DNA of 54,257 nt from assembly GCA_030426845.1 (NCBI GenBank), contig JAUHXR010000018.1, forward strand, positions 1 to 54,257, in the 5' to 3' direction. Below, piece by piece: positions 1 to 54,257 of the stretch. Each line of letters begins with the position of its first letter. Positions within the stretch are counted from its first letter, which is position 1. The notes beneath the pieces were generated by a model. That model did not search any database. It saw only the letters and a list, made by a program, of their open reading frames with translations, and was not told the DNA's origin. Source of the stretch: Polyangia bacterium (GTDB taxonomy: Bacteria; Myxococcota_A; Polyangia; Polyangiales; Sandaracinaceae). The position numbers were made by a program, and so were the translations under genes.

Positions 1-197
1 AGCACGAGGGTGTCGCCGTACCAGTCCAGGCCCGACAGCTCGGTGCGGCTCGGCTCCACGCCCCCCGCGAGCGGGATGGGCACGATCGCCTCCTCGCGCG
101 GACGCCGGTCGGGCGGCAGGCGCGCGAGGTAGATCAGCGCGCCGATCGCCAGCAGGGCGAGCACGCCCCCCGTCCAGACGACGAGCCTCCGATCCAT
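1..197 (-). CDS. membrane-anchored protein, 3' end cut by window edge
   Basis: The reading frame opens with ATG at 195-197 and runs off the left edge after about 65 codons. The visible product starts with a short basic stretch (MDRR), one hydrophobic segment at about residues 5-24 (VVWTGGVLALLAIGALIYLA) and then an acidic/proline linker, so it looks like a signal anchor followed by a periplasmic or extracellular domain. The last visible residues (SGLDWYGDTLVL) resemble the first blade of esterase/phytase-like beta-propeller domains, but too little is present to assign a fold. No Shine-Dalgarno is obvious. The coding call rests on composition, start and topology only. Confidence 0.6.
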   Translation of the reverse strand, partial: MDRRLVVWTGGVLALLAIGALIYLARLPPDRRPREEAIVPIPLAGGVEPSRTELSGLDWYGDTLV

Positions 198-305
198 GGG
201 CCCGCGATTAGACCACATCTCGGAACCCCGGACCGAGGATCGGCGAGCGTGACGGCGTGTCCCGCTCGCCGGGCCGGGGATCGGACGGCCGGTGGGCCGC
301 GCGCG

Positions 306-1424
306 TCAGCCGTCGAGAGGCGGCGGCGGGCGGCAGTAGCCCTTGTCGCCGAAGACCGTGTAGCAGAGCTCGCCCGCGCCCGTGTCGCAGTCGGACGCCT
401 CGTCGCAGACCCGACGGCAGAGGTAGCCGTCCAGGTCGTCGCACATCCCGTCGAGGAAGCCCCCGCTCTCGCCGCAAAAGAGGTTGCCGGTGCCGCAGGC
501 CTCGCCGATCGCCGCCGAGTCGATCCGATCGCCGGGCGCGCCGCTGTAGCAGCGGTCCCCCTCGACGCCGAAGCCGCACAGCCCGCTCGCGCAGCCGACG
601 CGTCCGGCGTGGTCGCAGCCCGCGAGGCACTCGCCGTCGACGCCGCAGATCTCACCCGGCATGCAGCCCGTGCGCGGGAGCTCGGGCAGCGGCTCGAACG
701 GGACGCAGTCGGGATCGTCGAGGGGGTCGCAGGCGTCGCGGCAGTCGGGATCGAAGGCCCCGCACCCGCAGTGGCAGGTCACGCCGTCGCGGTAGTCACC
801 CGCGTCGCAGCGCCACCCGTCGGGCGGAAAGGTCTGCGCGACGCTGGCGTCGGCGATCGCGACGCACGCGCCCCCGGGCACGGGCACCGAGGTCGGGACG
901 AAGTCCATCGGCTCGATCGTCACCTCGACGAGGCGCACGTTCGCGAGGGCGGCGTCGAGCCGTCGGGTGAACGGGCTCGCCCCGAGGGTGAGCGCGCCGC
1001 GGTCGGCGAAGTAGCCGCGGTCCGGCGAGGTGACGTGGAAGGACATCACGCAGCGGGCGCAGCTCCCGAAGTTCGTGTCCTGGCCCGAGGCGAGGTCGAA
1101 CGTGCCCACGTAGGAGGCCATGCCGTAGCGGTTGAACGTGAGGGTGAGCTCGTGCGCGAGGCCGTCGATGCGCGGCTCGAGCGGGGCCGCGTAGGTGATC
1201 GAGACGTCGTCGGAGCCGACCGCGCGCCAGGCCCCCACCGTCGCGATCAAGCAGCCGTCCACGTCCCGCGCCGGCCCCGCGTCGGGCGCCGAGCCCGCGT
1301 CGAGCCCCGCGTCGACCCCCGCGTCCGCGGTCCGTCCGCCGTCGGTCCCCGCGTCGGCCTCGCCGGACGCATCACACCCTACGCTCACGACCACCAGGGC
1401 CGCGGCCACACATCGTCGCCACAT
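306..1424 (-). CDS. Cys-rich putative lipoprotein with DAG-repeat linker
   Basis: This 372-residue protein begins with a type II signal peptide: hydrophobic residues 6-15 and a lipobox ending VSVGC at residue 17. It continues into a low-complexity linker of repeated Asp-Ala-Gly (about residues 23-55), a common surface tether in myxobacterial lipoproteins. The middle part looks beta-rich. The C-terminal 170 residues contain many Cys pairs (for example CHCGCG, CGVDGEC, CASGLCG), probably disulfide-bonded and therefore exported. A GGGAGG Shine-Dalgarno about 8 nt before the ATG supports the start. It is followed on the same strand side by another lipoprotein. No enzymatic motif is recognised; function unknown. 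Confidence 0.85.
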   Translation of the reverse strand: MWRRCVAAALVVVSVGCDASGEADAGTDGGRTADAGVDAGLDAGSAPDAGPARDVDGCLIATVGAWRAVGSDDVSITYAAPLEPRIDGLAHELTLTFNRYGMASYVGTFDLASGQDTNFGSCARCVMSFHVTSPDRGYFADRGALTLGASPFTRRLDAALANVRLVEVTIEPMDFVPTSVPVPGGACVAIADASVAQTFPPDGWRCDAGDYRDGVTCHCGCGAFDPDCRDACDPLDDPDCVPFEPLPELPRTGCMPGEICGVDGECLAGCDHAGRVGCASGLCGFGVEGDRCYSGAPGDRIDSAAIGEACGTGNLFCGESGGFLDGMCDDLDGYLCRRVCDEASDCDTGAGELCYTVFGDKGYCRPPPPLDG

Positions 1425-1475
1425 CGCTCCGCCTCCCGTCGAGGCCCGCCTCGAGCCCGCCGATCGCGGCGGGCC

Positions 1476-2024
1476 TCAGAACAACGCGAGCCCCACTCCG
1501 TCCTGCGCCTCGGCGTCGGGCTCGAACCGCACCGCGCCGCTCGTCGCTCCCTCGCGGAGCGTCAGCTCGATCCACAGCGCGCCGTCGGCCGAGGGCAGCG
1601 CGCCCGTCCCCTCGAGGGCGGCCGCGTCGCGGCTCGCCCGCACGAGGATCTGCCCGTCGGCGACCCGCGCGAGGGTCCCCTCGAGGACCTCGTCGAGGGC
1701 GCCGTCCGCGCTCCGCACCGTCACCGACGCCGGGCTGGACGGGTACGGGCGCGCGCAGCCCTCTCCCCCGACCGTGCGGGCCGGCCCCCGCTCGAGGACC
1801 TCGAACGTGACCTCGGTGGAGCCCTCGGCGAAGCCCGCCTCGCTCCACGCGACCTCCACCGTGCGGCGCCGCGAGAGCGCGTCGAGCGCCTCGGTGAGCG
1901 CGCTCAGGTCCGCCTCGCCCACGTCCTCGCGGCACGCGCCGAGCTCGGTGATCTCGCCGGTCTGCCCGCCCACACACCCCGCGAGCGCGAGCCCACAAAC
2001 CAACGTCCGCCAAACCCTCGGCAC
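1476..2024 (-). CDS. small putative lipoprotein (leaderless start)
   Basis: The protein of about 182 residues has a signal peptide and a lipobox ending ALAGC near residue 16-18, followed by a single compact domain without recognised motifs. Two in-frame GTG codons are possible (2028-2030 and 2022-2024). The second is preferred because a TAGGGT -10 element (2031-2036, read on this strand) ends exactly 6 nt before it, the geometry of a leaderless transcript seen at other genes in this window. The neighbouring lipoprotein at 306-1424 is on the same strand after a 50-bp gap, but it has its own ribosome binding site. Function unknown. Confidence 0.8.
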   Translation of the reverse strand: MPRVWRTLVCGLALAGCVGGQTGEITELGACREDVGEADLSALTEALDALSRRRTVEVAWSEAGFAEGSTEVTFEVLERGPARTVGGEGCARPYPSSPASVTVRSADGALDEVLEGTLARVADGQILVRASRDAAALEGTGALPSADGALWIELTLREGATSGAVRFEPDAEAQDGVGLALF

Positions 2025-2030
2025 GATCAC

Positions 2031-2036
2031 ACCCTA
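2031..2036 (-). promoter_or_regulatory. TAGGGT -10 element, leaderless type
   Basis: On the minus strand TAGGGT is followed by 6 nt and then the GTG at 2024. With the last T of a -10 hexamer at -7, this places the transcription start on the start codon itself. No convincing -35 is visible. Confidence 0.5.
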
Positions 2037-2127
2037 GGCCCGAGGGGACTCCCGCTCCAGGTCGATCTACTCCATCAACGCACATTCCGTCTTGCTTTGG
2101 CGAACCTCAAGTGCGAATCCGCTAGAC

Positions 2128-3093
2128 ATGTGGGTCTTCGACGCCGAGACGCTCGCGCAGCAGCTCGTCCGGGCCCTGCGCGGCCGCCGCTCGCAGACCG
2201 CGCTGAGCCGACGCCTCGGCTACCGGAGCAACGTCGTCTACAGCTGGGAGAGCGGCCGGCGCTATCCGACCGCGTCAGAGCTCTTCCGGGTGGTGGCGCG
2301 CACCGGCGGCGACCCGGTGGCCGCGTGGAGGCGCTTCCCGGTCTCGCTCGAGGGCGTCGACCCGACGCGGCCGGAGGGGGTGGCCGCGGTGCTCGCGCAG
2401 CTCCGGGGCGCGGCGCGAGTGCAGGAGGTCGCGGAGCGCTGCGAGGTCTCGCGGTTCGCCGCGTCGCGGTGGCTCCGGGGGCTCGCCGAGCCGCGGCTGC
2501 CCGACCTGCTGCGGCTCGTCGAGGCGCTCACGGTCCGCGTGGTCGACCTGGTCGCGGCCCTCGTCGACCCCGAGGACGTGCCGGCGCTGCGGGACCACCA
2601 CCGCGAGGTCCGCGTGCGGCGCGCGGTCGCGTTCACGCATCCATGGTCGCAAGCGATCTTGCGTCAGCTCGAGACGGCCGCCTACCGACGCCGCCGGGCG
2701 CGAGGCGACGACGCCCGCTGGCTCGCCCGTCGCCTCGGGGTGGAGGCGGGGGTCGCCACCGACGCGCTCGGGGCGCTCGAGACGGCGGGGCTCGTCCGGC
2801 GGCAGGGGGGCCGCTACCGGACCGAGCCCGTGGCGGTGGACACCTCGACCGCGAGCGCGGAGGCGCGGCGCCAGCTCAAGGAGCACTGGGCCGACGTGGG
2901 GCGCGAGCGCCTGTCGGCGGGCGCGGACGGGCTGTTCTCCTGGGCGGTGGTGGCGGTCTCCGAGGCGGACTACGAGCGCCTGCGCGCGCTCCACGTGGGC
3001 TACCTCCACGCGCTGCGGCAGCTCGTCGACGCCTCGGACCCGAGCGAGGTCGTGGCGGTCGCCAACGTGCAGCTCTTCCGGCTCGACCGCTGA
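2128..3093 (+). CDS. HTH transcriptional regulator, TIGR02147/DUF4423-like
   Basis: The 321-residue product has an N-terminal Xre-type helix-turn-helix (about residues 8-60: RRLGYRSNVVYSWESGRRYP) and a second HTH-like segment at about 100-160 (EVAERCEVSRFAASRWLRG). A C-terminal region ends ...VVAVANVQLFRLDR, a close match to the tail of the TIGR02147/DUF4423 regulators found in Myxococcota and Fibrobacteres. These are predicted DNA-binding proteins of mostly unknown regulon. An upstream TTG (2092) is also in frame, but ATG 2128 starts immediately before the conserved part. It lies just before xdhC on the same strand (37-bp gap), so it could regulate the xanthine dehydrogenase locus; that is inference. 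Confidence 0.8.
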   Translation: MWVFDAETLAQQLVRALRGRRSQTALSRRLGYRSNVVYSWESGRRYPTASELFRVVARTGGDPVAAWRRFPVSLEGVDPTRPEGVAAVLAQLRGAARVQEVAERCEVSRFAASRWLRGLAEPRLPDLLRLVEALTVRVVDLVAALVDPEDVPALRDHHREVRVRRAVAFTHPWSQAILRQLETAAYRRRRARGDDARWLARRLGVEAGVATDALGALETAGLVRRQGGRYRTEPVAVDTSTASAEARRQLKEHWADVGRERLSAGADGLFSWAVVAVSEADYERLRALHVGYLHALRQLVDASDPSEVVAVANVQLFRLDR

Positions 3094-3118
3094 GCCCGCG
3101 GGACGCGGATCGCTCTGC

Positions 3119-3124
3119 TACGGT
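3119..3124 (+). promoter_or_regulatory. TACGGT -10 element of xdhC, leaderless type
   Basis: TACGGT ends 6 nt before the GTG start codon of xdhC (3131), and no Shine-Dalgarno lies between them. This suggests that xdhC has its own promoter and a leaderless mRNA, despite the close upstream regulator gene. Confidence 0.5.
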
Positions 3125-3130
3125 ACCCCC

Positions 3131-3982
3131 GTGATCGACGTCGCGCGGGCGCTGGTTGCGCTGATCGACGGGGGGGGCCACGGCGCCCTCGCGACCGTGA
3201 TCCGCTCGAGCGGCTCGACCCCGCAGGTGCCGGGCGCGCGGCTGCTCATGCGCGCGGACGGCAGCCTCGTCGGCACGATCGGCGGGGGCGCGATCGAGCT
3301 GCACGTCGTCGAGGAGCTGCGCGCGTGCCTCGAGGATCGACGGCCTCGCGTCGTGCAAAAGGACCTGCTCCGCGAGCTCGCGATGTGCTGCGGCGGTCGG
3401 ATGGAGGTGTTCGTGGAGCCGGTAGAGGGCAGGCCGCGGCTGGTGATCTTCGGCGCGGGTCACGTCGCCAAGGCGACGGCGCAGGTCGCGCGGGGGCTCG
3501 GGATGCGCGTGACGGTGGTCGACGACCGCGAGGAGCTCAACACCGAGGCGCGTTTCGAGGGCTGCGAGCGGGTGCTCGAGGAGCCCTCCGCCGCGCTCGA
3601 GGCGGTGCGGCCGACGGAGCGCGACTGGCTGCTGATCGTCACCCACGACCACCGGGTCGACGAGGAGGCGCTCGACGTGTTCGCGCGCCAGCCGCACGCC
3701 TACCTCGGGATGATCGGGAGCCGCCGCAAGGTCTACCGGGTCCTGGCCCGCATCCACGCGCGGCGCGGTCTGCCGCCGCTCGATCGGGTCTACGCGCCGG
3801 TAGGGCTCGCGATCGGCGCGGTGACCCCGGAGGAGATCGCGATCAGCGTGGCGGCCGAGCTGATCGCGCTGCGTCACGGCGTCCCCGGCCCGCACATGCG
3901 CGCGGTGGACGACCCGGCCCTCGCCAAGGTGCTCGGCGGCGAGCTGACCCCGGACGACGCGGCCCGGCTGACCGACGCCTGA
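3131..3982 (+). CDS. xdhC: XdhC/CoxI family molybdenum-cofactor insertion protein
   Basis: This 283-residue protein carries both halves of the XdhC family. The N-terminal XdhC/CoxI domain contains GSTPQVPGARLLMR and GTIGGGAIE, and the C-terminal Rossmann domain starts LVIFGAGHVAKATAQVARGLG (about residues 103-125) and includes VVDDRE and the conserved LGMIGSRRK. XdhC binds molybdenum cofactor, promotes its sulfuration and delivers it to the xanthine dehydrogenase large subunit in the cytoplasm. The cognate enzyme is encoded downstream (xdhA-xdhB at 6325-10034), separated by two unrelated genes. GTG is the start; a TACGGT -10 lies 6 nt upstream. Length and motifs are normal for the family. Confidence 0.93.
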   Translation: MIDVARALVALIDGGGHGALATVIRSSGSTPQVPGARLLMRADGSLVGTIGGGAIELHVVEELRACLEDRRPRVVQKDLLRELAMCCGGRMEVFVEPVEGRPRLVIFGAGHVAKATAQVARGLGMRVTVVDDREELNTEARFEGCERVLEEPSAALEAVRPTERDWLLIVTHDHRVDEEALDVFARQPHAYLGMIGSRRKVYRVLARIHARRGLPPLDRVYAPVGLAIGAVTPEEIAISVAAELIALRHGVPGPHMRAVDDPALAKVLGGELTPDDAARLTDA

Positions 3983-4038
3983 GTGGTCCCGCCGCCCGGC
4001 CTCGCGCGGCCCGTTGCGATGCTTCATCCTTGGTGTCG

Positions 4039-5673
4039 ATGCCCGCCACCTCCGAGTGCCGCGTCTGCCGCACGCCCCGCGCCACGCGCCCGGGCGACGG
4101 CGGGGTCTGTGGCGCCTGCGAGCTGACGACCTTCCCGGCGATCTCGGAGCGCCACGGCCGCTGGAGCCCCCTCGCGCTCGGCGGGCTGAGCCTCTTCTGC
4201 GACGTCTTCCTGATCCCCACCTTCTTCGCGATCGGGCGCGGCTTCCAGGACCTGCGCGAGGTCGCCCGGCGCGAAGCGGCGGGGTACTGGCACCGCGAGC
4301 ATCCGTCGGTGCGCGCGGGCGCGGTGTGGGGGATCCTGCTCGGCCTCGCGCGCCCCGGGCTCGGCCTGCTCGTCGTCCTCACGATGCTCTTCGTCGTCGG
4401 CGCGGAGCCGCGGCCGGGCGGGGCCACGGTGCCGGAGCTCAGCGGCGACGAGCTCACCGAGATCCTCGCGCGTGTCTACGACCGCGACCCCGAGACCCGC
4501 CACACCGCGCTGCGTCACCTCGCGGAGGTCGCGCCGCTGACCGAGGGCATCGCGCGCGGCCAGCTCTTCGACGCGCTCCGGCGCCCGACCGACCTGACGC
4601 CGGCCGAGGCGCGCGAGTCCCGCGGGGCGATCGCGGCCGCGCTGGTGACCTCGCTCCCCGCGACGTACGACCCGGTCGCGGACATCACGCGCCTCGCGCT
4701 CGCGGCCGAGTCGCTCGATCGGCGAGGGCGCGCCGCGATCGTGGACGCCGCCGCGCGGCACGAGTCCGCCGACGCGATGGAGGCGATCACGCGCGTGATG
4801 CGCCTCGACGATCCGCCGGCGCTCCCGGTCCAGGCGCTGAGCGCGCGAGGCGCGGTCCTCGGCGACGTGCTCCCCGAGCTGCTCGCGCGCGAGCCGGAGT
4901 CTCCAGTCCGCCGCGACGCGCTGCGAGTCGCGGCCGCGGTGTGTCAGGGCGCGCACCGGCCGGATCTGCGCGCGGCGCGCTCGGACCTCTCCCTCGACTG
5001 GGTCCGGGCCTACGCCGCGCTGCGGGGAGAGGCCGACCCGGGCGATCTGTCGGGGTGGCTCGAGCCGGCGCGCGAGGCGCGCGTCGCCTACGCGCTCGAC
5101 GCCCTCGCCGCGATGGGCTGCCTCTCGGCCGACGAGGCCACGGTGGGCCTGCTCGACGAGGCCCAGCGCGACATGGGCGATCCGCGCGTCGCCCTCACCG
5201 CCGCGATGGCGCGCGCCTCCCTCGAGCCGTGCGACGACTCGCTGACCCGAGGCTGCGGGCCCGGGCCGTCGGCCGCGCTCCGCCGACGCGCGGCCGCCGA
5301 CCCGCGGTCGCGGCGCACCCTCCACGACTTCCTCGCCCGCCACGACGCGCTCGACACCCTGCCGGCGGCCACGTGGTCCGGGCGCGCCCTCGCCGAGTCC
5401 GACCTCTTCGCCTGGCTCGTCGCCGAGGGGCTGCGGCCGGATGCGGTGACCCACGAGCTGCTGCAGAGCCGCACCGTCGACCGCGAGCTCCGCGAGGTCC
5501 ACGTCTTCGTGCTCGCCGACGGCGCGGGCGAGCACCGGGTGGCGGTCGGGCCCTACCCGAGCGCCCACCCGAGCGTGGTGGCGGCCGGGCCCGCGCGCGA
5601 CGCGTCGTGGGGCGCGTTGAGCGCAGCGCAGCTCGTCGACGAGCTCCTCAGCCGCTGGGAGGCGGGCGAATGA
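4039..5673 (+). CDS. zinc-ribbon membrane protein with HEAT-like helical repeats
   Basis: The predicted 544-residue protein starts with two Cys pairs (CRVC at residues 6-9 and CGAC about 19 residues later), which probably form a small zinc ribbon. Two hydrophobic segments follow near residues 50-75 and 105-125. The remainder is a long Ala/Leu/Arg-rich helical region with repeat periodicity (for example DRDPETRHTALRHLAEVAP), consistent with divergent HEAT/armadillo repeats. The start was set at ATG 4039, just before the Cys pairs. Its stop overlaps the ATG of the next gene by 4 nt (ATGA), so the two are translationally coupled. It separates xdhC from xdhAB, but nothing in it ties it to molybdenum enzymes. 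Function unknown. Confidence 0.8.
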   Translation: MPATSECRVCRTPRATRPGDGGVCGACELTTFPAISERHGRWSPLALGGLSLFCDVFLIPTFFAIGRGFQDLREVARREAAGYWHREHPSVRAGAVWGILLGLARPGLGLLVVLTMLFVVGAEPRPGGATVPELSGDELTEILARVYDRDPETRHTALRHLAEVAPLTEGIARGQLFDALRRPTDLTPAEARESRGAIAAALVTSLPATYDPVADITRLALAAESLDRRGRAAIVDAAARHESADAMEAITRVMRLDDPPALPVQALSARGAVLGDVLPELLAREPESPVRRDALRVAAAVCQGAHRPDLRAARSDLSLDWVRAYAALRGEADPGDLSGWLEPAREARVAYALDALAAMGCLSADEATVGLLDEAQRDMGDPRVALTAAMARASLEPCDDSLTRGCGPGPSAALRRRAAADPRSRRTLHDFLARHDALDTLPAATWSGRALAESDLFAWLVAEGLRPDAVTHELLQSRTVDRELREVHVFVLADGAGEHRVAVGPYPSAHPSVVAAGPARDASWGALSAAQLVDELLSRWEAGE

Positions 5674-6257
5674 CCCGCGGCGCCTACCTGCTCGGCCTCG
5701 CGCTGTTCGGCGTTTGCCTCATTGGCGGCGTCGCGCTCACCGCGCCGAGCCCGAGCGAGCTCGGCTGGGTCGAGCGCGCGAGCTGCGCGGAGTGGCTCGC
5801 CGCCCCGCGGGAGGGCGCGTTCACGCTCGAGGACTGCGAGCTCGACCTGAGCGCGGCCGAGCGGCGCGGCACCGAGATCGACGTGCCGGTGCTCGCCCCG
5901 GGGACGGCCCAGATCGGCGTCGAGGGCGACCCGCGCGTCTACTGGCGCACCGACGATCGTCGCCTGATCGCGATCCACGAGCGGGTCGCGAACGAGAGCG
6001 GCCTGACGCGGCAGCGCACCCTCGAGCGGTTCGAGGACCTGTTCATCCAGCGCCGGGCGATCACCGGGGTCGTCACGGACGGCGACGGCGAGCACGTCAT
6101 CGAGAGCGCCGCGCGCTCCCGGGTGCTTCGGGGGCTCGGGCTCTCGCTCGGCCTGCTGGGCCTCTTCGGCCTCCTCGGCTTCGTCGCGCTCCAGCGCCGG
6201 TGGCTCCGCCGCGCGGCCGCGCTGGGCGCGGGCGACGGCCAGCCGCTGAGCTTCTGA
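5670..6257 (+). CDS. two-TM membrane protein, hypothetical
   Basis: This 195-residue protein starts with ATG overlapping the upstream stop (ATGA at 5670-5673). It has an N-terminal membrane segment (about residues 5-24), a roughly 115-residue extracytoplasmic region containing two Cys (ASCAEW, EDCELD), and a second membrane segment near residues 152-172 (glycine/leucine-rich) before a basic C-terminus. The arrangement, with both termini inside and a soluble loop outside, resembles E3 ligase GIDE/DUF3592-like membrane proteins, but no motif confirms a family. The coupling suggests that it works with the HEAT-repeat protein upstream. Confidence 0.75.
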   Translation: MTRGAYLLGLALFGVCLIGGVALTAPSPSELGWVERASCAEWLAAPREGAFTLEDCELDLSAAERRGTEIDVPVLAPGTAQIGVEGDPRVYWRTDDRRLIAIHERVANESGLTRQRTLERFEDLFIQRRAITGVVTDGDGEHVIESAARSRVLRGLGLSLGLLGLFGLLGFVALQRRWLRRAAALGAGDGQPLSF

Positions 6258-6312
6258 TCCGCGGCGGGCGCGCTCGGCGGAAGCAAACGTCGAGGCGCGG
6301 CGGATCGCGCGC

Positions 6313-6318
6313 TACCAT
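6313..6318 (+). promoter_or_regulatory. TACCAT -10 element of xdhA, leaderless type
   Basis: TACCAT is followed by exactly 6 nt and the ATG of xdhA (6325). The start codon also lies inside a perfect 14-bp palindrome at 6315-6328 (CCATCGCGCGATGG) that overlaps the -10, a possible operator or start-codon hairpin. Confidence 0.5.
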
Positions 6319-6324
6319 CGCGCG

Positions 6325-7728
6325 ATGGCGAGCGAGCTCCGCTTCACCCTCAACGGCGCGCCGGTCTCGGCCGACGGCGCCGACCCCAACACCACCCTGC
6401 TCGGGTGGCTGCGCGCGCGCGGCCTGACCGGCAGCAAGGAAGGTTGCGCCGAAGGCGAATGCGGCGCCTGCGCGGTGCTCTTCGTCCGCGAGGGCCCCGA
6501 CGGCCAGACGCGCTACACGCCGGTCAACGGGTGCCTCGTCCTGCTCGGCGCCTGCGCGGGCCAGGAGGTACTCACCGTCGAGGGCCTCGCCGACGGCGAG
6601 CTCCACCCGGTGCAGCGGGCGATGGTCGAGCTCGGCGGCAGCCAGTGCGGCTACTGCACGCCGGGCTTCGTGGTGAGCCTCTTCGCCGAGTACTACCGGC
6701 GCGGCCGGGCCGAGGAGGGCTTCGACCTCGAGAGCATCGCGGGCAACCTCTGCCGCTGCACCGGCTACCGGCCGATCCGCGACGCGGGGCGCGGCCTGCC
6801 GATGGTCGACGACGCCGACCCGAGGCGCGCCCGACTCGGCGCGCCCGCGCCGGCGGTGGAGGCCTTCACGCTCGAGGGCGCGACGGAGGGCGGGCGCCGC
6901 TTCTTCCGGCCGGCGACGCTCGCCGAGGCGACCGCGATCTACGCCCGCCACCCCGACGCGCGGCTCGTCTGCGGCGGCACCGATCTCGTCGTGGAGATCA
7001 ACCAGCGCCTGAGCCGCTTCGAGACGATCCTCTCGCTCGAGGGCGTGGCCGAGCTCCGGGCGTTCGACGACGCCGAGGACGCGCTCACCATCGGCGCGGC
7101 CGTCCCGCTGAGCGAGATCGAGGAGCGCCTCGACGGGGCCCTGCCCATCCTCGAGGAGCTGCTGCCGCTCTTCAGCTCGCGCCTCATCCGCAACCGCGCG
7201 ACCCTCGGCGGCAACCTCGCGACCGCCTCGCCGATCGGCGACTCGCCGCCCGTCCTCCTCGCGCTCGACGCCGAGGTCATCGCGGTGAGCGCCGAGGGCG
7301 AGCGGAGCATCCCGATCGACGCGCTCTTCACCGGCTACCGGCAGACCTCGCTCCGGCCGGGCGAGCTCATCGCGCGTGTCCGCATCCCCAAGCCGTTCCC
7401 GACCGTCGGCCGCTTCTTCAAGGTGAGCAAGCGGGTCCACGACGACATCAGCTGCGTGGCCGCGGGGTTCGCGCTCTCCATCGAGGACGGGGTCGTGCAG
7501 CGCGCGCGCCTCGCCTACGGGGGCGTCGCGGCGACGCCGGCCCGCGCCAAGGCGGCCGAGGCCGCGCTCGAGGGCAAGCCGTGGTCGCGCGCCGCGGTCG
7601 ACGAGGCGAAGGCGCAGCTCGCGGGCGCGTTCACGCCGATGACGGATCAGCGGGGCAGCGCGGCCTACCGCGCGGCGATGGTGCCGAGCCTGCTCGAGAA
7701 GCTCTGGGCCGAGACGGAGGCGCGATGA
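6325..7728 (+). CDS. xdhA: xanthine dehydrogenase small subunit (2Fe-2S/FAD)
   Basis: The 467-residue subunit contains both [2Fe-2S] clusters of the family. The plant-ferredoxin-type cluster uses C41, C46, C49 and C70 (CAEGECGAC...NGC), and the second uses C108, C111, C143 and C145 (CGYC...CRC). From about residue 190 on it has the FAD-binding domain (VCGGTDLVVEINQ; RNRATLGGNLATASPIGD; STP-like IPIDALFTGYRQT). It passes electrons from the molybdenum site in XdhB to NAD+. Length is normal for the split bacterial enzyme such as that of Rhodobacter capsulatus. Its stop overlaps the xdhB start (ATGA at 7725-7728). An internal ORF on the other strand is a shadow. Confidence 0.96.
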   Translation: MASELRFTLNGAPVSADGADPNTTLLGWLRARGLTGSKEGCAEGECGACAVLFVREGPDGQTRYTPVNGCLVLLGACAGQEVLTVEGLADGELHPVQRAMVELGGSQCGYCTPGFVVSLFAEYYRRGRAEEGFDLESIAGNLCRCTGYRPIRDAGRGLPMVDDADPRRARLGAPAPAVEAFTLEGATEGGRRFFRPATLAEATAIYARHPDARLVCGGTDLVVEINQRLSRFETILSLEGVAELRAFDDAEDALTIGAAVPLSEIEERLDGALPILEELLPLFSSRLIRNRATLGGNLATASPIGDSPPVLLALDAEVIAVSAEGERSIPIDALFTGYRQTSLRPGELIARVRIPKPFPTVGRFFKVSKRVHDDISCVAAGFALSIEDGVVQRARLAYGGVAATPARAKAAEAALEGKPWSRAAVDEAKAQLAGAFTPMTDQRGSAAYRAAMVPSLLEKLWAETEAR

Positions 7729-10034
7729 GCGTCGGCAAGGCGATCCCCCACGAGAGCGCGGAGGGCCACGTCACCGGCGGCGCCCTCTACACCGACGACC
7801 TCGTGACCCGCTACCCGGGCTGCCTCCACGCGTGGCCGGTCCAGGTGCTCCACGCTCGCGCGACGGTCGACGCGATGCGCGTCGAGCCGGCCCTCGCCGT
7901 CCCCGGCGTGGTCACCGTGCTGACCGCGGCCGACGTGATCGGCGAGAACAACACCGGCGTCGCGCGGCGCGACGAGGTGCTCTTCGACACCGAGGTCCAC
8001 TACTGGGGCCAGGCGGTGGCGTGGGTCCTCGGCGAGACCGAGGAGGCGGCGAAGATGGGCGCGCTCGCGGTCGAGCTCGACGTGACCCCGGGCGACGCGA
8101 TCCTCGGCATCGAGGCCGCGATCGCGGCCGAGAGCTTCCACACCGAGCCGGGACAGATCGCGCGGGGCGACGTGGCCGCGGCGATGAAGGCCGCGCCGCG
8201 GACGCTCTCGGGCGAGCTCTTCGTGGGCGGCCAGGAGCACTTCTACCTCGAGACCCACGCCGCCATCGCGTCGGTGGACGAGGCGGGGAGCGTGCTCGTC
8301 CAGTCGAGCACCCAGCACCCGACGGAGACCCAGGAGATCGTCGCGCGCGTCCTCGCGCGGCCCAAGAACCAGGTCGTCGTGCAGTCGCTGCGGATGGGCG
8401 GCGCGTTCGGCGGCAAGGAGGTCCAGGCCAACCCGATCGCCGCGGTCGCCGCGCTCGGATGCGTCAAGACGTCTCGCCCCGTGCGCGTCCGCCTCGACCG
8501 CGCGCGCGACTTCGCGATCAGCGGCAAGCGCCACCCGTTCCTCGGCCGCTACGAGATCGGCTTCGACGACACCGGGCGCGTGCTCGCGTTCGACCTCGAG
8601 CTGTGGAGCGACGGCGGCTACTCGCTCGACCTCAGCGCGCCCGTGTTCCACCGCGCGCTCTTCCACGCCGACAACGCCTACCACCTCCGCGACGTGCGGG
8701 TGCGCGGGCGCGTCTGCAAGACCAACGCGTGCAGCCACACCGCGTTCCGCGGCTTCGGCGGGCCCCAGGGCATGGTGATGATCGAGGACGCGCTCGACGC
8801 GGTCGCGCGGGCCCTCCGGGTGCCGCCCCACGTGGTGCGGGCGCGCAACTTCTACCAGCCGGGCGACACGACCCACTACGAGCAGGAGGTCAGCCAGGCC
8901 GACCGCATCACCCGCATCTGGGACGACCTCAAGCGCTCGAGCGAGTTCGACGCGCGCTGGGCGGAGGTCGCGCGCTTCAACGAGGCGCACCCGAACGAGA
9001 AGCGGGGCCTCGCGATCACGCCGGTGAAGTTCGGCATCAGCTTCACCGCCAAGCACTTCAACCAGGCCGGCGCGCTCGTCCTCGTCTACAAGGATGGCTC
9101 GGTCCAGGTGAACCACGGCGGCACCGAGATGGGCCAGGGCCTGCACACCAAGATGCAGCAGGTCGCCGCCCAGGCGCTCGGCGTGCCGCTCGAGCGGGTG
9201 CGGGTGATGCCGACGCGCACCGACAAGGTGCCGAACACGAGCGCGACCGCGGCGTCGAGCGGGAGCGATCTCAACGGCGCGGCGATCCAGGCGGCCTGCG
9301 AGACGATCGCGGAGCGCCTGCGCGAGGTGGCCGGCCGCATGCTGGCGATCGACCCGGGCGAGCTCGAGATCGCCGACGGCGTGGTCGCCCGCGCGGACGG
9401 TCAGGGGGAGGCGCTGCCGTTCGCCGAGGTCGTCGAGCGCGCCTACCTCGACCGCGTGCAGCTCAGCGCGACCGGCTTCTACCGCACGCCGCGCATCCAC
9501 TTCGACGAGGCGGCGGGCCGCGGCCGGCCGTTCCACTACTTCGCCTACGGCGCGGCCGCCTGCGAGGTGGAGGTCGACCGGTTCACCGGCATGTACGCGA
9601 TCCGCCGGGTCGACATCCTCCACGACGTCGGCGACTCGCTCAGCCCGCTGGTCGACCTCGGCCAGGTGGAGGGCGGCTTCATGCAGGGCGTCGGCTGGCT
9701 CACCCAGGAGGAGCTCTGGTGGGCGCCCGACGGCCGCCTCGGCACGGTCAACGCGAGCACCTACAAGCTGCCGACGGTCGGCGAGCTGCCCGAGGAGCTC
9801 CACGTGCGCCTGCTCCCGAAGGCCACCGAGCCCGGCGTGGTCTACGGCAGCAAGGCGGTGGGCGAGCCCCCGTTCATGCTCGCGATCAGCGTGCGCGAGG
9901 CGCTGCGCCAGGCGGTGAGCGCGTTCGGGGAGGCCCCGTCGTCGGTCCCGCTCGCCTCGCCCGCGACCGCCGAGCAGGTGTTCTGGGCGATCGAGCGGGT
10001 CACCGGGGCCGAGGAGCGTCGCGCGGCGGAGTAG
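7725..10034 (+). CDS. xdhB: xanthine dehydrogenase large (molybdopterin) subunit
   Basis: The 769-residue protein matches the molybdenum-cofactor subunit of xanthine dehydrogenase throughout. It has GGAFGGKE in the first Mo domain, RHPFLGRY, and the substrate-pocket arginine in TAFRGFGGPQG (R342). It also has GISFT...NQAGALV, GGTEMGQGLHTKMQQVA, PNTSATAASSGSDLNG, ATGFYRTP, and the catalytic glutamate in SKAVGEPPF (E714). It oxidises hypoxanthine and xanthine in the cytoplasm with XdhA and needs XdhC for cofactor insertion. Translation is coupled to xdhA by a 4-nt overlap. A GC-rich hairpin without a T-run follows at 10112-10124. The xanthine-type pocket residues make this more likely a true XDH than an aldehyde or CO dehydrogenase. 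Confidence 0.96.
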   Translation: MSVGKAIPHESAEGHVTGGALYTDDLVTRYPGCLHAWPVQVLHARATVDAMRVEPALAVPGVVTVLTAADVIGENNTGVARRDEVLFDTEVHYWGQAVAWVLGETEEAAKMGALAVELDVTPGDAILGIEAAIAAESFHTEPGQIARGDVAAAMKAAPRTLSGELFVGGQEHFYLETHAAIASVDEAGSVLVQSSTQHPTETQEIVARVLARPKNQVVVQSLRMGGAFGGKEVQANPIAAVAALGCVKTSRPVRVRLDRARDFAISGKRHPFLGRYEIGFDDTGRVLAFDLELWSDGGYSLDLSAPVFHRALFHADNAYHLRDVRVRGRVCKTNACSHTAFRGFGGPQGMVMIEDALDAVARALRVPPHVVRARNFYQPGDTTHYEQEVSQADRITRIWDDLKRSSEFDARWAEVARFNEAHPNEKRGLAITPVKFGISFTAKHFNQAGALVLVYKDGSVQVNHGGTEMGQGLHTKMQQVAAQALGVPLERVRVMPTRTDKVPNTSATAASSGSDLNGAAIQAACETIAERLREVAGRMLAIDPGELEIADGVVARADGQGEALPFAEVVERAYLDRVQLSATGFYRTPRIHFDEAAGRGRPFHYFAYGAAACEVEVDRFTGMYAIRRVDILHDVGDSLSPLVDLGQVEGGFMQGVGWLTQEELWWAPDGRLGTVNASTYKLPTVGELPEELHVRLLPKATEPGVVYGSKAVGEPPFMLAISVREALRQAVSAFGEAPSSVPLASPATAEQVFWAIERVTGAEERRAAE

Positions 10035-10252
10035 GGCGCGGTTGCGCGCCCGCTGGGGGTTCGCCAGAGTGTCCCCACGGGCGGCGATCCACGCCCAACC
10101 TCTTCGGCCCTCCCCCAGCGGGGGCCCCCTCCGCCCCGGCGGAGGACGGAGGCAAAGGGGGGCGTACCCTCGGGTCGGTCGTCGGAGCTCCGTCCGTCGC
10201 GGGTGCTCGGTCGCTGGGGGGCAGGGCGCCGTGCGGCAGATGGAAGAGCACG

Positions 10253-10915
10253 ATGACGAAGAACCGCGACCTCAAGAAGCGCGTGCGCGCGCGCATGGCC
10301 AAGACCGGCGAGTCGTACACCGCGGCCCGCGCGCACCTCGTGGGCGATCTGCGCGCCTCGGTCGAGGAGTACGCCGACCTGGCGGGGATGAGCGACGAGG
10401 CGGTCTCGGCCAAGACGGGCAAGACCTGGCGCGCGTGGGTGGACGCGCTCGACGCGCTCGACGCGACGTCGAAGACGCACCGTGAGATCGCGGCCGCCGT
10501 GCGCGAGCGCTGGCCGGCGATCGGCGGCTGGTGGGCGCAGTCGGTGACCGTCGGCTACGAGCGCATCCGCAAGCTCCGCGCGCGCGGTCAGCAGCGGACG
10601 ACCAAGCTCTTCGACGCGAACAAGAGCCGCACCTTCGCGGTCCCCGTCGACGCGCTCTACCGCGCGTTCCACGACGGCCGCCGCCGCGCGCGGTGGCTCG
10701 GCGTCGAGGGGGTCGAGCGCGCGAGCGCGACCGAGGGCCGCCGCGTACGCCTCGAGTGGCCGGACGGCACGACCGCGCTGGTGAGCTTCACCGACAAGGG
10801 CCCGTCGAAGAGCAGCGTCGCGATCCAGCACCGCAAGCTGTCGAGCAAGGCGGACGCCGACCGGGCGAAGGAGGCGTGGGCCGACCGCCTGGACGCGCTC
10901 GCGGCGCAGCTGTAG
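10253..10915 (+). CDS. DUF4287-like/SRPBCC-like cytoplasmic protein
   Basis: This 220-residue protein has a basic N-terminus and a helical N-terminal part (KTGESYTAARAHLV; SDEAVSAKTGKTWRAWVDAL) that resembles DUF4287-type proteins. A C-terminal half (from about residue 125: TKLFDANKSRTFAVPVDALYRAF) looks like an SRPBCC/AHSA1 domain and ends in the helix SSKADADRAKEAWADRLDAL. It has no signal peptide or membrane segment. ATG 10253 is preceded by GGAAGAG, a plausible ribosome binding site, and a TACCCT -10 candidate lies at 10165-10170. It is transcribed convergently with the sigma-factor gene downstream. Ligand and role are unknown; the domain calls are from memory of family patterns. Confidence 0.8.
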   Translation: MTKNRDLKKRVRARMAKTGESYTAARAHLVGDLRASVEEYADLAGMSDEAVSAKTGKTWRAWVDALDALDATSKTHREIAAAVRERWPAIGGWWAQSVTVGYERIRKLRARGQQRTTKLFDANKSRTFAVPVDALYRAFHDGRRRARWLGVEGVERASATEGRRVRLEWPDGTTALVSFTDKGPSKSSVAIQHRKLSSKADADRAKEAWADRLDALAAQL

Positions 10916-10998
10916 CCGACTCGGGCGCCCGGGCCTGCGCGGCGGCGCGGGTCCGGGTCCGCCCGGACGACACTTCAAGAAATGCAAACGAAGCTGCG

Positions 10999-12243
<1,245 letters not shown>

Positions 12244-12250
12244 GCGTCGC

Positions 12251-13264
12251 TCACGAAAGGAGCCGGGGCTCGCGCTCGAGGGTGACCCCGAACCGCGCCT
12301 CGACCCCTCGCTGGATCTCGTCGGCGAGCGCGAGCAGCTCGCGCGTCGTGCCGCCCTGGTGATGGACGAGGGCGAGCGCGTGGGCGGAGCTGATGCCGAC
12401 CGCGCCGCGTCGCGTGCCCTTGGCGAAGCCGGCCTGCTCGATCAGCCAGCCGGCCGCGATCTTCACGCGCCCGTCGTCCGTCGGCCACCGCGGCGCGCCC
12501 TCGATCGCGTTGGCCACCTCGGGGGCCACGATCGGGTTGGTGAAGAAGGAGCCCGCGCTCCGGTGGTTCGGGTCGGCGAAGTCGACGACCATCGACTTCT
12601 TGCGGCGCAGCGCGACCACCGCGTCGCGCACGTCCGAGAGGCCCGGCGTCACGCCCTCGAGCGCGCGCTCGAGCTCGGCGTAGCGGACGGCCGGGGGGCC
12701 GTCGGGGCGGAGCTGGAAGGTGACGCCGAGGACCACGTACCGGTCGGGCGCGCGCTTGAACATGCTGTCGCGGTAGGCGAAGTCGCAGTCCGCGGGCGCG
12801 AGGGTGGAGACCTCGAGCGACTCCCGGTCGAGCACCTCGACCTCGGCGATCGTCTCGGAGACGTCCTGGCCGTAGGCGCCGACGTTCTGGATGGGCGTCG
12901 CGCCGACGCGCCCGGGGATGCCCGCGAGGCACTCGATCCCGGCGAGGCCCGCGGCCACGCAGCGCCGCACCAGCGCGTCCCAGTCCTCGCCCGCCGCCGC
13001 GCGGACCCGGCCGTCGGGGGCCTCGTCGACGCCGCGGAGCGCCATGTCGATGACGAGCCCGTCGAAGCCCTCGTCGGCGACCACGAGGTTGCTCCCGCCG
13101 CCCAGGATCGCGACGCGCACGCCGCGGCGTCGAGCCCACAACAGGCCTTGCGTAACCGCTCGCGCGTCGCGCGCCGACAGGAAGAAGCGCGCGTCGCCGC
13201 CGAGGCCCAGCGTGGTCCGGGGGGCGAGGGCCACGTCCTCGAGGATGTCGGTGGCGGGGATCAC
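12251..13264 (-). CDS. murB: UDP-N-acetylenolpyruvoylglucosamine reductase
   Basis: MurB reduces UDP-GlcNAc-enolpyruvate to UDP-MurNAc with NADPH and FAD in cytoplasmic peptidoglycan synthesis. The 337-residue protein shows the FAD-binding motifs TTLGLGGDA, ILGGGSNLVV and IPGRVGATPIQNVGAYGQ, the catalytic-region YRDSMFK, and the proton-donor serine segment RSAGSFFTNP. The C-terminal AGWLIEQAGFAKG is also typical. The Tyr-loop region and total length fit the Escherichia coli-like type I enzyme. GTG is the start. In most bacteria murB sits in the dcw cluster or alone; here it is followed after 7 nt by an ECF sigma factor. Divergent promoters with the DUF1517 gene lie in 13265-13323, which contains the palindrome GCTATAGC. 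Confidence 0.95.
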   Translation of the reverse strand: MIPATDILEDVALAPRTTLGLGGDARFFLSARDARAVTQGLLWARRRGVRVAILGGGSNLVVADEGFDGLVIDMALRGVDEAPDGRVRAAAGEDWDALVRRCVAAGLAGIECLAGIPGRVGATPIQNVGAYGQDVSETIAEVEVLDRESLEVSTLAPADCDFAYRDSMFKRAPDRYVVLGVTFQLRPDGPPAVRYAELERALEGVTPGLSDVRDAVVALRRKKSMVVDFADPNHRSAGSFFTNPIVAPEVANAIEGAPRWPTDDGRVKIAAGWLIEQAGFAKGTRRGAVGISSAHALALVHHQGGTTRELLALADEIQRGVEARFGVTLEREPRLLS

Positions 13265-13323
13265 GCGCGCCGATGGCTATAGCACAGGCACTTCGTGGTA
13301 GCGTTCGCCTCCGGAGGAGCTGG

Positions 13324-14388
13324 ATGAGGAAGCGCTGGTTTCGTTGGTTCCTGGCTGCCATGGCGGTGTTCTGGCTCGGCCTCAGCGCCTACCCCGCGCT
13401 CGCCCAGCGGACGGGCGGGAGCTTCGGCGGCGGCAGCTTCAGCGGCGGCGGCGGCGGCTTCAGCGGCGGCGGCGGCAGCTTCGGCGGCGGGCGGAGCAGC
13501 TACGGCGGCGGCTCCTCCTTCGGCGGGTCGAGCTACTCGGGCGGCGGCTACCGCTCCTCGGGCGGCGGCGGCGGGATGCCCTGCGGCTGCTCGCTCCCGC
13601 TCTTCGTCGGGCTGATCATCCTCTTCGTCATCATCAGCCAGGCCAAGAAGGGCCAGGGCGGCACGAACACGTCGCACGGCGCGCGCGGCTGGGGCGAGGT
13701 CGACATCTCCGCGATCCGCCTCGGCATCGACTGGCGCGCGCGGCGCGACGTCCAGGCGCGCCTCGAGCAGCTCGCGCAGAGCGGCCAGACGAACAGCCAG
13801 GCCGGCCTCGCGAACCTCCTGCGCGAGACGGTCCTGTCGCTGCGGCGCTCGGAGCTCGCGTGGCTCTACGCCAACGTCGCGAACTACCACCCGATGAGCG
13901 CGGCCGCGGCGGAGGGGATCTTCCGCCAGCTCGCGGTCGACTCGCGCAGCAAGTTCCAGGACGAGCTGGTGCGCAACGCCGACGGCTCGGTGAGCGCGCG
14001 CCAGGCCCCCGAGATGCGCGCGCACCCGAACGAGGGTGAGGGCGTCGTGGTGGTCACGCTGATCGTGGCCGCCCGCCGCGAGATCCTCGACGTGCACCAG
14101 GTCGACAACGCCGACGCGCTCAAGCGGCTCCTCGACGACATGATCGGCGTCGCCAACCCGCACACCCTCGTCGCGATCGAGGTCGTGTGGTCGCCCGCGA
14201 CCGAGAACGACCGCATGAGCACGGCCGAGCTCGAGCAGTTCTACCCGGACCTGAAGAAGATCGACGAGCGCTCGATCGCGGGCCGGGTCTTCTGCGCCTA
14301 CTGCAAGGGGCCCTTCGCGATGGAGCTCCTCAACTGCCCGCACTGCGGCGCGCCCGCCCCCCAGCCGCAGCAGCCGCCGGTCGGCTGA
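13324..14388 (+). CDS. DUF1517-type Gly/Ser-rich membrane protein with C-terminal zinc ribbon
   Basis: The 354-residue protein has a signal peptide (cleavage near ALAQ, about residue 28) and a Gly/Ser-rich stretch at about 30-80 made of GGGSF-like repeats. One membrane segment follows (LPLFVGLIILFVIISQ, about 95-112), then a soluble domain matching DUF1517, with the helical SLRRSELAWLYANVANY and the strand-rich GVVVVTLIVAAR. It ends in a zinc ribbon (CAYCKG...CPHCGA). DUF1517 proteins are membrane-associated in bacteria and plastids; their function is not established. The start is supported by GGAGGAG 6 nt upstream of the ATG. A more distal in-frame start at 13273 is rejected because it precedes the signal peptide. 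Confidence 0.88.
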   Translation: MRKRWFRWFLAAMAVFWLGLSAYPALAQRTGGSFGGGSFSGGGGGFSGGGGSFGGGRSSYGGGSSFGGSSYSGGGYRSSGGGGGMPCGCSLPLFVGLIILFVIISQAKKGQGGTNTSHGARGWGEVDISAIRLGIDWRARRDVQARLEQLAQSGQTNSQAGLANLLRETVLSLRRSELAWLYANVANYHPMSAAAAEGIFRQLAVDSRSKFQDELVRNADGSVSARQAPEMRAHPNEGEGVVVVTLIVAARREILDVHQVDNADALKRLLDDMIGVANPHTLVAIEVVWSPATENDRMSTAELEQFYPDLKKIDERSIAGRVFCAYCKGPFAMELLNCPHCGAPAPQPQQPPVG

Positions 14389-14415
14389 CGGCCTCGACGC
14401 GATCGCGAGCGCTCC

Positions 14416-15395
14416 TCAGCCGGCCGCGGCGCGCGACGCGAAGTCGCGGTAGTCGTCCTCGACGCCGGCGAGCTCCACGATCGCGATCGCCTCGGCCATC
14501 GCGCGGTCCGGGCGCGCGCCCTCCGCGGCCCGCTCGGCCGCGAGGCGGCGGGCGATCCGCACCCGCAGCGACAGCTCGGCCCGCGCGTCCGCGAAGGTCC
14601 CGAGGAACGCGTGCTCGAGCGACCACAGGTAGTCGGCGACCCAGTCCCGCAGCATCGCCTCGGGGTCCTCGGGCGCGCTCCTCGCCTCGGCGCGATCGAA
14701 CGCGTCGGCCCAGGGCAGGGTCGGCGCGGGCGCCTCGACGGCGCCCTCGACGGGGAGGCCGAGCTCGTCGAGCAGCGCGCGACCGAAGCGACGGATCGCG
14801 ACCACGAAGCGGCTCTCGTCCGTCTGCGACACGTAGAGCCGGCCGAGCGCCTCGAGCGGCTCCCGGTCGATCTCGACCGCGCCGAGCACCTCGAGCGGGT
14901 CCTCGGTCGCGAGCCGGGCGAGCAGGGTCTCCTCGATCGCCTCCCACTCCTCGATCGTGATCTCGACTCCTTCGGTCAGGGCGAAGGTCGACAGCAGCGT
15001 GCGGTCGGGCGGACCCGGGCAGGCCTCGGCCGCGGCCTCCGCGGTCACCGGCGCGCGCTCGCCCATCGTGCGGCACGGGCAGCGGTGATCGGTCGCGACG
15101 CGCCGGTGGGTGGGCGTCTCGATGAGCACGAACGGGAACTGCTGACAGCTCACCGGCTTGGCGCGCGGGCCGAGCCGGGCGTGGAGCGCGCAGCCGCCCT
15201 CGCCGAGGAACGCGCAGCGGCCGCCGGTCGCGGCGATCACCCGATCGCCCTCCTCGGTGAGGACCACGAGCCGGCGATCGAGCGCCTCGAGGGTCGCGAC
15301 CTCGCGGTCGTCGAGCGGGCCGAAGGTGTGCACGTCGGCGCAGCACAGGCCGTCGCCGTGGCAGGTGAAGCGCGCGCCCGGCCGCACCCGGAGGC

Positions 15396-15399
<4 letters not shown>
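14416..15399 (-). CDS. YkgJ-family cysteine-cluster protein
   Basis: The 327-residue protein begins FTCHGDGLCC (C13, C19, C20) and continues with further conserved Cys in GGRCAFL, GGCALH and PVSCQQFPF, the pattern of the YkgJ/CxxCxxCC family. This is a small domain proposed to bind zinc or iron, here with a long helical C-terminal extension. GTG at 15399 was chosen because it overlaps the mutY stop codon (GTGA at 15396-15399), giving direct translational coupling; the longer frame to 15432 would overlap mutY further. It is the last gene of the kinase-mutY-ykgJ run. Biochemical role unknown. Confidence 0.85.
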
Positions 15400-16444
<1,045 letters not shown>

Positions 16445-16445
<1 letters not shown>

Positions 16446-18268
16446 CAGCCCCCGCCGGCGTCGACGACACATACGCGGACCGGGTCGCAGGCCGCGGTGA
16501 CGGGCGTGACCCGGCCGGTGTCGAAGCGCACGTCGAAGTGCGTCCCGAACTCCGTCCCGTACCCCAGGCGCGACGGCGGGACGAGCACCACCCCCGGCAC
16601 CGGCCCGAGCGACTCGCCCCTGGGCCTCGACTCCGCGACGCCCGGGGAGCTGGCGCGCACATAGACCGCTCGCGCGGGGTCTGGATCGGGCACCAGGCTC
16701 ACGAAGAAGTGCTGCTGCCCGACCAGCATCAGCGGCCGCAGGACGGCCGGACGGTGGCCGGGCGCGAGCACCACCACCAGCTCGCTCTCGAGCCCCGTGA
16801 CCGTGACGTCGAGCGGCGTCGCGCCGAGGTGCTGCGGGCCGGAGTAGACCTGCGCCGGGACGCTCGTCTCGATGCGGGTCGTCGTGACGGCCGCGCCGGC
16901 CGAGTCCTGGACCGCGCTCCCCGGCGGGGGCGGGGTCGCGGCCGAGTCGTCGTCGTCCACGCTCACGTAGAGGACGGCGAGGAGGACGGCGATCGCCACG
17001 ATGAGGAACGCCACGAACCCGATGACCGCGAGCAGCCACGGCAGCGCGGAGCTCGCCTTGGACGCCGCGGCCGAGGGGGCCGCGCCGACCGCGCTCGGGA
17101 CGGCCGGGCCGACCGCGTTGGGTAGCGGCGCCGCGCTGACCACCGGCCCGGGCGCCACCGCGGGCGCGTGGATCAGCGGTTGGGCCTTCTGCACGTCGAC
17201 CTGCGTCTTGACCCCCGGCTCGTCCGGCGGGACCGAGGCGCGCTCCATCGCGGCGAGCGCGATCTGCGCCGAGGGGAGCGAGCGGCGCTCGCCGGGCGCC
17301 GGCTGGGCCGCGGTCTCGTGGGGCTCGTCGAGCTGCCAGCCGCGCTCCGGGAACGCCCAGCCCAAGAGGCGCGCGAGCTGGTCACGGCCGTAGCCCGGCG
17401 CGATCTCGTGGAGCACCTCGCGCAGGCTCATCCCGACCGCCTGGGCCGACGGCGTGCGCACCGTCGGGTCCTTGGTCAGGCAGCTCATCACGATCGCGTC
17501 GAGCTCGGGCGAGACCTCGGGGTGGTAGCGCGACGGAGGGTGGAACCGGCACTCGGCCAGGAGCTGGGCCGCGCGCACCGGGTCGTCGTGCGGGATGAGC
17601 ACGCGCATCGCGAGCATCTCCCAGATGACGACCCCGAGGCTGAAGACGTCGGCGCGCGCGTCGACCTCGTGGTGCTGGGCCTGCTCGGGCGCCATGTAGC
17701 TCAGCTTGCCGATCGGGATGCCGCTGCCCGTCTGGACGACGTTGTCGGCCGCCTTCACCAGGCCGAAGTCGCTGACCTTCACCGCGCCCTCGTTCGAGAG
17801 CAAGACGTTCTGCGGCGACACGTCCCGGTGCACGATGCCGAGCGGGTTGCCCTGCGCGTCGCGCTTGCGGTGCGCGTGGTCGAGGCCGGCCGCGGCCTCC
17901 GCGCCGATGAAGCACGCGGCCGCGATGTCGAGCTTCTGGCCCTGCTCGACGAGGCGCTGGAGCAGCGTCGCGAGCGGCACCCCCTCGACGAACTCCATCA
18001 CGAGGTAGGGCTCGGGCTTCACCCCGAAGTCGACGACCGCGACGAGGTTCGGGTGGTCGAGGCGCGCGTTGGTCCGAGCCTCGGCCGCGAACCGCTCGAG
18101 GAGCGACGGGTCGCGGCGGTACTGCGGGATCATCCGCTTGATCGCGACCGTCTTCTTGAACCCGGCCTCGCCGACGCGCTCGGCCCGATAGACCATGGCC
18201 ATGCCGCCGTGCCCGAGGCGCTCGAGCAGGGTGTACTCGCCCAGCCGCGTGGGACCCTCAGCCGACAC
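16445..18268 (-). CDS. transmembrane Ser/Thr protein kinase
   Basis: The 607-residue protein has an N-terminal eukaryotic-type kinase domain (about 10-290) with glycine-rich loop LGHGGMAMVYRA, catalytic Lys44 (VAIK), HRDVSPQN with Asp149, DFG 167-169 and APEQ. HRDVSPQN is the usual form in myxobacterial kinases. A Pro/Ala linker leads to one membrane segment (about 410-436) and an Asp-rich stop-transfer. The extracytoplasmic C-terminal domain of about 165 residues resembles PEGA-type sensor domains in its first part (VYSGPQHLGATPLDVTVTG). A GAGGA ribosome site precedes the GTG start, and a TATCCT -10 lies about 25 nt further up. Substrates unknown. It is followed by coupled mutY and ykgJ. Confidence 0.93.
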
Positions 18269-18320
18269 TGCGATCCTCGGCGATCACTGCGGGAGGATAC
18301 TAACCGACGCCGCTCCGCGC

Positions 18321-18989
18321 TCAGCGGATCTCCGCGATCGCGTCGAACGGCTTGCGCTCGAGGTCGGGCACGGTGCAGTCGGCCGCGGGGTAGCCCACGG
18401 GCAGGATCACGAACGGCTTCTCGTTCTTGGGGCGCCCGCAGATCTCGCGCAGGAACGTCATCGGGGCCGGGGTGTGGGTGAGCGTGGCCAGGCCCGCGCG
18501 GTGGAGCGCGCCGATCAGCATGCCGACCGCGATGCCGACCGACTCGTTGAGGTAGTAGCCCTTGAGCCTCGTTCCGTCGGGGAGCTCCTCGTAGTCGCGG
18601 CGGAAGACCACGATCAGCCACGGCGCGTCGGTGATGTGCTCCTTGACGAAGTCGGTCCCGAGCGGCGCGAGCGCCTCGAGCCACTCCGGCGTCGCCCGGC
18701 CCTCGTAGAAGGCGCGCTCCTCCTTCTCGGCCGCGTCGCGGATCTGCGCCTTGATCGACGGATCGCTGATCGCGACGAAGTACCAGGGCTGGCGGTGGGC
18801 CCCCGAGGGCGCGGTGCCCGCGATGCGGATCGCGTCTTCGATCGCCTCCTGCGGGACGGGGTCGCGGGAGAAGCTCCGCACGCTCCGGCGGGTCTGCATC
18901 CGCGCGTAGTCGGCGCGCAGCGCCTGCTTGACCGCGTCGGGAGACACCCGCGCGGGGCGGTAGGGGACCGAGGGGGGCTCGCCGCTCAT
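18321..18989 (-). CDS. nitroreductase-fold flavoprotein, iodotyrosine deiodinase-like
   Basis: The 222-residue protein is an FMN-dependent nitroreductase-superfamily member. It carries RRSVRSFS (phosphate-binding Arg), GTAPSGAHRQPW and, near the end, LPVGYPAADCTVPDLERKPFDAI, both closely matching animal iodotyrosine deiodinase (IYD). The active-site lid residues Glu157, Tyr161 and Lys182 of human IYD have counterparts E91, Y95 and K116 at identical spacing (4 and 21). Reductive dehalogenation of halotyrosines is therefore the best prediction; bacterial IYDs with this activity are known. ATG 18989 was chosen over ATG 19001 because a TATGCA sequence lies 7 nt before it; the longer start adds four residues. 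Monocistronic, cytoplasmic. Confidence 0.88.
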   Translation of the reverse strand: MSGEPPSVPYRPARVSPDAVKQALRADYARMQTRRSVRSFSRDPVPQEAIEDAIRIAGTAPSGAHRQPWYFVAISDPSIKAQIRDAAEKEERAFYEGRATPEWLEALAPLGTDFVKEHITDAPWLIVVFRRDYEELPDGTRLKGYYLNESVGIAVGMLIGALHRAGLATLTHTPAPMTFLREICGRPKNEKPFVILPVGYPAADCTVPDLERKPFDAIAEIR

Positions 18990-19053
18990 CCGCGACTGCA
19001 TACCGAACCTGCGCGCGGGCGTCGAACCGTGCGCGACCGCCCGCGCTCGGGAG

Positions 19054-19063
19054 GCCGGTTTCT
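19054..19063 (+). promoter_or_regulatory. GCCGGTTTCT upstream element
   Basis: The ten bases GCCGGTTTCT lie 22 bp upstream of the TACCTT -10 at 19086. The same ten bases occur at 28999-29008, again exactly 22 bp before the -10 of another gene. This may be a shared activator site or unusual promoter element. Confidence 0.35.
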
Positions 19064-19085
19064 TTCGGAGGGGCGGTCCCGTCGC

Positions 19086-19091
19086 TACCTT
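19086..19091 (+). promoter_or_regulatory. TACCTT -10 element, leaderless type
   Basis: TACCTT is followed by 6 nt and the GTG start at 19098, with no ribosome binding site between. This supports a leaderless mRNA and the choice of that start. Confidence 0.5.
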
Positions 19092-19097
19092 TCGGGC

Positions 19098-19655
19098 GTG
19101 CCTCGACGCGCCACGCTGACGACGGTCGCTCTGGTGTTCCTGTGGGCCGCCGGGTGCGGCGGCGGCTGCTCCGGCTCGAGCGGCGGGGGCGGCGGCGAGC
19201 CCGTCGACCCCGGCCCCGAGGGCTCCGCTTCGAGCGGCGGCGCAGGGGCCGGCGAGGTGCGCGACGAGGGCCCCCCGCCCGATCCGGGCCCGCCGCCTGT
19301 GCTGCGGGTGGCCGGCGCGCCCGACGCGCACTCGCGCGCGGTGGAGCTGCGGGTCGAGAACCACGGGACCGAGGAGGCGAGCCTGGCGAGCGCGGTGACG
19401 GTGCAGCGGCTCGACGGTGAAGCCTGGGTCGACCGCGCGCGCCTCGAGCTGCGCTTCAGCTGCACAGACCCCGTGACGGACTGCGTGACCCTGGCCCCCG
19501 GCGCGGTCTACCTGCCGCCGCCGTGGCTCGGGATGGTGGGCGACGCCCAGTGCGACTGCGACCGCTGCGCGCCGGCGGAGCCGGGCACCTACCGCTTCGT
19601 GGTCCGGAGCTGCGGCGGCGCGCACGCGGTCGAGAGCGAGCCCTTCACGCGCTGA
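19098..19655 (+). CDS. small putative lipoprotein with Gly-rich linker
   Basis: The 185-residue protein has a signal peptide with lipobox WAAGC near residue 20, then a Gly/Ser/Pro-rich linker to about residue 75. A compact domain with several Cys follows (FSCTDPVTDCVTL; AQCDCDRC; RSCGG), suggesting disulfides outside the cytoplasm. The domain (VLRVAG...VELRVENHGTEEASLASAVTVQ) reads like an immunoglobulin-like beta-sandwich, but no family is recognised. GTG 19098 is supported by the -10 element 6 nt upstream. Its 3' end overlaps the convergent sensor kinase gene by 11 bp. Confidence 0.75.
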   Translation: MPRRATLTTVALVFLWAAGCGGGCSGSSGGGGGEPVDPGPEGSASSGGAGAGEVRDEGPPPDPGPPPVLRVAGAPDAHSRAVELRVENHGTEEASLASAVTVQRLDGEAWVDRARLELRFSCTDPVTDCVTLAPGAVYLPPPWLGMVGDAQCDCDRCAPAEPGTYRFVVRSCGGAHAVESEPFTR

Positions 19656-21042
19656 CCTCGGCGTTCGCAGAGACCCGCTTCGCGGGCGGCGTCACCGGGG
19701 GCAAGGTCGCGAGCGGGAGGGTCAGGCAGACCTCCAGCCCGCCGCCGTCGGCGTTGCGCGCCTCGATGCGACCGCCGTGCAGGGCGACCCCGCGACGCGC
19801 GATGGCCAGCCCGAGGCCCGCCCCGCCGGTGCTCCGGCCGCGGTCGGGCTCGACGCGGTAGAGGGGCTCGAAGATCCGCGCGAGCGCGTCGTCGGGCACG
19901 CCGGGGCCGTGGTCGCGCACCCGCACCCGCGCCTCGTCGCCGTCGCGGCTCATCGACACCTCGACCGCGGTGCCCTCCGCGGTGAAGCGCAGCGCGTTGC
20001 GGACCACGTTGTCGAGCGCGCGGCGCAGCAGCTCGACGTCCCCCTCGAGGCGCGCGTCCGCGACCTCGCCGAGCCGCACGTCGGCCTCGGAGGCCCGCGC
20101 CTCGAAGGCCGCGTCGCGCGCCACGTCCAGCACGACGGCGCGCAGATCCACCGACGCCCGCTCGATCCCCTCGGCCCGGTCGAGCCGGGTGAGGGTGAGG
20201 ATCTCGTCGACCAGCGCGGCGAGCCGCTCCGCCTCCCGCTCGATGCGGTCGAGCGGAGCCTGCGCGCCCTCGCCGGCCTTGCCGCGGGCCAGCTCGAGGG
20301 CCACGCGCAGCCGCGCGAGCGGCGAGTTCAGCTCGTGCGAGACGTCCGAGAGCAGCCGCTCGCGCGCCTCGATCAGCGCCTCGACCCGCGCGGCCATCGT
20401 GTCGAAGTCCTCGCCGAGCTCGGCGAGCACGCCGTGGTCGAGCTGCGGGCCGACGCGGGCCGCGAGGTCACCCTCGGCGATCCGACGCGTCGCGCGCCGC
20501 AGGCTCCGCACCGGGCGCACGAGGTAGTTGGCGAGCAGCAGCGCGAGGAGGGCCGAGGCGAGCACGAGGAGCGTGATGCGGATCGCCGGCTGGTCCTCGC
20601 CGAGCGCGCGCGCCCACGCCGGCGTCCGCAGCACACGACCGACCGCGACGTAGCGGCTGTTCGGCAGCGTGAGCCCGACGAGGGTGCCGTTCTCGTGCCG
20701 CTCCTCCACGTCGCGACCGACCGCGCGCACGCGGGCGGCGAGATCGCGGACGTTGGTCGGCGGGGTCTTGGGCGCGAAGAGGAGCCCGTCGTCACGGAAG
20801 AGATAGATCGTCGCGCCGGTACGCTCGCGGAACCTCCGCAGGCGGTCGGTCGGGCGCGCGCCGCGCGACGCCTCCTTCATCACCTCGATCGCCTCGAGCC
20901 GCAGCGCGTCGACCTCGAGGTTGTGGTGCTCCTCGAGCCGCGTGGACGGGTTCGCGAAGGCGTCGATCAGAGTGACGCTCGCCCCGATGAGGAGCGCCCC
21001 GAGCCAGATCACGAAGAACAGCCGGGGGAAGAAGCGCCTCAC
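19645..21042 (-). CDS. CpxA-like sensor histidine kinase
   Basis: The 465-residue kinase has a first membrane segment (about residues 8-28), a periplasmic sensor region of about 125 residues, and a second membrane segment (about 154-175). A HAMP domain (RPVRSLRRATRRIAEGDLAARV) leads to HisKA with phospho-acceptor His236 in SHELNSPL and a HATPase domain with N box (DNVVRNALRF), G1 (DHGPGVP) and G2 (GGAGLGLAIARR). The periplasmic and HAMP layout is like the envelope-stress kinase CpxA. Its ATG overlaps the stop of the response regulator gene upstream (ATGA), so the pair is one translational unit. The signal sensed is unknown; envelope stress is inferred from the family resemblance. Confidence 0.93.
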   Translation of the reverse strand: MRRFFPRLFFVIWLGALLIGASVTLIDAFANPSTRLEEHHNLEVDALRLEAIEVMKEASRGARPTDRLRRFRERTGATIYLFRDDGLLFAPKTPPTNVRDLAARVRAVGRDVEERHENGTLVGLTLPNSRYVAVGRVLRTPAWARALGEDQPAIRITLLVLASALLALLLANYLVRPVRSLRRATRRIAEGDLAARVGPQLDHGVLAELGEDFDTMAARVEALIEARERLLSDVSHELNSPLARLRVALELARGKAGEGAQAPLDRIEREAERLAALVDEILTLTRLDRAEGIERASVDLRAVVLDVARDAAFEARASEADVRLGEVADARLEGDVELLRRALDNVVRNALRFTAEGTAVEVSMSRDGDEARVRVRDHGPGVPDDALARIFEPLYRVEPDRGRSTGGAGLGLAIARRGVALHGGRIEARNADGGGLEVCLTLPLATLPPVTPPAKRVSANAEVSA

Positions 21043-21734
21043 CCGCCGGCCCCGCGCGCGAACAGGTAGCCGTGGCCGCGCACCGTCTTGATGCGGTCCT
21101 TGCCGAGCTTGCGCCGCAGGTTGCTCACGTGGACGTCGAGGCTGCGGTCGAGGGGCGAGAATCGCCGGTCGAGCACCCGCTCCGAGAGCTCCTCGCGCGA
21201 GACCACCTCGCCCGCGCGCTCGAGCAGCGCCTCGAGGAGCGCGAACTCGGCGCTCGTGAGGTGGAGCGGCTCCCCGTGGAGGCTCGCGCTCCGGGACGGC
21301 GCGTGCAGCGCGACTCCGTCGACGGCGAGGCGCTCGAGATCGGGCGCGCTCGTCCGCTCGACCCGCCGGCGGACGGCCCGGATCCGGGCCACCAGCTCGC
21401 GCGGGTTGAACGGCTTGCCGAGGTAGTCGTCGGCCCCCATCTCGAGCCCGACGATGCGATCCACGTCGCGCCCGCGCGCGGTCAACATCACCACCGGGAC
21501 CTCGGAGCTCGCGCGCAGCTTGCGCAGGACGTCGAAGCCGCTCTGCCCCGGCATCATCACGTCGAGCACCACGAGGTCGTGGGCGCCCTCGAGCGCGCGC
21601 GCGAGACCCACGTCTCCGTCGTGGACGCTCTCGACCTCGAAGCCCTCCTCCCCGAGGTACTCGCGCAGCAGCTCGCAGAGCTCGAGGTCGTCGTCGATCA
21701 GGAGGATCGTGCGGGTCGCGCCAGCCAGGCTCAC
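21039..21734 (-). CDS. OmpR/PhoB-family response regulator
   Basis: The 231-residue regulator has a receiver domain with acidic pocket IDDD, phospho-acceptor Asp58 (VVLDVMMPG) and Lys107 (LGKPF). A C-terminal winged helix (LTSAEFALLEALLERAGEVVSREEL; DVHVSNLRRKLG; TVRGHGYLF) makes it the transcription-factor partner of the coupled CpxA-like kinase. GTG at 21734 is chosen over GTG at 21743 because a TACCGT -10 (21742-21747 on this strand) ends 7 nt before it and overlaps the upstream codon, giving a leaderless-type start. The genes 3' of this pair do not reveal the regulon. Confidence 0.93.
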   Translation of the reverse strand: MSLAGATRTILLIDDDLELCELLREYLGEEGFEVESVHDGDVGLARALEGAHDLVVLDVMMPGQSGFDVLRKLRASSEVPVVMLTARGRDVDRIVGLEMGADDYLGKPFNPRELVARIRAVRRRVERTSAPDLERLAVDGVALHAPSRSASLHGEPLHLTSAEFALLEALLERAGEVVSREELSERVLDRRFSPLDRSLDVHVSNLRRKLGKDRIKTVRGHGYLFARGAGG

Positions 21735-21741
21735 GCGCTCC

Positions 21742-21747
21742 ACGGTA
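21742..21747 (-). promoter_or_regulatory. TACCGT -10 element of response regulator gene
   Basis: On the minus strand TACCGT is followed by 7 nt and GTG at 21734. The hexamer overlaps the alternative upstream GTG, which therefore is unlikely to be the start. Confidence 0.45.
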
Positions 21748-22725
21748 TCAGAGCCAGAGGCGGACGCCGGCCATCGGGCCGCCGAGGTCGACGTGCTGTC
21801 CGGCCGCGAAGAGGCCCTCGTAGTCGTAGCCGGCGTAGAGCTCGGTCGAGTCGACCATCACCCCGAGCTCGCCGCGGGCCTGGACGTAGACCGCCTCGCC
21901 GACCACCCCGACCGCGCCCTCGGCCGCGACCACCACCGGCTCTCCAGGGAACACGTCGATCGCGAGGCTGAGGTCGCCGCCGCCGATTGAGCCGAGGTCG
22001 TCGTGCATGTGCCGCGCGGCGAGGCCGACGCGGAGCTGGACGTAGGGCGTCTGGAGGATTCGGTACTCGAGCGCCCAGCGGCCGAGCGCCAGCGCGACGA
22101 GGCCCTCGTCGGTCGGCTCGAAGAAGAACGAGTAGCGCGCGCTGAGGTCGAGGTTGACCCCGGGGATCTGCACGCGCGCGGCCGCGCCGGTCCGCGCCGC
22201 GCCGCCGATCGCCCAGCCGCCCTCCACCGTGAGCCGGCCGGCCACGCTCCACCCTTCGCCCGGCTGCGCGACCGCGCCGAGCCCGGGGCGGTCGCCCGCG
22301 TAGGGGCAGCCGGAGACCTGATAGCCGATCTCCCGGGGGCGAGCCGGACCCGGATAGGGAGCGCCTCCGCCCCGACCGACGCGGGACGCCCCGCCGAGGA
22401 GCGAGCCCCGGTCGTCGGGGTAGCTCCCGTCACCGTAGCTTCCACTGCTCCATCCCGAGCCACCGCGGGCCACGCCGGAAGCGCGGCCGAGGAGCGAGCC
22501 GCCGCTGCCCTGGTCGTAGTCGTAGTCGTAGTCGTCGTCGTCGTAGTCGTCGTCATCGTCATCGCGGTCACGCGAGGAGGGCCACGAGGACGACCCGGAC
22601 GACGAGGACCCGCGGTCGTCGTCGCCGCGCGCCGCGCCGGACGCCCGACGGAGGAGCTGCGCCTCGGCGGGTGACGCCAGGGTCGCGAGGGCGAGGACGA
22701 GGCCGAGGCCGAGGAGGCGGGTCAT
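21748..22725 (-). CDS. exported protein with Asp/Tyr-rich linker and barrel-like C-terminal domain
   Basis: The 325-residue protein has a signal peptide (cleavage after PAEA, about residue 22). A disordered segment follows with a run of Asp and Tyr (about residues 50-72) and three copies of a 12-residue motif, QLLRRASGAARG, SLLGRASGVARG and SLLGGASRVGRG (about residues 23, 77 and 108). The C-terminal 180 residues alternate hydrophobic and polar positions in strand-like blocks (WSVAGRLTVEGGWAIGG; LDLSARYSFFFEP; VQLRVGLAARH) and end in Leu-Trp-Leu, consistent with an outer-membrane or beta-sandwich fold. A GAGGGG ribosome site precedes the ATG. The 3-bp repeats in the DNA at about 22512-22565 encode the acidic run. 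Function unknown. Confidence 0.8.
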   Translation of the reverse strand: MTRLLGLGLVLALATLASPAEAQLLRRASGAARGDDDRGSSSSGSSSWPSSRDRDDDDDDYDDDDYDYDYDQGSGGSLLGRASGVARGGSGWSSGSYGDGSYPDDRGSLLGGASRVGRGGGAPYPGPARPREIGYQVSGCPYAGDRPGLGAVAQPGEGWSVAGRLTVEGGWAIGGAARTGAAARVQIPGVNLDLSARYSFFFEPTDEGLVALALGRWALEYRILQTPYVQLRVGLAARHMHDDLGSIGGGDLSLAIDVFPGEPVVVAAEGAVGVVGEAVYVQARGELGVMVDSTELYAGYDYEGLFAAGQHVDLGGPMAGVRLWL

Positions 22726-22809
22726 CCCCCTCGGGGATACTCCTCGACGTCTTGGGGCGAGGTTGAGTTTGGTGAGCCTTTGTAAGGAGCCTCGGGGCTG
22801 GCCCTGGCC

Positions 22810-23706
22810 TCAGAGGCCCGCCGCCTCGGCCGCTTCGCGGAGCGCCTCGCTGTCGGGGAGCCACGGCGAGATCAGGTCGAGGAGCATCGGCTCGGCGAAC
22901 ATCATCGCGAGGAACGGCACCAGCACGACCACCGTGGACGCGACCGGGCCGGCCCCCGCGACCCGCGCGGTGGACGTCATCGACCAGAGGAGCAGGAGCA
23001 GGGGCAGGAGCGAGATGACGTAGAGCATCACCTGGGTGAGCTCGCCGAGATCGGCGCCGGAAGAGAACGGGAGGCCCCAGACCATCAGCCCGAGGAGGAG
23101 CCCACCGTTGCCGCCGAGCGTGAGGAGCCAGCCGCGGTAGAGCATCACCTGGCGGGCGGGCCGGCTCTCGATGTCCTTGTCGCCATAGGCCCGGGTGAGG
23201 CTGGCGAAGGGCACCGCGAGGCAGAGCAGCTTCACCGCGCTCAGCAGCAGCCCGAAGCCCGCCGCCTGCAGCAAGTCGAGCGCGACCTCGGCCCCGGTCG
23301 GGTCGCCCGCGAGGGTGATCGCGAAGCGGCCGCCGAAGAGCACCCGGTGGGTGAACGGGATGATCCCGCTCAGCGCGGCGAGCGGCAGGAAGGTGAGCGC
23401 CGCGAAGGAGATCCCGCGGGTCCAGGCGCCCCGGAGGAACCCCGGCGCGCTGCGGCTCGGCCGGATCGCGTCGCCGAGGGTGCCCGCCAAGCGGCTCACC
23501 CAGCCGCGCTCCTCGTCCGCCCAGGGCACCGGCGGCAGCGGATCGCGGAGCAGGCACGCGTGGCAGCGTTCGGCCGCGTTGTGCCAGCACGCGATGCAGC
23601 AGTAGCTGCCGCACCGGGGGCAGGTCACGAGCGCCTCGCGCTCCGGGTGCTCGGCGCAGGTGGAACCCTCGGGCGCCGGCTCCGCCTGCCGTGGTGGCCG
23701 CTCCAC
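22810..23706 (-). CDS. B-box-type zinc finger plus multi-pass membrane protein (Yip1-like)
   Basis: The 298-residue protein starts with a Cys/His cluster (CAEHPEREALVTCPRCGSYCCIACWHN...CHAC) of the bacterial B-box/zinc-binding type. At least five hydrophobic segments follow (near residues 100-120, 150-175, 195-215, 225-245 and 258-280) in an arrangement like Yip1-domain membrane proteins. GTG 23706 lies 3 nt after the E2 stop codon, so it is the last gene of the lipA-2-oxoacid dehydrogenase operon. No link between this family and that enzyme complex is known. The gene may simply be co-transcribed. Confidence 0.85.
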   Translation of the reverse strand: MERPPRQAEPAPEGSTCAEHPEREALVTCPRCGSYCCIACWHNAAERCHACLLRDPLPPVPWADEERGWVSRLAGTLGDAIRPSRSAPGFLRGAWTRGISFAALTFLPLAALSGIIPFTHRVLFGGRFAITLAGDPTGAEVALDLLQAAGFGLLLSAVKLLCLAVPFASLTRAYGDKDIESRPARQVMLYRGWLLTLGGNGGLLLGLMVWGLPFSSGADLGELTQVMLYVISLLPLLLLLWSMTSTARVAGAGPVASTVVVLVPFLAMMFAEPMLLDLISPWLPDSEALREAAEAAGL

Positions 23707-23709
23707 CGC

Positions 23710-25143
23710 TCAGCCCATCTCGAGGAAGAGGCGGTCGGGGTCCTCGAGGTAGCCGATGATGTCGTAGGCGAAGGCCGCCCCGACGTGCCCGTCCACGATG
23801 CGGTGGTCGAAGCTCAGGCTGAGCAGCATGATCTCGCCGATCTCGATGGCGCCGTCGCGCACGACCGGCCGCTGCTTGATCTGGTGGATCCCGAGGATGC
23901 CGACCTCCGGCATGTTGAGGATCGGGGTGGCGAAGAGCCCGCCGGTCTTGCCGAGGCTCGTGATCGTGAACGTCGAGCCGGTGAGCTCGTCGCGGCTCAG
24001 CGTGCCCGCGCGCGCGCCCTCGCCGAGGCGCTCGATGTCGGCCGCGATCTCGAGGATCGACTTGCGGTCCGCGTCGCGCACCACCGGGACCATCAGGCCC
24101 TGGTCGGTCGCGGCCGCGATGCCGATGTGGAAGTAGTTGCGGTAGACGAGCTCGTTGGTCGACTCGTCGAGCGCGGAGTTGAGCACCGGCGTCTTCTTGA
24201 GCGCCGAGACGACCGCCTTGACGATGAACGGCAAGAACGAGAGCTTGACGCCCTGGGCCTCCGCCGCGCCCTTGAGGCGCGCGCGCAGCTCCTTGAGCTT
24301 GCCGACGTCGCACTCCTCGACGAACGTGAAGTGCGCCGCGGTGTTCTTGGTCATCTGCATGCGCTCGGCGATCTTGCGGCGCACGCCGACGAACGGGCGG
24401 CGATCCTCGAGCGCGGCCGCCTCGGGGCTCGGCGGGGAGATCGCGATGGGCGCGCGCTCCGGCGCGGGCGTGCCCACGCGCTGGGTCGGCGCGGTCCGGG
24501 CCGGCGCGACGCCGGCCGAGGGCGCGGCGTGGCCGACCGCGGTCGGGGCCGAGTCGCCGCTCGCGAAGGCCGAGACGTCGTCCTTGGTCACGCGGCCGCC
24601 GGGGCCGCTGCCCCGGACGTAGCGGAGATCCACCCCGAGCTCGCGCGCGTGCTTGCGCGTCGCGGGGGTGGCGAGGGGCTTGTCGTCGAAGTGCGCGGAG
24701 ATCGGAGCGGGCGGGACCGCGGCCTTCACCGTCTCCTCGCGGCGGTTGAACGCGCTCGTTCCGGGGAGCGAGTCCTTGATGTCGCCCACCGCCGTCGCGG
24801 CCGGGCCGTCGTCCTGCTTCGGCGCGGGCTTCGCCGCGGCGGGCGCGGCCTGCACCGGCGCGGGCTCGGCCTTGGCGACGGGCTCGGGCGCGACCGCCGC
24901 CCCGTTGGTCGCGAGGGTCACGATGACCGAGCCGACCTCGACCACGTCGCCGACCCCGGCGAGGAGGCTCTGGATGACCCCGGTCTTCGGCGCGCCGATC
25001 GTCACGGTGGCCTTGTCGGTCATCACCTCGACCATCGGGTCGTCCTCGAGGACGTCCTGGCCCTCGGCGACGAGCCAGCTGACGATCTCGCCTTCCATCA
25101 CGCCCTCGCCGATGTCGGGCAGCTTGAACTCGAACAGCGACAT
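23710..25143 (-). CDS. bkdB: 2-oxoacid dehydrogenase E2 acyltransferase (branched-chain type)
   Basis: The 477-residue protein has one lipoyl domain (residues 1-78) with the lipoylated lysine in MTDKATV (about K43). An Ala/Pro linker leads to a peripheral-subunit-binding domain (about 155-190: ATPATRKHARELGVDL...GGRVTKDDV). A second linker precedes the catalytic domain (about 245-477) ending in the active-site SFDHRIVDG. It transfers the acyl group from E1 via lipoyl-lysine to CoA and forms the complex core. The single lipoyl domain with TDKATV is the branched-chain type. GGAGAGG before the ATG is a good ribosome site. The E3 gene is not in the window. Confidence 0.93.
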   Translation of the reverse strand: MSLFEFKLPDIGEGVMEGEIVSWLVAEGQDVLEDDPMVEVMTDKATVTIGAPKTGVIQSLLAGVGDVVEVGSVIVTLATNGAAVAPEPVAKAEPAPVQAAPAAAKPAPKQDDGPAATAVGDIKDSLPGTSAFNRREETVKAAVPPAPISAHFDDKPLATPATRKHARELGVDLRYVRGSGPGGRVTKDDVSAFASGDSAPTAVGHAAPSAGVAPARTAPTQRVGTPAPERAPIAISPPSPEAAALEDRRPFVGVRRKIAERMQMTKNTAAHFTFVEECDVGKLKELRARLKGAAEAQGVKLSFLPFIVKAVVSALKKTPVLNSALDESTNELVYRNYFHIGIAAATDQGLMVPVVRDADRKSILEIAADIERLGEGARAGTLSRDELTGSTFTITSLGKTGGLFATPILNMPEVGILGIHQIKQRPVVRDGAIEIGEIMLLSLSFDHRIVDGHVGAAFAYDIIGYLEDPDRLFLEMG

Positions 25144-25162
25144 GACCTCTCCCGGGTGGCGA

Positions 25163-26137
25163 TCAGAAGCGCGCGGTCTCTAGGACGGTGGGGGCGATGC
25201 GGTGCGCGAGGGGCAGGTATTCGTTCTCCATCGAGTAGGGGAACGGCGTGTCCCAGCCGGTCACGCGGGCCGGCGGCGCCTCGAGGTGGAGGAAGGCCTT
25301 CTCGTTGACGAGCTGCACCACCTCGGCGCCGAAGCCGCACGCCTTGGGCGCCTCGTGGACGACCACCAGGCGGCCGGTCTTCTTGACGCTCTCGACGATC
25401 GTGTCGACGTCGAGCGGCCAGAGGGTCCGCAGGTCGATCAGTTCCGCGTCGACGCCCTCGGCCGCCGCGGTGTCGGCCGCCGCGAGCGCCTCGTAGACCA
25501 TCGCGCCCCAGCTCACGATCGTGACGTCGGAGCCCTCGCGCACGACCTTGGCCTTGCCGAGCGGCACCTCGTAGTCGCCCTCGGGCACGTCCATCTTCAC
25601 CGCGCGGTAGACCCGCTTCGGCTCAAGGAAGAGCACCGGATCCTCGTCGCGGATCGAGGCGAGGAGCAGGCCCTTGGCGTCGTAGGGGTTGCTCGGGCAG
25701 ACCACCTTGAGGCCCGCGGTGTGGATGAAGAGCGCCTCGGGCGACTGCGAGTGGTAGAGGCCGCCGCGGATCCCGCCGCCCACCGGGGTGCGGATGACCA
25801 TCGGGCAGCTGTACTCGCCGCCGGAGCGCCAGCGCATCTTCGCCGCCTCGCTCACGATCTGGTCGAACGCGGGGAAGATGAAGTCCGCGAACTGGATCTC
25901 CGGCACGGGGCGCATCCCGTAGAGCGCCATCCCGATCGCGGTGCCGATGATCCCGCCCTCCGCGAGCGGGGTGTCGAGCACGCGGTCCTCGCCGAACTCG
26001 TCGTAGAGGCCGGCGGTGACGCGGAACACGCCGCCGACCTTGCCCACGTCCTCGCCGAGGACGACCACGCGATCGTCGCGCCGCATCTCGCTCGCGAGCG
26101 CGTCGTTGATCGCCTGCACCATGTTCATCTCGGGCAT
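25163..26137 (-). CDS. bkdA2: 2-oxoisovalerate dehydrogenase E1 beta subunit
   Basis: The 324-residue protein is a near full-length E1beta: VVVLGEDVGKVGGVFRVTAGL, DTPLAEGGIIGTAIGMALYGMRPVPEIQFADFIFPAFDQI, LYHSQSPEALF, and HEAPKACGFGAEV. These match the beta subunit of branched-chain 2-oxoacid dehydrogenase more closely than pyruvate dehydrogenase (FGEDV...GGVFR rather than GAYKVT). With E1alpha it decarboxylates branched 2-oxoacids, which in myxobacteria supplies iso-acyl-CoA primers for branched fatty acids. ATG follows the E1alpha stop after 1 nt, with AGGTGA as ribosome site. All expected beta-subunit motifs are present, in contrast to the alpha partner. Confidence 0.93.
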   Translation of the reverse strand: MPEMNMVQAINDALASEMRRDDRVVVLGEDVGKVGGVFRVTAGLYDEFGEDRVLDTPLAEGGIIGTAIGMALYGMRPVPEIQFADFIFPAFDQIVSEAAKMRWRSGGEYSCPMVIRTPVGGGIRGGLYHSQSPEALFIHTAGLKVVCPSNPYDAKGLLLASIRDEDPVLFLEPKRVYRAVKMDVPEGDYEVPLGKAKVVREGSDVTIVSWGAMVYEALAAADTAAAEGVDAELIDLRTLWPLDVDTIVESVKKTGRLVVVHEAPKACGFGAEVVQLVNEKAFLHLEAPPARVTGWDTPFPYSMENEYLPLAHRIAPTVLETARF

Positions 26138-26138
26138 G

Positions 26139-27086
26139 TCACCTATCTCGCTTCAGGGCGGCGTCTCGCTGCCGCTCGAGGTGGGGAGGCAGCGCCTCGA
26201 AGACGTCGTCGAAGAGGCTCGCGAGGCTCGGCTCGCCGCGCTCGGCCTGGGCGATCGCCTCGGCGAGCTCCGCCTCGACCGCGAGGGCGAGCGCCTCGTC
26301 CTCGTGGGCGCTCCAGGCGCCGCGCTCGATGAGCTGGCCGCGGAGGCGGGCGACCGGGTCGTCGCCGAGCTCGAGGTCGACGACCGTCGCGCCCTCGCCG
26401 CGGGCCGCCCGGGCGACGGCGGCGGAGACCGCCTCGTAGACGGCCACCACGTCGGCGCCGTCGCAGCCCACGTGCGGCAGGCCGTAGGCGACCGCGTGCT
26501 CGGCCGCGCCGTCCTCGTCCTCGCGCACGCGGCAGAGGAAGACCGTGGGCGCCTTCATCACGCCGGCGAAGTTGAGGCCGGTGTGGAAGTCGGCCGCGTC
26601 GACCTCGCGCCCGTCGAAGAGCGCGGCGGTGACCAGCTCCTCACCGCGCTGGCGGGCCGCCCAGGCCACGCCCACCGCGTGAGGGAGGTGCGTCCCGGCC
26701 GGAGCCGAGACCGACGCGATGCGGAGGCCGCGCGCGCTGAGGCCGCCGGGCATGTCCCGGCCCTTCAGCGGATCGGCGGCTCCCGCGAGCACCCGCGCGG
26801 CGAAGGTCGACAGGCTCATCCCGCGGTAGAGCGCCGCCGCCCAGTCGTTCATCGTGGGGAAGACCCAGTCCCCCGTCCGCAGCGCGTGGAGCGCGCCGAA
26901 GAGCGCCGCCTCGCGGCCCGCGCCGGACGGCAGGAACCCGACCGCCCCCGCCTCCCCGAGCGCGGCGAAGCGCGCGTCCACGACCTGTGCGCGACGCATC
27001 CCGCGGTACAGCTCCGAGAGGGAGCCGTCGTCGAGGCTCGCGCCGCCCGAGGCCATGGCCTCCGTGTCCCGGCTCTGGACTTCCAT
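26139..27086 (-). CDS. E1 alpha-like subunit of 2-oxoacid dehydrogenase, degenerate cofactor site
   Basis: The 315-residue protein aligns with branched-chain E1alpha (ALRTGDWVFPTMNDWAAALYRGM; KGRDMPGG; SAPAGTHLPHAVGVAWAA; FHTGLNFAGVMKAPTVFLCR; ERGAWSAHEDEALAL; LFDDVFEALPPHLERQ). Two key cofactor regions are altered. The GDG/GEG start of the thiamine-diphosphate motif reads FDG with one extra residue downstream, and the motif's terminal Asn-Asn is replaced (LCRVRED). The phosphorylation/active-site loop with YR-x-G-x-HS-T-SDD is deleted, leaving ELGDDPVARLR. It is about 70-90 residues shorter than typical. ATG 27086 overlaps the lipA stop (TGATG). The frame is intact, so it is expressed as a structural or pseudo-enzyme subunit, or works with a changed mechanism. 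Confidence 0.85.
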   Translation of the reverse strand: MEVQSRDTEAMASGGASLDDGSLSELYRGMRRAQVVDARFAALGEAGAVGFLPSGAGREAALFGALHALRTGDWVFPTMNDWAAALYRGMSLSTFAARVLAGAADPLKGRDMPGGLSARGLRIASVSAPAGTHLPHAVGVAWAARQRGEELVTAALFDGREVDAADFHTGLNFAGVMKAPTVFLCRVREDEDGAAEHAVAYGLPHVGCDGADVVAVYEAVSAAVARAARGEGATVVDLELGDDPVARLRGQLIERGAWSAHEDEALALAVEAELAEAIAQAERGEPSLASLFDDVFEALPPHLERQRDAALKRDR

Positions 27087-28033
27087 CACCCCGCATCCCC
27101 TCCGACGACCGTCAGCCGCGTCTTCTTGCCGTAGCGATCCTCGAACGGCGCGACTCCCTGGAGCACGCCCTTGAGGAAGGCCTCCGCCGCGCGGTAGCTC
27201 GAGCGCACGAGCGGCCCGGAGGCGACGTACTTGAAGCCGAGCTCGGCGCCGCGCGCGCGGTAGCGCTCGAACTCGGCCGGCTCGACGAAGCGCGCGACCT
27301 CCGCGTGCTTCTTGGTCGGGCGCAGGTACTGCCCGAAGGTCAGCACATCGACCTCGGCATCGCGGAGGCGCTCCATCGCGTCGTAGACCTCGTCCTCGGT
27401 CTCGCCGCAGCCGACCATGATCGAGCTCTTGGTGATGTTGGCGCCGGCGTCCTTGGCCCAGCGCAGCGCGTCCACCGAGCGCTCCCAGCTGCAGCGCGCG
27501 TCGCGCATCGCCCGCTGGAGCCCCGGCACGACCTCGACGTTGTGCGCGAACACGTCGGGGCGCCCCTCGCGGACGACCGTCTCGACGTCTCGCCGGCGCC
27601 CGGCGAAGTCGCCGACGAGCGTCTCCACGAGCATCTCGGGCGAGTAGCGCTTGATGCGCTGCACCGTCTCGGCCACGTGGGCCGCGCCGCCGTCGAGCAG
27701 GTCGTCGCGGTCGACCATCGTGAGCACCACGTAGGCGAGCTCGAGCTCGGCGAGGGCGCGGGCGGTGTTCTCGGGCTCGCGCGGGTCGACCATCCCGCCC
27801 GGGTCCCCGGTGTTGACCGCGCAGAAGCGGCACCCGCGGGTGCAGGTCTCGCCGAGGATCATGATCGTGGCCGTGCCCTCGCCCCAGCACTCGCCGACGT
27901 TCGGGCAGCGCGCCTCCTCGCAGACCGTGTGGAGATCGAGCCGGCGCATCGTCTCCTTGAGGCGGTTGTACCGCTCGCCGCCGGGGAGGCGGACTCGGAG
28001 CCAGTCGGGCTTTCTTCGCGCGGCCTTGGTCAT
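27086..28033 (-). CDS. lipA: lipoyl synthase
   Basis: LipA is a radical-SAM enzyme that inserts two sulfurs into protein-bound octanoyl groups, making the lipoyl cofactor needed by the E2 encoded downstream. The 315-residue protein has the auxiliary [4Fe-4S] ligands C-X4-C-X5-C (CEEARCPNVGEC), the radical-SAM C-X3-C-X2-C (CTRGCRFC), and the third auxiliary-cluster ligand Ser in the C-terminal RSSY. GAGGGA precedes the ATG. A TACGGT -10 candidate lies at 28085-28090 on this strand. It is the first gene of lipA-E1alpha-E1beta-E2-membrane protein. No lipB is adjacent. Confidence 0.96.
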   Translation of the reverse strand: MTKAARRKPDWLRVRLPGGERYNRLKETMRRLDLHTVCEEARCPNVGECWGEGTATIMILGETCTRGCRFCAVNTGDPGGMVDPREPENTARALAELELAYVVLTMVDRDDLLDGGAAHVAETVQRIKRYSPEMLVETLVGDFAGRRRDVETVVREGRPDVFAHNVEVVPGLQRAMRDARCSWERSVDALRWAKDAGANITKSSIMVGCGETEDEVYDAMERLRDAEVDVLTFGQYLRPTKKHAEVARFVEPAEFERYRARGAELGFKYVASGPLVRSSYRAAEAFLKGVLQGVAPFEDRYGKKTRLTVVGGDAG

Positions 28034-28084
28034 CGGGAGGTCCCTCTCGCAGGCGGCCCGTCGTGGGCGACCTCTGCTCGAAGC

Positions 28085-28090
28085 ACCGTA
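28085..28090 (-). promoter_or_regulatory. TACGGT -10 candidate for the lipA operon
   Basis: TACGGT on the minus strand lies about 50 nt before the lipA ATG. It would give an mRNA leader of about 45 nt that contains the GAGGGA ribosome site. The divergent -10 at 28196 serves the opposite gene. Confidence 0.35.
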
Positions 28091-28195
28091 GGGCCGGCGC
28101 CGTGCGCACGCGAGCGGGAGCGTGTCTTACGTAGCAGCCCGCGGGCATGTCAACCCGCTCGCTCACGGCGTGGAATCGCCGACCCGCGAGGGATG

Positions 28196-28201
28196 TATGC
28201 T
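28196..28201 (+). promoter_or_regulatory. TATGCT -10 element, leaderless type
   Basis: TATGCT is followed by 7 nt and GTG at 28209. The in-frame ATG at 28197 is part of this hexamer and is therefore unlikely to be the translation start. Confidence 0.45.
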
Positions 28202-28208
28202 CCCCCGC

Positions 28209-28967
28209 GTGAGCGCTCCTCGGAAGGGCCCGGTCGTGCTCGGCGTCGGCCTCGTCGTGCTCCTCGGAGCGGTCCTCGGCCTGTGGGCGGCGCGTGGCTG
28301 GATCGCGACCTCGATGGCCCGGGGCGAGCTCGAGGCGCGGGGGCTGACCTGCGACGATCGGCTCTCGGTGGCGCTCGACGCGACCTTCTCGAGCGCGACG
28401 ATCGGCCCGACCCGCTGCGTCCACGAGGGCGGGCTCCTCGAGGCGATCGAGCTGCTCGGCGACGTCGAGGTCGAGCTCGACGGCACCGAGCCCGCCTCGG
28501 TCGTGGCGACGAGCGCCCGGGTGACGCTGCGGAGCCAGGACGTGCGGGGCGGCAGCGGGTGGGCGAGCGAGCTGCGCCAGCTCAGCCTCGAGCAGCGGGT
28601 GGCCGGCCTCATCAAGGGGATCAGCGAGATCGGCGCGATGGGCCTGCCGCCGATCGAGTGCGCGCGGCTCGAGGTGGTGCGCCAGAACGAGGTCATCGCG
28701 CGCGGCCAGCGGATCGCCGTCACCCCGGCCGGCGAGGGCGCGCAGGTGCGGGCGCAGGAGATCGTGTTCCCGGCGCGGCTCGGCCGGCTCGCCCTCACCG
28801 GGGTCAGCGGCACCGCCGACGCGACCCGGGTGACCCTCGCGGGTCGGGCCGCGGCCGAGGTCGGGCTCGGGATCCTCAGCGTCTCGCGCGGCGGCCCGTT
28901 CGAGCTCGAGGCGAGCGGGCTCGACAGCGGCTCGCCGCGGTTCTCGCTCTCCGGCAACTTCCGCTGA
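28209..28967 (+). CDS. signal-anchored extracytoplasmic protein, hypothetical
   Basis: The 252-residue protein has a short basic N-terminus (SAPRKG) and one hydrophobic anchor (about residues 7-28). The domain of about 220 residues outside the membrane contains three Cys (LTCDDR, TRCVHEG, IECARLE) and many beta-strand-like stretches (VELDGTEPASVVATSARVTL). The repeated strand pattern suggests a lipid- or ligand-binding beta domain, perhaps AsmA/LEA-like, but no family motif is present. GTG 28209 is chosen from the -10 geometry; ATG 28197 or an earlier start would add a few residues. It is divergent from lipA. Confidence 0.72.
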   Translation: MSAPRKGPVVLGVGLVVLLGAVLGLWAARGWIATSMARGELEARGLTCDDRLSVALDATFSSATIGPTRCVHEGGLLEAIELLGDVEVELDGTEPASVVATSARVTLRSQDVRGGSGWASELRQLSLEQRVAGLIKGISEIGAMGLPPIECARLEVVRQNEVIARGQRIAVTPAGEGAQVRAQEIVFPARLGRLALTGVSGTADATRVTLAGRAAAEVGLGILSVSRGGPFELEASGLDSGSPRFSLSGNFR

Positions 28968-28998
28968 TCCGGCGGCCCGCGCCCGATCCGAGGGCCGC

Positions 28999-29008
28999 GC
29001 CGGTTTCT
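28999..29008 (+). promoter_or_regulatory. GCCGGTTTCT upstream element (second copy)
   Basis: Identical to 19054-19063 and at the same distance (22 bp) from the following -10 element (29031-29036). Confidence 0.35.
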
Positions 29009-29030
29009 GTCTCCCGCCGGCCGCGCTCCG

Positions 29031-29036
29031 TACGAT
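29031..29036 (+). promoter_or_regulatory. TACGAT -10 element, leaderless type
   Basis: TACGAT ends 7 nt before the GTG at 29044, and no Shine-Dalgarno fits between. Confidence 0.45.
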
Positions 29037-29043
29037 CGGGGGC

Positions 29044-29778
29044 GTGGACCGCGATCAGTTCAAGGAGGCGCTCCTGAGCGTCATGGAGCGCAAGACGCAC
29101 TGGGCCTGGCCCCGGTTCACCGCGGGCGAAGTCCCGGCGGACCGGCTGCACATCCACCTGGAGAACGAGTACGGGGTCTACGTCCGCGACTTCCCGGTGC
29201 TCGTGGCCCGGGCCTACGTGCAGTGCCCGATCGCCGAGGTCCGGCGCGAGCTGGCCGAGAACATCTACGAGGAGGAGACCGGGGGCCTCGTCGCGGGGCG
29301 GCCGCACCCGGAGCTGTTCCTCGAGTATCCCCGCGGGCTCGGGATGGACCTCGCCCGGTTCGAGGCGGTGGAGCTGCTCCCGGCCGCGCGGGCGTACCGG
29401 GACCTGCTCGACGAGGCGACCCAGGAGCGCGGCTGGTCGGTCGCGGCCGCGGTCACCACGCTCTTCCTCGAGGGGACGCCCTACGACCGGAGCGTCCTCG
29501 ATCCGGACGCGCCGGCCCGCCCCGAGCCGAAGCTCGAGGAGCACCCGCTGGTGAAGCACTACGGGCTCCCGATCGAGCGCCTCGCCCTGACCAAGGCCCA
29601 CCGCAGCGTCGAGGGCGAGCACCGCGCCGCCGCGTGGCGGGTGATGCTCGACCACGTCCCCGCCGCGTCCTACGAGCTCGTGGTCGGCGCGATGGAGGAA
29701 GCGCTCGCGGCCTGGCTCGCCTACCGAGACGACGTCGCCGCCGCGGTAGGGCTCGGGCGTGATCCGGCCACGCCGTGA
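29044..29778 (+). CDS. haem-oxygenase-fold diiron oxidase-like protein (PqqC/TenA/CADD superfamily)
   Basis: The 244-residue all-helical protein shows the ligand pattern of haem-oxygenase-like diiron oxidases. A carboxylate-rich helix (RRELAENIYEEETGG) is followed by a His (RPHPELF), a later Glu-containing helix (TTLFLEGTPYDR), and the last helix H-x3-E-x2-H (HRSVEGEH). This is the spacing of H174/D178/H181 in chlamydial CADD. Such enzymes oxidise C-N or C-C bonds (CADD, UndA, SznF) or process cofactors (PqqC, TenA). No PQQ or thiamine genes are near, so the substrate cannot be named. It is cytoplasmic, with a GTG start under a TACGAT -10. Confidence 0.85.
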   Translation: MDRDQFKEALLSVMERKTHWAWPRFTAGEVPADRLHIHLENEYGVYVRDFPVLVARAYVQCPIAEVRRELAENIYEEETGGLVAGRPHPELFLEYPRGLGMDLARFEAVELLPAARAYRDLLDEATQERGWSVAAAVTTLFLEGTPYDRSVLDPDAPARPEPKLEEHPLVKHYGLPIERLALTKAHRSVEGEHRAAAWRVMLDHVPAASYELVVGAMEEALAAWLAYRDDVAAAVGLGRDPATP

Positions 29779-29845
29779 TCCCGGGCGGCGCCATGATCCC
29801 GGCCGCGCCGCAGTCCCAGCCGCGCCGCGGTCCCGGCCCCGTGAT

Positions 29846-30106
29846 TCAGGCGGCCTGGCTGGCGTGAGCCGGCGCGGCGCGGAGCGCGACCGCGAGGGCG
29901 AGGCCGGCCATCGTGAGGCGGCAGCGGTCGCGGTCGGCGACGCCCTTGTCGTCGAGGTGGCCGAGCACGCGGTACACCCGGCCGATGCCCCAGCCGAGGC
30001 GGCGCGCCGCGGTCGTCACGTCGGACGCCTGGTTCATCCGTGCGAGGTCGTGGAGGGCGGTGAGGAGGGCGAGGGCTTCGTCGCGGGAGGTCTTGCGGTT
30101 CGTCAT
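29846..30106 (-). CDS. small winged-helix/HTH protein, possible autoregulator
   Basis: The 86-residue product has an N-terminal helix (SRDEALALLTALHDLA) and a winged-helix-like core (SDVTTAARRLGWGIGRVYRVLGHLDDKGVADRDR), with a hydrophobic Ala/Leu tail possibly for dimerisation. ATG 30106 is supported by GGAGGA 8-13 nt upstream; an in-frame GTG at 30121 would include that ribosome site. A perfect 9-bp inverted repeat (30126-30157) lies immediately upstream, as expected for an autoregulated operator. It faces the convergent diiron-oxidase-like gene. Regulated targets are not evident. Confidence 0.75.
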   Translation of the reverse strand: MTNRKTSRDEALALLTALHDLARMNQASDVTTAARRLGWGIGRVYRVLGHLDDKGVADRDRCRLTMAGLALAVALRAAPAHASQAA

Positions 30107-30125
30107 GAGGCCATCCTCCACGAAT

Positions 30126-30157
30126 ACTGAACGCGAGTCCAGTTTTGTGCGTTCAGT
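30126..30157. promoter_or_regulatory. inverted-repeat operator candidate
   Basis: ACTGAACGC (30126-30134) and its exact reverse complement GCGTTCAGT (30149-30157) are separated by 14 bp, and the overlapping TTCAGTGCTGAA (30152-30163) is itself an inverted repeat. The site sits 20 bp before the start of the small HTH gene in a locally A+T-richer stretch. It looks like a repressor-binding site. Confidence 0.55.
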
Positions 30158-30163
30158 GCTGAA

Positions 30164-30439
30164 TGGCTGTTGCCGATCGCCTGCGTAACCTCACACGCGG
30201 ACCGGTCTCGGAGCCGCCGAGCGCTTCGCCGGGCTTTCGAGACCACGCCAGCTCGGTCCGATCCGGTCTTGGGAGCGGGCCTGCCACTTCTCGTTCCGAG
30301 TCCTTGGAGCGGGGCGTCGGATCTCGGGTCGGTTGCCGATTGTGGGGTGGGCGCGACGGCTCCCACAGCCTGGACTCCCCGTGACAGCCTGGACTCCCCG
30401 CCGTTGACGGCATCGGCCACCTGACAGGATGCTCTCCTC
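30164..30439. other. intergenic region with a 19-bp direct repeat
   Basis: No gene is supported here. ACAGCCTGGACTCCCCG occurs twice with a 19-bp period (30365-30381 and 30384-30400), just before the hybrid kinase gene. The rest shows no clear structure. Short ORFs on both strands are out of character in composition and are not called. Confidence 0.5.
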
Positions 30440-32452
30440 ATGCCGGGAGCCAGCAAGCCGGGTGGCGAACCTCGAAGACTCCAGGCGCTCCTGGACCTAC
30501 AGGTGCTCGATACGGCTCCCGAGGAAGTCTTCGACCGCTTGACCAGGCTCGCAACGCTGATCCTTGACGTGCCGATTGCGCTCGTCTCCCTCGTCGATGA
30601 AGACCGTCAGTGGTTCAAGTCTAGGGTGGGACTTGAGGCGACCGAGACCCCGAGGGAACACGCCTTCTGCGCATGGGCCATCCATGACACGAGGGTTTTC
30701 GAGGTCGCGGATGCGGCCGAAGACCCGCGCTTTGCCGACAATCCCCTCGTCACGGGAGAGCCGAAGATTCGATTCTATGCCGGGGCGCCGCTCGAGACTG
30801 AACACGGAGCGTTGGGTACGTTCTGCGTCATCGACCGGCGGCCTCGCGTGCTCACCGACCGCGAGCGCCGCCTCTTGAACGTGCTCGCAGCGGTGGCGCG
30901 CGATGCGCTCTTCACGCGCCGATTGGCGCGACTCGTGGCGCAGCGCGAGTCGCTCCTAGCGCTGGCTGAAGAGCTGTCCGAGTCTGGTCACTGGCGCTTC
31001 GACGTCGAGAGGCAGACGGTGTTCTGGTCGCGACAGATCTACGCAATCCACGGACTCGATCCTGCCGAATTCGTCCCGACCTGGGAAAACGCCATCGCAG
31101 CGCAGGCCCCCTTGCGAGAGGCGGTCGAGCGAGCACTCGCCGAGCTTGGGCAGTTCGACCTCGAGTACGAGCTCGTTCGTAGCGACGGGGAGACCCGGCT
31201 GGTCCACGGCATCGGTCGAACGGAGGTCGACCCGAACACGAACGACGTACTCGGCGTGTTCGGGGTCCTCAAGGACATCACGGCGGAACGACAGGCGCAG
31301 ACGCGACTTGCCCACGCAGAGAAGATGGCGTCCGTAGGCACCCTGGCCGCCGGCGTCGCCCACGAGATCAACAACCCCCTTAGCTACGTCGCGGCGAACG
31401 CTGCGACCCTGGCGGAAGAGATCGAGCTCTGGAGCGGCAGCAGCCCGTCCGCTCGGTTGCGCGAGTTGGGTCAGGTGGTCGAAGAGGTGCGAGAGGGAGC
31501 CCGCCGCATTCAGAGGATCGTGGGCGGGCTGAAGACCTTCGCTCGCAGCAGCGAACGTCATCTCGAGATCGTCGAGCTCGGGCGAGTGTTCGAGGTAGCC
31601 GCCCGGTTGTGCATGAACGAGTTGCGCCATCGAGCAACTTTCACGATGCGTAAGCCCGGGCGCCCTGTGCTGGTCGAAGCGGATGAGTCTCAGCTCGTCC
31701 AGGTCGCGGTGAACCTCTTGGTCAACGCGTCCCACGCCGTCGCGGAGAGTCAGACCCCCGACAACAAGATCGTGCTGAGTGGGGGCATCGATGGTGAGCT
31801 CGCCTACTTCGAGGTGGAGGACACGGGCTCAGGCATGAGCTCGGAAACCCTTCGCAGAGCGTTCACGCCCTTCTTTACCACCAAGGCGCAAGGTGTGGGC
31901 ACCGGCCTCGGCCTGTCCATTTGTTACGGGATCGTGGCGTCGTTCGGCGGCAGGATCGATGCTCAGTCCACCGAGGGCGTCGGGACCCGCATGCGGGTCT
32001 TGCTGCCGATCGCTTCCGACCAAGGACTTGCGGATGAGACACGCTCGCCGGTGACATCGTCGATCTCGGCGGGCGACGTGTCGGGCGGCCGAATCCTCAT
32101 CGTGGACGACGAGCTGCTGGTAGGTCGCTCAGTGGCTCGATTGCTTCGTCGTCATCAAGTGGAGGTTGAGGTGGATGCGCGTGACGCGCTTCGACGCGCG
32201 GACGCTGGAGAGACGTGGGACGTGATCGTCTGCGATCTCATGATGCCCACGATGAGTGGGCCCGAGCTCTGTGCTGCGTTGGCGGAGCGGCATCCCGACC
32301 TCGCGCGCCGGATAGTCGTGATCACCGGAGGAGCGTTCACGGAAGAAGCTCGAACATTCCTGGACAATACGGCGGTCCGTGTCGTGTCGAAGCCGGTGGA
32401 CGCCCGAGAGCTGCGGGAAGCGGTGGCCGGCGTCCTGCTCGAAGCTGGCTGA
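30440..32452 (+). CDS. hybrid sensor histidine kinase (GAF-PAS-HisKA-HATPase-receiver)
   Basis: The 670-residue soluble protein begins with a GAF domain (about 15-165; VLDTAPEEVFDRLTRLA, DRQWFKSRVGL, AGAPLETEHGALGTFCVID). A PAS domain follows (about 185-290), then HisKA with phospho-acceptor His in GVAHEINNPLSYV (about residue 310) and HATPase with N box VNLLVNASHAV and G boxes EDTGSGMS and GTGLGLSICYGI. The C-terminal receiver (about 553-670) has the Asp in VIVCDLMMPTMSGPEL and Lys in VVSKPVD. The VLDTAPEE GAF type is common in two-component kinases that sense cytoplasmic or redox/light cues. Base composition is lower than in flanking genes, suggesting acquisition. No output regulator is adjacent; the receiver may relay onward. 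Confidence 0.92.
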   Translation: MPGASKPGGEPRRLQALLDLQVLDTAPEEVFDRLTRLATLILDVPIALVSLVDEDRQWFKSRVGLEATETPREHAFCAWAIHDTRVFEVADAAEDPRFADNPLVTGEPKIRFYAGAPLETEHGALGTFCVIDRRPRVLTDRERRLLNVLAAVARDALFTRRLARLVAQRESLLALAEELSESGHWRFDVERQTVFWSRQIYAIHGLDPAEFVPTWENAIAAQAPLREAVERALAELGQFDLEYELVRSDGETRLVHGIGRTEVDPNTNDVLGVFGVLKDITAERQAQTRLAHAEKMASVGTLAAGVAHEINNPLSYVAANAATLAEEIELWSGSSPSARLRELGQVVEEVREGARRIQRIVGGLKTFARSSERHLEIVELGRVFEVAARLCMNELRHRATFTMRKPGRPVLVEADESQLVQVAVNLLVNASHAVAESQTPDNKIVLSGGIDGELAYFEVEDTGSGMSSETLRRAFTPFFTTKAQGVGTGLGLSICYGIVASFGGRIDAQSTEGVGTRMRVLLPIASDQGLADETRSPVTSSISAGDVSGGRILIVDDELLVGRSVARLLRRHQVEVEVDARDALRRADAGETWDVIVCDLMMPTMSGPELCAALAERHPDLARRIVVITGGAFTEEARTFLDNTAVRVVSKPVDARELREAVAGVLLEAG

Positions 32453-32627
32453 CGCTCCGCGCGTCGCTACGAATCGTGCGCCGGCTGACATGAGGACGGC
32501 GGCGGCCAAGGACGCCAGCTGGTCGCTCGTGCAGAAACCGGGCGCCGTCGCCCGCTACCGCTACCGCGAGGACCTCTTCCCGACCATGACGATACGTCGG
32601 GTGTACGTCGATTCTTCAGCGGGCTGC

Positions 32628-32633
32628 TAAGCT
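32628..32633 (+). promoter_or_regulatory. TAAGCT -10 candidate
   Basis: TAAGCT is followed by 9 nt and ATG 32643. The same sequence through the start codon is conserved at 36765-36782 in front of the paralogue, so it is probably the shared promoter. Confidence 0.4.
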
Positions 32634-32642
32634 CTCGGCGCG

Positions 32643-33122
32643 ATGAGCGACCTCCCTCCCTGTGGGATCTACGTCACCACCGCGGCGATCGGGGGCATCC
32701 CCGAAGCTCGGCTGGTCTACTTCCACAACCACGGCGACCCGGGCCCCGGCCTGTATCTGCCCGCGAGCTGGAAGGGCAACCGCTGCGTCTTCCAGGGCCG
32801 CGGCCACCTGCTGCCGGAGCCGGGCGACGTCCGCTACCTCGAGCCGCTCGCGGCCGAGGGGTTCTACCGGGTCGCGAGCCCGTTCTTCTGCTGCGACAAG
32901 CGCTGCCGGCGCTTCGAGGCGGAGACGCTGGTGCAGCTCGGCTACAACGGCTCGGGCGCCGCGATCCTGTTCCTCCCGGAGTGGGTCGACGGCCAGCTCG
33001 CGATCCCGGACCGCGGCACCCACATCGAGCGCGAGCGCGTCGCGTCGCTCACCCCGCTCAAGGTCGCGATCACCGAGCCCCAGGTCCACGAGGACGGGGC
33101 CGACGACCGCCTGCTGCACTGA
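32643..33122 (+). CDS. unknown protein, full-length paralogue with Cys cluster
   Basis: The 159-residue cytoplasmic protein has no recognised domain. It starts PCGIYVTTAAIGGIP and has a conserved HNHGDPGPGLYLP block. A central segment (about residues 48-89) holds four Cys (CVFQ; CCDKRC), and the C-terminal half is hydrophobic/strand-like (ETLVQLGYNGSGAAILFLPEWVDGQ). The Cys group could bind a metal. A paralogue at 36780 lacks exactly the central 42 residues. It sits between the hybrid kinase and a minus-strand lipoprotein. The upstream 190 bp (32453-32642) contain part of the repeat found at 35165 (TTCTTCAGCGGGCTGCTA at about 32613). Confidence 0.75.
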   Translation: MSDLPPCGIYVTTAAIGGIPEARLVYFHNHGDPGPGLYLPASWKGNRCVFQGRGHLLPEPGDVRYLEPLAAEGFYRVASPFFCCDKRCRRFEAETLVQLGYNGSGAAILFLPEWVDGQLAIPDRGTHIERERVASLTPLKVAITEPQVHEDGADDRLLH

Positions 33123-33137
33123 GTTGGAGCGCCCGGC

Positions 33138-34226
33138 TCAGAGCGGGCGGCAACGTAGGGGCACGTCGCCCGAGGCGCGCTCGCACCACTCGAGCGGCGA
33201 CATCACGCCGAGCTCGCGCAGGTCGGGGCAGGCGGCCTCGAACGCGCGGCGGTGGGCCGGCGTGACGCGGTAGGCCACCAGGCGCTCGAGGGCGCAGGGC
33301 GTGTCGGGCGCGCGCAGCAGCTGATCGCCGAGGCCCCCCAAATCCCAGGCCTCGAGGGACCGCCAGCCGAGCGCGCAGCCGGGCGGAAGCAGAGGGAGGC
33401 GCCCGCCCGGTCGGTTCGGGTTGAGGACGTTCACCTCGCGGAGCGTGGACATCGCGCAGAGCCCGAACGCGGCCCGCACGTCGACGTGCTCGAGCGCGGT
33501 GCCGCCGAGCACGAGCTGCTCGAGCCGCTCGAAGCGCAGCAGCGCCGCCCAGGACGTCTCCTCGCCGAAGCCGATGGCCAGCCCGCGGACCCGGCGCCGA
33601 AGCACCTCCGAGGCCACGATCCGCGCCAGAGTCGCGTCGCCGTCCGTACAGCGATCGGTCAGGGGCAGCGCGCCGTCGTGTCGGCACCCGCTGAGGTAGA
33701 GATCGACGTCGAGCCGCGCGAGGCAGTCGCGGGCCGCGTCGTCGAGGTCGGTCTGGAGGTGAACGAGCAGCCGACCGGGCGCGAGCCGCGCGACGGCCGC
33801 GTGGAGCCGGGGGTCGCAGAGCTCGGCCGCATCCCGGACGATCAGCGGCTTGTCGTCCAGCGGCCGCCCGGCGCTGCGGCCCGCGATCCCCTCGAAGTGA
33901 GGACCCAGGACATACTCGAGGACGAGCCAGCTGCCTTCTGGACGTCGGTACGACACCTCGCCGGGCGCGAAGCGGTGCCGCGGCTCGAAGCCCACCTCGG
34001 TGCTCCACGCGAGCGGCTCCCCGCCTGGCTCCGGCCCGACATCGTCCGAGCCAACATCGTCCGAGCCAACGTCCGCCCCGGACTCGGCGGGTCGCTCGGG
34101 AGCCTCGACGCTCTCACCGGGCCCCGCGGCCGGCGCGGCGACGGGCTCCGCGGGAGGAGCCCCGCAAGCGCCGGTGAAGACCGCGAGGAGCGCGGCGAGC
34201 GCGCGGGCGAGCGGTGACGACACCAT
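33138..34226 (-). CDS. lipoprotein with Leu-rich repeat-like region
   Basis: The 362-residue protein has a signal peptide with lipobox FTGAC (about residue 20) and an acidic/Pro linker containing the pentapeptide GSDDV in tandem (15-bp DNA repeat at about 34040-34072). The domain that follows shows Leu-rich, strand-turn periodicity in its second half (FERLEQLVLGGTALEHVDV; AMSTLREVNVLN; GWRSLEAWDLGGLGDQLL; CPDLRELGVMSPL), reminiscent of leucine-rich repeats. An outer-membrane or periplasmic binding role is likely; no partner is evident. ATG 34226 is preceded by TACGCT and 6 nt, the leaderless pattern. It overlaps no gene and faces the paralogue gene convergently. Confidence 0.82.
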   Translation of the reverse strand: MVSSPLARALAALLAVFTGACGAPPAEPVAAPAAGPGESVEAPERPAESGADVGSDDVGSDDVGPEPGGEPLAWSTEVGFEPRHRFAPGEVSYRRPEGSWLVLEYVLGPHFEGIAGRSAGRPLDDKPLIVRDAAELCDPRLHAAVARLAPGRLLVHLQTDLDDAARDCLARLDVDLYLSGCRHDGALPLTDRCTDGDATLARIVASEVLRRRVRGLAIGFGEETSWAALLRFERLEQLVLGGTALEHVDVRAAFGLCAMSTLREVNVLNPNRPGGRLPLLPPGCALGWRSLEAWDLGGLGDQLLRAPDTPCALERLVAYRVTPAHRRAFEAACPDLRELGVMSPLEWCERASGDVPLRCRPL

Positions 34227-34232
34227 GCCCAG

Positions 34233-34238
34233 AGCGTA
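34233..34238 (-). promoter_or_regulatory. TACGCT -10 element, leaderless type
   Basis: On the minus strand TACGCT is followed by exactly 6 nt (CTGGGC) and the ATG at 34226. Confidence 0.5.
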
Positions 34239-34924
34239 CGGCGCGGGGTGGCGCGGCCTCCCTGCCCGACCCGCGGGCACCGCGCGCTCATTGGTCCACC
34301 CTCTGAGTCGTCGAGAAGGCGGAGCCGTCCAAAGCGGAGCCGTCCCGGGTAGCCGGCTTGAGCGGCCCGCAGCCGACCGAAGCGGAGCGGAGCCGTCCCG
34401 GGTAGCCGGCTTGAGCGGCCCGCAGACTCCCGTGGCCGATCACCGCCCCCCGCCCGAACCCCCACGCCTCCGCCAGCTCGCTCTCAAAACCCAGGAGCCC
34501 CCGAATCCGCGCCGCGGACGCAAGAACGCGGCGCCCGGGCCATGAACCGCGCGACGCAAGACCCCCGAAGGCCGTCTGGGCTCACGAGGGTGGGTCGGAG
34601 CCGCCGTCGTCTGGGTCGCCTTGAGGACGGCCTTGCCGTTCGATCCCGCACGACGACGACGCGCCCCGCCTCGCGCGCACGCGGCGGTGGCTTGCGATCG
34701 CGGTGCCGTCGGACGTGGACGTCGCCGTCTTCGCCGACGGTGTCGTCGGTCCCGTCCGATGCGGGAGCGTCGTAATCTCGGTGTTGGTCTGCCCCGTGAT
34801 GGACGCGCCCGGAGACGAGCTCGACGGAGCGGAGGCTCCTCGTTGACGCTTCGTCGCGGTCTCTCGCGCGAGCGTCGCGCTGCTCGTGCTCGGCGACGAC
34901 GTCGGCGCAGGTCGGTCCTGGCCG
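34239..34924. repeat. non-coding block with repeats, copy 1 of a duplicated segment
   Basis: No gene is supported. A 40-bp sequence occurs twice (34333-34372 and 34386-34425), with a degenerate third copy at 36285-36323. The segment 34514-34712 is repeated with small changes at about 36435-36636 (shared landmarks GGGCCATGAACCGCGCGACG and CTGGGCTCACGAGGGTGGGT). Both copies follow the 40-bp motif in the same order, so a block of about 350-400 bp is duplicated 1.9 kb apart. Open frames across it are low-complexity Arg-rich shadows. Confidence 0.65.
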
Positions 34925-35038
34925 CGTCACGAGCGCGTCGGTGAAGAACCGCACCATCTCCCGGAGCTGATCCTCCCCCGCGTCCTCGAGGTGCTTGCGC
35001 ATGATCGCGGCGGCATCCATCGTCGTCATCTCGGTCAT
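34925..35038 (-). pseudogene. 5' remnant of an IS256-family transposase
   Basis: An ATG preceded by AAGGAG begins a frame of 38 residues (MTTMDAAAIMRKHLED, QLREMVRFFTDAL) that matches the N-terminus of IS256/mutator-type transposases. After DALVT the similarity stops and no catalytic DDE region follows in any frame, so only the first tenth of the gene survives. The upstream 100 bp (to about 35138, beginning GGTGTAAG on this strand) may include the old left end of the element. This is the only trace of a transposase recognised in the window. Confidence 0.6.
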
Positions 35039-35164
35039 CGTCGTCTCCTTCGTTGTGTTGCAACTCGAAGATGACGCGGTGGCCGAGGCTTTAACAGGTG
35101 CCGAATCTGATCCGGCCCCTGGCAAGGCGTCTTACACCACCGGGATGGACACTAACCGCCGCCC

Positions 35165-35219
35165 AGGCGCGGCTCCCGGCCGTGAGGCGCGCGGGGAGGT
35201 TCTTCAACGGGCTGCTAGG
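35165..35219 (+). repeat. 55-bp repeat, left copy of inverted pair
   Basis: The sequence from AGGCGCGGCTCCCGG to GGGCTGCTAGG recurs as its reverse complement at 38591-38646 with a few mismatches. A shorter partial copy (TTCTTCAGCGGGCTGCTA) is at about 32613-32630. The pair brackets a 3.4-kb segment. Confidence 0.65.
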
Positions 35220-35610
35220 TCCCGAACGGGTAGAGCGTGTCGTGGTCGCCCTCGAGCCTTTGAAGCCGCGTCTCTCTGAAGCCCCCGCGGAAGCCCCGGA
35301 CCTCGAGGGCGCCGTGGACCTCGAGGTCGCTGCCCTCGACGTGGCGGGCGCCGAACTTGAAGCAGTAGCTCGGCGAGCCACCGTCCTCACGCAAGGTGTT
35401 CAGCTCGCTCCACGGATGGATCGGCTTCACCCGACGCGCACCCATCGCAGGGAACTTCCGCGCCTCGCGGATCCGACGCGCCACATGCCGGGTCAATCGC
35501 TCCATGTGATGGACGAGCGCGTCGAGGTCGCCGTCGAAGGCGCGGTAGATCAGAGGCGGCGCGTTGACGCGCAGGAAGAGGCGCGCCGGGGACGATGATC
35601 CGCGGGGCCG
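35215..35610 (-). pseudogene. fragment of an unrecognised gene
   Basis: A minus-strand frame of about 130 codons, closed upstream by a stop at 35611-35613, reads like a real protein (LFLRVNAPPLIYRAFDGDL; HHMERLTRHVARRIREA; RRVKPIHPWSELNTLRED) but has no good start before an internal ATG at 35505. Its 3' part (35281-35313, coding GALEVRGFRGGF) is repeated as an isolated piece at 35898-35930. The pattern suggests a decayed, partly duplicated gene. Family not recognised. Confidence 0.4.
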
Positions 35611-35933
35611 TCACGTCGGGCGGCGGTTGCGAAGACCGCGCCGGATCGGCGGCTCAGTGATCTCGCGCGGTTACGCGCGCGAATCGGCGGATCCGGTGGC
35701 GGACCGCCAGCGGCCGCCAGGCCGAGGCCGCCGAGTCGTGCATGACCTCCGGCTCCACGTCGTGCGTGACTTTCGGCTACCCGGGACGGTTCCCCGCAGA
35801 TGAGCCATGACGGTTCCCCGCAGATAAGCCATGACGGTTCCCCGCAGATGAGCCATGACTCTCGGCTATCCGGAACGGTTCCGCGCGTTAAATCAAAGCC
35901 CCCGCGGAAGCCGCGGACCTCGAGCGCGCCGAG
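35611..35933. other. non-coding stretch between two remnants
   Basis: No intact gene is seen. It contains the 24-bp triple repeat (35785-35856) and a surrounding duplication: TGACTTTCGGCTACCCGGG (35767 onward) recurs as TGACTCTCGGCTATCCGGA (35856 onward). A 33-bp remnant of the gene fragment at 35215-35610 lies at 35898-35930. Confidence 0.5.
35785..35856 (+). repeat. 24-bp tandem repeat, three copies
   Basis: Three head-to-tail copies (35785-35808, 35809-35832, 35833-35856) start GACGGTTCCCCGCAG and end GAGCCAT; the second differs by one base (ATAAG for ATGAG). On the minus strand one frame encodes three near-identical octapeptides (MAHLRGTV), but there is no supporting gene. There are no spacers, so it is not a CRISPR array. 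Confidence 0.75.
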
Positions 35934-36221
35934 CTACCACACACCCAACGGTTCGAGCGAAGCCACGACGGCGCCACCCAGCAACAACACGCCACCCCAG
36001 TATTCCATGGGCACATGCATGAAGTGATGGCGTGGTTGGCCCCTAGCCTTTCTTCCTCGGTTGACCCCGAATCCAACGCCGAGACTGACCACACCCGCTA
36101 GCACGAGTGGGATGGCCCACTGGTGGATCGTATGAGGATCGTTGAAAAGGACGATGGTGAGTAGCGCGCCGATGAGTAGGCTGAGCGGCGTGAGGGCGCC
36201 GAACTTCGTGAAAAGCAGCAT
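35934..36221 (-). CDS. small three-TM membrane protein
   Basis: The 95-residue protein has hydrophobic segments at about 3-27, 36-55 and 76-94. They are linked by a basic loop (NRGRKARGQPRHHFMHVPMEYWGG) whose HxFM-x-IP/VPMEYWG pattern is shared with small bacterial inner-membrane proteins of unknown function. Both the phrase HQWAIPLVLAGVVSLG and the loop look conserved rather than random. G+C is low here (33/60 on 36001-36060), unlike the chromosome average of the window, suggesting recent arrival. ATG 36221 is preferred over an in-frame TTG at 36227. It is isolated, with no operon partner. Confidence 0.7.
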   Translation of the reverse strand: MLLFTKFGALTPLSLLIGALLTIVLFNDPHTIHQWAIPLVLAGVVSLGVGFGVNRGRKARGQPRHHFMHVPMEYWGGVLLLGGAVVASLEPLGVW

Positions 36222-36779
36222 GGCCAAGTACTACGCCCGCGCCATGGGGCTAATTCCACACGGAGGTCAGCTCTCCTGCGCGAAAGCGGATCCGTCCCCG
36301 GTACCCGGCTTGAGCCGCCCCCAGATCCTGCGCCGAGCCGCGCCTGAGCGACCTCCCGCGGTCGGAGCGGAAGCGGAAGCGGATCCGTCCCGGGTAAGCA
36401 GCTCCGAAATTGTAAGCAGCTCCGAAATCGTGATCGCCGACGCACGAGTGCGCCGCTCGGGCCATGAACCGCGCGACGCAAGACCCCGAAGCTCGTCTGG
36501 GCTCACGAGGGTGGGTCGGAGCCGCCGTCGCCGGGCTCGTCCTCTCGTCGAGAACGGCCTCTCCGTCGATCCTGCAGCACGATGACGCGCCGCGCCTCAC
36601 CCGCGCGCGGCGGCGGCCTGCGATCGCGGCCGTCGACTCGGAATCTACGCGGTGCGCCCCTCGCGCACCCGCACGCCGGCGCGGGTCCGGGTGTTCTGGA
36701 CGCGCTGGCCGAGGAGGCGCGCGCGAGGCTGCCGTCGCGGGTCGCGGTCGGGCGCAGCGCCGGCTAAGCTCTCGGCGCG
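36222..36779. repeat. non-coding region, copy 2 of the duplicated block
   Basis: It contains the degenerate 40-bp motif (36285-36323), a partial further copy (about 36371-36400) and the second copy of the ~200-bp repeat (36435-36636), in the same order as at 34333-34712. Its right end (36765-36779) is the promoter-like TAAGCT sequence shared with the paralogue at 32643. GTAAGCAGCTCCGAAAT occurs twice in tandem (about 36396-36429). No gene is supported. Confidence 0.6.
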
Positions 36780-37133
36780 ATGAGCGAGCTCCCTCCGTGC
36801 GGGATCTACGTGACCACCGCGGCCCTCGGGGGCATCCCCGAGGGGCGGCTGGTCTACTTCCACAACCACGGCGACCCGGGCCCCGGCCTGTATCTGCCCG
36901 CGCGCTGGAAGGGCAACCGCCGGTTCGAGGCCGAGACGCTGGTGCAGCTCGGCTACAACGGCTCGGGCGCCGCGATCCTCTTCCTCCCGGAGTGGGTCGA
37001 CGGCCAGCTCGCGATCCCCGATCGCGGCACCCACATCGAGCGCGAGCGCGTCGCGTCGCTCACCCCGCTCAAGGTCGCGATGACCGAACCCCAGGTCCAC
37101 GAGGAGGGGGCGGACGGCCGCCTGCTCCATTGA
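36780..37133 (+). CDS. unknown protein, internally deleted paralogue
   Basis: The 117-residue product is almost identical to the protein at 32643-33122 before and after the join (PCGIYVTTAALGGIP, HNHGDPGPGLYLP; RFEAETLVQLGYNG, LPEWVDGQLAIPD). It lacks exactly 42 residues after WKGNR, including four of the five Cys. The frame is preserved. Its stop overlaps the start of the next gene (TGATG), so the beta-helix lipoprotein may be translated with it. The promoter region is shared with the longer copy. Either a functional short variant or a decaying duplicate. Confidence 0.7.
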   Translation: MSELPPCGIYVTTAALGGIPEGRLVYFHNHGDPGPGLYLPARWKGNRRFEAETLVQLGYNGSGAAILFLPEWVDGQLAIPDRGTHIERERVASLTPLKVAMTEPQVHEEGADGRLLH

Positions 37134-38395
37134 TGCCCGCGATTCATGGGGCGGAGCGGACATCCCCGGCGCACGGCCGTGGCCGCGCGCGGTCCGTGGC
37201 CCGCGCCTCCTCGTGGTGCTTGTGGCTCGCCCTGCTCCTTGCCTGCGAAGAGGTCCCCAGCATCGACGCCGGGGTCGTGGACGCCGCTCCGCCCACCGAC
37301 GCGGGCGCGCGGACCGACTCTGGGCGTCTACTCCCGCGCGACGCTGGCCTCCTCGACACGGGCGGTCTCGACGCGTCGAACGACGGGGGACCGCCGGGCT
37401 CGCGAACCGAGATCCACGTCGCGGTCGACGGTGACGATCGGCGCGACGGGCGCAGCCCTTCGGCGGCGGTCCGGACGCTTGATCGCGCGCAGGAGATCTT
37501 GCGTGAGGAGCCTCTCGCCCCAGACGTGTCGATCCTCGTCGCCCCCGGCCTCTACCGATGCCGCGAGATGACCGGCCCATGGACCTACGCGGGCCCGACC
37601 CGTGTCGCGGTCCGGTCGCTCCGCGAAGTGCCCGAGCCGGCGGTCACGAGTCCGACTCACCCGGATCGGCCCGTGTTCGCCGGTCGGAGCGAGGACGGCG
37701 AGGTGTGTCCACGTTCGGTGTTCATGCTCGTCGAGCACCAGGCTGCGGCGGTCAACCTCGAGATTCGGGACATCGCGATCGAGGAGTACCGAGGTGCCAT
37801 CACCATCCGCAACCCGTCGCCCGACGATCCGGAAACCGACCAGGGCATCCTGATCCAGAACGTCGCGTTCCGACGAATCGGCAGCCAGTATCACCCCCTG
37901 GCGAGCGGTCTGACCGGGCGGGGCGCCATCCTCCTCGAGTCGACCTACGGCAGTCGCTTCGTGAACAACCTCTTTGCAGAGATCCGCAACAGCGGCCCCG
38001 CGGGGGGGCTCGTGCATGCGATGTACTTCACGAGCGAAGCGTCGCGGCACGAGGTGATCGGCAATACGTTCGCCGGGTGCACCGGGTCGATCATCAAGTT
38101 GACGGACTTCTCGAACGAGAACGTATTCGTAGACAACGACTTCTCGGACGCGCCCGTGGCGCTGATCGACAGATGGTGCGGCGCGCGTGAGGATCCGGTC
38201 GGGGTCTGCCCTGGCGACGCGCCCCAGTGCCCCTCGTGGGACAACTCCTACCCGGTCGAGCGCAACACGCACTCGGCTTTGACATTCCCGAACCCCTACA
38301 GCGTCGTCCCGATCCCGGTCGGTCAGACGTGTCGATTCCCCCCCGCTCCAACCGGTGTTCGACTGAGCCTGGGGACCGGCGGCGTGATCCGGTAG
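37133..38395 (+). CDS. putative lipoprotein with right-handed beta-helix domain
   Basis: The 420-residue protein has a long basic N-region, a hydrophobic core and lipobox LLLAC (about residue 38), then an Asp/Ala/Gly linker. The opening of its main domain (IHVAVDGDDRRDGRSPSAAVRTLDRAQEIL) is typical of DUF1565/pectate-lyase-like parallel beta-helix proteins. Repeating coils follow (NLEIRDIAIEEYRGAITIRN; ILIQNVAFRRIGSQY; FVNNLFAEIRN; HEVIGNTFAGCTGSIIKLTDFSNENVFVDNDFS). Such proteins bind or cleave polysaccharides at the cell surface; no catalytic residues could be confirmed. G+C is lower than in core genes (37/60 on 38041-38100). ATG 37133 overlaps the upstream stop. Confidence 0.82.
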   Translation: MPAIHGAERTSPAHGRGRARSVARASSWCLWLALLLACEEVPSIDAGVVDAAPPTDAGARTDSGRLLPRDAGLLDTGGLDASNDGGPPGSRTEIHVAVDGDDRRDGRSPSAAVRTLDRAQEILREEPLAPDVSILVAPGLYRCREMTGPWTYAGPTRVAVRSLREVPEPAVTSPTHPDRPVFAGRSEDGEVCPRSVFMLVEHQAAAVNLEIRDIAIEEYRGAITIRNPSPDDPETDQGILIQNVAFRRIGSQYHPLASGLTGRGAILLESTYGSRFVNNLFAEIRNSGPAGGLVHAMYFTSEASRHEVIGNTFAGCTGSIIKLTDFSNENVFVDNDFSDAPVALIDRWCGAREDPVGVCPGDAPQCPSWDNSYPVERNTHSALTFPNPYSVVPIPVGQTCRFPPAPTGVRLSLGTGGVIR

Positions 38396-38727
38396 GTGGA
38401 GGCGCTCACCACCCGCCCGAGACGACGGCCAACCTTGCCGTCCGCAGCGGCCCCGGCCAACCTCGCCTCGCGACCCCGGCCGACCGGTTCTGGCCGTCTA
38501 CCATCGACGCGCCCCACGTCTGACTCTGGTACAGCGACGCGCTGGCCGCGACCTCGATCACGATCAACGACCGCAAGGTTCCCGACCAGCCCTAGCAGCC
38601 CGATAAAGAACCTCCCCGCGCGCCTCACGGCCGGGAGCCCGCGCCTGCGCGACGCGTCGCTCCTCGAGAATCCTCCGGGTCCCCGACCGCGGTCCGCTCG
38701 TTCTTACCCACGCGCCCTGATCGGCGC
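38396..38727. other. intergenic region with right copy of the inverted repeat
   Basis: No gene is supported in these 332 bp between two convergently transcribed genes. The 56-bp inverted copy of the 35165 repeat is at 38591-38646. The remainder looks like decayed coding sequence but no family could be recognised. Confidence 0.5.
38591..38646 (-). repeat. 55-bp repeat, right copy of inverted pair
   Basis: Reverse complement of 35165-35219 (CCTAGCAGCCC ... CGGGAGCCCGCGCCT here). The boundaries of the matching stretch are sharp at both ends. Confidence 0.65.
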
Positions 38728-41700
38728 TCACTCGCGGCCAGGGAGCGCCGCGCGGATCAGGATGAACTTGTTGCAGAGCCGATCGTCGGTCAGCTCCTCG
38801 ACCTCGGCGCCGCGCAGCACGCCGCGCAGGTTGCTGAGGCGCGAGCGCTCGAGCATCACGAACACCGTCTGGCCCGGGTGCGCGCTCACCCACTCGCCCA
38901 GCGCGCGGTTGTCGAGCTGGACGAACACGTGAACGCGGTTTCCGGTGTAGAAGTTCTCGCCCTTCCAGTTCATCTGGTAGGCGATCAGGACCTCGTCGTC
39001 GGACTCGCGCGCGTCGTAGTAGCGCTGGACCAGCTCGCGCTGGCCCCAGTGCGGCGACAGGTCGATCATGTAGACGTCGAGCGACCACACGCAGAACGCG
39101 AGCGCGACCCCGATGAACGCGCGGGTGGCGACGTCGCGGAGCGGCTTGATCGCGGCGAGGAGGACCGCGGCGGTGGCGATCACCGCGAAGCCCGTGAGGA
39201 TCGGGCGGAAGTCGAAGTGCTCGGGCCAGGGGCGGCCGTAGTTGTAGACGAAGAGGTGGATCAGCCGCTCGTAGCCCTGCGGCCGCGCGTCGGTGACCCA
39301 GCTCAGGTCGCGGCCCACCATCGCCACCACCGGCGCGCCCGCGACGAGGCCCGTCGTCAGCGCGCCGCGGCTCCAGGTGCGCGCGCGGCCCTCGAGCCCG
39401 AAGCCCATGAGGTAGGCCGCGCCCGCGAGCAGAGCCACCCCCGCGAGCACGAGGCCCCACGCGGTCCCGGCGCTCCAGGGGTGGGCGAGCACCCAGTCCG
39501 CGGTGTCCTCCGCGCCCTCGGGGATCACCCCGCGGACGTCACCCCACAGGCCGGCCACCCCGACGATCGCGGGGATCGGCGCGACGACCGCGAGCGCGGT
39601 GGCGAGGAGGCGGCGGCCGCGCCGCGCCGGCTCCGGATCGGAGAGCAGACGGTCGACCCCGAGCCCCACCAAGATCGCCGCGGCCGGGACCGTCGGGAAG
39701 ATGTAGTGGTGAAACTTCGTGGTCATCGCGCTGAACAGCGTGAACGCGGCCGCGAGCCACAGCGCCACCATCATCACGACCTGGCGTCGCGCCGTCTGGG
39801 CGTCCGTCGGCGCGCCGGTCGGCGCGCCCGCGCCGGGGCGGGAGCCGAACCACATCGCGAGCGCGATCGGCGCCAGGCCGATCCACGGGAACAGGCCGTA
39901 GCCCATCTGCTCGACGAAGTACTCGATCGAGCCCGTGTCGCCGTGGACGCCGGCGGTGAGGCGGTTGATGTGGTCGTGGATCAGGAGCCGGTCGGTGAAC
40001 GGCCGGCCGTGGCGGATGTACATCGCCACGTACCAGGGGAGGCCCACCGTCAGCACCGTGAGGATGCCCTGGCCGACCCGCAGGTGGCCGCCGCCGAGCA
40101 GGTCCCAGCGCCGGGTGGCGATCAGCCAGAACAGCGCGACCAGGCCCGGCAGCGCGAAGCCGGGGATGCCCTTGGCCATGAAGGCGAGGCCGCAGAAGAC
40201 GTAGAAGCCGAACATCGCGAGCGTCTGCCCGCGGTCCTCCTTGCGCAGGATCCAGAGCAGGCCGAGGTACGCGAGGAGCCAGAGGATGCCCTGCGAGACC
40301 GGCTGCGCGCCGGGCCCGTTGACGAAGGGGGTCTCGTTGCGGCCGACCGAGTTGCCGGGGATCCCGTAGTTGTGCCCGGAGCCGCTCACGAAGCGGTCGC
40401 CGTGCCAGCCGAACGGCGCGCCGCCGTCGGTCACGAGGGTGACGTTGCGCGAGAAGAGGTAGAGGACCTGCGGGAGCACGATGAGCGTGATCCCCGCGAT
40501 CAGCGCGGTGCGCGCGCTCAGGGTGATCGGGCCCAGCCGGTAGCGCGCGATCTTCGCGTCCGGCGGGATGGTCACCGCCAGGCCCAGCAGGCAGATCGCG
40601 ATCGTCATGTTGCTGACGAAGGGCATGTCGGTGATCGACTGGTGCGCCAGGAAGAAGAAGTGCGGCATCGTGCAGAGCACGACGCCGGCGATCAGCCCGG
40701 CCCGTTTGCTGAAGCGCGCCGCGACCAGGCCGTAGATCGCGCTGAGCGCGCCGAGCACGAGCAGGAAGTGGGGGAAGCGCACCGCCCACTCGGGGTGGGC
40801 GGGGTTCGCGTCAGGGAGGAAGTCGACCCCGAACGCGCCCATCGAGAGCGCCTCGATCCAGAAGATCAGGATCGGCTTGCTCCAGAACCAGTCCTCCTGG
40901 GCCCACCAGAGGCTGATCCAGTCGTCGCGCGCGAGCATCTCCCGCGCGACCTCGCCGTAGTGCGTCTCCCACGGATCCCACAGGCCGTAGACGCCGAGGA
41001 ACGGCAAGAGGAGGAGCGTCGCGGTCGCGATCAGGAGCAGGTACGGGCGCCGCAGGCCGGACACGAGGAGCAGGACCCCCGCGAGCACGACCATGTACGG
41101 GAGGTTGTCGTAGCCGCCGAGGATCCCGCCGCCGAGGAGCACCGCGAGCGCGGCCGGCACGGTCACCACCGGGCTCATCCAGATCGGCTCGCCCTCGAGC
41201 GCGAAGAGCGCGGTCTTCCGCAGGTCGATCCGGGCCGCGCCGCCCTCGGTCCACAGGCCGAGGAGGTCCAGCAGGCCGGCCGTCCCGACGAGCATCGTGA
41301 GGATGCCGAGGAGCGGCCCGTGCGGGATCTGGCCCTGGTTGGCCATCAGGAGGAACGTGGCCCCGAAGCCCAGGCCGGTGAGGATCCCGCCGCGGATCCG
41401 CCGGACACGCCGCGCCCCCGGCCCCTCGCTCGCCGGATCCCCGAAGCGCGGGGACGCAGGCTCCGCGGCGCGGGCGACCTGGCGGTCGTCGGCCGCCCCC
41501 TCGGCGGGCTCGTCGGGGACCGGCTCGTCGGAGGCCGGGCCGCCGGCGGCCTTCTCGTCGGCGGCCTTCTCGTCGGCGGCCGTCTCGTCGCCAGCCTTCT
41601 CGTCGCCGGCCTTCTCGTCGGCAGCCTTCTCGTCGCCGGCCTTCTCGTCGGCAGCCTTCTCGTGGGCAACAGAGCGCTCGGCAACAGAGCGCTCGGCAAC

Positions 41701-41853
41701 GGAGCGCTCGGCAACGGAGCGCTCGGCGTCCGCCGCGGCCGCGCTCGCCTCGCGCCGCTTCTTCGCGCGCTTGGCCCCGCGCTTCTTGGCGCGCTTCGGC
41801 TCAGCAGTCACGGCCGGCGCCGACTCGACGCCTTCTTCCTCGGAGCCGCTCAT
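38728..41853 (-). CDS. GT39/ArnT-type membrane glycosyltransferase with repetitive N-terminus
   Basis: The 1041-residue protein begins with a charged cytoplasmic tail: basic KRAKKRGAKRAKKRR, then four AERSV/H pentapeptides and about eight (A/G)DEKA pentapeptides encoded by 15-bp tandem repeats. It then has more than ten membrane segments. The first extracytoplasmic loop carries WDPWETHYGEVAREM, the acidic catalytic loop of dolichyl/undecaprenyl-phosphate-sugar-dependent transferases (ArnT, PMT, GT39/GT83). A soluble C-terminal domain follows from about residue 950. It probably transfers a sugar from a lipid carrier to a lipid or protein outside the membrane. ATG 41853 lies before the basic tail; TATGGT (41866-41871, minus) is a good -10. 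It is much longer than ArnT (about 550). Confidence 0.88.
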   Translation of the reverse strand: MSGSEEEGVESAPAVTAEPKRAKKRGAKRAKKRREASAAAADAERSVAERSVAERSVAERSVAHEKAADEKAGDEKAADEKAGDEKAGDETAADEKAADEKAAGGPASDEPVPDEPAEGAADDRQVARAAEPASPRFGDPASEGPGARRVRRIRGGILTGLGFGATFLLMANQGQIPHGPLLGILTMLVGTAGLLDLLGLWTEGGAARIDLRKTALFALEGEPIWMSPVVTVPAALAVLLGGGILGGYDNLPYMVVLAGVLLLVSGLRRPYLLLIATATLLLLPFLGVYGLWDPWETHYGEVAREMLARDDWISLWWAQEDWFWSKPILIFWIEALSMGAFGVDFLPDANPAHPEWAVRFPHFLLVLGALSAIYGLVAARFSKRAGLIAGVVLCTMPHFFFLAHQSITDMPFVSNMTIAICLLGLAVTIPPDAKIARYRLGPITLSARTALIAGITLIVLPQVLYLFSRNVTLVTDGGAPFGWHGDRFVSGSGHNYGIPGNSVGRNETPFVNGPGAQPVSQGILWLLAYLGLLWILRKEDRGQTLAMFGFYVFCGLAFMAKGIPGFALPGLVALFWLIATRRWDLLGGGHLRVGQGILTVLTVGLPWYVAMYIRHGRPFTDRLLIHDHINRLTAGVHGDTGSIEYFVEQMGYGLFPWIGLAPIALAMWFGSRPGAGAPTGAPTDAQTARRQVVMMVALWLAAAFTLFSAMTTKFHHYIFPTVPAAAILVGLGVDRLLSDPEPARRGRRLLATALAVVAPIPAIVGVAGLWGDVRGVIPEGAEDTADWVLAHPWSAGTAWGLVLAGVALLAGAAYLMGFGLEGRARTWSRGALTTGLVAGAPVVAMVGRDLSWVTDARPQGYERLIHLFVYNYGRPWPEHFDFRPILTGFAVIATAAVLLAAIKPLRDVATRAFIGVALAFCVWSLDVYMIDLSPHWGQRELVQRYYDARESDDEVLIAYQMNWKGENFYTGNRVHVFVQLDNRALGEWVSAHPGQTVFVMLERSRLSNLRGVLRGAEVEELTDDRLCNKFILIRAALPGRE

Positions 41854-41983
41854 CTCGCGGCGCGGACCATAGCAGAGAAGACGTGAGGGGTCCGTCGAGG
41901 GCCCGAGGCTGGCCAAGAACGCCCCCGGGGCGGTCGTCGCAAGCCGCGCTCGGACCAGGCGCCCCCACCCGCACCCGGCCGGA

Positions 41984-42811
41984 TCAGAAGCCGAACGCGA
42001 CCTCGCTCTGGACCGAGATGCGGCTCTGCTGATCGAGCCCGACCCCGAGCCCCACCCCCCCGCCGACCAGCGCGGCCGCGCCGATCAGGACGACCCAGAA
42101 GAGCGGATCCTCGACGATCGAGCCGCCGCCGTCGCCGCCCTCGGACGACCCGCTGGACGCCGAGGTGGGCTCGCGCCCGACCACCCGCGGCGCGAAGGGG
42201 CCGCCCTGGGCGAGCAGGACGTTGCCGTGCAGGTCCAAGACCTCCACGTAGTACTCGATACGGTCGGCGGTGTCCGCGCCGCTCAGCGGGGCCGCCAGCT
42301 CGGCCCGGGCCTCGTACTCCTGAACGGTGTAGTCGGTGCCCCCCTCGAGCCGCGCCGCCACTCGGACGCGCCGGGCCATGGCGCTCGGATCCCGCAACGT
42401 CACGTGCACCCGAGAGGTCGCGCGATCGATCCCGGCCTCCACCGAGAGGCTCCCCGACCGCGCCGTCCGCGCGCCGCGCGCCTCGAGGTAGGGCTCGCGC
42501 ATCCGGGGGGAGACCGAGTCGTCGAGCTGGGCGGAGGGGTCGAGCCAGAGCAGCCGCAGGAAGTAGTCGCGGGCCGCGTCGAGCTCCCCGAGCGCCGCGC
42601 TCGAGACGCCGAGCAGCTCGTAGGTCCGCGTGAGCTGTGCGGGGTCGAGCTGCCCGCTGCGCAGCGCCTCGAGGGCCGCGTCCCGGGTCGCCTCGAAGTC
42701 GACCGCCTGGTAGGCGTCCTCCGCGCGGGTCAGGGGCTCCTGCGCGCGCGCCGGCCCGGCGAGCGCCGCCCACGCCGCGAGCGCGACCGCTACTGACAGG
42801 TACCGTTGCAC
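41984..42811 (-). CDS. periplasmic TPR protein with C-terminal membrane anchor
   Basis: The 275-residue protein has a signal peptide (cleavage after ARAQ, about residue 24) and TPR-like helices at about 28-95 (AEDAYQAVDFEATRDAALEALRSGQ; LGELDAARDYFLRLLWLDP). A beta-rich domain (about 118-210) and a Ser/Gly linker lead to one Gly-rich membrane segment near 238-262. Its start overlaps the end of the upstream lipoprotein gene by 22 bp, so it is in the same operon as the substrate-binding protein and kinase. The architecture, export plus TPR plus anchor, suggests a scaffold at the inner membrane. No family name is supported. Confidence 0.8.
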   Translation of the reverse strand: MQRYLSVAVALAAWAALAGPARAQEPLTRAEDAYQAVDFEATRDAALEALRSGQLDPAQLTRTYELLGVSSAALGELDAARDYFLRLLWLDPSAQLDDSVSPRMREPYLEARGARTARSGSLSVEAGIDRATSRVHVTLRDPSAMARRVRVAARLEGGTDYTVQEYEARAELAAPLSGADTADRIEYYVEVLDLHGNVLLAQGGPFAPRVVGREPTSASSGSSEGGDGGGSIVEDPLFWVVLIGAAALVGGGVGLGVGLDQQSRISVQSEVAFGF

Positions 42812-43275
42812 TTGCTCTCCAGAGTGCAGGGCGACGGCGCGCCCCCGACCGCGTCGGCGTAGAAGCGCGTCGGGAACATCGTGACCTCGACCGCGGGCGC
42901 GTCGACGTAGGCCTCGGCGACCCGGCAGCCCGCGAGGAGGGTCGCCTGGGGATCGTCGCGGTACGCGAGCGCGACGAAGGCGTGCGGGCCCTCGGGGAAG
43001 TCGTCGAAGGTGATCCCGGGATCGCGCAGCGCGCAGATCGGCCGCTGCTCCGAGTCGTACCGCGGCGCGCCGAGGTCCCCGCTGACCGCGGACTCGACGA
43101 GCGCCGGGCAGGCCCCGAGCCCGTCGGCGGGATCGACGGGGTAGACGAGGAGCCGGCCGAAGTCGCTCTGGAGGAACGCCTGCTCGTTGGGGAAGCGCAG
43201 GGTCAGCTCGACGGGCGCGTTGGCGCAGCCGACGGCCAGGGCGAGCGCGAGGAGCGGTGCGGCGCGGCGGGTCAC
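42790..43275 (-). CDS. small putative lipoprotein
   Basis: The 161-residue protein has a signal peptide and lipobox LAVGC (about residue 17). It then has a compact domain (VELTLRFPNEQAFLQSDFGRLLVYPVD; GPHAFVALAYRDD) with several Cys (GACPAL, PICALRD, AGCRVAE) and a Cys-rich end (CTLESKCNGTC). GTG 43275 overlaps the stop of the substrate-binding-protein gene (GTGA at 43272-43275), so the two lipoproteins are translationally coupled. No recognised domain; it probably acts at the same envelope site as its neighbours. Confidence 0.8.
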   Translation of the reverse strand: MTRRAAPLLALALAVGCANAPVELTLRFPNEQAFLQSDFGRLLVYPVDPADGLGACPALVESAVSGDLGAPRYDSEQRPICALRDPGITFDDFPEGPHAFVALAYRDDPQATLLAGCRVAEAYVDAPAVEVTMFPTRFYADAVGGAPSPCTLESKCNGTCQ

Positions 43276-44615
43276 TCCTGCAGGTCCATGGAGTTGAGGA
43301 TCCGGGCGCGGCAGAACGAGCCGCGGTCGTTGCCGAGCTGGGTCGCCGACTCGCACGGCTCGGTCGAGGTCGGCGGGTCGTAGCGCCAGATCTCGTAGGG
43401 CGTCACGACGTCGTGATCGGGGCCGATGTCGGTGTTGCCGCTCGCGCCCTGGTAGTCGACGTCGCCGCCGGCGCGGATCTCCTCGAGCGCGTTGGCGAGC
43501 CGCCCCGCGGTGACCGGCCCGGTCTCGGGGGGCGGGGAGGCGACCTCGAGGATCGCGTCGCGCACCGCGGGGCCGTCGGTCGTGCCGGCCCGCGCGATCC
43601 CCAGCGCGAGGAGCGCGACCGCGTCGTAGTTGTTGGACGCGAAGGGGATCGGCGCCGTCCCGTAGACGGTCCGGAACGCGTCGGCGAACGCGTTGTAGGC
43701 GGGGGTCGAAGCGTCGGTCACCGGCGCGGTGCCGTAGAACTCACGGATGAGGTTCGGGTCGCCGACCTCGTCGACGAAGCCGGGCACGCGCACCCCGTCC
43801 GTCCCGATCCAGCGCACGTCGGGGGGAGTGGCGAGCGAGCTCCAGTCGCGCAGGATCTGCCCGGCAGACACCTCGAACGCGACCATCGCCACGCAGTCGG
43901 GGCCCGTGGCGGCGACCTGCTGCACCTCGGTCGCGTAGCTCGCCTGGTCCGAGCGGAACGGCACCCGGATCACCACGGTCATCCCGTCCGCCTCGAGCTC
44001 GCGCTCGATCGCCTCGCCGAAGGGCATCCCATAGGCGTCGTCGAGGTGGAGCACCGCGGGCCGGGTGCACGCGAGGTCCTGCGCGGCGATCGACACGACC
44101 CGGGCCTGGAGCGCGTCGGTCGGCGCGGTGCGAAAGAGGTAGCGCTCCTCGGGCGGCCGGGCGGCGTTGAACGCGGTGATGTTGTCGGAGGTCGAGCAGC
44201 ACGAGATCTGCGGGATCTGGGCGGGCGTGGTGACGGCCGCGATCCCGAGCGTGATGCTGCTCGCGGCCGAGCCCACGAAGCCGACCGCGCCCGCGTCGAG
44301 GAGCTCCATCCCGAGGGCCTCGGCGAGATCGGGGTTGGTCTCGTCGTCGAGGACGACCACGTCGATCAGGCGCCCCGGCAGGACGCCCCCGGCCGCGTTG
44401 ACCTCGTTGACCGCGAGCAGCGCGGCCTTGAGCCACTCCGGCCCCGCCGAGCGCAGGCCGCCCTCGGTGGAGGTCGCGAGCCCGATCACGACGGGGTCGA
44501 GCGAGCCGGGCGGCAACGTGCGCTCCGGCGCGCAGCCGGACCACGCGCCGAGGAGCGCGCCCGCGATCGCCACCGCGCGCGCCGAGCCTCCGACGATCCT
44601 GCGCACCCCCGACAC
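43272..44615 (-). CDS. solitary LIV-type ABC substrate-binding lipoprotein
   Basis: The 447-residue protein has a lipobox WSGC (about residue 28) and a periplasmic-binding-protein type I domain of the branched-chain amino-acid/amide family. Recognised blocks are VVIGLATSTEGG, AALLAVNEVNAAGGVLPGRLIDVVVLDDETNP, GFVGSAASSITLGIAAV, YLFRTAPTDALQARVV, VLHLDDAYGMPFGEAIERELEADG and FASNNYDAVALLALGI. Such proteins bind small amphipathic ligands, but no permease or ATPase genes are adjacent. It may deliver ligand information to the neighbouring signalling proteins rather than serve transport. GTG start; TAGGCT (44625-44630, minus) is a possible -10 9 nt upstream. Confidence 0.9.
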   Translation of the reverse strand: MSGVRRIVGGSARAVAIAGALLGAWSGCAPERTLPPGSLDPVVIGLATSTEGGLRSAGPEWLKAALLAVNEVNAAGGVLPGRLIDVVVLDDETNPDLAEALGMELLDAGAVGFVGSAASSITLGIAAVTTPAQIPQISCCSTSDNITAFNAARPPEERYLFRTAPTDALQARVVSIAAQDLACTRPAVLHLDDAYGMPFGEAIERELEADGMTVVIRVPFRSDQASYATEVQQVAATGPDCVAMVAFEVSAGQILRDWSSLATPPDVRWIGTDGVRVPGFVDEVGDPNLIREFYGTAPVTDASTPAYNAFADAFRTVYGTAPIPFASNNYDAVALLALGIARAGTTDGPAVRDAILEVASPPPETGPVTAGRLANALEEIRAGGDVDYQGASGNTDIGPDHDVVTPYEIWRYDPPTSTEPCESATQLGNDRGSFCRARILNSMDLQE

Positions 44616-44653
44616 CGCGCCCGGAGCCTACACCGGAACCTCGCGGCGCACAG

Positions 44654-44713
44654 GCTCGTCGCGCACGGGCTCGTCGCGCACGGGCTCGTCGCGCACGGGC
44701 TCGTCGCGCGAGG
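44654..44713. repeat. 15-bp tandem repeat, four copies, in frame behind kinase stop
   Basis: Four copies of GCTCGTCGCGCACGG (the last degenerate) lie directly 3' of the kinase stop codon (44715-44717). Read in the kinase frame past that TGA, they encode RDEPV four times within a 28-codon extension that ends at TAG 44628-44630. Confidence 0.75.
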
Positions 44714-44714
44714 C

Positions 44715-46748
44715 TCAGCGGAGGCCGACGCGCCGACTCAGGGTCTCGCCGGCGCGGATCGTCACGCGGTAGGTCTCGTCGACCCCCTGCTCGCGGTTGA
44801 CGAGCCGGAGCGCGTGGGTGCCCGCGGGCAGCTCCACCCGGAGCAGCGGGGTCGTCCCGAGGCTGCGGCCGCCGAGGCTCACCTCCGTCCACGGGGTGGT
44901 CGCGAGGGTGAGGAAGCCGCTGGCCGGCGCGGGCGCCGGAGGCGCGGGGGTCGGCTCGGGGCGCGTCCGGCGACCGGTCCGACGCCGGCGCTCCGACGAG
45001 GTCGGCGCGGCGGCCAGGCCCTCCGGCTCGGTGGACGGCTCGGTCGCCGCGGTCGCCGCGGGCTCGGTCGGCGCCGCCCCCGGCTCGCTCCCCTCCGCCA
45101 CCACGCCGCCGGGCGCGGGGTCGAGCGGGTCGCTCGGCGAGTGATCGCCCCGGTCGCCCAGCGCGGGTTCGGCCAGCCCGGGTTCGGCCAGCCCGGGATC
45201 GCCCAGCGCGGGATCGCCCAGCGCAGGATCGCCCAGCGCGGGATCGCCCAGCGCGGGATCGCCCAGCGCGAGATCGCCCAGCGCGGGATCGCTCGGCGCA
45301 GGCGGAAGGAGCGGGCTCGGCGACGCGGGGTCCAACGCCGACGGCTCGGCGTGGGGGGCCCCGACCGCGGCCGCCGCGGCCGCCGCGTCGACCGCACCTC
45401 GGTCGTCTTCGTCGTCGCCGCCGAGCGGCAGGACGAGGGCGAGGAGCGCAGCCAGCCCGAGCACCGCCGCGAGCGCGACCCAGCGCAGCGTCCGTGAGGG
45501 CCGCCCCGCCTGTGAGGCCGGCGCACGCGTAGGCCGCTCCCCCGAGGCGGGCGCCGTCGACGTCGACGCGGGCGCCGCCGACGCCGAGGACGCGGCGCCC
45601 GTCGACGCGGGCGGCGCGGGAGGCCCCGTGACGGACGGCGTGAAGCTGGGCGTCGGGGTGGGCAGGCTCGACGCCGGCGCGACGATCGCCTCGAGGGTCC
45701 CCTCGCTCGGGGCCCGCCCTGTCCCCGCGAGGCACTCGGCGAGGGTCCGCTCGTGGAGCGCGATGACGGCCTCGAAGCGGGCCCGCATCTCGGCCGCGAC
45801 CTCCTTGCGACCCGCTCGCCGGGGGAGCCCGAGCAGGTAGCGCTCGAGGTCGTCCTTCATCTCCTGGGCGCTCTGGTAGCGCTCGGCCGGATCGCGCTGG
45901 AGCGCCCGCATGCAGATCGTGTCGAGCTCGGTGGAGAGCTCGGGCCGGAACGCGGAGGGCAGCTTGATCTCGCCCTGGATGGTCTCATGGAGCGTGGCGA
46001 GCTCGTTGACGCTCTTGAAGAGCCGCCGGCCGGTGAGCGTCTCCCAGAGCACGACCCCCATGGACCACAGATCCGAGCGCTGATCGACCTCCTGGCCGAG
46101 CGCCTGTTCGGGCGAGATGTAAGCGTACTTGCCCTTGATCACCCCGGTCTGCGTCTCGACGACGTGGGTCGCGGCCTTGGCGATCCCGAAGTCGAGCAGC
46201 TTCACCATCCCGTCGTAGGTGATGAAGATGTTCTGCGGGCTCACGTCGCGGTGCACCACGGTGAGCGGGGTGCCGTCGTAGTCCGTCAGCTCGTGCGCGT
46301 AGGCGAGCCCCTCGAGCGCGTCGGTCACGATGCGCGCCGCGATGCGCGGGTCGATCGGGCGGTCCTGCTGCCCGCTGATCCGCAGCAGGCGCTCGAGGCC
46401 CTGGCCGTCGAGGTACTCCATCGCGAGGTAGTGCCCCGACGCGTGCTCGCCCACCTCGAACGTCTGCACGCAGTGCGGGTGGTTGAGCTGCGCGGCGAGC
46501 CGGGCCTCGTCGAGGAACATCTCCACGAACCCGGGCTCCATCGCGAGGTGGCGGTGGAGCCGCTTGATGACGGTGAGCTTCCGGAAGCCGCCCTGCCCCT
46601 CGACCACCGCGAGGTTCACCTCGGCCATGCCGCCGTGGCCGAGCTTGCCGATGAGCGTGTACTTGCCGTACGGCTGCGGCGGGATCGCGGCGAGCGAGTA
46701 CGCCTGCGTCGCCGCGTCACGCGGTCGCGCCTCACTCGGTGCGGTCAC
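44715..46748 (-). CDS. transmembrane Ser/Thr protein kinase with PEGA-like domain
   Basis: The 677-residue protein has a kinase domain (about 28-300) with LGHGGMAEVNLA, Lys62 (TVIKRL), HRDVSPQN with Asp168, DFG 186-188 and SPEQ. A Pro/Ser/Thr-rich juxtamembrane linker leads to a membrane segment (about 425-447) and an Ala/Asp-rich outside stretch with about nine ALGDP-like pentapeptides encoded by 15-bp repeats (45165-45300). The end is a PEGA domain (about 600-677; FLTLATTPWTEVSLGGRSLGTTPLLRVELPAGTHALRLVN). PEGA domains bind outside ligands or surface partners. GTG start 70 bp after the FHA-activator gene, probably one operon. The FHA protein is a likely phospho-Thr partner. Confidence 0.93.
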   Translation of the reverse strand: MTAPSEARPRDAATQAYSLAAIPPQPYGKYTLIGKLGHGGMAEVNLAVVEGQGGFRKLTVIKRLHRHLAMEPGFVEMFLDEARLAAQLNHPHCVQTFEVGEHASGHYLAMEYLDGQGLERLLRISGQQDRPIDPRIAARIVTDALEGLAYAHELTDYDGTPLTVVHRDVSPQNIFITYDGMVKLLDFGIAKAATHVVETQTGVIKGKYAYISPEQALGQEVDQRSDLWSMGVVLWETLTGRRLFKSVNELATLHETIQGEIKLPSAFRPELSTELDTICMRALQRDPAERYQSAQEMKDDLERYLLGLPRRAGRKEVAAEMRARFEAVIALHERTLAECLAGTGRAPSEGTLEAIVAPASSLPTPTPSFTPSVTGPPAPPASTGAASSASAAPASTSTAPASGERPTRAPASQAGRPSRTLRWVALAAVLGLAALLALVLPLGGDDEDDRGAVDAAAAAAAVGAPHAEPSALDPASPSPLLPPAPSDPALGDLALGDPALGDPALGDPALGDPALGDPGLAEPGLAEPALGDRGDHSPSDPLDPAPGGVVAEGSEPGAAPTEPAATAATEPSTEPEGLAAAPTSSERRRRTGRRTRPEPTPAPPAPAPASGFLTLATTPWTEVSLGGRSLGTTPLLRVELPAGTHALRLVNREQGVDETYRVTIRAGETLSRRVGLR

Positions 46749-46818
46749 GCGGCCCGCCCGCTCACGTCAGCCCCCACGACCCTGGAAGTGTTCGCACCGC
46801 GGCGGCCTCGGTCAACTC

Positions 46819-48201
<1,383 letters not shown>

Positions 48202-48207
48202 CACGCG

Positions 48208-48213
48208 AGCATA
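48208..48213 (-). promoter_or_regulatory. TATGCT -10 element, leaderless type
   Basis: On the minus strand TATGCT is followed by 3 nt, one GTG, and then the GTG at 48201, which is exactly 6 nt from the hexamer. Confidence 0.5.
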
Positions 48214-48242
48214 TCAGCGCCGATGGGGGGCGTGACCCCCGA

Positions 48243-48665
48243 TCAGTCGAGGGCGACGTGGATCACGCCCTCGGCCGGGGCGGTGAGGTGGCCACGGAGG
48301 GTCCGGGTCCCCCCGCGCACCTCGGTGACCCGCACCTCGACGTCGTAGTCGCCGGGGCTCAGCTCCAGCTCGTCGCGGAGGTCCCGAGGAGCCCCCTCGG
48401 GGAAGCGCCGCTGCAGCTCCCGCACGAGCTCGCCCTCCTGCCGGTAGGCGATCGTCGCCTCGCGCACGTCCTCGGGCGCGGGCAGGCGGAGCGAGACCGA
48501 GACGTCACGCGGCACCGCGCCCCCGACCTCGAGGCCGACGGCGACGAGGAAGATCGCGAGCGCCACGAGCTGGAAGCGACGCCGGTTCCGCTCGTAGAAG
48601 CGCGCGAAGCCCGAGGGCTCGTCGTCCTCGGGGTCGCGTGACTCTTCGCTGGTCGGATCGGCCAC
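48243..48665 (-). CDS. single-pass membrane protein, hypothetical
   Basis: The 140-residue protein has an acidic cytoplasmic N-terminus (ADPTSEESRDPEDDEPSG), one membrane segment (about 35-55; basic RNRRRFQ in front), and a beta-rich outside domain (VSVSLRLPAPEDVREATIAYR; SPGDYDVEVRVTEVRGGTRTLRGHL) that reads like one immunoglobulin- or PEGA-like sandwich. GTG 48665 has TATGGT (48675-48680, minus) 9 nt upstream. It lies upstream of the FHA-activator gene on the same strand, 39 bp from its start, and may belong to the same signalling operon. Function unknown. Confidence 0.75.
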   Translation of the reverse strand: MADPTSEESRDPEDDEPSGFARFYERNRRRFQLVALAIFLVAVGLEVGGAVPRDVSVSLRLPAPEDVREATIAYRQEGELVRELQRRFPEGAPRDLRDELELSPGDYDVEVRVTEVRGGTRTLRGHLTAPAEGVIHVALD

Positions 48666-48743
48666 GATGCGGGCACCATAGGTGCGAGCCCCCGCCCGAA
48701 CCAGCCGGAAGAACTTGTGCCCGGCCCGAACGTCGGAGTGTCC

Positions 48744-49184
48744 ATGCGCGCCTTGGTCCCCTGCTACGAATGCTCCCGCCACGTCCGCCCGGACGAGACC
48801 CACTGCCCGTTCTGCGGGGAGTCCGTGCCCTTCGTCCCGATCCGACCCGCGCGACGCTGGCGCCACCTCGGGCGGGCCGCGCTCCTCGGGTTCGCCGCGG
48901 CCACGATGAGCGCCTGCGGAGGCGGCGCCGATGGGGCCGACGACGGAACCGTCGACGACGGCAGCGACGGCAGCGGCGGCGAGGCCGTGCCGGCCTACGG
49001 CGCGCCCGCCGACCCGCCCCCCGATCGGGGCCAAGACGGCCAGGGTGACGACGGCCAGGGTGACGGGACCGACAACGGCTCGGAGGGCTCGGAGGGCTCG
49101 GAGGGCTCGGCCGACGAGGGAGACCCGCTCGACCACGGCACCCCGGTCGCCCTCTACGGCGTGCCCGCGCCGGACTCGCCGTAA
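48744..49184 (+). CDS. zinc-ribbon protein with lipobox-like segment and acidic tail
   Basis: The 146-residue protein begins with a zinc ribbon (CYECSRHVRPDETHCPFCG, about residues 7-25), then a basic region and a hydrophobic stretch ending ATMSACGGG (about residue 58), which resembles a lipobox. An acidic Gly/Ser/Asp tail contains GSE repeats. A zinc ribbon before the signal-like segment would stay inside if that segment is a membrane anchor, or be removed if it is a signal peptide. The combination is unusual. ATG 48744 was chosen directly before the ribbon. Function unknown; divergent from the membrane protein at 48243-48665. Confidence 0.7.
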   Translation: MRALVPCYECSRHVRPDETHCPFCGESVPFVPIRPARRWRHLGRAALLGFAAATMSACGGGADGADDGTVDDGSDGSGGEAVPAYGAPADPPPDRGQDGQGDDGQGDGTDNGSEGSEGSEGSADEGDPLDHGTPVALYGVPAPDSP

Positions 49185-49229
49185 GCGGCGATCCCCCGCG
49201 AGATTTTTGGGTTATCCTGCGTCGACGCC

Positions 49230-52109
49230 ATGGGCGTGGACAGGAAGAGCCTGCGGGCGCTCCGCGACGCGGAGTGGGCTTCGGTGGACGACCTCCGCGA
49301 GTTCGTGGAGGGCGTCCTCCCGCTCGCGAAGCGGGACGTCGAGAAGATGCTCGAGGTCCTGCTCGACCCGAAGATCGAGCGGGTCGGGCCGCGCCACAAG
49401 AACCGCTGCGCGGTGTTCAAGACGGCGGTGACCCGGAGCGCTCAGACGGCGTTCTTCTCGCCGCTCGCCCAGGCGATCGTCCCCGGCGACCCGATGCTGC
49501 GCGCGGTGATCGTCGAGCTGCTGCCTCGGATGAACGACACCGGGCGGCACGACGACCTCTGCGTCGCGCTCGGCGACAAGGACCCCAAGGCGCGGGCGGC
49601 CGCCGCGCAGGCGCTCGGCGAGGTCGGGGGGCCGACCGCGCTCAAGTCCCTGACCGAGCTGGCCCGATCCCCCGGGTTCATGGGGCGCCGCGAGGCCCTC
49701 GACGTGATGATCCCGAAGGCGCGCCACCGCGCCCTCGAGCTGATCGTGGCCGTCGCGGAGCGCGGGACGACCCCCGAGCGGGTCTACGCGCTCGGGTTCC
49801 TCGGCGACCCGGAGCTGATGAGCGGCGCTCTCGAGGGCGCGATCGAGGCCGCCCTCGCCCTCGTCGAGTCGCCCGAGCGGCGGGTCTCGGAGGCAGCGCT
49901 GAGGGCGTTCGCAGCCCTCGCCGAGGGCGACCGCTTCCTCGACGCGATCGCCGGCCGCGTGCTCGAGCCCGACGTCTCGCCGACGATCGTCGAGGCGATC
50001 GGACACGTGCGCTCGCCTCGCGCGGTGCAGATGCTCAAAGCGCGGCTGCGCATCGGGCCGCCCTCGCTCCAGCTCGCGGCGGTCCGCGCGCTCGGGCGCA
50101 TCGCCACCGACGAGGTCGTGGGCCCGCTGGTCGAGGCGCTCCACCTCCCGGACGGCCCCGCGCGCCGGGCCGCCTCGGAGGCGCTCTTCGCCCTCGGCAG
50201 CCGCGACGACATCGACCTCGCCCGCCTCCTCGTCACGCTCCTCAAGAGCCCCCACGCCCACGTCCGCGCGGCGGCCTCGCAGATCGCGAGCACGGTGAAG
50301 CGCGCGACCGAAGACCTGGTGCGTCAGCTCCTCGCGACCCTGCGGGACGAGAGCTGGTGGGTGCGCGAGCGGGTGCTCGACGCGCTGGTCGAGATGCGCC
50401 TGCCGAGCCTCACGCGCTCGCTCGTCGAGTACCTCTCGGACGAGAATCCGGTCATCCGGCGCTACGCCATCTACGGCCTGCTCCGGATGGGCGATCGGGC
50501 CGCCCTCGGCGCGATCCTCACCACCGCGGTCAGCGACGACGACTGGTGGGTGCGCGAGCAGGCGATCCAGGCGACGGCCGAGCTCGGCGATCTGCGCGCG
50601 GTGGAGTACCTGCTCGCGATCGTGGAGCACCGGCCCGATCTGCGGGTCGCCTCGCTCGAGGCGCTCGAAGGCCTCGGCGCGGAGGACGAGCTGCTCAAGC
50701 TGGCCGAGCTCGCGAGCGACGACGACCCCGCGGTGCGCCTGAGCATCGTGACCGCGCTCGGGCGCATCGATCGCGGGCGCGAGGCCGCGTTCTACGTGCA
50801 GGCCTGCCGCGACGACCCGGAGCCGGTGGTCGCGCGCGCGGCCCGCGAGCTGCTCGATCGGTGGGATGTGGGCGGCGAGGACGAGGGCGCGACGGTCGGC
50901 CTGCTCGAGCGCATGCTCGTCGCGGCGGCGCGACGGGAGGCGGACGACCTGCTGCTCGCGCCGAACCGGCCGCCCTACGTGAAGGACCAGGGCCAGGTCT
51001 CGCCCATCAGCAAGGGCCTGCTCTCCGCCGAGGAGATGCAGAAGATGATCTTCCCGCTGCTGACGCCCCAGCAGCGAGACCGCCTGGCGGCCGGCGCCGA
51101 CATCGACATGAGCTACGAGGTGCCGGGCTTCGGGATCCGCTTCCGCATCAACGTCTTCCGCGAGCGGAACGGCCTCGCCGCGGTGTTCCGGCGCATCCAG
51201 ACGGAGGTCCCGCACCTCGACGCGCTCGGGCTCCCCGAGGTGGTGCGCGGCTTCGCCGACTACCCGAACGGGCTCGTCCTCGTCGGGGGCCCGACCGGCT
51301 CGGGCAAGTCGACCACGCTGGCCGCGCTGATCGGCTACATCAACCAGCACAGCGGAAAGCACATCGTCACGATCGAGGACCCGATCGAGATGGTGCACCC
51401 GCAGTCGGCGAGCCTCATCAACCAGCGCGAGGTGGGCACCCACGCGCCCTCGTTCGCCCACGCGCTGCGCGCGGTGCTCCGGCAGGATCCGGACGTGCTC
51501 CTCGTGGGCGAGCTGCGCGACCAGGAGACGATCGAGTTCGCGGTCAACGCGGCCGAGACGGGCCACCTCGTCTTCGCGACGGTGCACACGACGAGCGCCG
51601 CGCTCAGCGTAGACCGCATGATCCACGCGATGCCCGCCGCGCGGCAGCCGCTGATCCGCTCGATGCTCGCCGAGTCGCTCCGCGCCGTCGTCTGCCAGCA
51701 GCTCCTCCGGCGCAGCGACCGCCCGGGCAAGCGGGTCCTCGCGTGCGAGGTGATGATCAACAACCACGCGGTGTCGAACCTCATCCGCAAGGACAAGAGC
51801 TTCCAGATCCCCTCGGTCATCCTCACCCACGCCGACGAGGGGATGCAGCTCATGGACGACCACCTGCAGAAGCTGGTCGCCTCCAAGGTCATCTCGCCCG
51901 AGGACGGGCTCCTCAAGGCGCTCGACAAGCACGCGTTCCGCGCCTTCGTGGACGCCCTCGAGGCGGGCGACCCCTCGGCCGCGACGATCCGCGCGACCGC
52001 GAGCGTCCCACCGCCGTCGATCCCGCCGCCGAACCTCTCGGGCCCCGGCGCCGGCTCGGTCAGCGCGATGCCCCGGTCCGCCGATCACCCGAAGTCGGGG
52101 GTGCGCTGA
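49230..52109 (+). CDS. HEAT-repeat/PilT fusion ATPase
   Basis: The 959-residue protein has about 540 residues of HEAT-type helical repeats (for example LGDKDPKARAAAAQALGEVGG; ATLRDESWWVRERVLDALVEM; SDENPVIRRYAIYGLLRMGDR). A complete PilT-like secretion ATPase follows: PAS-like N-domain (EADDLLLAPNRPPYV), Walker A GPTGSGKST (about 686-694), Asp box TIEDPIEMVH, Walker B VLLVGELRD, His box GHLVFATVHTTSA, and VSNLIRKDKSFQI. PilT ATPases depolymerise type IV pili at the inner membrane. The HEAT region may dock a partner protein. It is followed by a normal-sized PilT with a 1-nt stop/start overlap (TGATG). A TATCCT -10 candidate lies at 49213-49218. Confidence 0.92.
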   Translation: MGVDRKSLRALRDAEWASVDDLREFVEGVLPLAKRDVEKMLEVLLDPKIERVGPRHKNRCAVFKTAVTRSAQTAFFSPLAQAIVPGDPMLRAVIVELLPRMNDTGRHDDLCVALGDKDPKARAAAAQALGEVGGPTALKSLTELARSPGFMGRREALDVMIPKARHRALELIVAVAERGTTPERVYALGFLGDPELMSGALEGAIEAALALVESPERRVSEAALRAFAALAEGDRFLDAIAGRVLEPDVSPTIVEAIGHVRSPRAVQMLKARLRIGPPSLQLAAVRALGRIATDEVVGPLVEALHLPDGPARRAASEALFALGSRDDIDLARLLVTLLKSPHAHVRAAASQIASTVKRATEDLVRQLLATLRDESWWVRERVLDALVEMRLPSLTRSLVEYLSDENPVIRRYAIYGLLRMGDRAALGAILTTAVSDDDWWVREQAIQATAELGDLRAVEYLLAIVEHRPDLRVASLEALEGLGAEDELLKLAELASDDDPAVRLSIVTALGRIDRGREAAFYVQACRDDPEPVVARAARELLDRWDVGGEDEGATVGLLERMLVAAARREADDLLLAPNRPPYVKDQGQVSPISKGLLSAEEMQKMIFPLLTPQQRDRLAAGADIDMSYEVPGFGIRFRINVFRERNGLAAVFRRIQTEVPHLDALGLPEVVRGFADYPNGLVLVGGPTGSGKSTTLAALIGYINQHSGKHIVTIEDPIEMVHPQSASLINQREVGTHAPSFAHALRAVLRQDPDVLLVGELRDQETIEFAVNAAETGHLVFATVHTTSAALSVDRMIHAMPAARQPLIRSMLAESLRAVVCQQLLRRSDRPGKRVLACEVMINNHAVSNLIRKDKSFQIPSVILTHADEGMQLMDDHLQKLVASKVISPEDGLLKALDKHAFRAFVDALEAGDPSAATIRATASVPPPSIPPPNLSGPGAGSVSAMPRSADHPKSGVR

Positions 52110-53197
52110 TGGGCGCCCCGCGGCTCGACACCTTCCTGCGTATCGCCGCCGACCAGGACGCGAGCGACCTCCACTTCCACGCCGGCAAGGTGCCGAAGGT
52201 CCGCCACAACGGCGACCTCATCTCGCTGCCGTTCCGCGTGCTGTCCGAGCTGCAGGTGCGCTCGTTCCTCGACGAGATCATGACCGAGGAGCAGCGCGCG
52301 GAGCTCACGCGCGAGCAGCAGATCGACTTCGCCTACGAGCTCGACGGCGTGGGTCGCTTCCGGATCTCGGCCTGCCGCCAGTCCGACGGGCTCAGCTCGG
52401 TGTTCCGCTACATCCCCGACTCGGTGCCCAAGCTCGTCGAGCTCGACCTGCCGCCGGTGGTCACGACCTTCATCAACCACAGCAACGGGCTCGTCCTGAT
52501 GACCGGGCCGACCGGCTCGGGCAAGACCACGACCCTCGCCGCGCTCGTCGACCGCATCAACGAGACGTCGGCGCGCCACGTGATCACGGTCGAGGATCCG
52601 ATCGAGTACGTGCACCACCCCAAGATGGGGCTCGTCACCCAGCGCGAGGTCGGCACTCACGTGGAGTCGTTCGCGTCGGGCCTGCGCTCGGCGCTGCGCG
52701 AGTCGCCCGACGTGCTGGTGGTCGGCGAGATGCGCGACTTCGAGACAGTGTCGCTCGCGCTCGCGGCGGCCGAGGCGGGCGTCCTCGTGTTCGGCACGCT
52801 GCACACGGGCTCCGCCGCCAAGGCGATCGACCGCGTCCTCGGCACCTGCCCGGCGGACCTCCAGGAGCAGGTGCGCGAGGTCCTCGCCACGCTCCTGCGC
52901 GGCGCGCTCTCGCAGCGCCTCTGCCGCCTGAGGACGGGCGCCGGGCGCGCGGTGGCGACGGAGATCCTGCTCCAGTCGATCTCGATCTCGCACCTGATCC
53001 GCGAGGAGAAGATCCACCAGATCCAGGCGTACCTGCAGGGCGGCGGCGACGGATCGGTCGCGGGCATGAGCAGCCTCGAGCAGTCCCTCGCGCGGCTCGT
53101 GGCCCAGCACCAGATCGAGGAGGCCGAGGCGGTGCGGCACGCAAATGACCTTGATGCGCTGCTGCCGCTCCTCGCGCAGCACAGGGACGCGCTGTGA
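52109..53197 (+). CDS. pilT: PilT/PilU-family twitching ATPase
   Basis: The 362-residue protein is a normal-sized type IV pilus retraction ATPase. It has N-domain ASDLHFHAGKVPKVRHNG, Walker A GPTGSGKTT (about 132-140), Asp box TVEDPIEYVH, Walker B VLVVGEMRD, His box VLVFGTLHTGSA, and the C-terminal SHLIREEKIHQI. The last corresponds to the AIRNLIRE motif needed for retraction. It probably forms hexamers at the pilus base, perhaps mixed with or assisted by the HEAT-fused ATPase encoded directly upstream. Translation is coupled on both sides (TGATG before, GTGA after). No pilin genes are in the window. Whether it is PilT or PilU cannot be decided from motifs alone. Confidence 0.93.
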   Translation: MGAPRLDTFLRIAADQDASDLHFHAGKVPKVRHNGDLISLPFRVLSELQVRSFLDEIMTEEQRAELTREQQIDFAYELDGVGRFRISACRQSDGLSSVFRYIPDSVPKLVELDLPPVVTTFINHSNGLVLMTGPTGSGKTTTLAALVDRINETSARHVITVEDPIEYVHHPKMGLVTQREVGTHVESFASGLRSALRESPDVLVVGEMRDFETVSLALAAAEAGVLVFGTLHTGSAAKAIDRVLGTCPADLQEQVREVLATLLRGALSQRLCRLRTGAGRAVATEILLQSISISHLIREEKIHQIQAYLQGGGDGSVAGMSSLEQSLARLVAQHQIEEAEAVRHANDLDALLPLLAQHRDAL

Positions 53198-54257
53198 GCG
53201 TGGAGCGCGGACGCGAGCTCGAGGCGAGCGGCGACGTGGAGGGCGCGGTGAGCGCCTATGTGCAGGCGCGCGCCGCGAGCGACGCGGCCCGGGTGCTCGC
53301 GATGCAGGGCCGCCTCGAGGAGGCGGGCTTCGCGATCCTCCAGGCCCTCGGCGTGGAGGCCTCTCAGGTCGGCACGCTCCCCGCGAGCGAGCGCGCGATC
53401 GCGGAGCAGGCGGCCGCGTTCTTCAAGAGCTACCAGCCGGAGCTCGCGGCAGACATCCGCGAGGCCCTCGCGAACGCGCCGCCCCCGCCGCCCGAGCCGG
53501 CGGCCGCCGAGTCACCGACCCCCACGCGGGACCCTGCGCCGCCGGCTGCCCCGCCGACCCCCGCGCCGGCCGCGCCGGCGGAGGAGTCGCGCGCCGCGGC
53601 GACCCCGACCGCGGCCGAGCCCTCGTCGCGTCCGGGCCCGCCCGCGTCGCTGACCCGACCGCCCGCGCGTGGCCCTGGGGTGCGGCCGCCGGCCGGCGCA
53701 GGCAGCTCGTTCCGGCCGCCGGTCCGAGGCGGGGGCGGCGAGTCGTTCCGGCCGCCGACCACGAGCGGCTCGTTCCGCCCACCCACGAGCGGCGGGTTCC
53801 GGCCGCCCACCCCGGGCGTGATTCGGCGTCCGACCCGCCCCGCCGCGATCGCGGAGGAGGTGGTGCAGCCCTCGCGCGCCCCCGCGCGCCCGACGACGCC
53901 GAGCGCCCCGGCGCAGCCCGCGGTGAGCACCTCGACGCCCAGCCCCTCGGCGATCGCGTCGGGCTCGTTCACGGCGCCTCGGGTCACGCGCACCGCGCCG
54001 ACGGACACGCCGTCGATCTCCTCTCCGCGGCCGGCACCCAGCCGCGGAGAGCCCAGCCGCGGCGAGCCCGCGCGACCCACCACCGAGCCCAGCCGCGACG
54101 AGCCCGGCCGCGTCGCGCCCGACCGCGGATCCGTCGCCGTCCGGCCTCGCGCCGCCGATCGATTCCGCCTGGGAGTCGCTGCGCACGCTTCAAGAGCGCG
54201 CGACCGAGGACTTCTCGCGCTTCCTGCCGCGGATTCGAGCGGGCTGGAGGGACATGG
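53194..54257 (+). CDS. TPR-like N-terminus plus Pro-rich protein, truncated by window end, apparent frame change
   Basis: GTG 53194 overlaps the pilT stop (GTGA). The first 90 residues are helical (ELEASGDVEGAVSAYVQARAASDAARVLAMQGRLEEAGFAILQAL), typical of a short TPR-like domain. About 250 residues of Pro/Ala/Ser/Arg-rich sequence with repeated SFRPP follow. The starting frame stays open to the window end but turns unconvincing after about 54130, where the +1 frame gives a coherent acidic/helical sequence (PPIDSAWESLRTLQERATED, then FSRFLPRIRAGW). A frameshift or sequence error between about 54020 and 54130 is therefore likely, inside 15-bp repeats. As a third gene coupled to the two PilT ATPases it may be a pilus-associated cytoplasmic factor. 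Confidence 0.7.
   Translation, partial: MSVERGRELEASGDVEGAVSAYVQARAASDAARVLAMQGRLEEAGFAILQALGVEASQVGTLPASERAIAEQAAAFFKSYQPELAADIREALANAPPPPPEPAAAESPTPTRDPAPPAAPPTPAPAAPAEESRAAATPTAAEPSSRPGPPASLTRPPARGPGVRPPAGAGSSFRPPVRGGGGESFRPPTTSGSFRPPTSGGFRPPTPGVIRRPTRPAAIAEEVVQPSRAPARPTTPSAPAQPAVSTSTPSPSAIASGSFTAPRVTRTAPTDTPSISSPRPAPSRGEPSRGEPARPTTEPSRDEPGRVAPDRGSVAVRPRAADRFRLGVAAHASRARDRGLLALPAADSSGLEGH

Follow-up and report, generated by a model that had tools for sequence, protein, structure and literature searches.

A PilT ATPase fused to HEAT repeats and its divergent PilT partner suggest a signal-controlled variant of the pilus retraction motor in myxobacteria

A contig from a Sandaracinaceae bacterium, analysed over its full 54,257 nucleotides (the window), ends in three overlapping genes that encode a PilT ATPase fused to HEAT repeats (X), a second, divergent PilT (Y) and a TPR protein. 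Together they suggest that the machinery for pulling pili in has a signal-controlled variant not described before. The reading that we favor, and that we consider evenly balanced between right and wrong, is that this three-gene module encodes a regulated accessory motor of the retraction type for type IVa pili, built from two obligate paralogues with a HEAT and TPR(-kinase) control platform.

The fusion gene X (49230..52109, + strand) starts with ATG and reads without interruption into one 959-aa protein. Residues 1-545 (49230..50864, +) constitute a HEAT alpha-solenoid of 34 helices, recognized by Pfam HEAT_2 (157.5 bits in seven stretches, cut-off 27.7) and Pfam HEAT (72 bits), and by AlphaFold2, Foldseek and VIA-align. 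Residues 558-910 (50901..51959, +) adopt the PAS-like and RecA domain fold of PilT in the AlphaFold2 model, score 414.3 bits against NCBIfam pilT_fam TIGR01420 over residues 559-901 (cut-off 319.1), and align to Geobacter PilT4 (6ojy) with Z 43.5 and 2.3 Å over 351 residues (VIA-align). The match of X to Pfam T2SSE is 161 bits. The model of full-length X has a mean pLDDT of 88.9; in it the solenoid is unbroken over residues 1-545, confidence is low in the linker (549-554), and the tail is disordered from residue 923 on. The HEAT part modeled by itself (residues 1-550) reaches 93.1. In X, a short flexible linker connects the HEAT solenoid to a full PilT-type ATPase; the fusion of HEAT repeats to PilT had been proposed in a reading of this DNA made from sequence only.

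X has the Walker A motif GPTGSGKST (51288..51314, +, located by alignment to P. aeruginosa PilT), the Asp box, Walker B with its glutamate, and an intact His box ETGHLVFATVHT (51555..51590, +) in which the equivalents of H222 and H229 are kept (77/77 and 76/77 HEAT-PilTs, respectively). The fusion therefore retains the motor motifs, also as anticipated. Other parts of the ATPase are altered. The PilT signature AIRNLIRE reads AVSNLIRKD in the window, with the change of E to K found in 77% of orthologues, the N-terminal ASD-x-H motif has become ADDLL, and residue comparison shows that S16, H19, R29, T129 and E295 of canonical PilTs are missing.

Conservation within the solenoid is concentrated in a patch at residues 346-450 (50265..50579, +) that includes two D-x-x-WWVRE repeats, starting at residues 373 and 436. 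In an alignment of 40 fusions, 38 HEAT positions reach at least 90% conservation, of which 25 lie within residues 351-450, and W377, R379, E380, R410, D436, D438, W439 and E443 are invariant. Searches of solved structures with the HEAT model (Foldseek, VIA-align) returned generic solenoids only: PP2A scaffolds (PR65; Foldseek E about 1e-9), karyopherin beta2, and alphaRep designs (VIA Z 16-17 over about 150-215 residues). These matches share the alpha-solenoid fold and imply no common function.

Is the fusion real? An assembly or gene-calling error seems to us highly improbable. Metagenome assemblies account for many of the relatives, and stops break the gene at a few loci (L081 and L138). The sequence-only reading had named split genes in close relatives as its refutation; we looked for these and found the two parts fused in frame in 78 of 84 loci, one of them in a single-contig genome of 10.3 Mb. 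Loci were selected by a pattern of HEAT residues only, and PilT nevertheless follows in frame. A PilT gene comes directly after the fusion in 69 of the 70 loci with room for one. Gene starts were assigned by a codon-usage caller written for the purpose and are approximate in relatives. The module is spread over at least 13 families of myxobacteria, and several assemblies placed in other phyla carry it too. Outside the three genes, the neighbors are mostly not conserved between families, and in the loci inspected the operon is accompanied by no further gene for a pilin, platform protein or secretin. A 1,295-aa PilT fusion called on another contig of the same genome (G000:C457) proved to be a gene-calling artefact; its real start is probably MKRIDFYVQHLVRH, which gives a protein of roughly 500 aa.

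Y (52109..53197, +; 362 aa) shares one base with the stop codon of X (TGATG). It scores 398.8 bits against TIGR01420 (cut-off 319.1; translation scored without the start Met), matches P. aeruginosa PilT (3jvu) by sequence with an E value of 8e-84, and has both the PAS-like N-terminal and the RecA-like C-terminal domain. Walker A, the Asp box, and Walker B with the catalytic Glu are conserved across 77 X and 71 Y proteins, and arginines R80 and R82 are kept in both. The earlier reading described a standard PilT coupled to the fusion. The second PilT and its place in the operon are borne out, but Y is not a standard PilT, because a Val codon (residue 225; 52781..52783, +) replaces the first His-box histidine, H222. 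None of the 71 partners keeps this histidine, in contrast to the HEAT-PilTs, and it is also gone from every other member of the Y clade. Residue comparison shows that D196 and N174 of canonical PilTs are absent from Y as well. In PilB, the equivalent of H222 (H413) packs against T411, an inter-subunit contact residue (PMC5424180).

The third gene (53194..54257, +) starts four bases ahead of the Y stop (GTGA) and encodes an N-terminal TPR-like part and a Pro-rich linker, as delimited by alignment with the full-length orthologues L031, L033, L034 and L039. The window is an entire contig, hence this gene runs off its end at 54257; a search of the same genome for the missing end recovered just a paralogue, on contig C19. 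The description of a third, Pro-rich protein was accurate for the linker and for the overlapping frame, but the protein is a TPR protein that is kinase-fused in most relatives. Its homology to TPR-kinases lies in their TPR part (E 4e-26), and the third gene is a TPR-Ser/Thr kinase fusion in 48 of 57 loci, against a background kinase frequency of 14 in 444 genes of at least 200 aa. The kinase domains score 162-186 bits against Pkinase and look intact, with HRD and DFG kept in 55 of 55. Kinases accompany the HEAT type only, so we rejected the idea that one comes with every tandem PilT pair. The four full-length Sandaracinaceae third genes have no Pkinase domain, and this family, which is that of the window, has lost the kinase and kept the TPR part. 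Phosphorylation thus cannot be essential to the module. Gene order suggests that the third protein may bind the motor.

Within this order, the members of tandem PilT pairs sort into two mirrored clades, X and Y, with a fixed gene order and four pair types. Ultrafast bootstrap values (IQ-TREE) are 100 for X1, 99 for Y1, 93 for all Y and 75 for all X plus a solo group, so the deep X grouping is a provisional one with modest support. Given the mirrored clades and the fixed gene order, the X-Y pair is ancient, and was retained and duplicated as a unit. The earlier reading missed that this pair is one of an older family of PilT pairs. In the trees, X1 and Y1 stand apart from the canonical, pilB/pilC-linked PilTs of the same genomes. 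Canonical PilT is also present in 6 of 6 HEAT-PilT genomes checked, and this coexistence led us to reject replacement of canonical PilT by the pair.

X and Y share with canonical PilTs (P. aeruginosa 3jvu; Geobacter PilT4 6ojy/6okv) their fold, the order of their domains and almost every ATPase motif. They differ in forming clades of their own and, for X, in the 545 additional HEAT residues and the altered ASD-x-H and AIRNLIRE motifs, and for Y, in the loss of H222. In the best-studied adjacent pair, PilT-PilU, each protein makes its own homohexamer (PMC6821130; PMC6762196). Like X and Y, PilT and PilU are two neighboring PilT-family genes in one operon, but the X and Y clades are separate from PilU in a tree whose only PilU is a presumed one (L051_3), with no verified PilU included. 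For both X and Y, P. aeruginosa PilU scores lower than solved PilTs do (298 bits to P. aeruginosa PilT vs 244 to PilU for X, and 285 vs 223 for Y). We know of no HEAT, TPR or kinase partner of PilT-PilU. For M. xanthus, four PilT proteins have been reported (PMC6060248, PMC6762196), and PilT copies outside the pil cluster were already known in the order; none of these paralogues is tied to the module by name, and HEAT is never mentioned in a survey that includes Sandaracinus (PMC6060248). A literature search with HEAT terms and M. xanthus locus tags found no published description of a HEAT-PilT fusion, in line with the earlier view that such fusions lie outside textbook pilus machines. MXAN_6705/6706, which we take to be M. 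xanthus PilT paralogue names, gave no literature matches.

Does the pair act on type IVa pili at all? PilQ and PilB were each matched in 22 of 22 myxobacterial HEAT-PilT genomes tested, and PilQ in 12 of 13 HEAT-PilT genomes outside the main set. This co-occurrence is weak evidence, because type IVa pili are common to most myxobacteria in any case (PilQ is found in 116 of 140 genomes of the phylum). Other pil genes adjoin the module at only 1 of about 80 loci, where the operon is divergent from pilB-pilT-pilC-pilS. This usual lack of linkage, together with the canonical PilT already in each genome and several further PilT-like and PilB-like ATPases, would fit a pair that drives a different machine, be it a type IV filament of another kind, a secretion system or some process outside pili that uses a PilT-like ATPase. 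We think this unlikely, given that X and Y score above the cut-off of the type IVa-pilus PilT/PilU family, that PilQ and PilB are so regularly present, and that no other pilin, platform or secretin gene accompanies the operon at the loci inspected. A role as regulatory decoys, in which X and Y bind, cap or poison canonical PilT or PilB without driving retraction and HEAT, TPR and kinase parts supply the signal input, appears quite unlikely. The loss of the His-box histidine in Y, the altered AIRNLIRE and N-terminal motifs in X and the kinase association, which suggests signaling, all point that way, but strong conservation of all catalytic residues in X and most in Y over large distances is unexpected for a mere decoy.

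If both proteins are motors, they may form one ring or two. Separate X and Y homohexamers could stack or alternate on PilC, with HEAT on one ring only, much as adjacent PilT and PilU genes yield independent, cooperating homohexamers (PMC6821130); an in situ PilU-like density beneath PilT, cited in a passage of PMC13142100, and the Walker A, catalytic Glu, R80 and R82 kept in both proteins would suit such an arrangement. We nevertheless judge it improbable. X and Y are not PilT or PilU orthologues in the trees (which include no verified PilU), and their differing losses of canonical residues are easier to reconcile with one shared ring than with two rings that each work alone. For the same reason, with the lost residues including the inter-subunit His-box histidine in Y, we favor a mixed X-Y ring, which is plausible from sequence.

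In the retraction-motor reading that we prefer, X and Y would assemble into one motor, possibly as a ring of alternating subunits, from which the HEAT arms would extend on flexible linkers to form a platform. The conserved HEAT patch would be a binding site for the TPR protein, for a component of the pilus, or for both. The kinase, where present, may phosphorylate the motor or its dock, and phosphorylation may switch when the X-Y motor, rather than canonical PilT, engages the PilC platform; in the family of the window, the kinase has been lost and the TPR part is left. The earlier suggestion that the fusion may control retraction or serve as a dock for a further complex agrees with both the conserved solenoid patch and the adjacent, conserved TPR-(kinase) gene. 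More tentatively, and with considerable doubt, this could be the first known hetero-oligomeric PilT-type motor, a ring of two complementary obligate paralogues whose HEAT crown docks a TPR-Ser/Thr kinase and whose retraction is switched by phosphorylation, with an X-Y pairing that is ancient and general in myxobacteria and N-terminal attachments (HEAT, kinase, others) that are interchangeable.

Pilus biology has yet to explain what turns retraction on and off, and why several PilT copies are maintained in many bacteria. The module joins a PilT pair to an apparent signaling protein both physically, through the HEAT fusion, and genetically, through the operon, and it offers a direct genetic test case for hetero-oligomeric, kinase-controlled pilus motors. 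A second gene that lacks H222 may serve as a sequence marker for paired PilT motors elsewhere.

The HEAT-PilT fusion (X) is encoded by one open frame of 959 aa at 49230-52109 on the forward strand of contig C519; this contig, which the window spans in full, belongs to a draft genome of 9.4 Mb. Against a cut-off of 319, the PilT/PilU family model gives 414 bits for residues 559-901, and the HEAT_2 (157 bits) and HEAT (72 bits) profiles match the N-terminal half. In an AlphaFold2 model built on a 40-orthologue alignment, residues 1-545 form an uninterrupted solenoid, 549-554 a low-confidence linker, and 558-910 a PilT fold followed by a disordered tail. Geobacter PilT4 superposes on the PilT part over 351 residues (Z 43.5, 2.3 A). 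The solenoid, with a mean pLDDT of 93 when modelled alone, resembles generic HEAT scaffolds (PP2A, karyopherin, alphaRep) and carries a conserved patch, residues 346-450, that includes two WWVRE repeats. Open frame, profile scores, model and superposition together confirm the sequence-only reading of a PilT ATPase fused to HEAT repeats at this position. The coupling it proposed to a second PilT and a third protein fits the gene overlaps: the second PilT gene (Y; 52109-53197, forward strand) overlaps X by one base and is itself overlapped by the third gene by four.

Fusion through annotation or sequence error would predict split genes in relatives. Searching 84,980 species genomes with the HEAT part alone yielded 80 loci; these, with the loci from a search of relatives and minus three duplicates, gave 84, and in 78 a PilT domain lies in frame with the HEAT part, which argues against such an error. 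Among the six others, X is apparently interrupted by a stop or frameshift at L081 and L138, the sequence stops within the gene at L143, and L146, L149 and L150 deviate. At L150 (3-3560), HEAT repeats are joined directly to a Ser/Thr kinase, and a PilT gene follows. The 77 PilT-bearing fusions fall into 50 clusters at 70% identity, so their number is not due to near-identical copies alone. Where at least 1.3 kb of sequence lies downstream, a second PilT immediately follows the fusion in 69 of 70 loci; the exception, L129, has a PilT and a kinase gene just upstream instead. HEAT-PilT profile matches occur in 28 of 282 genomes evenly sampled from the phylum and span at least 13 families, a shorter second type included. 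This second type (813-822 aa; L037:7047-9488 and L038:10955-13423), present in two genomes of the same taxonomic order, is likewise followed by a PilT lacking H222, and several further families show similar partial matches. A near relative, L071, is a Sandaracinaceae assembly. Many relatives are metagenome assemblies, the start positions of relatives' genes are approximate, and some phylum labels (Phycisphaeraceae, Ferroglobus) may reflect binning errors.

The second PilT had been described as standard, which the alignment does not bear out. By P. aeruginosa PilT numbering, H222 is present in all 77 HEAT-PilTs and in none of 71 partners, where it is mostly valine and the remaining motifs are retained. 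The fusions, described as keeping every motor motif, do retain Walker A, the Asp box, the Walker B glutamate, H222 and H229, but lack S16, H19, R29, T129 and E295 (of the AIRNLIRE motif), all present in canonical PilTs and partners. In PilB, the H222 equivalent (H413) packs on a threonine at the ring-subunit contact, and the H229 equivalent (H420) binds the gamma-phosphate (PMC5424180). Since each has lost different residues, X and Y are specialised in complementary ways; this would suit a shared X-Y ring without proving one.

Within the taxonomic order to which the window belongs, adjacent PilT pairs are of four kinds that differ in their N-terminal attachments. Their second genes form a single clade (ultrafast bootstrap 93), with H222 lost in all members examined, and the first genes group with a set of solo PilTs (75). 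Pair types are individually well supported (100 and 99 for the HEAT-type first and second genes), and first/second gene order is constant. All this is read most economically as a single old pair, duplicated as a unit. One pair type has a first gene without H229 and a second gene without the Walker B aspartate. In pairs at L041:10706-11878, L042:10613-12196, L044:8664-10541 and L052:8591-10513, the second His-box histidine of the first gene is lost (TLHT to TMNT); their second genes lack the first histidine and mostly also the Walker B aspartate. In two related species a single chain (L054:8834-11002 and L055:1730-3931; 722 and 733 aa) joins two complete PilT ATPases head-to-tail, in a clade other than that of the HEAT pair. 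The window's genome also encodes a 374-aa PilT-family protein (L063:4498-5622), apparently amid flagellar genes (flgK/flgL-, csrA- and flgI-like neighbours).

The third product, previously read as a Pro-rich protein, does have a Pro-rich linker, but is a TPR protein that in relatives is usually fused to a kinase. Of 57 loci with sufficient sequence, 48 have, after the partner, a gene whose TPR-like repeats precede a Ser/Thr kinase domain, and HRD and DFG are present in all 55 kinase domains found. Kinase genes account for 14 of 444 flanking-region genes (at least 200 aa), so the association goes well beyond chance; among the pair types it is specific to the HEAT one. In Sandaracinaceae the TPR parts are kept and the kinase is absent: L033 matches the TPR parts of L093 (E 4e-26 and 1e-14), and L072 and L096 likewise retain the TPR part. 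Kinase-bearing third genes occur in distant groups, CSSED10-310 among them, which makes loss in Sandaracinaceae likelier than gain elsewhere. In the window, the gene shows an N-terminal TPR part and the linker and is then cut off by the contig end. On another contig of this genome, a 474-aa TPR-linker-TPR paralogue without kinase (L157:823-2247) has no PilT beside it within the stretch read. One relative's third gene (L142:11823-14258; 811 aa) has an N-terminal response-regulator receiver domain in place of TPR-kinase. Upstream of the operon, on the opposite strand, lie an FHA-sigma54 activator (46819-48204) and a Ser/Thr kinase gene (44715-46748), a neighbourhood not conserved in relatives.

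Additional PilT copies are known in myxobacteria (PMC6060248, PMC6762196). A 2018 survey of myxobacterial pili, Sandaracinus included, does not mention HEAT (PMC6060248), and a search of open-licence papers found nothing relevant on HEAT-linked PilT, in line with the earlier view that such fusions lie outside textbook pilus machines; a description may exist elsewhere.

So, which machine does the module serve? PilQ, the type IVa-pilus secretin, scores above cut-off in all 22 HEAT-PilT genomes tested, and PilB matches in all 22 (above cut-off in 21). With PilQ in 116 of 140 background genomes, this enrichment, uncorrected for kinship, is mild. Beyond the main set, PilQ matches in 12 of 13 genomes, nine above cut-off. 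One genome has the operon head-to-head with pilB-pilT-pilC-pilS, and canonical PilT is encoded separately in all six genomes examined. We hypothesise that X and Y would work together on the PilC platform as a single motor, that the 346-450 patch of the HEAT arm may dock either a pilus component or the TPR protein, and that phosphorylation may gate the motor in species having the kinase. Stacked X and Y rings are a serious rival to the mixed ring, because PilT and PilU each assemble into a homohexamer of their own (PMC6821130, PMC6762196); the complementary residue losses would suit the mixed ring. With moderate confidence, we conclude that the module encodes an accessory type IVa-pilus motor.
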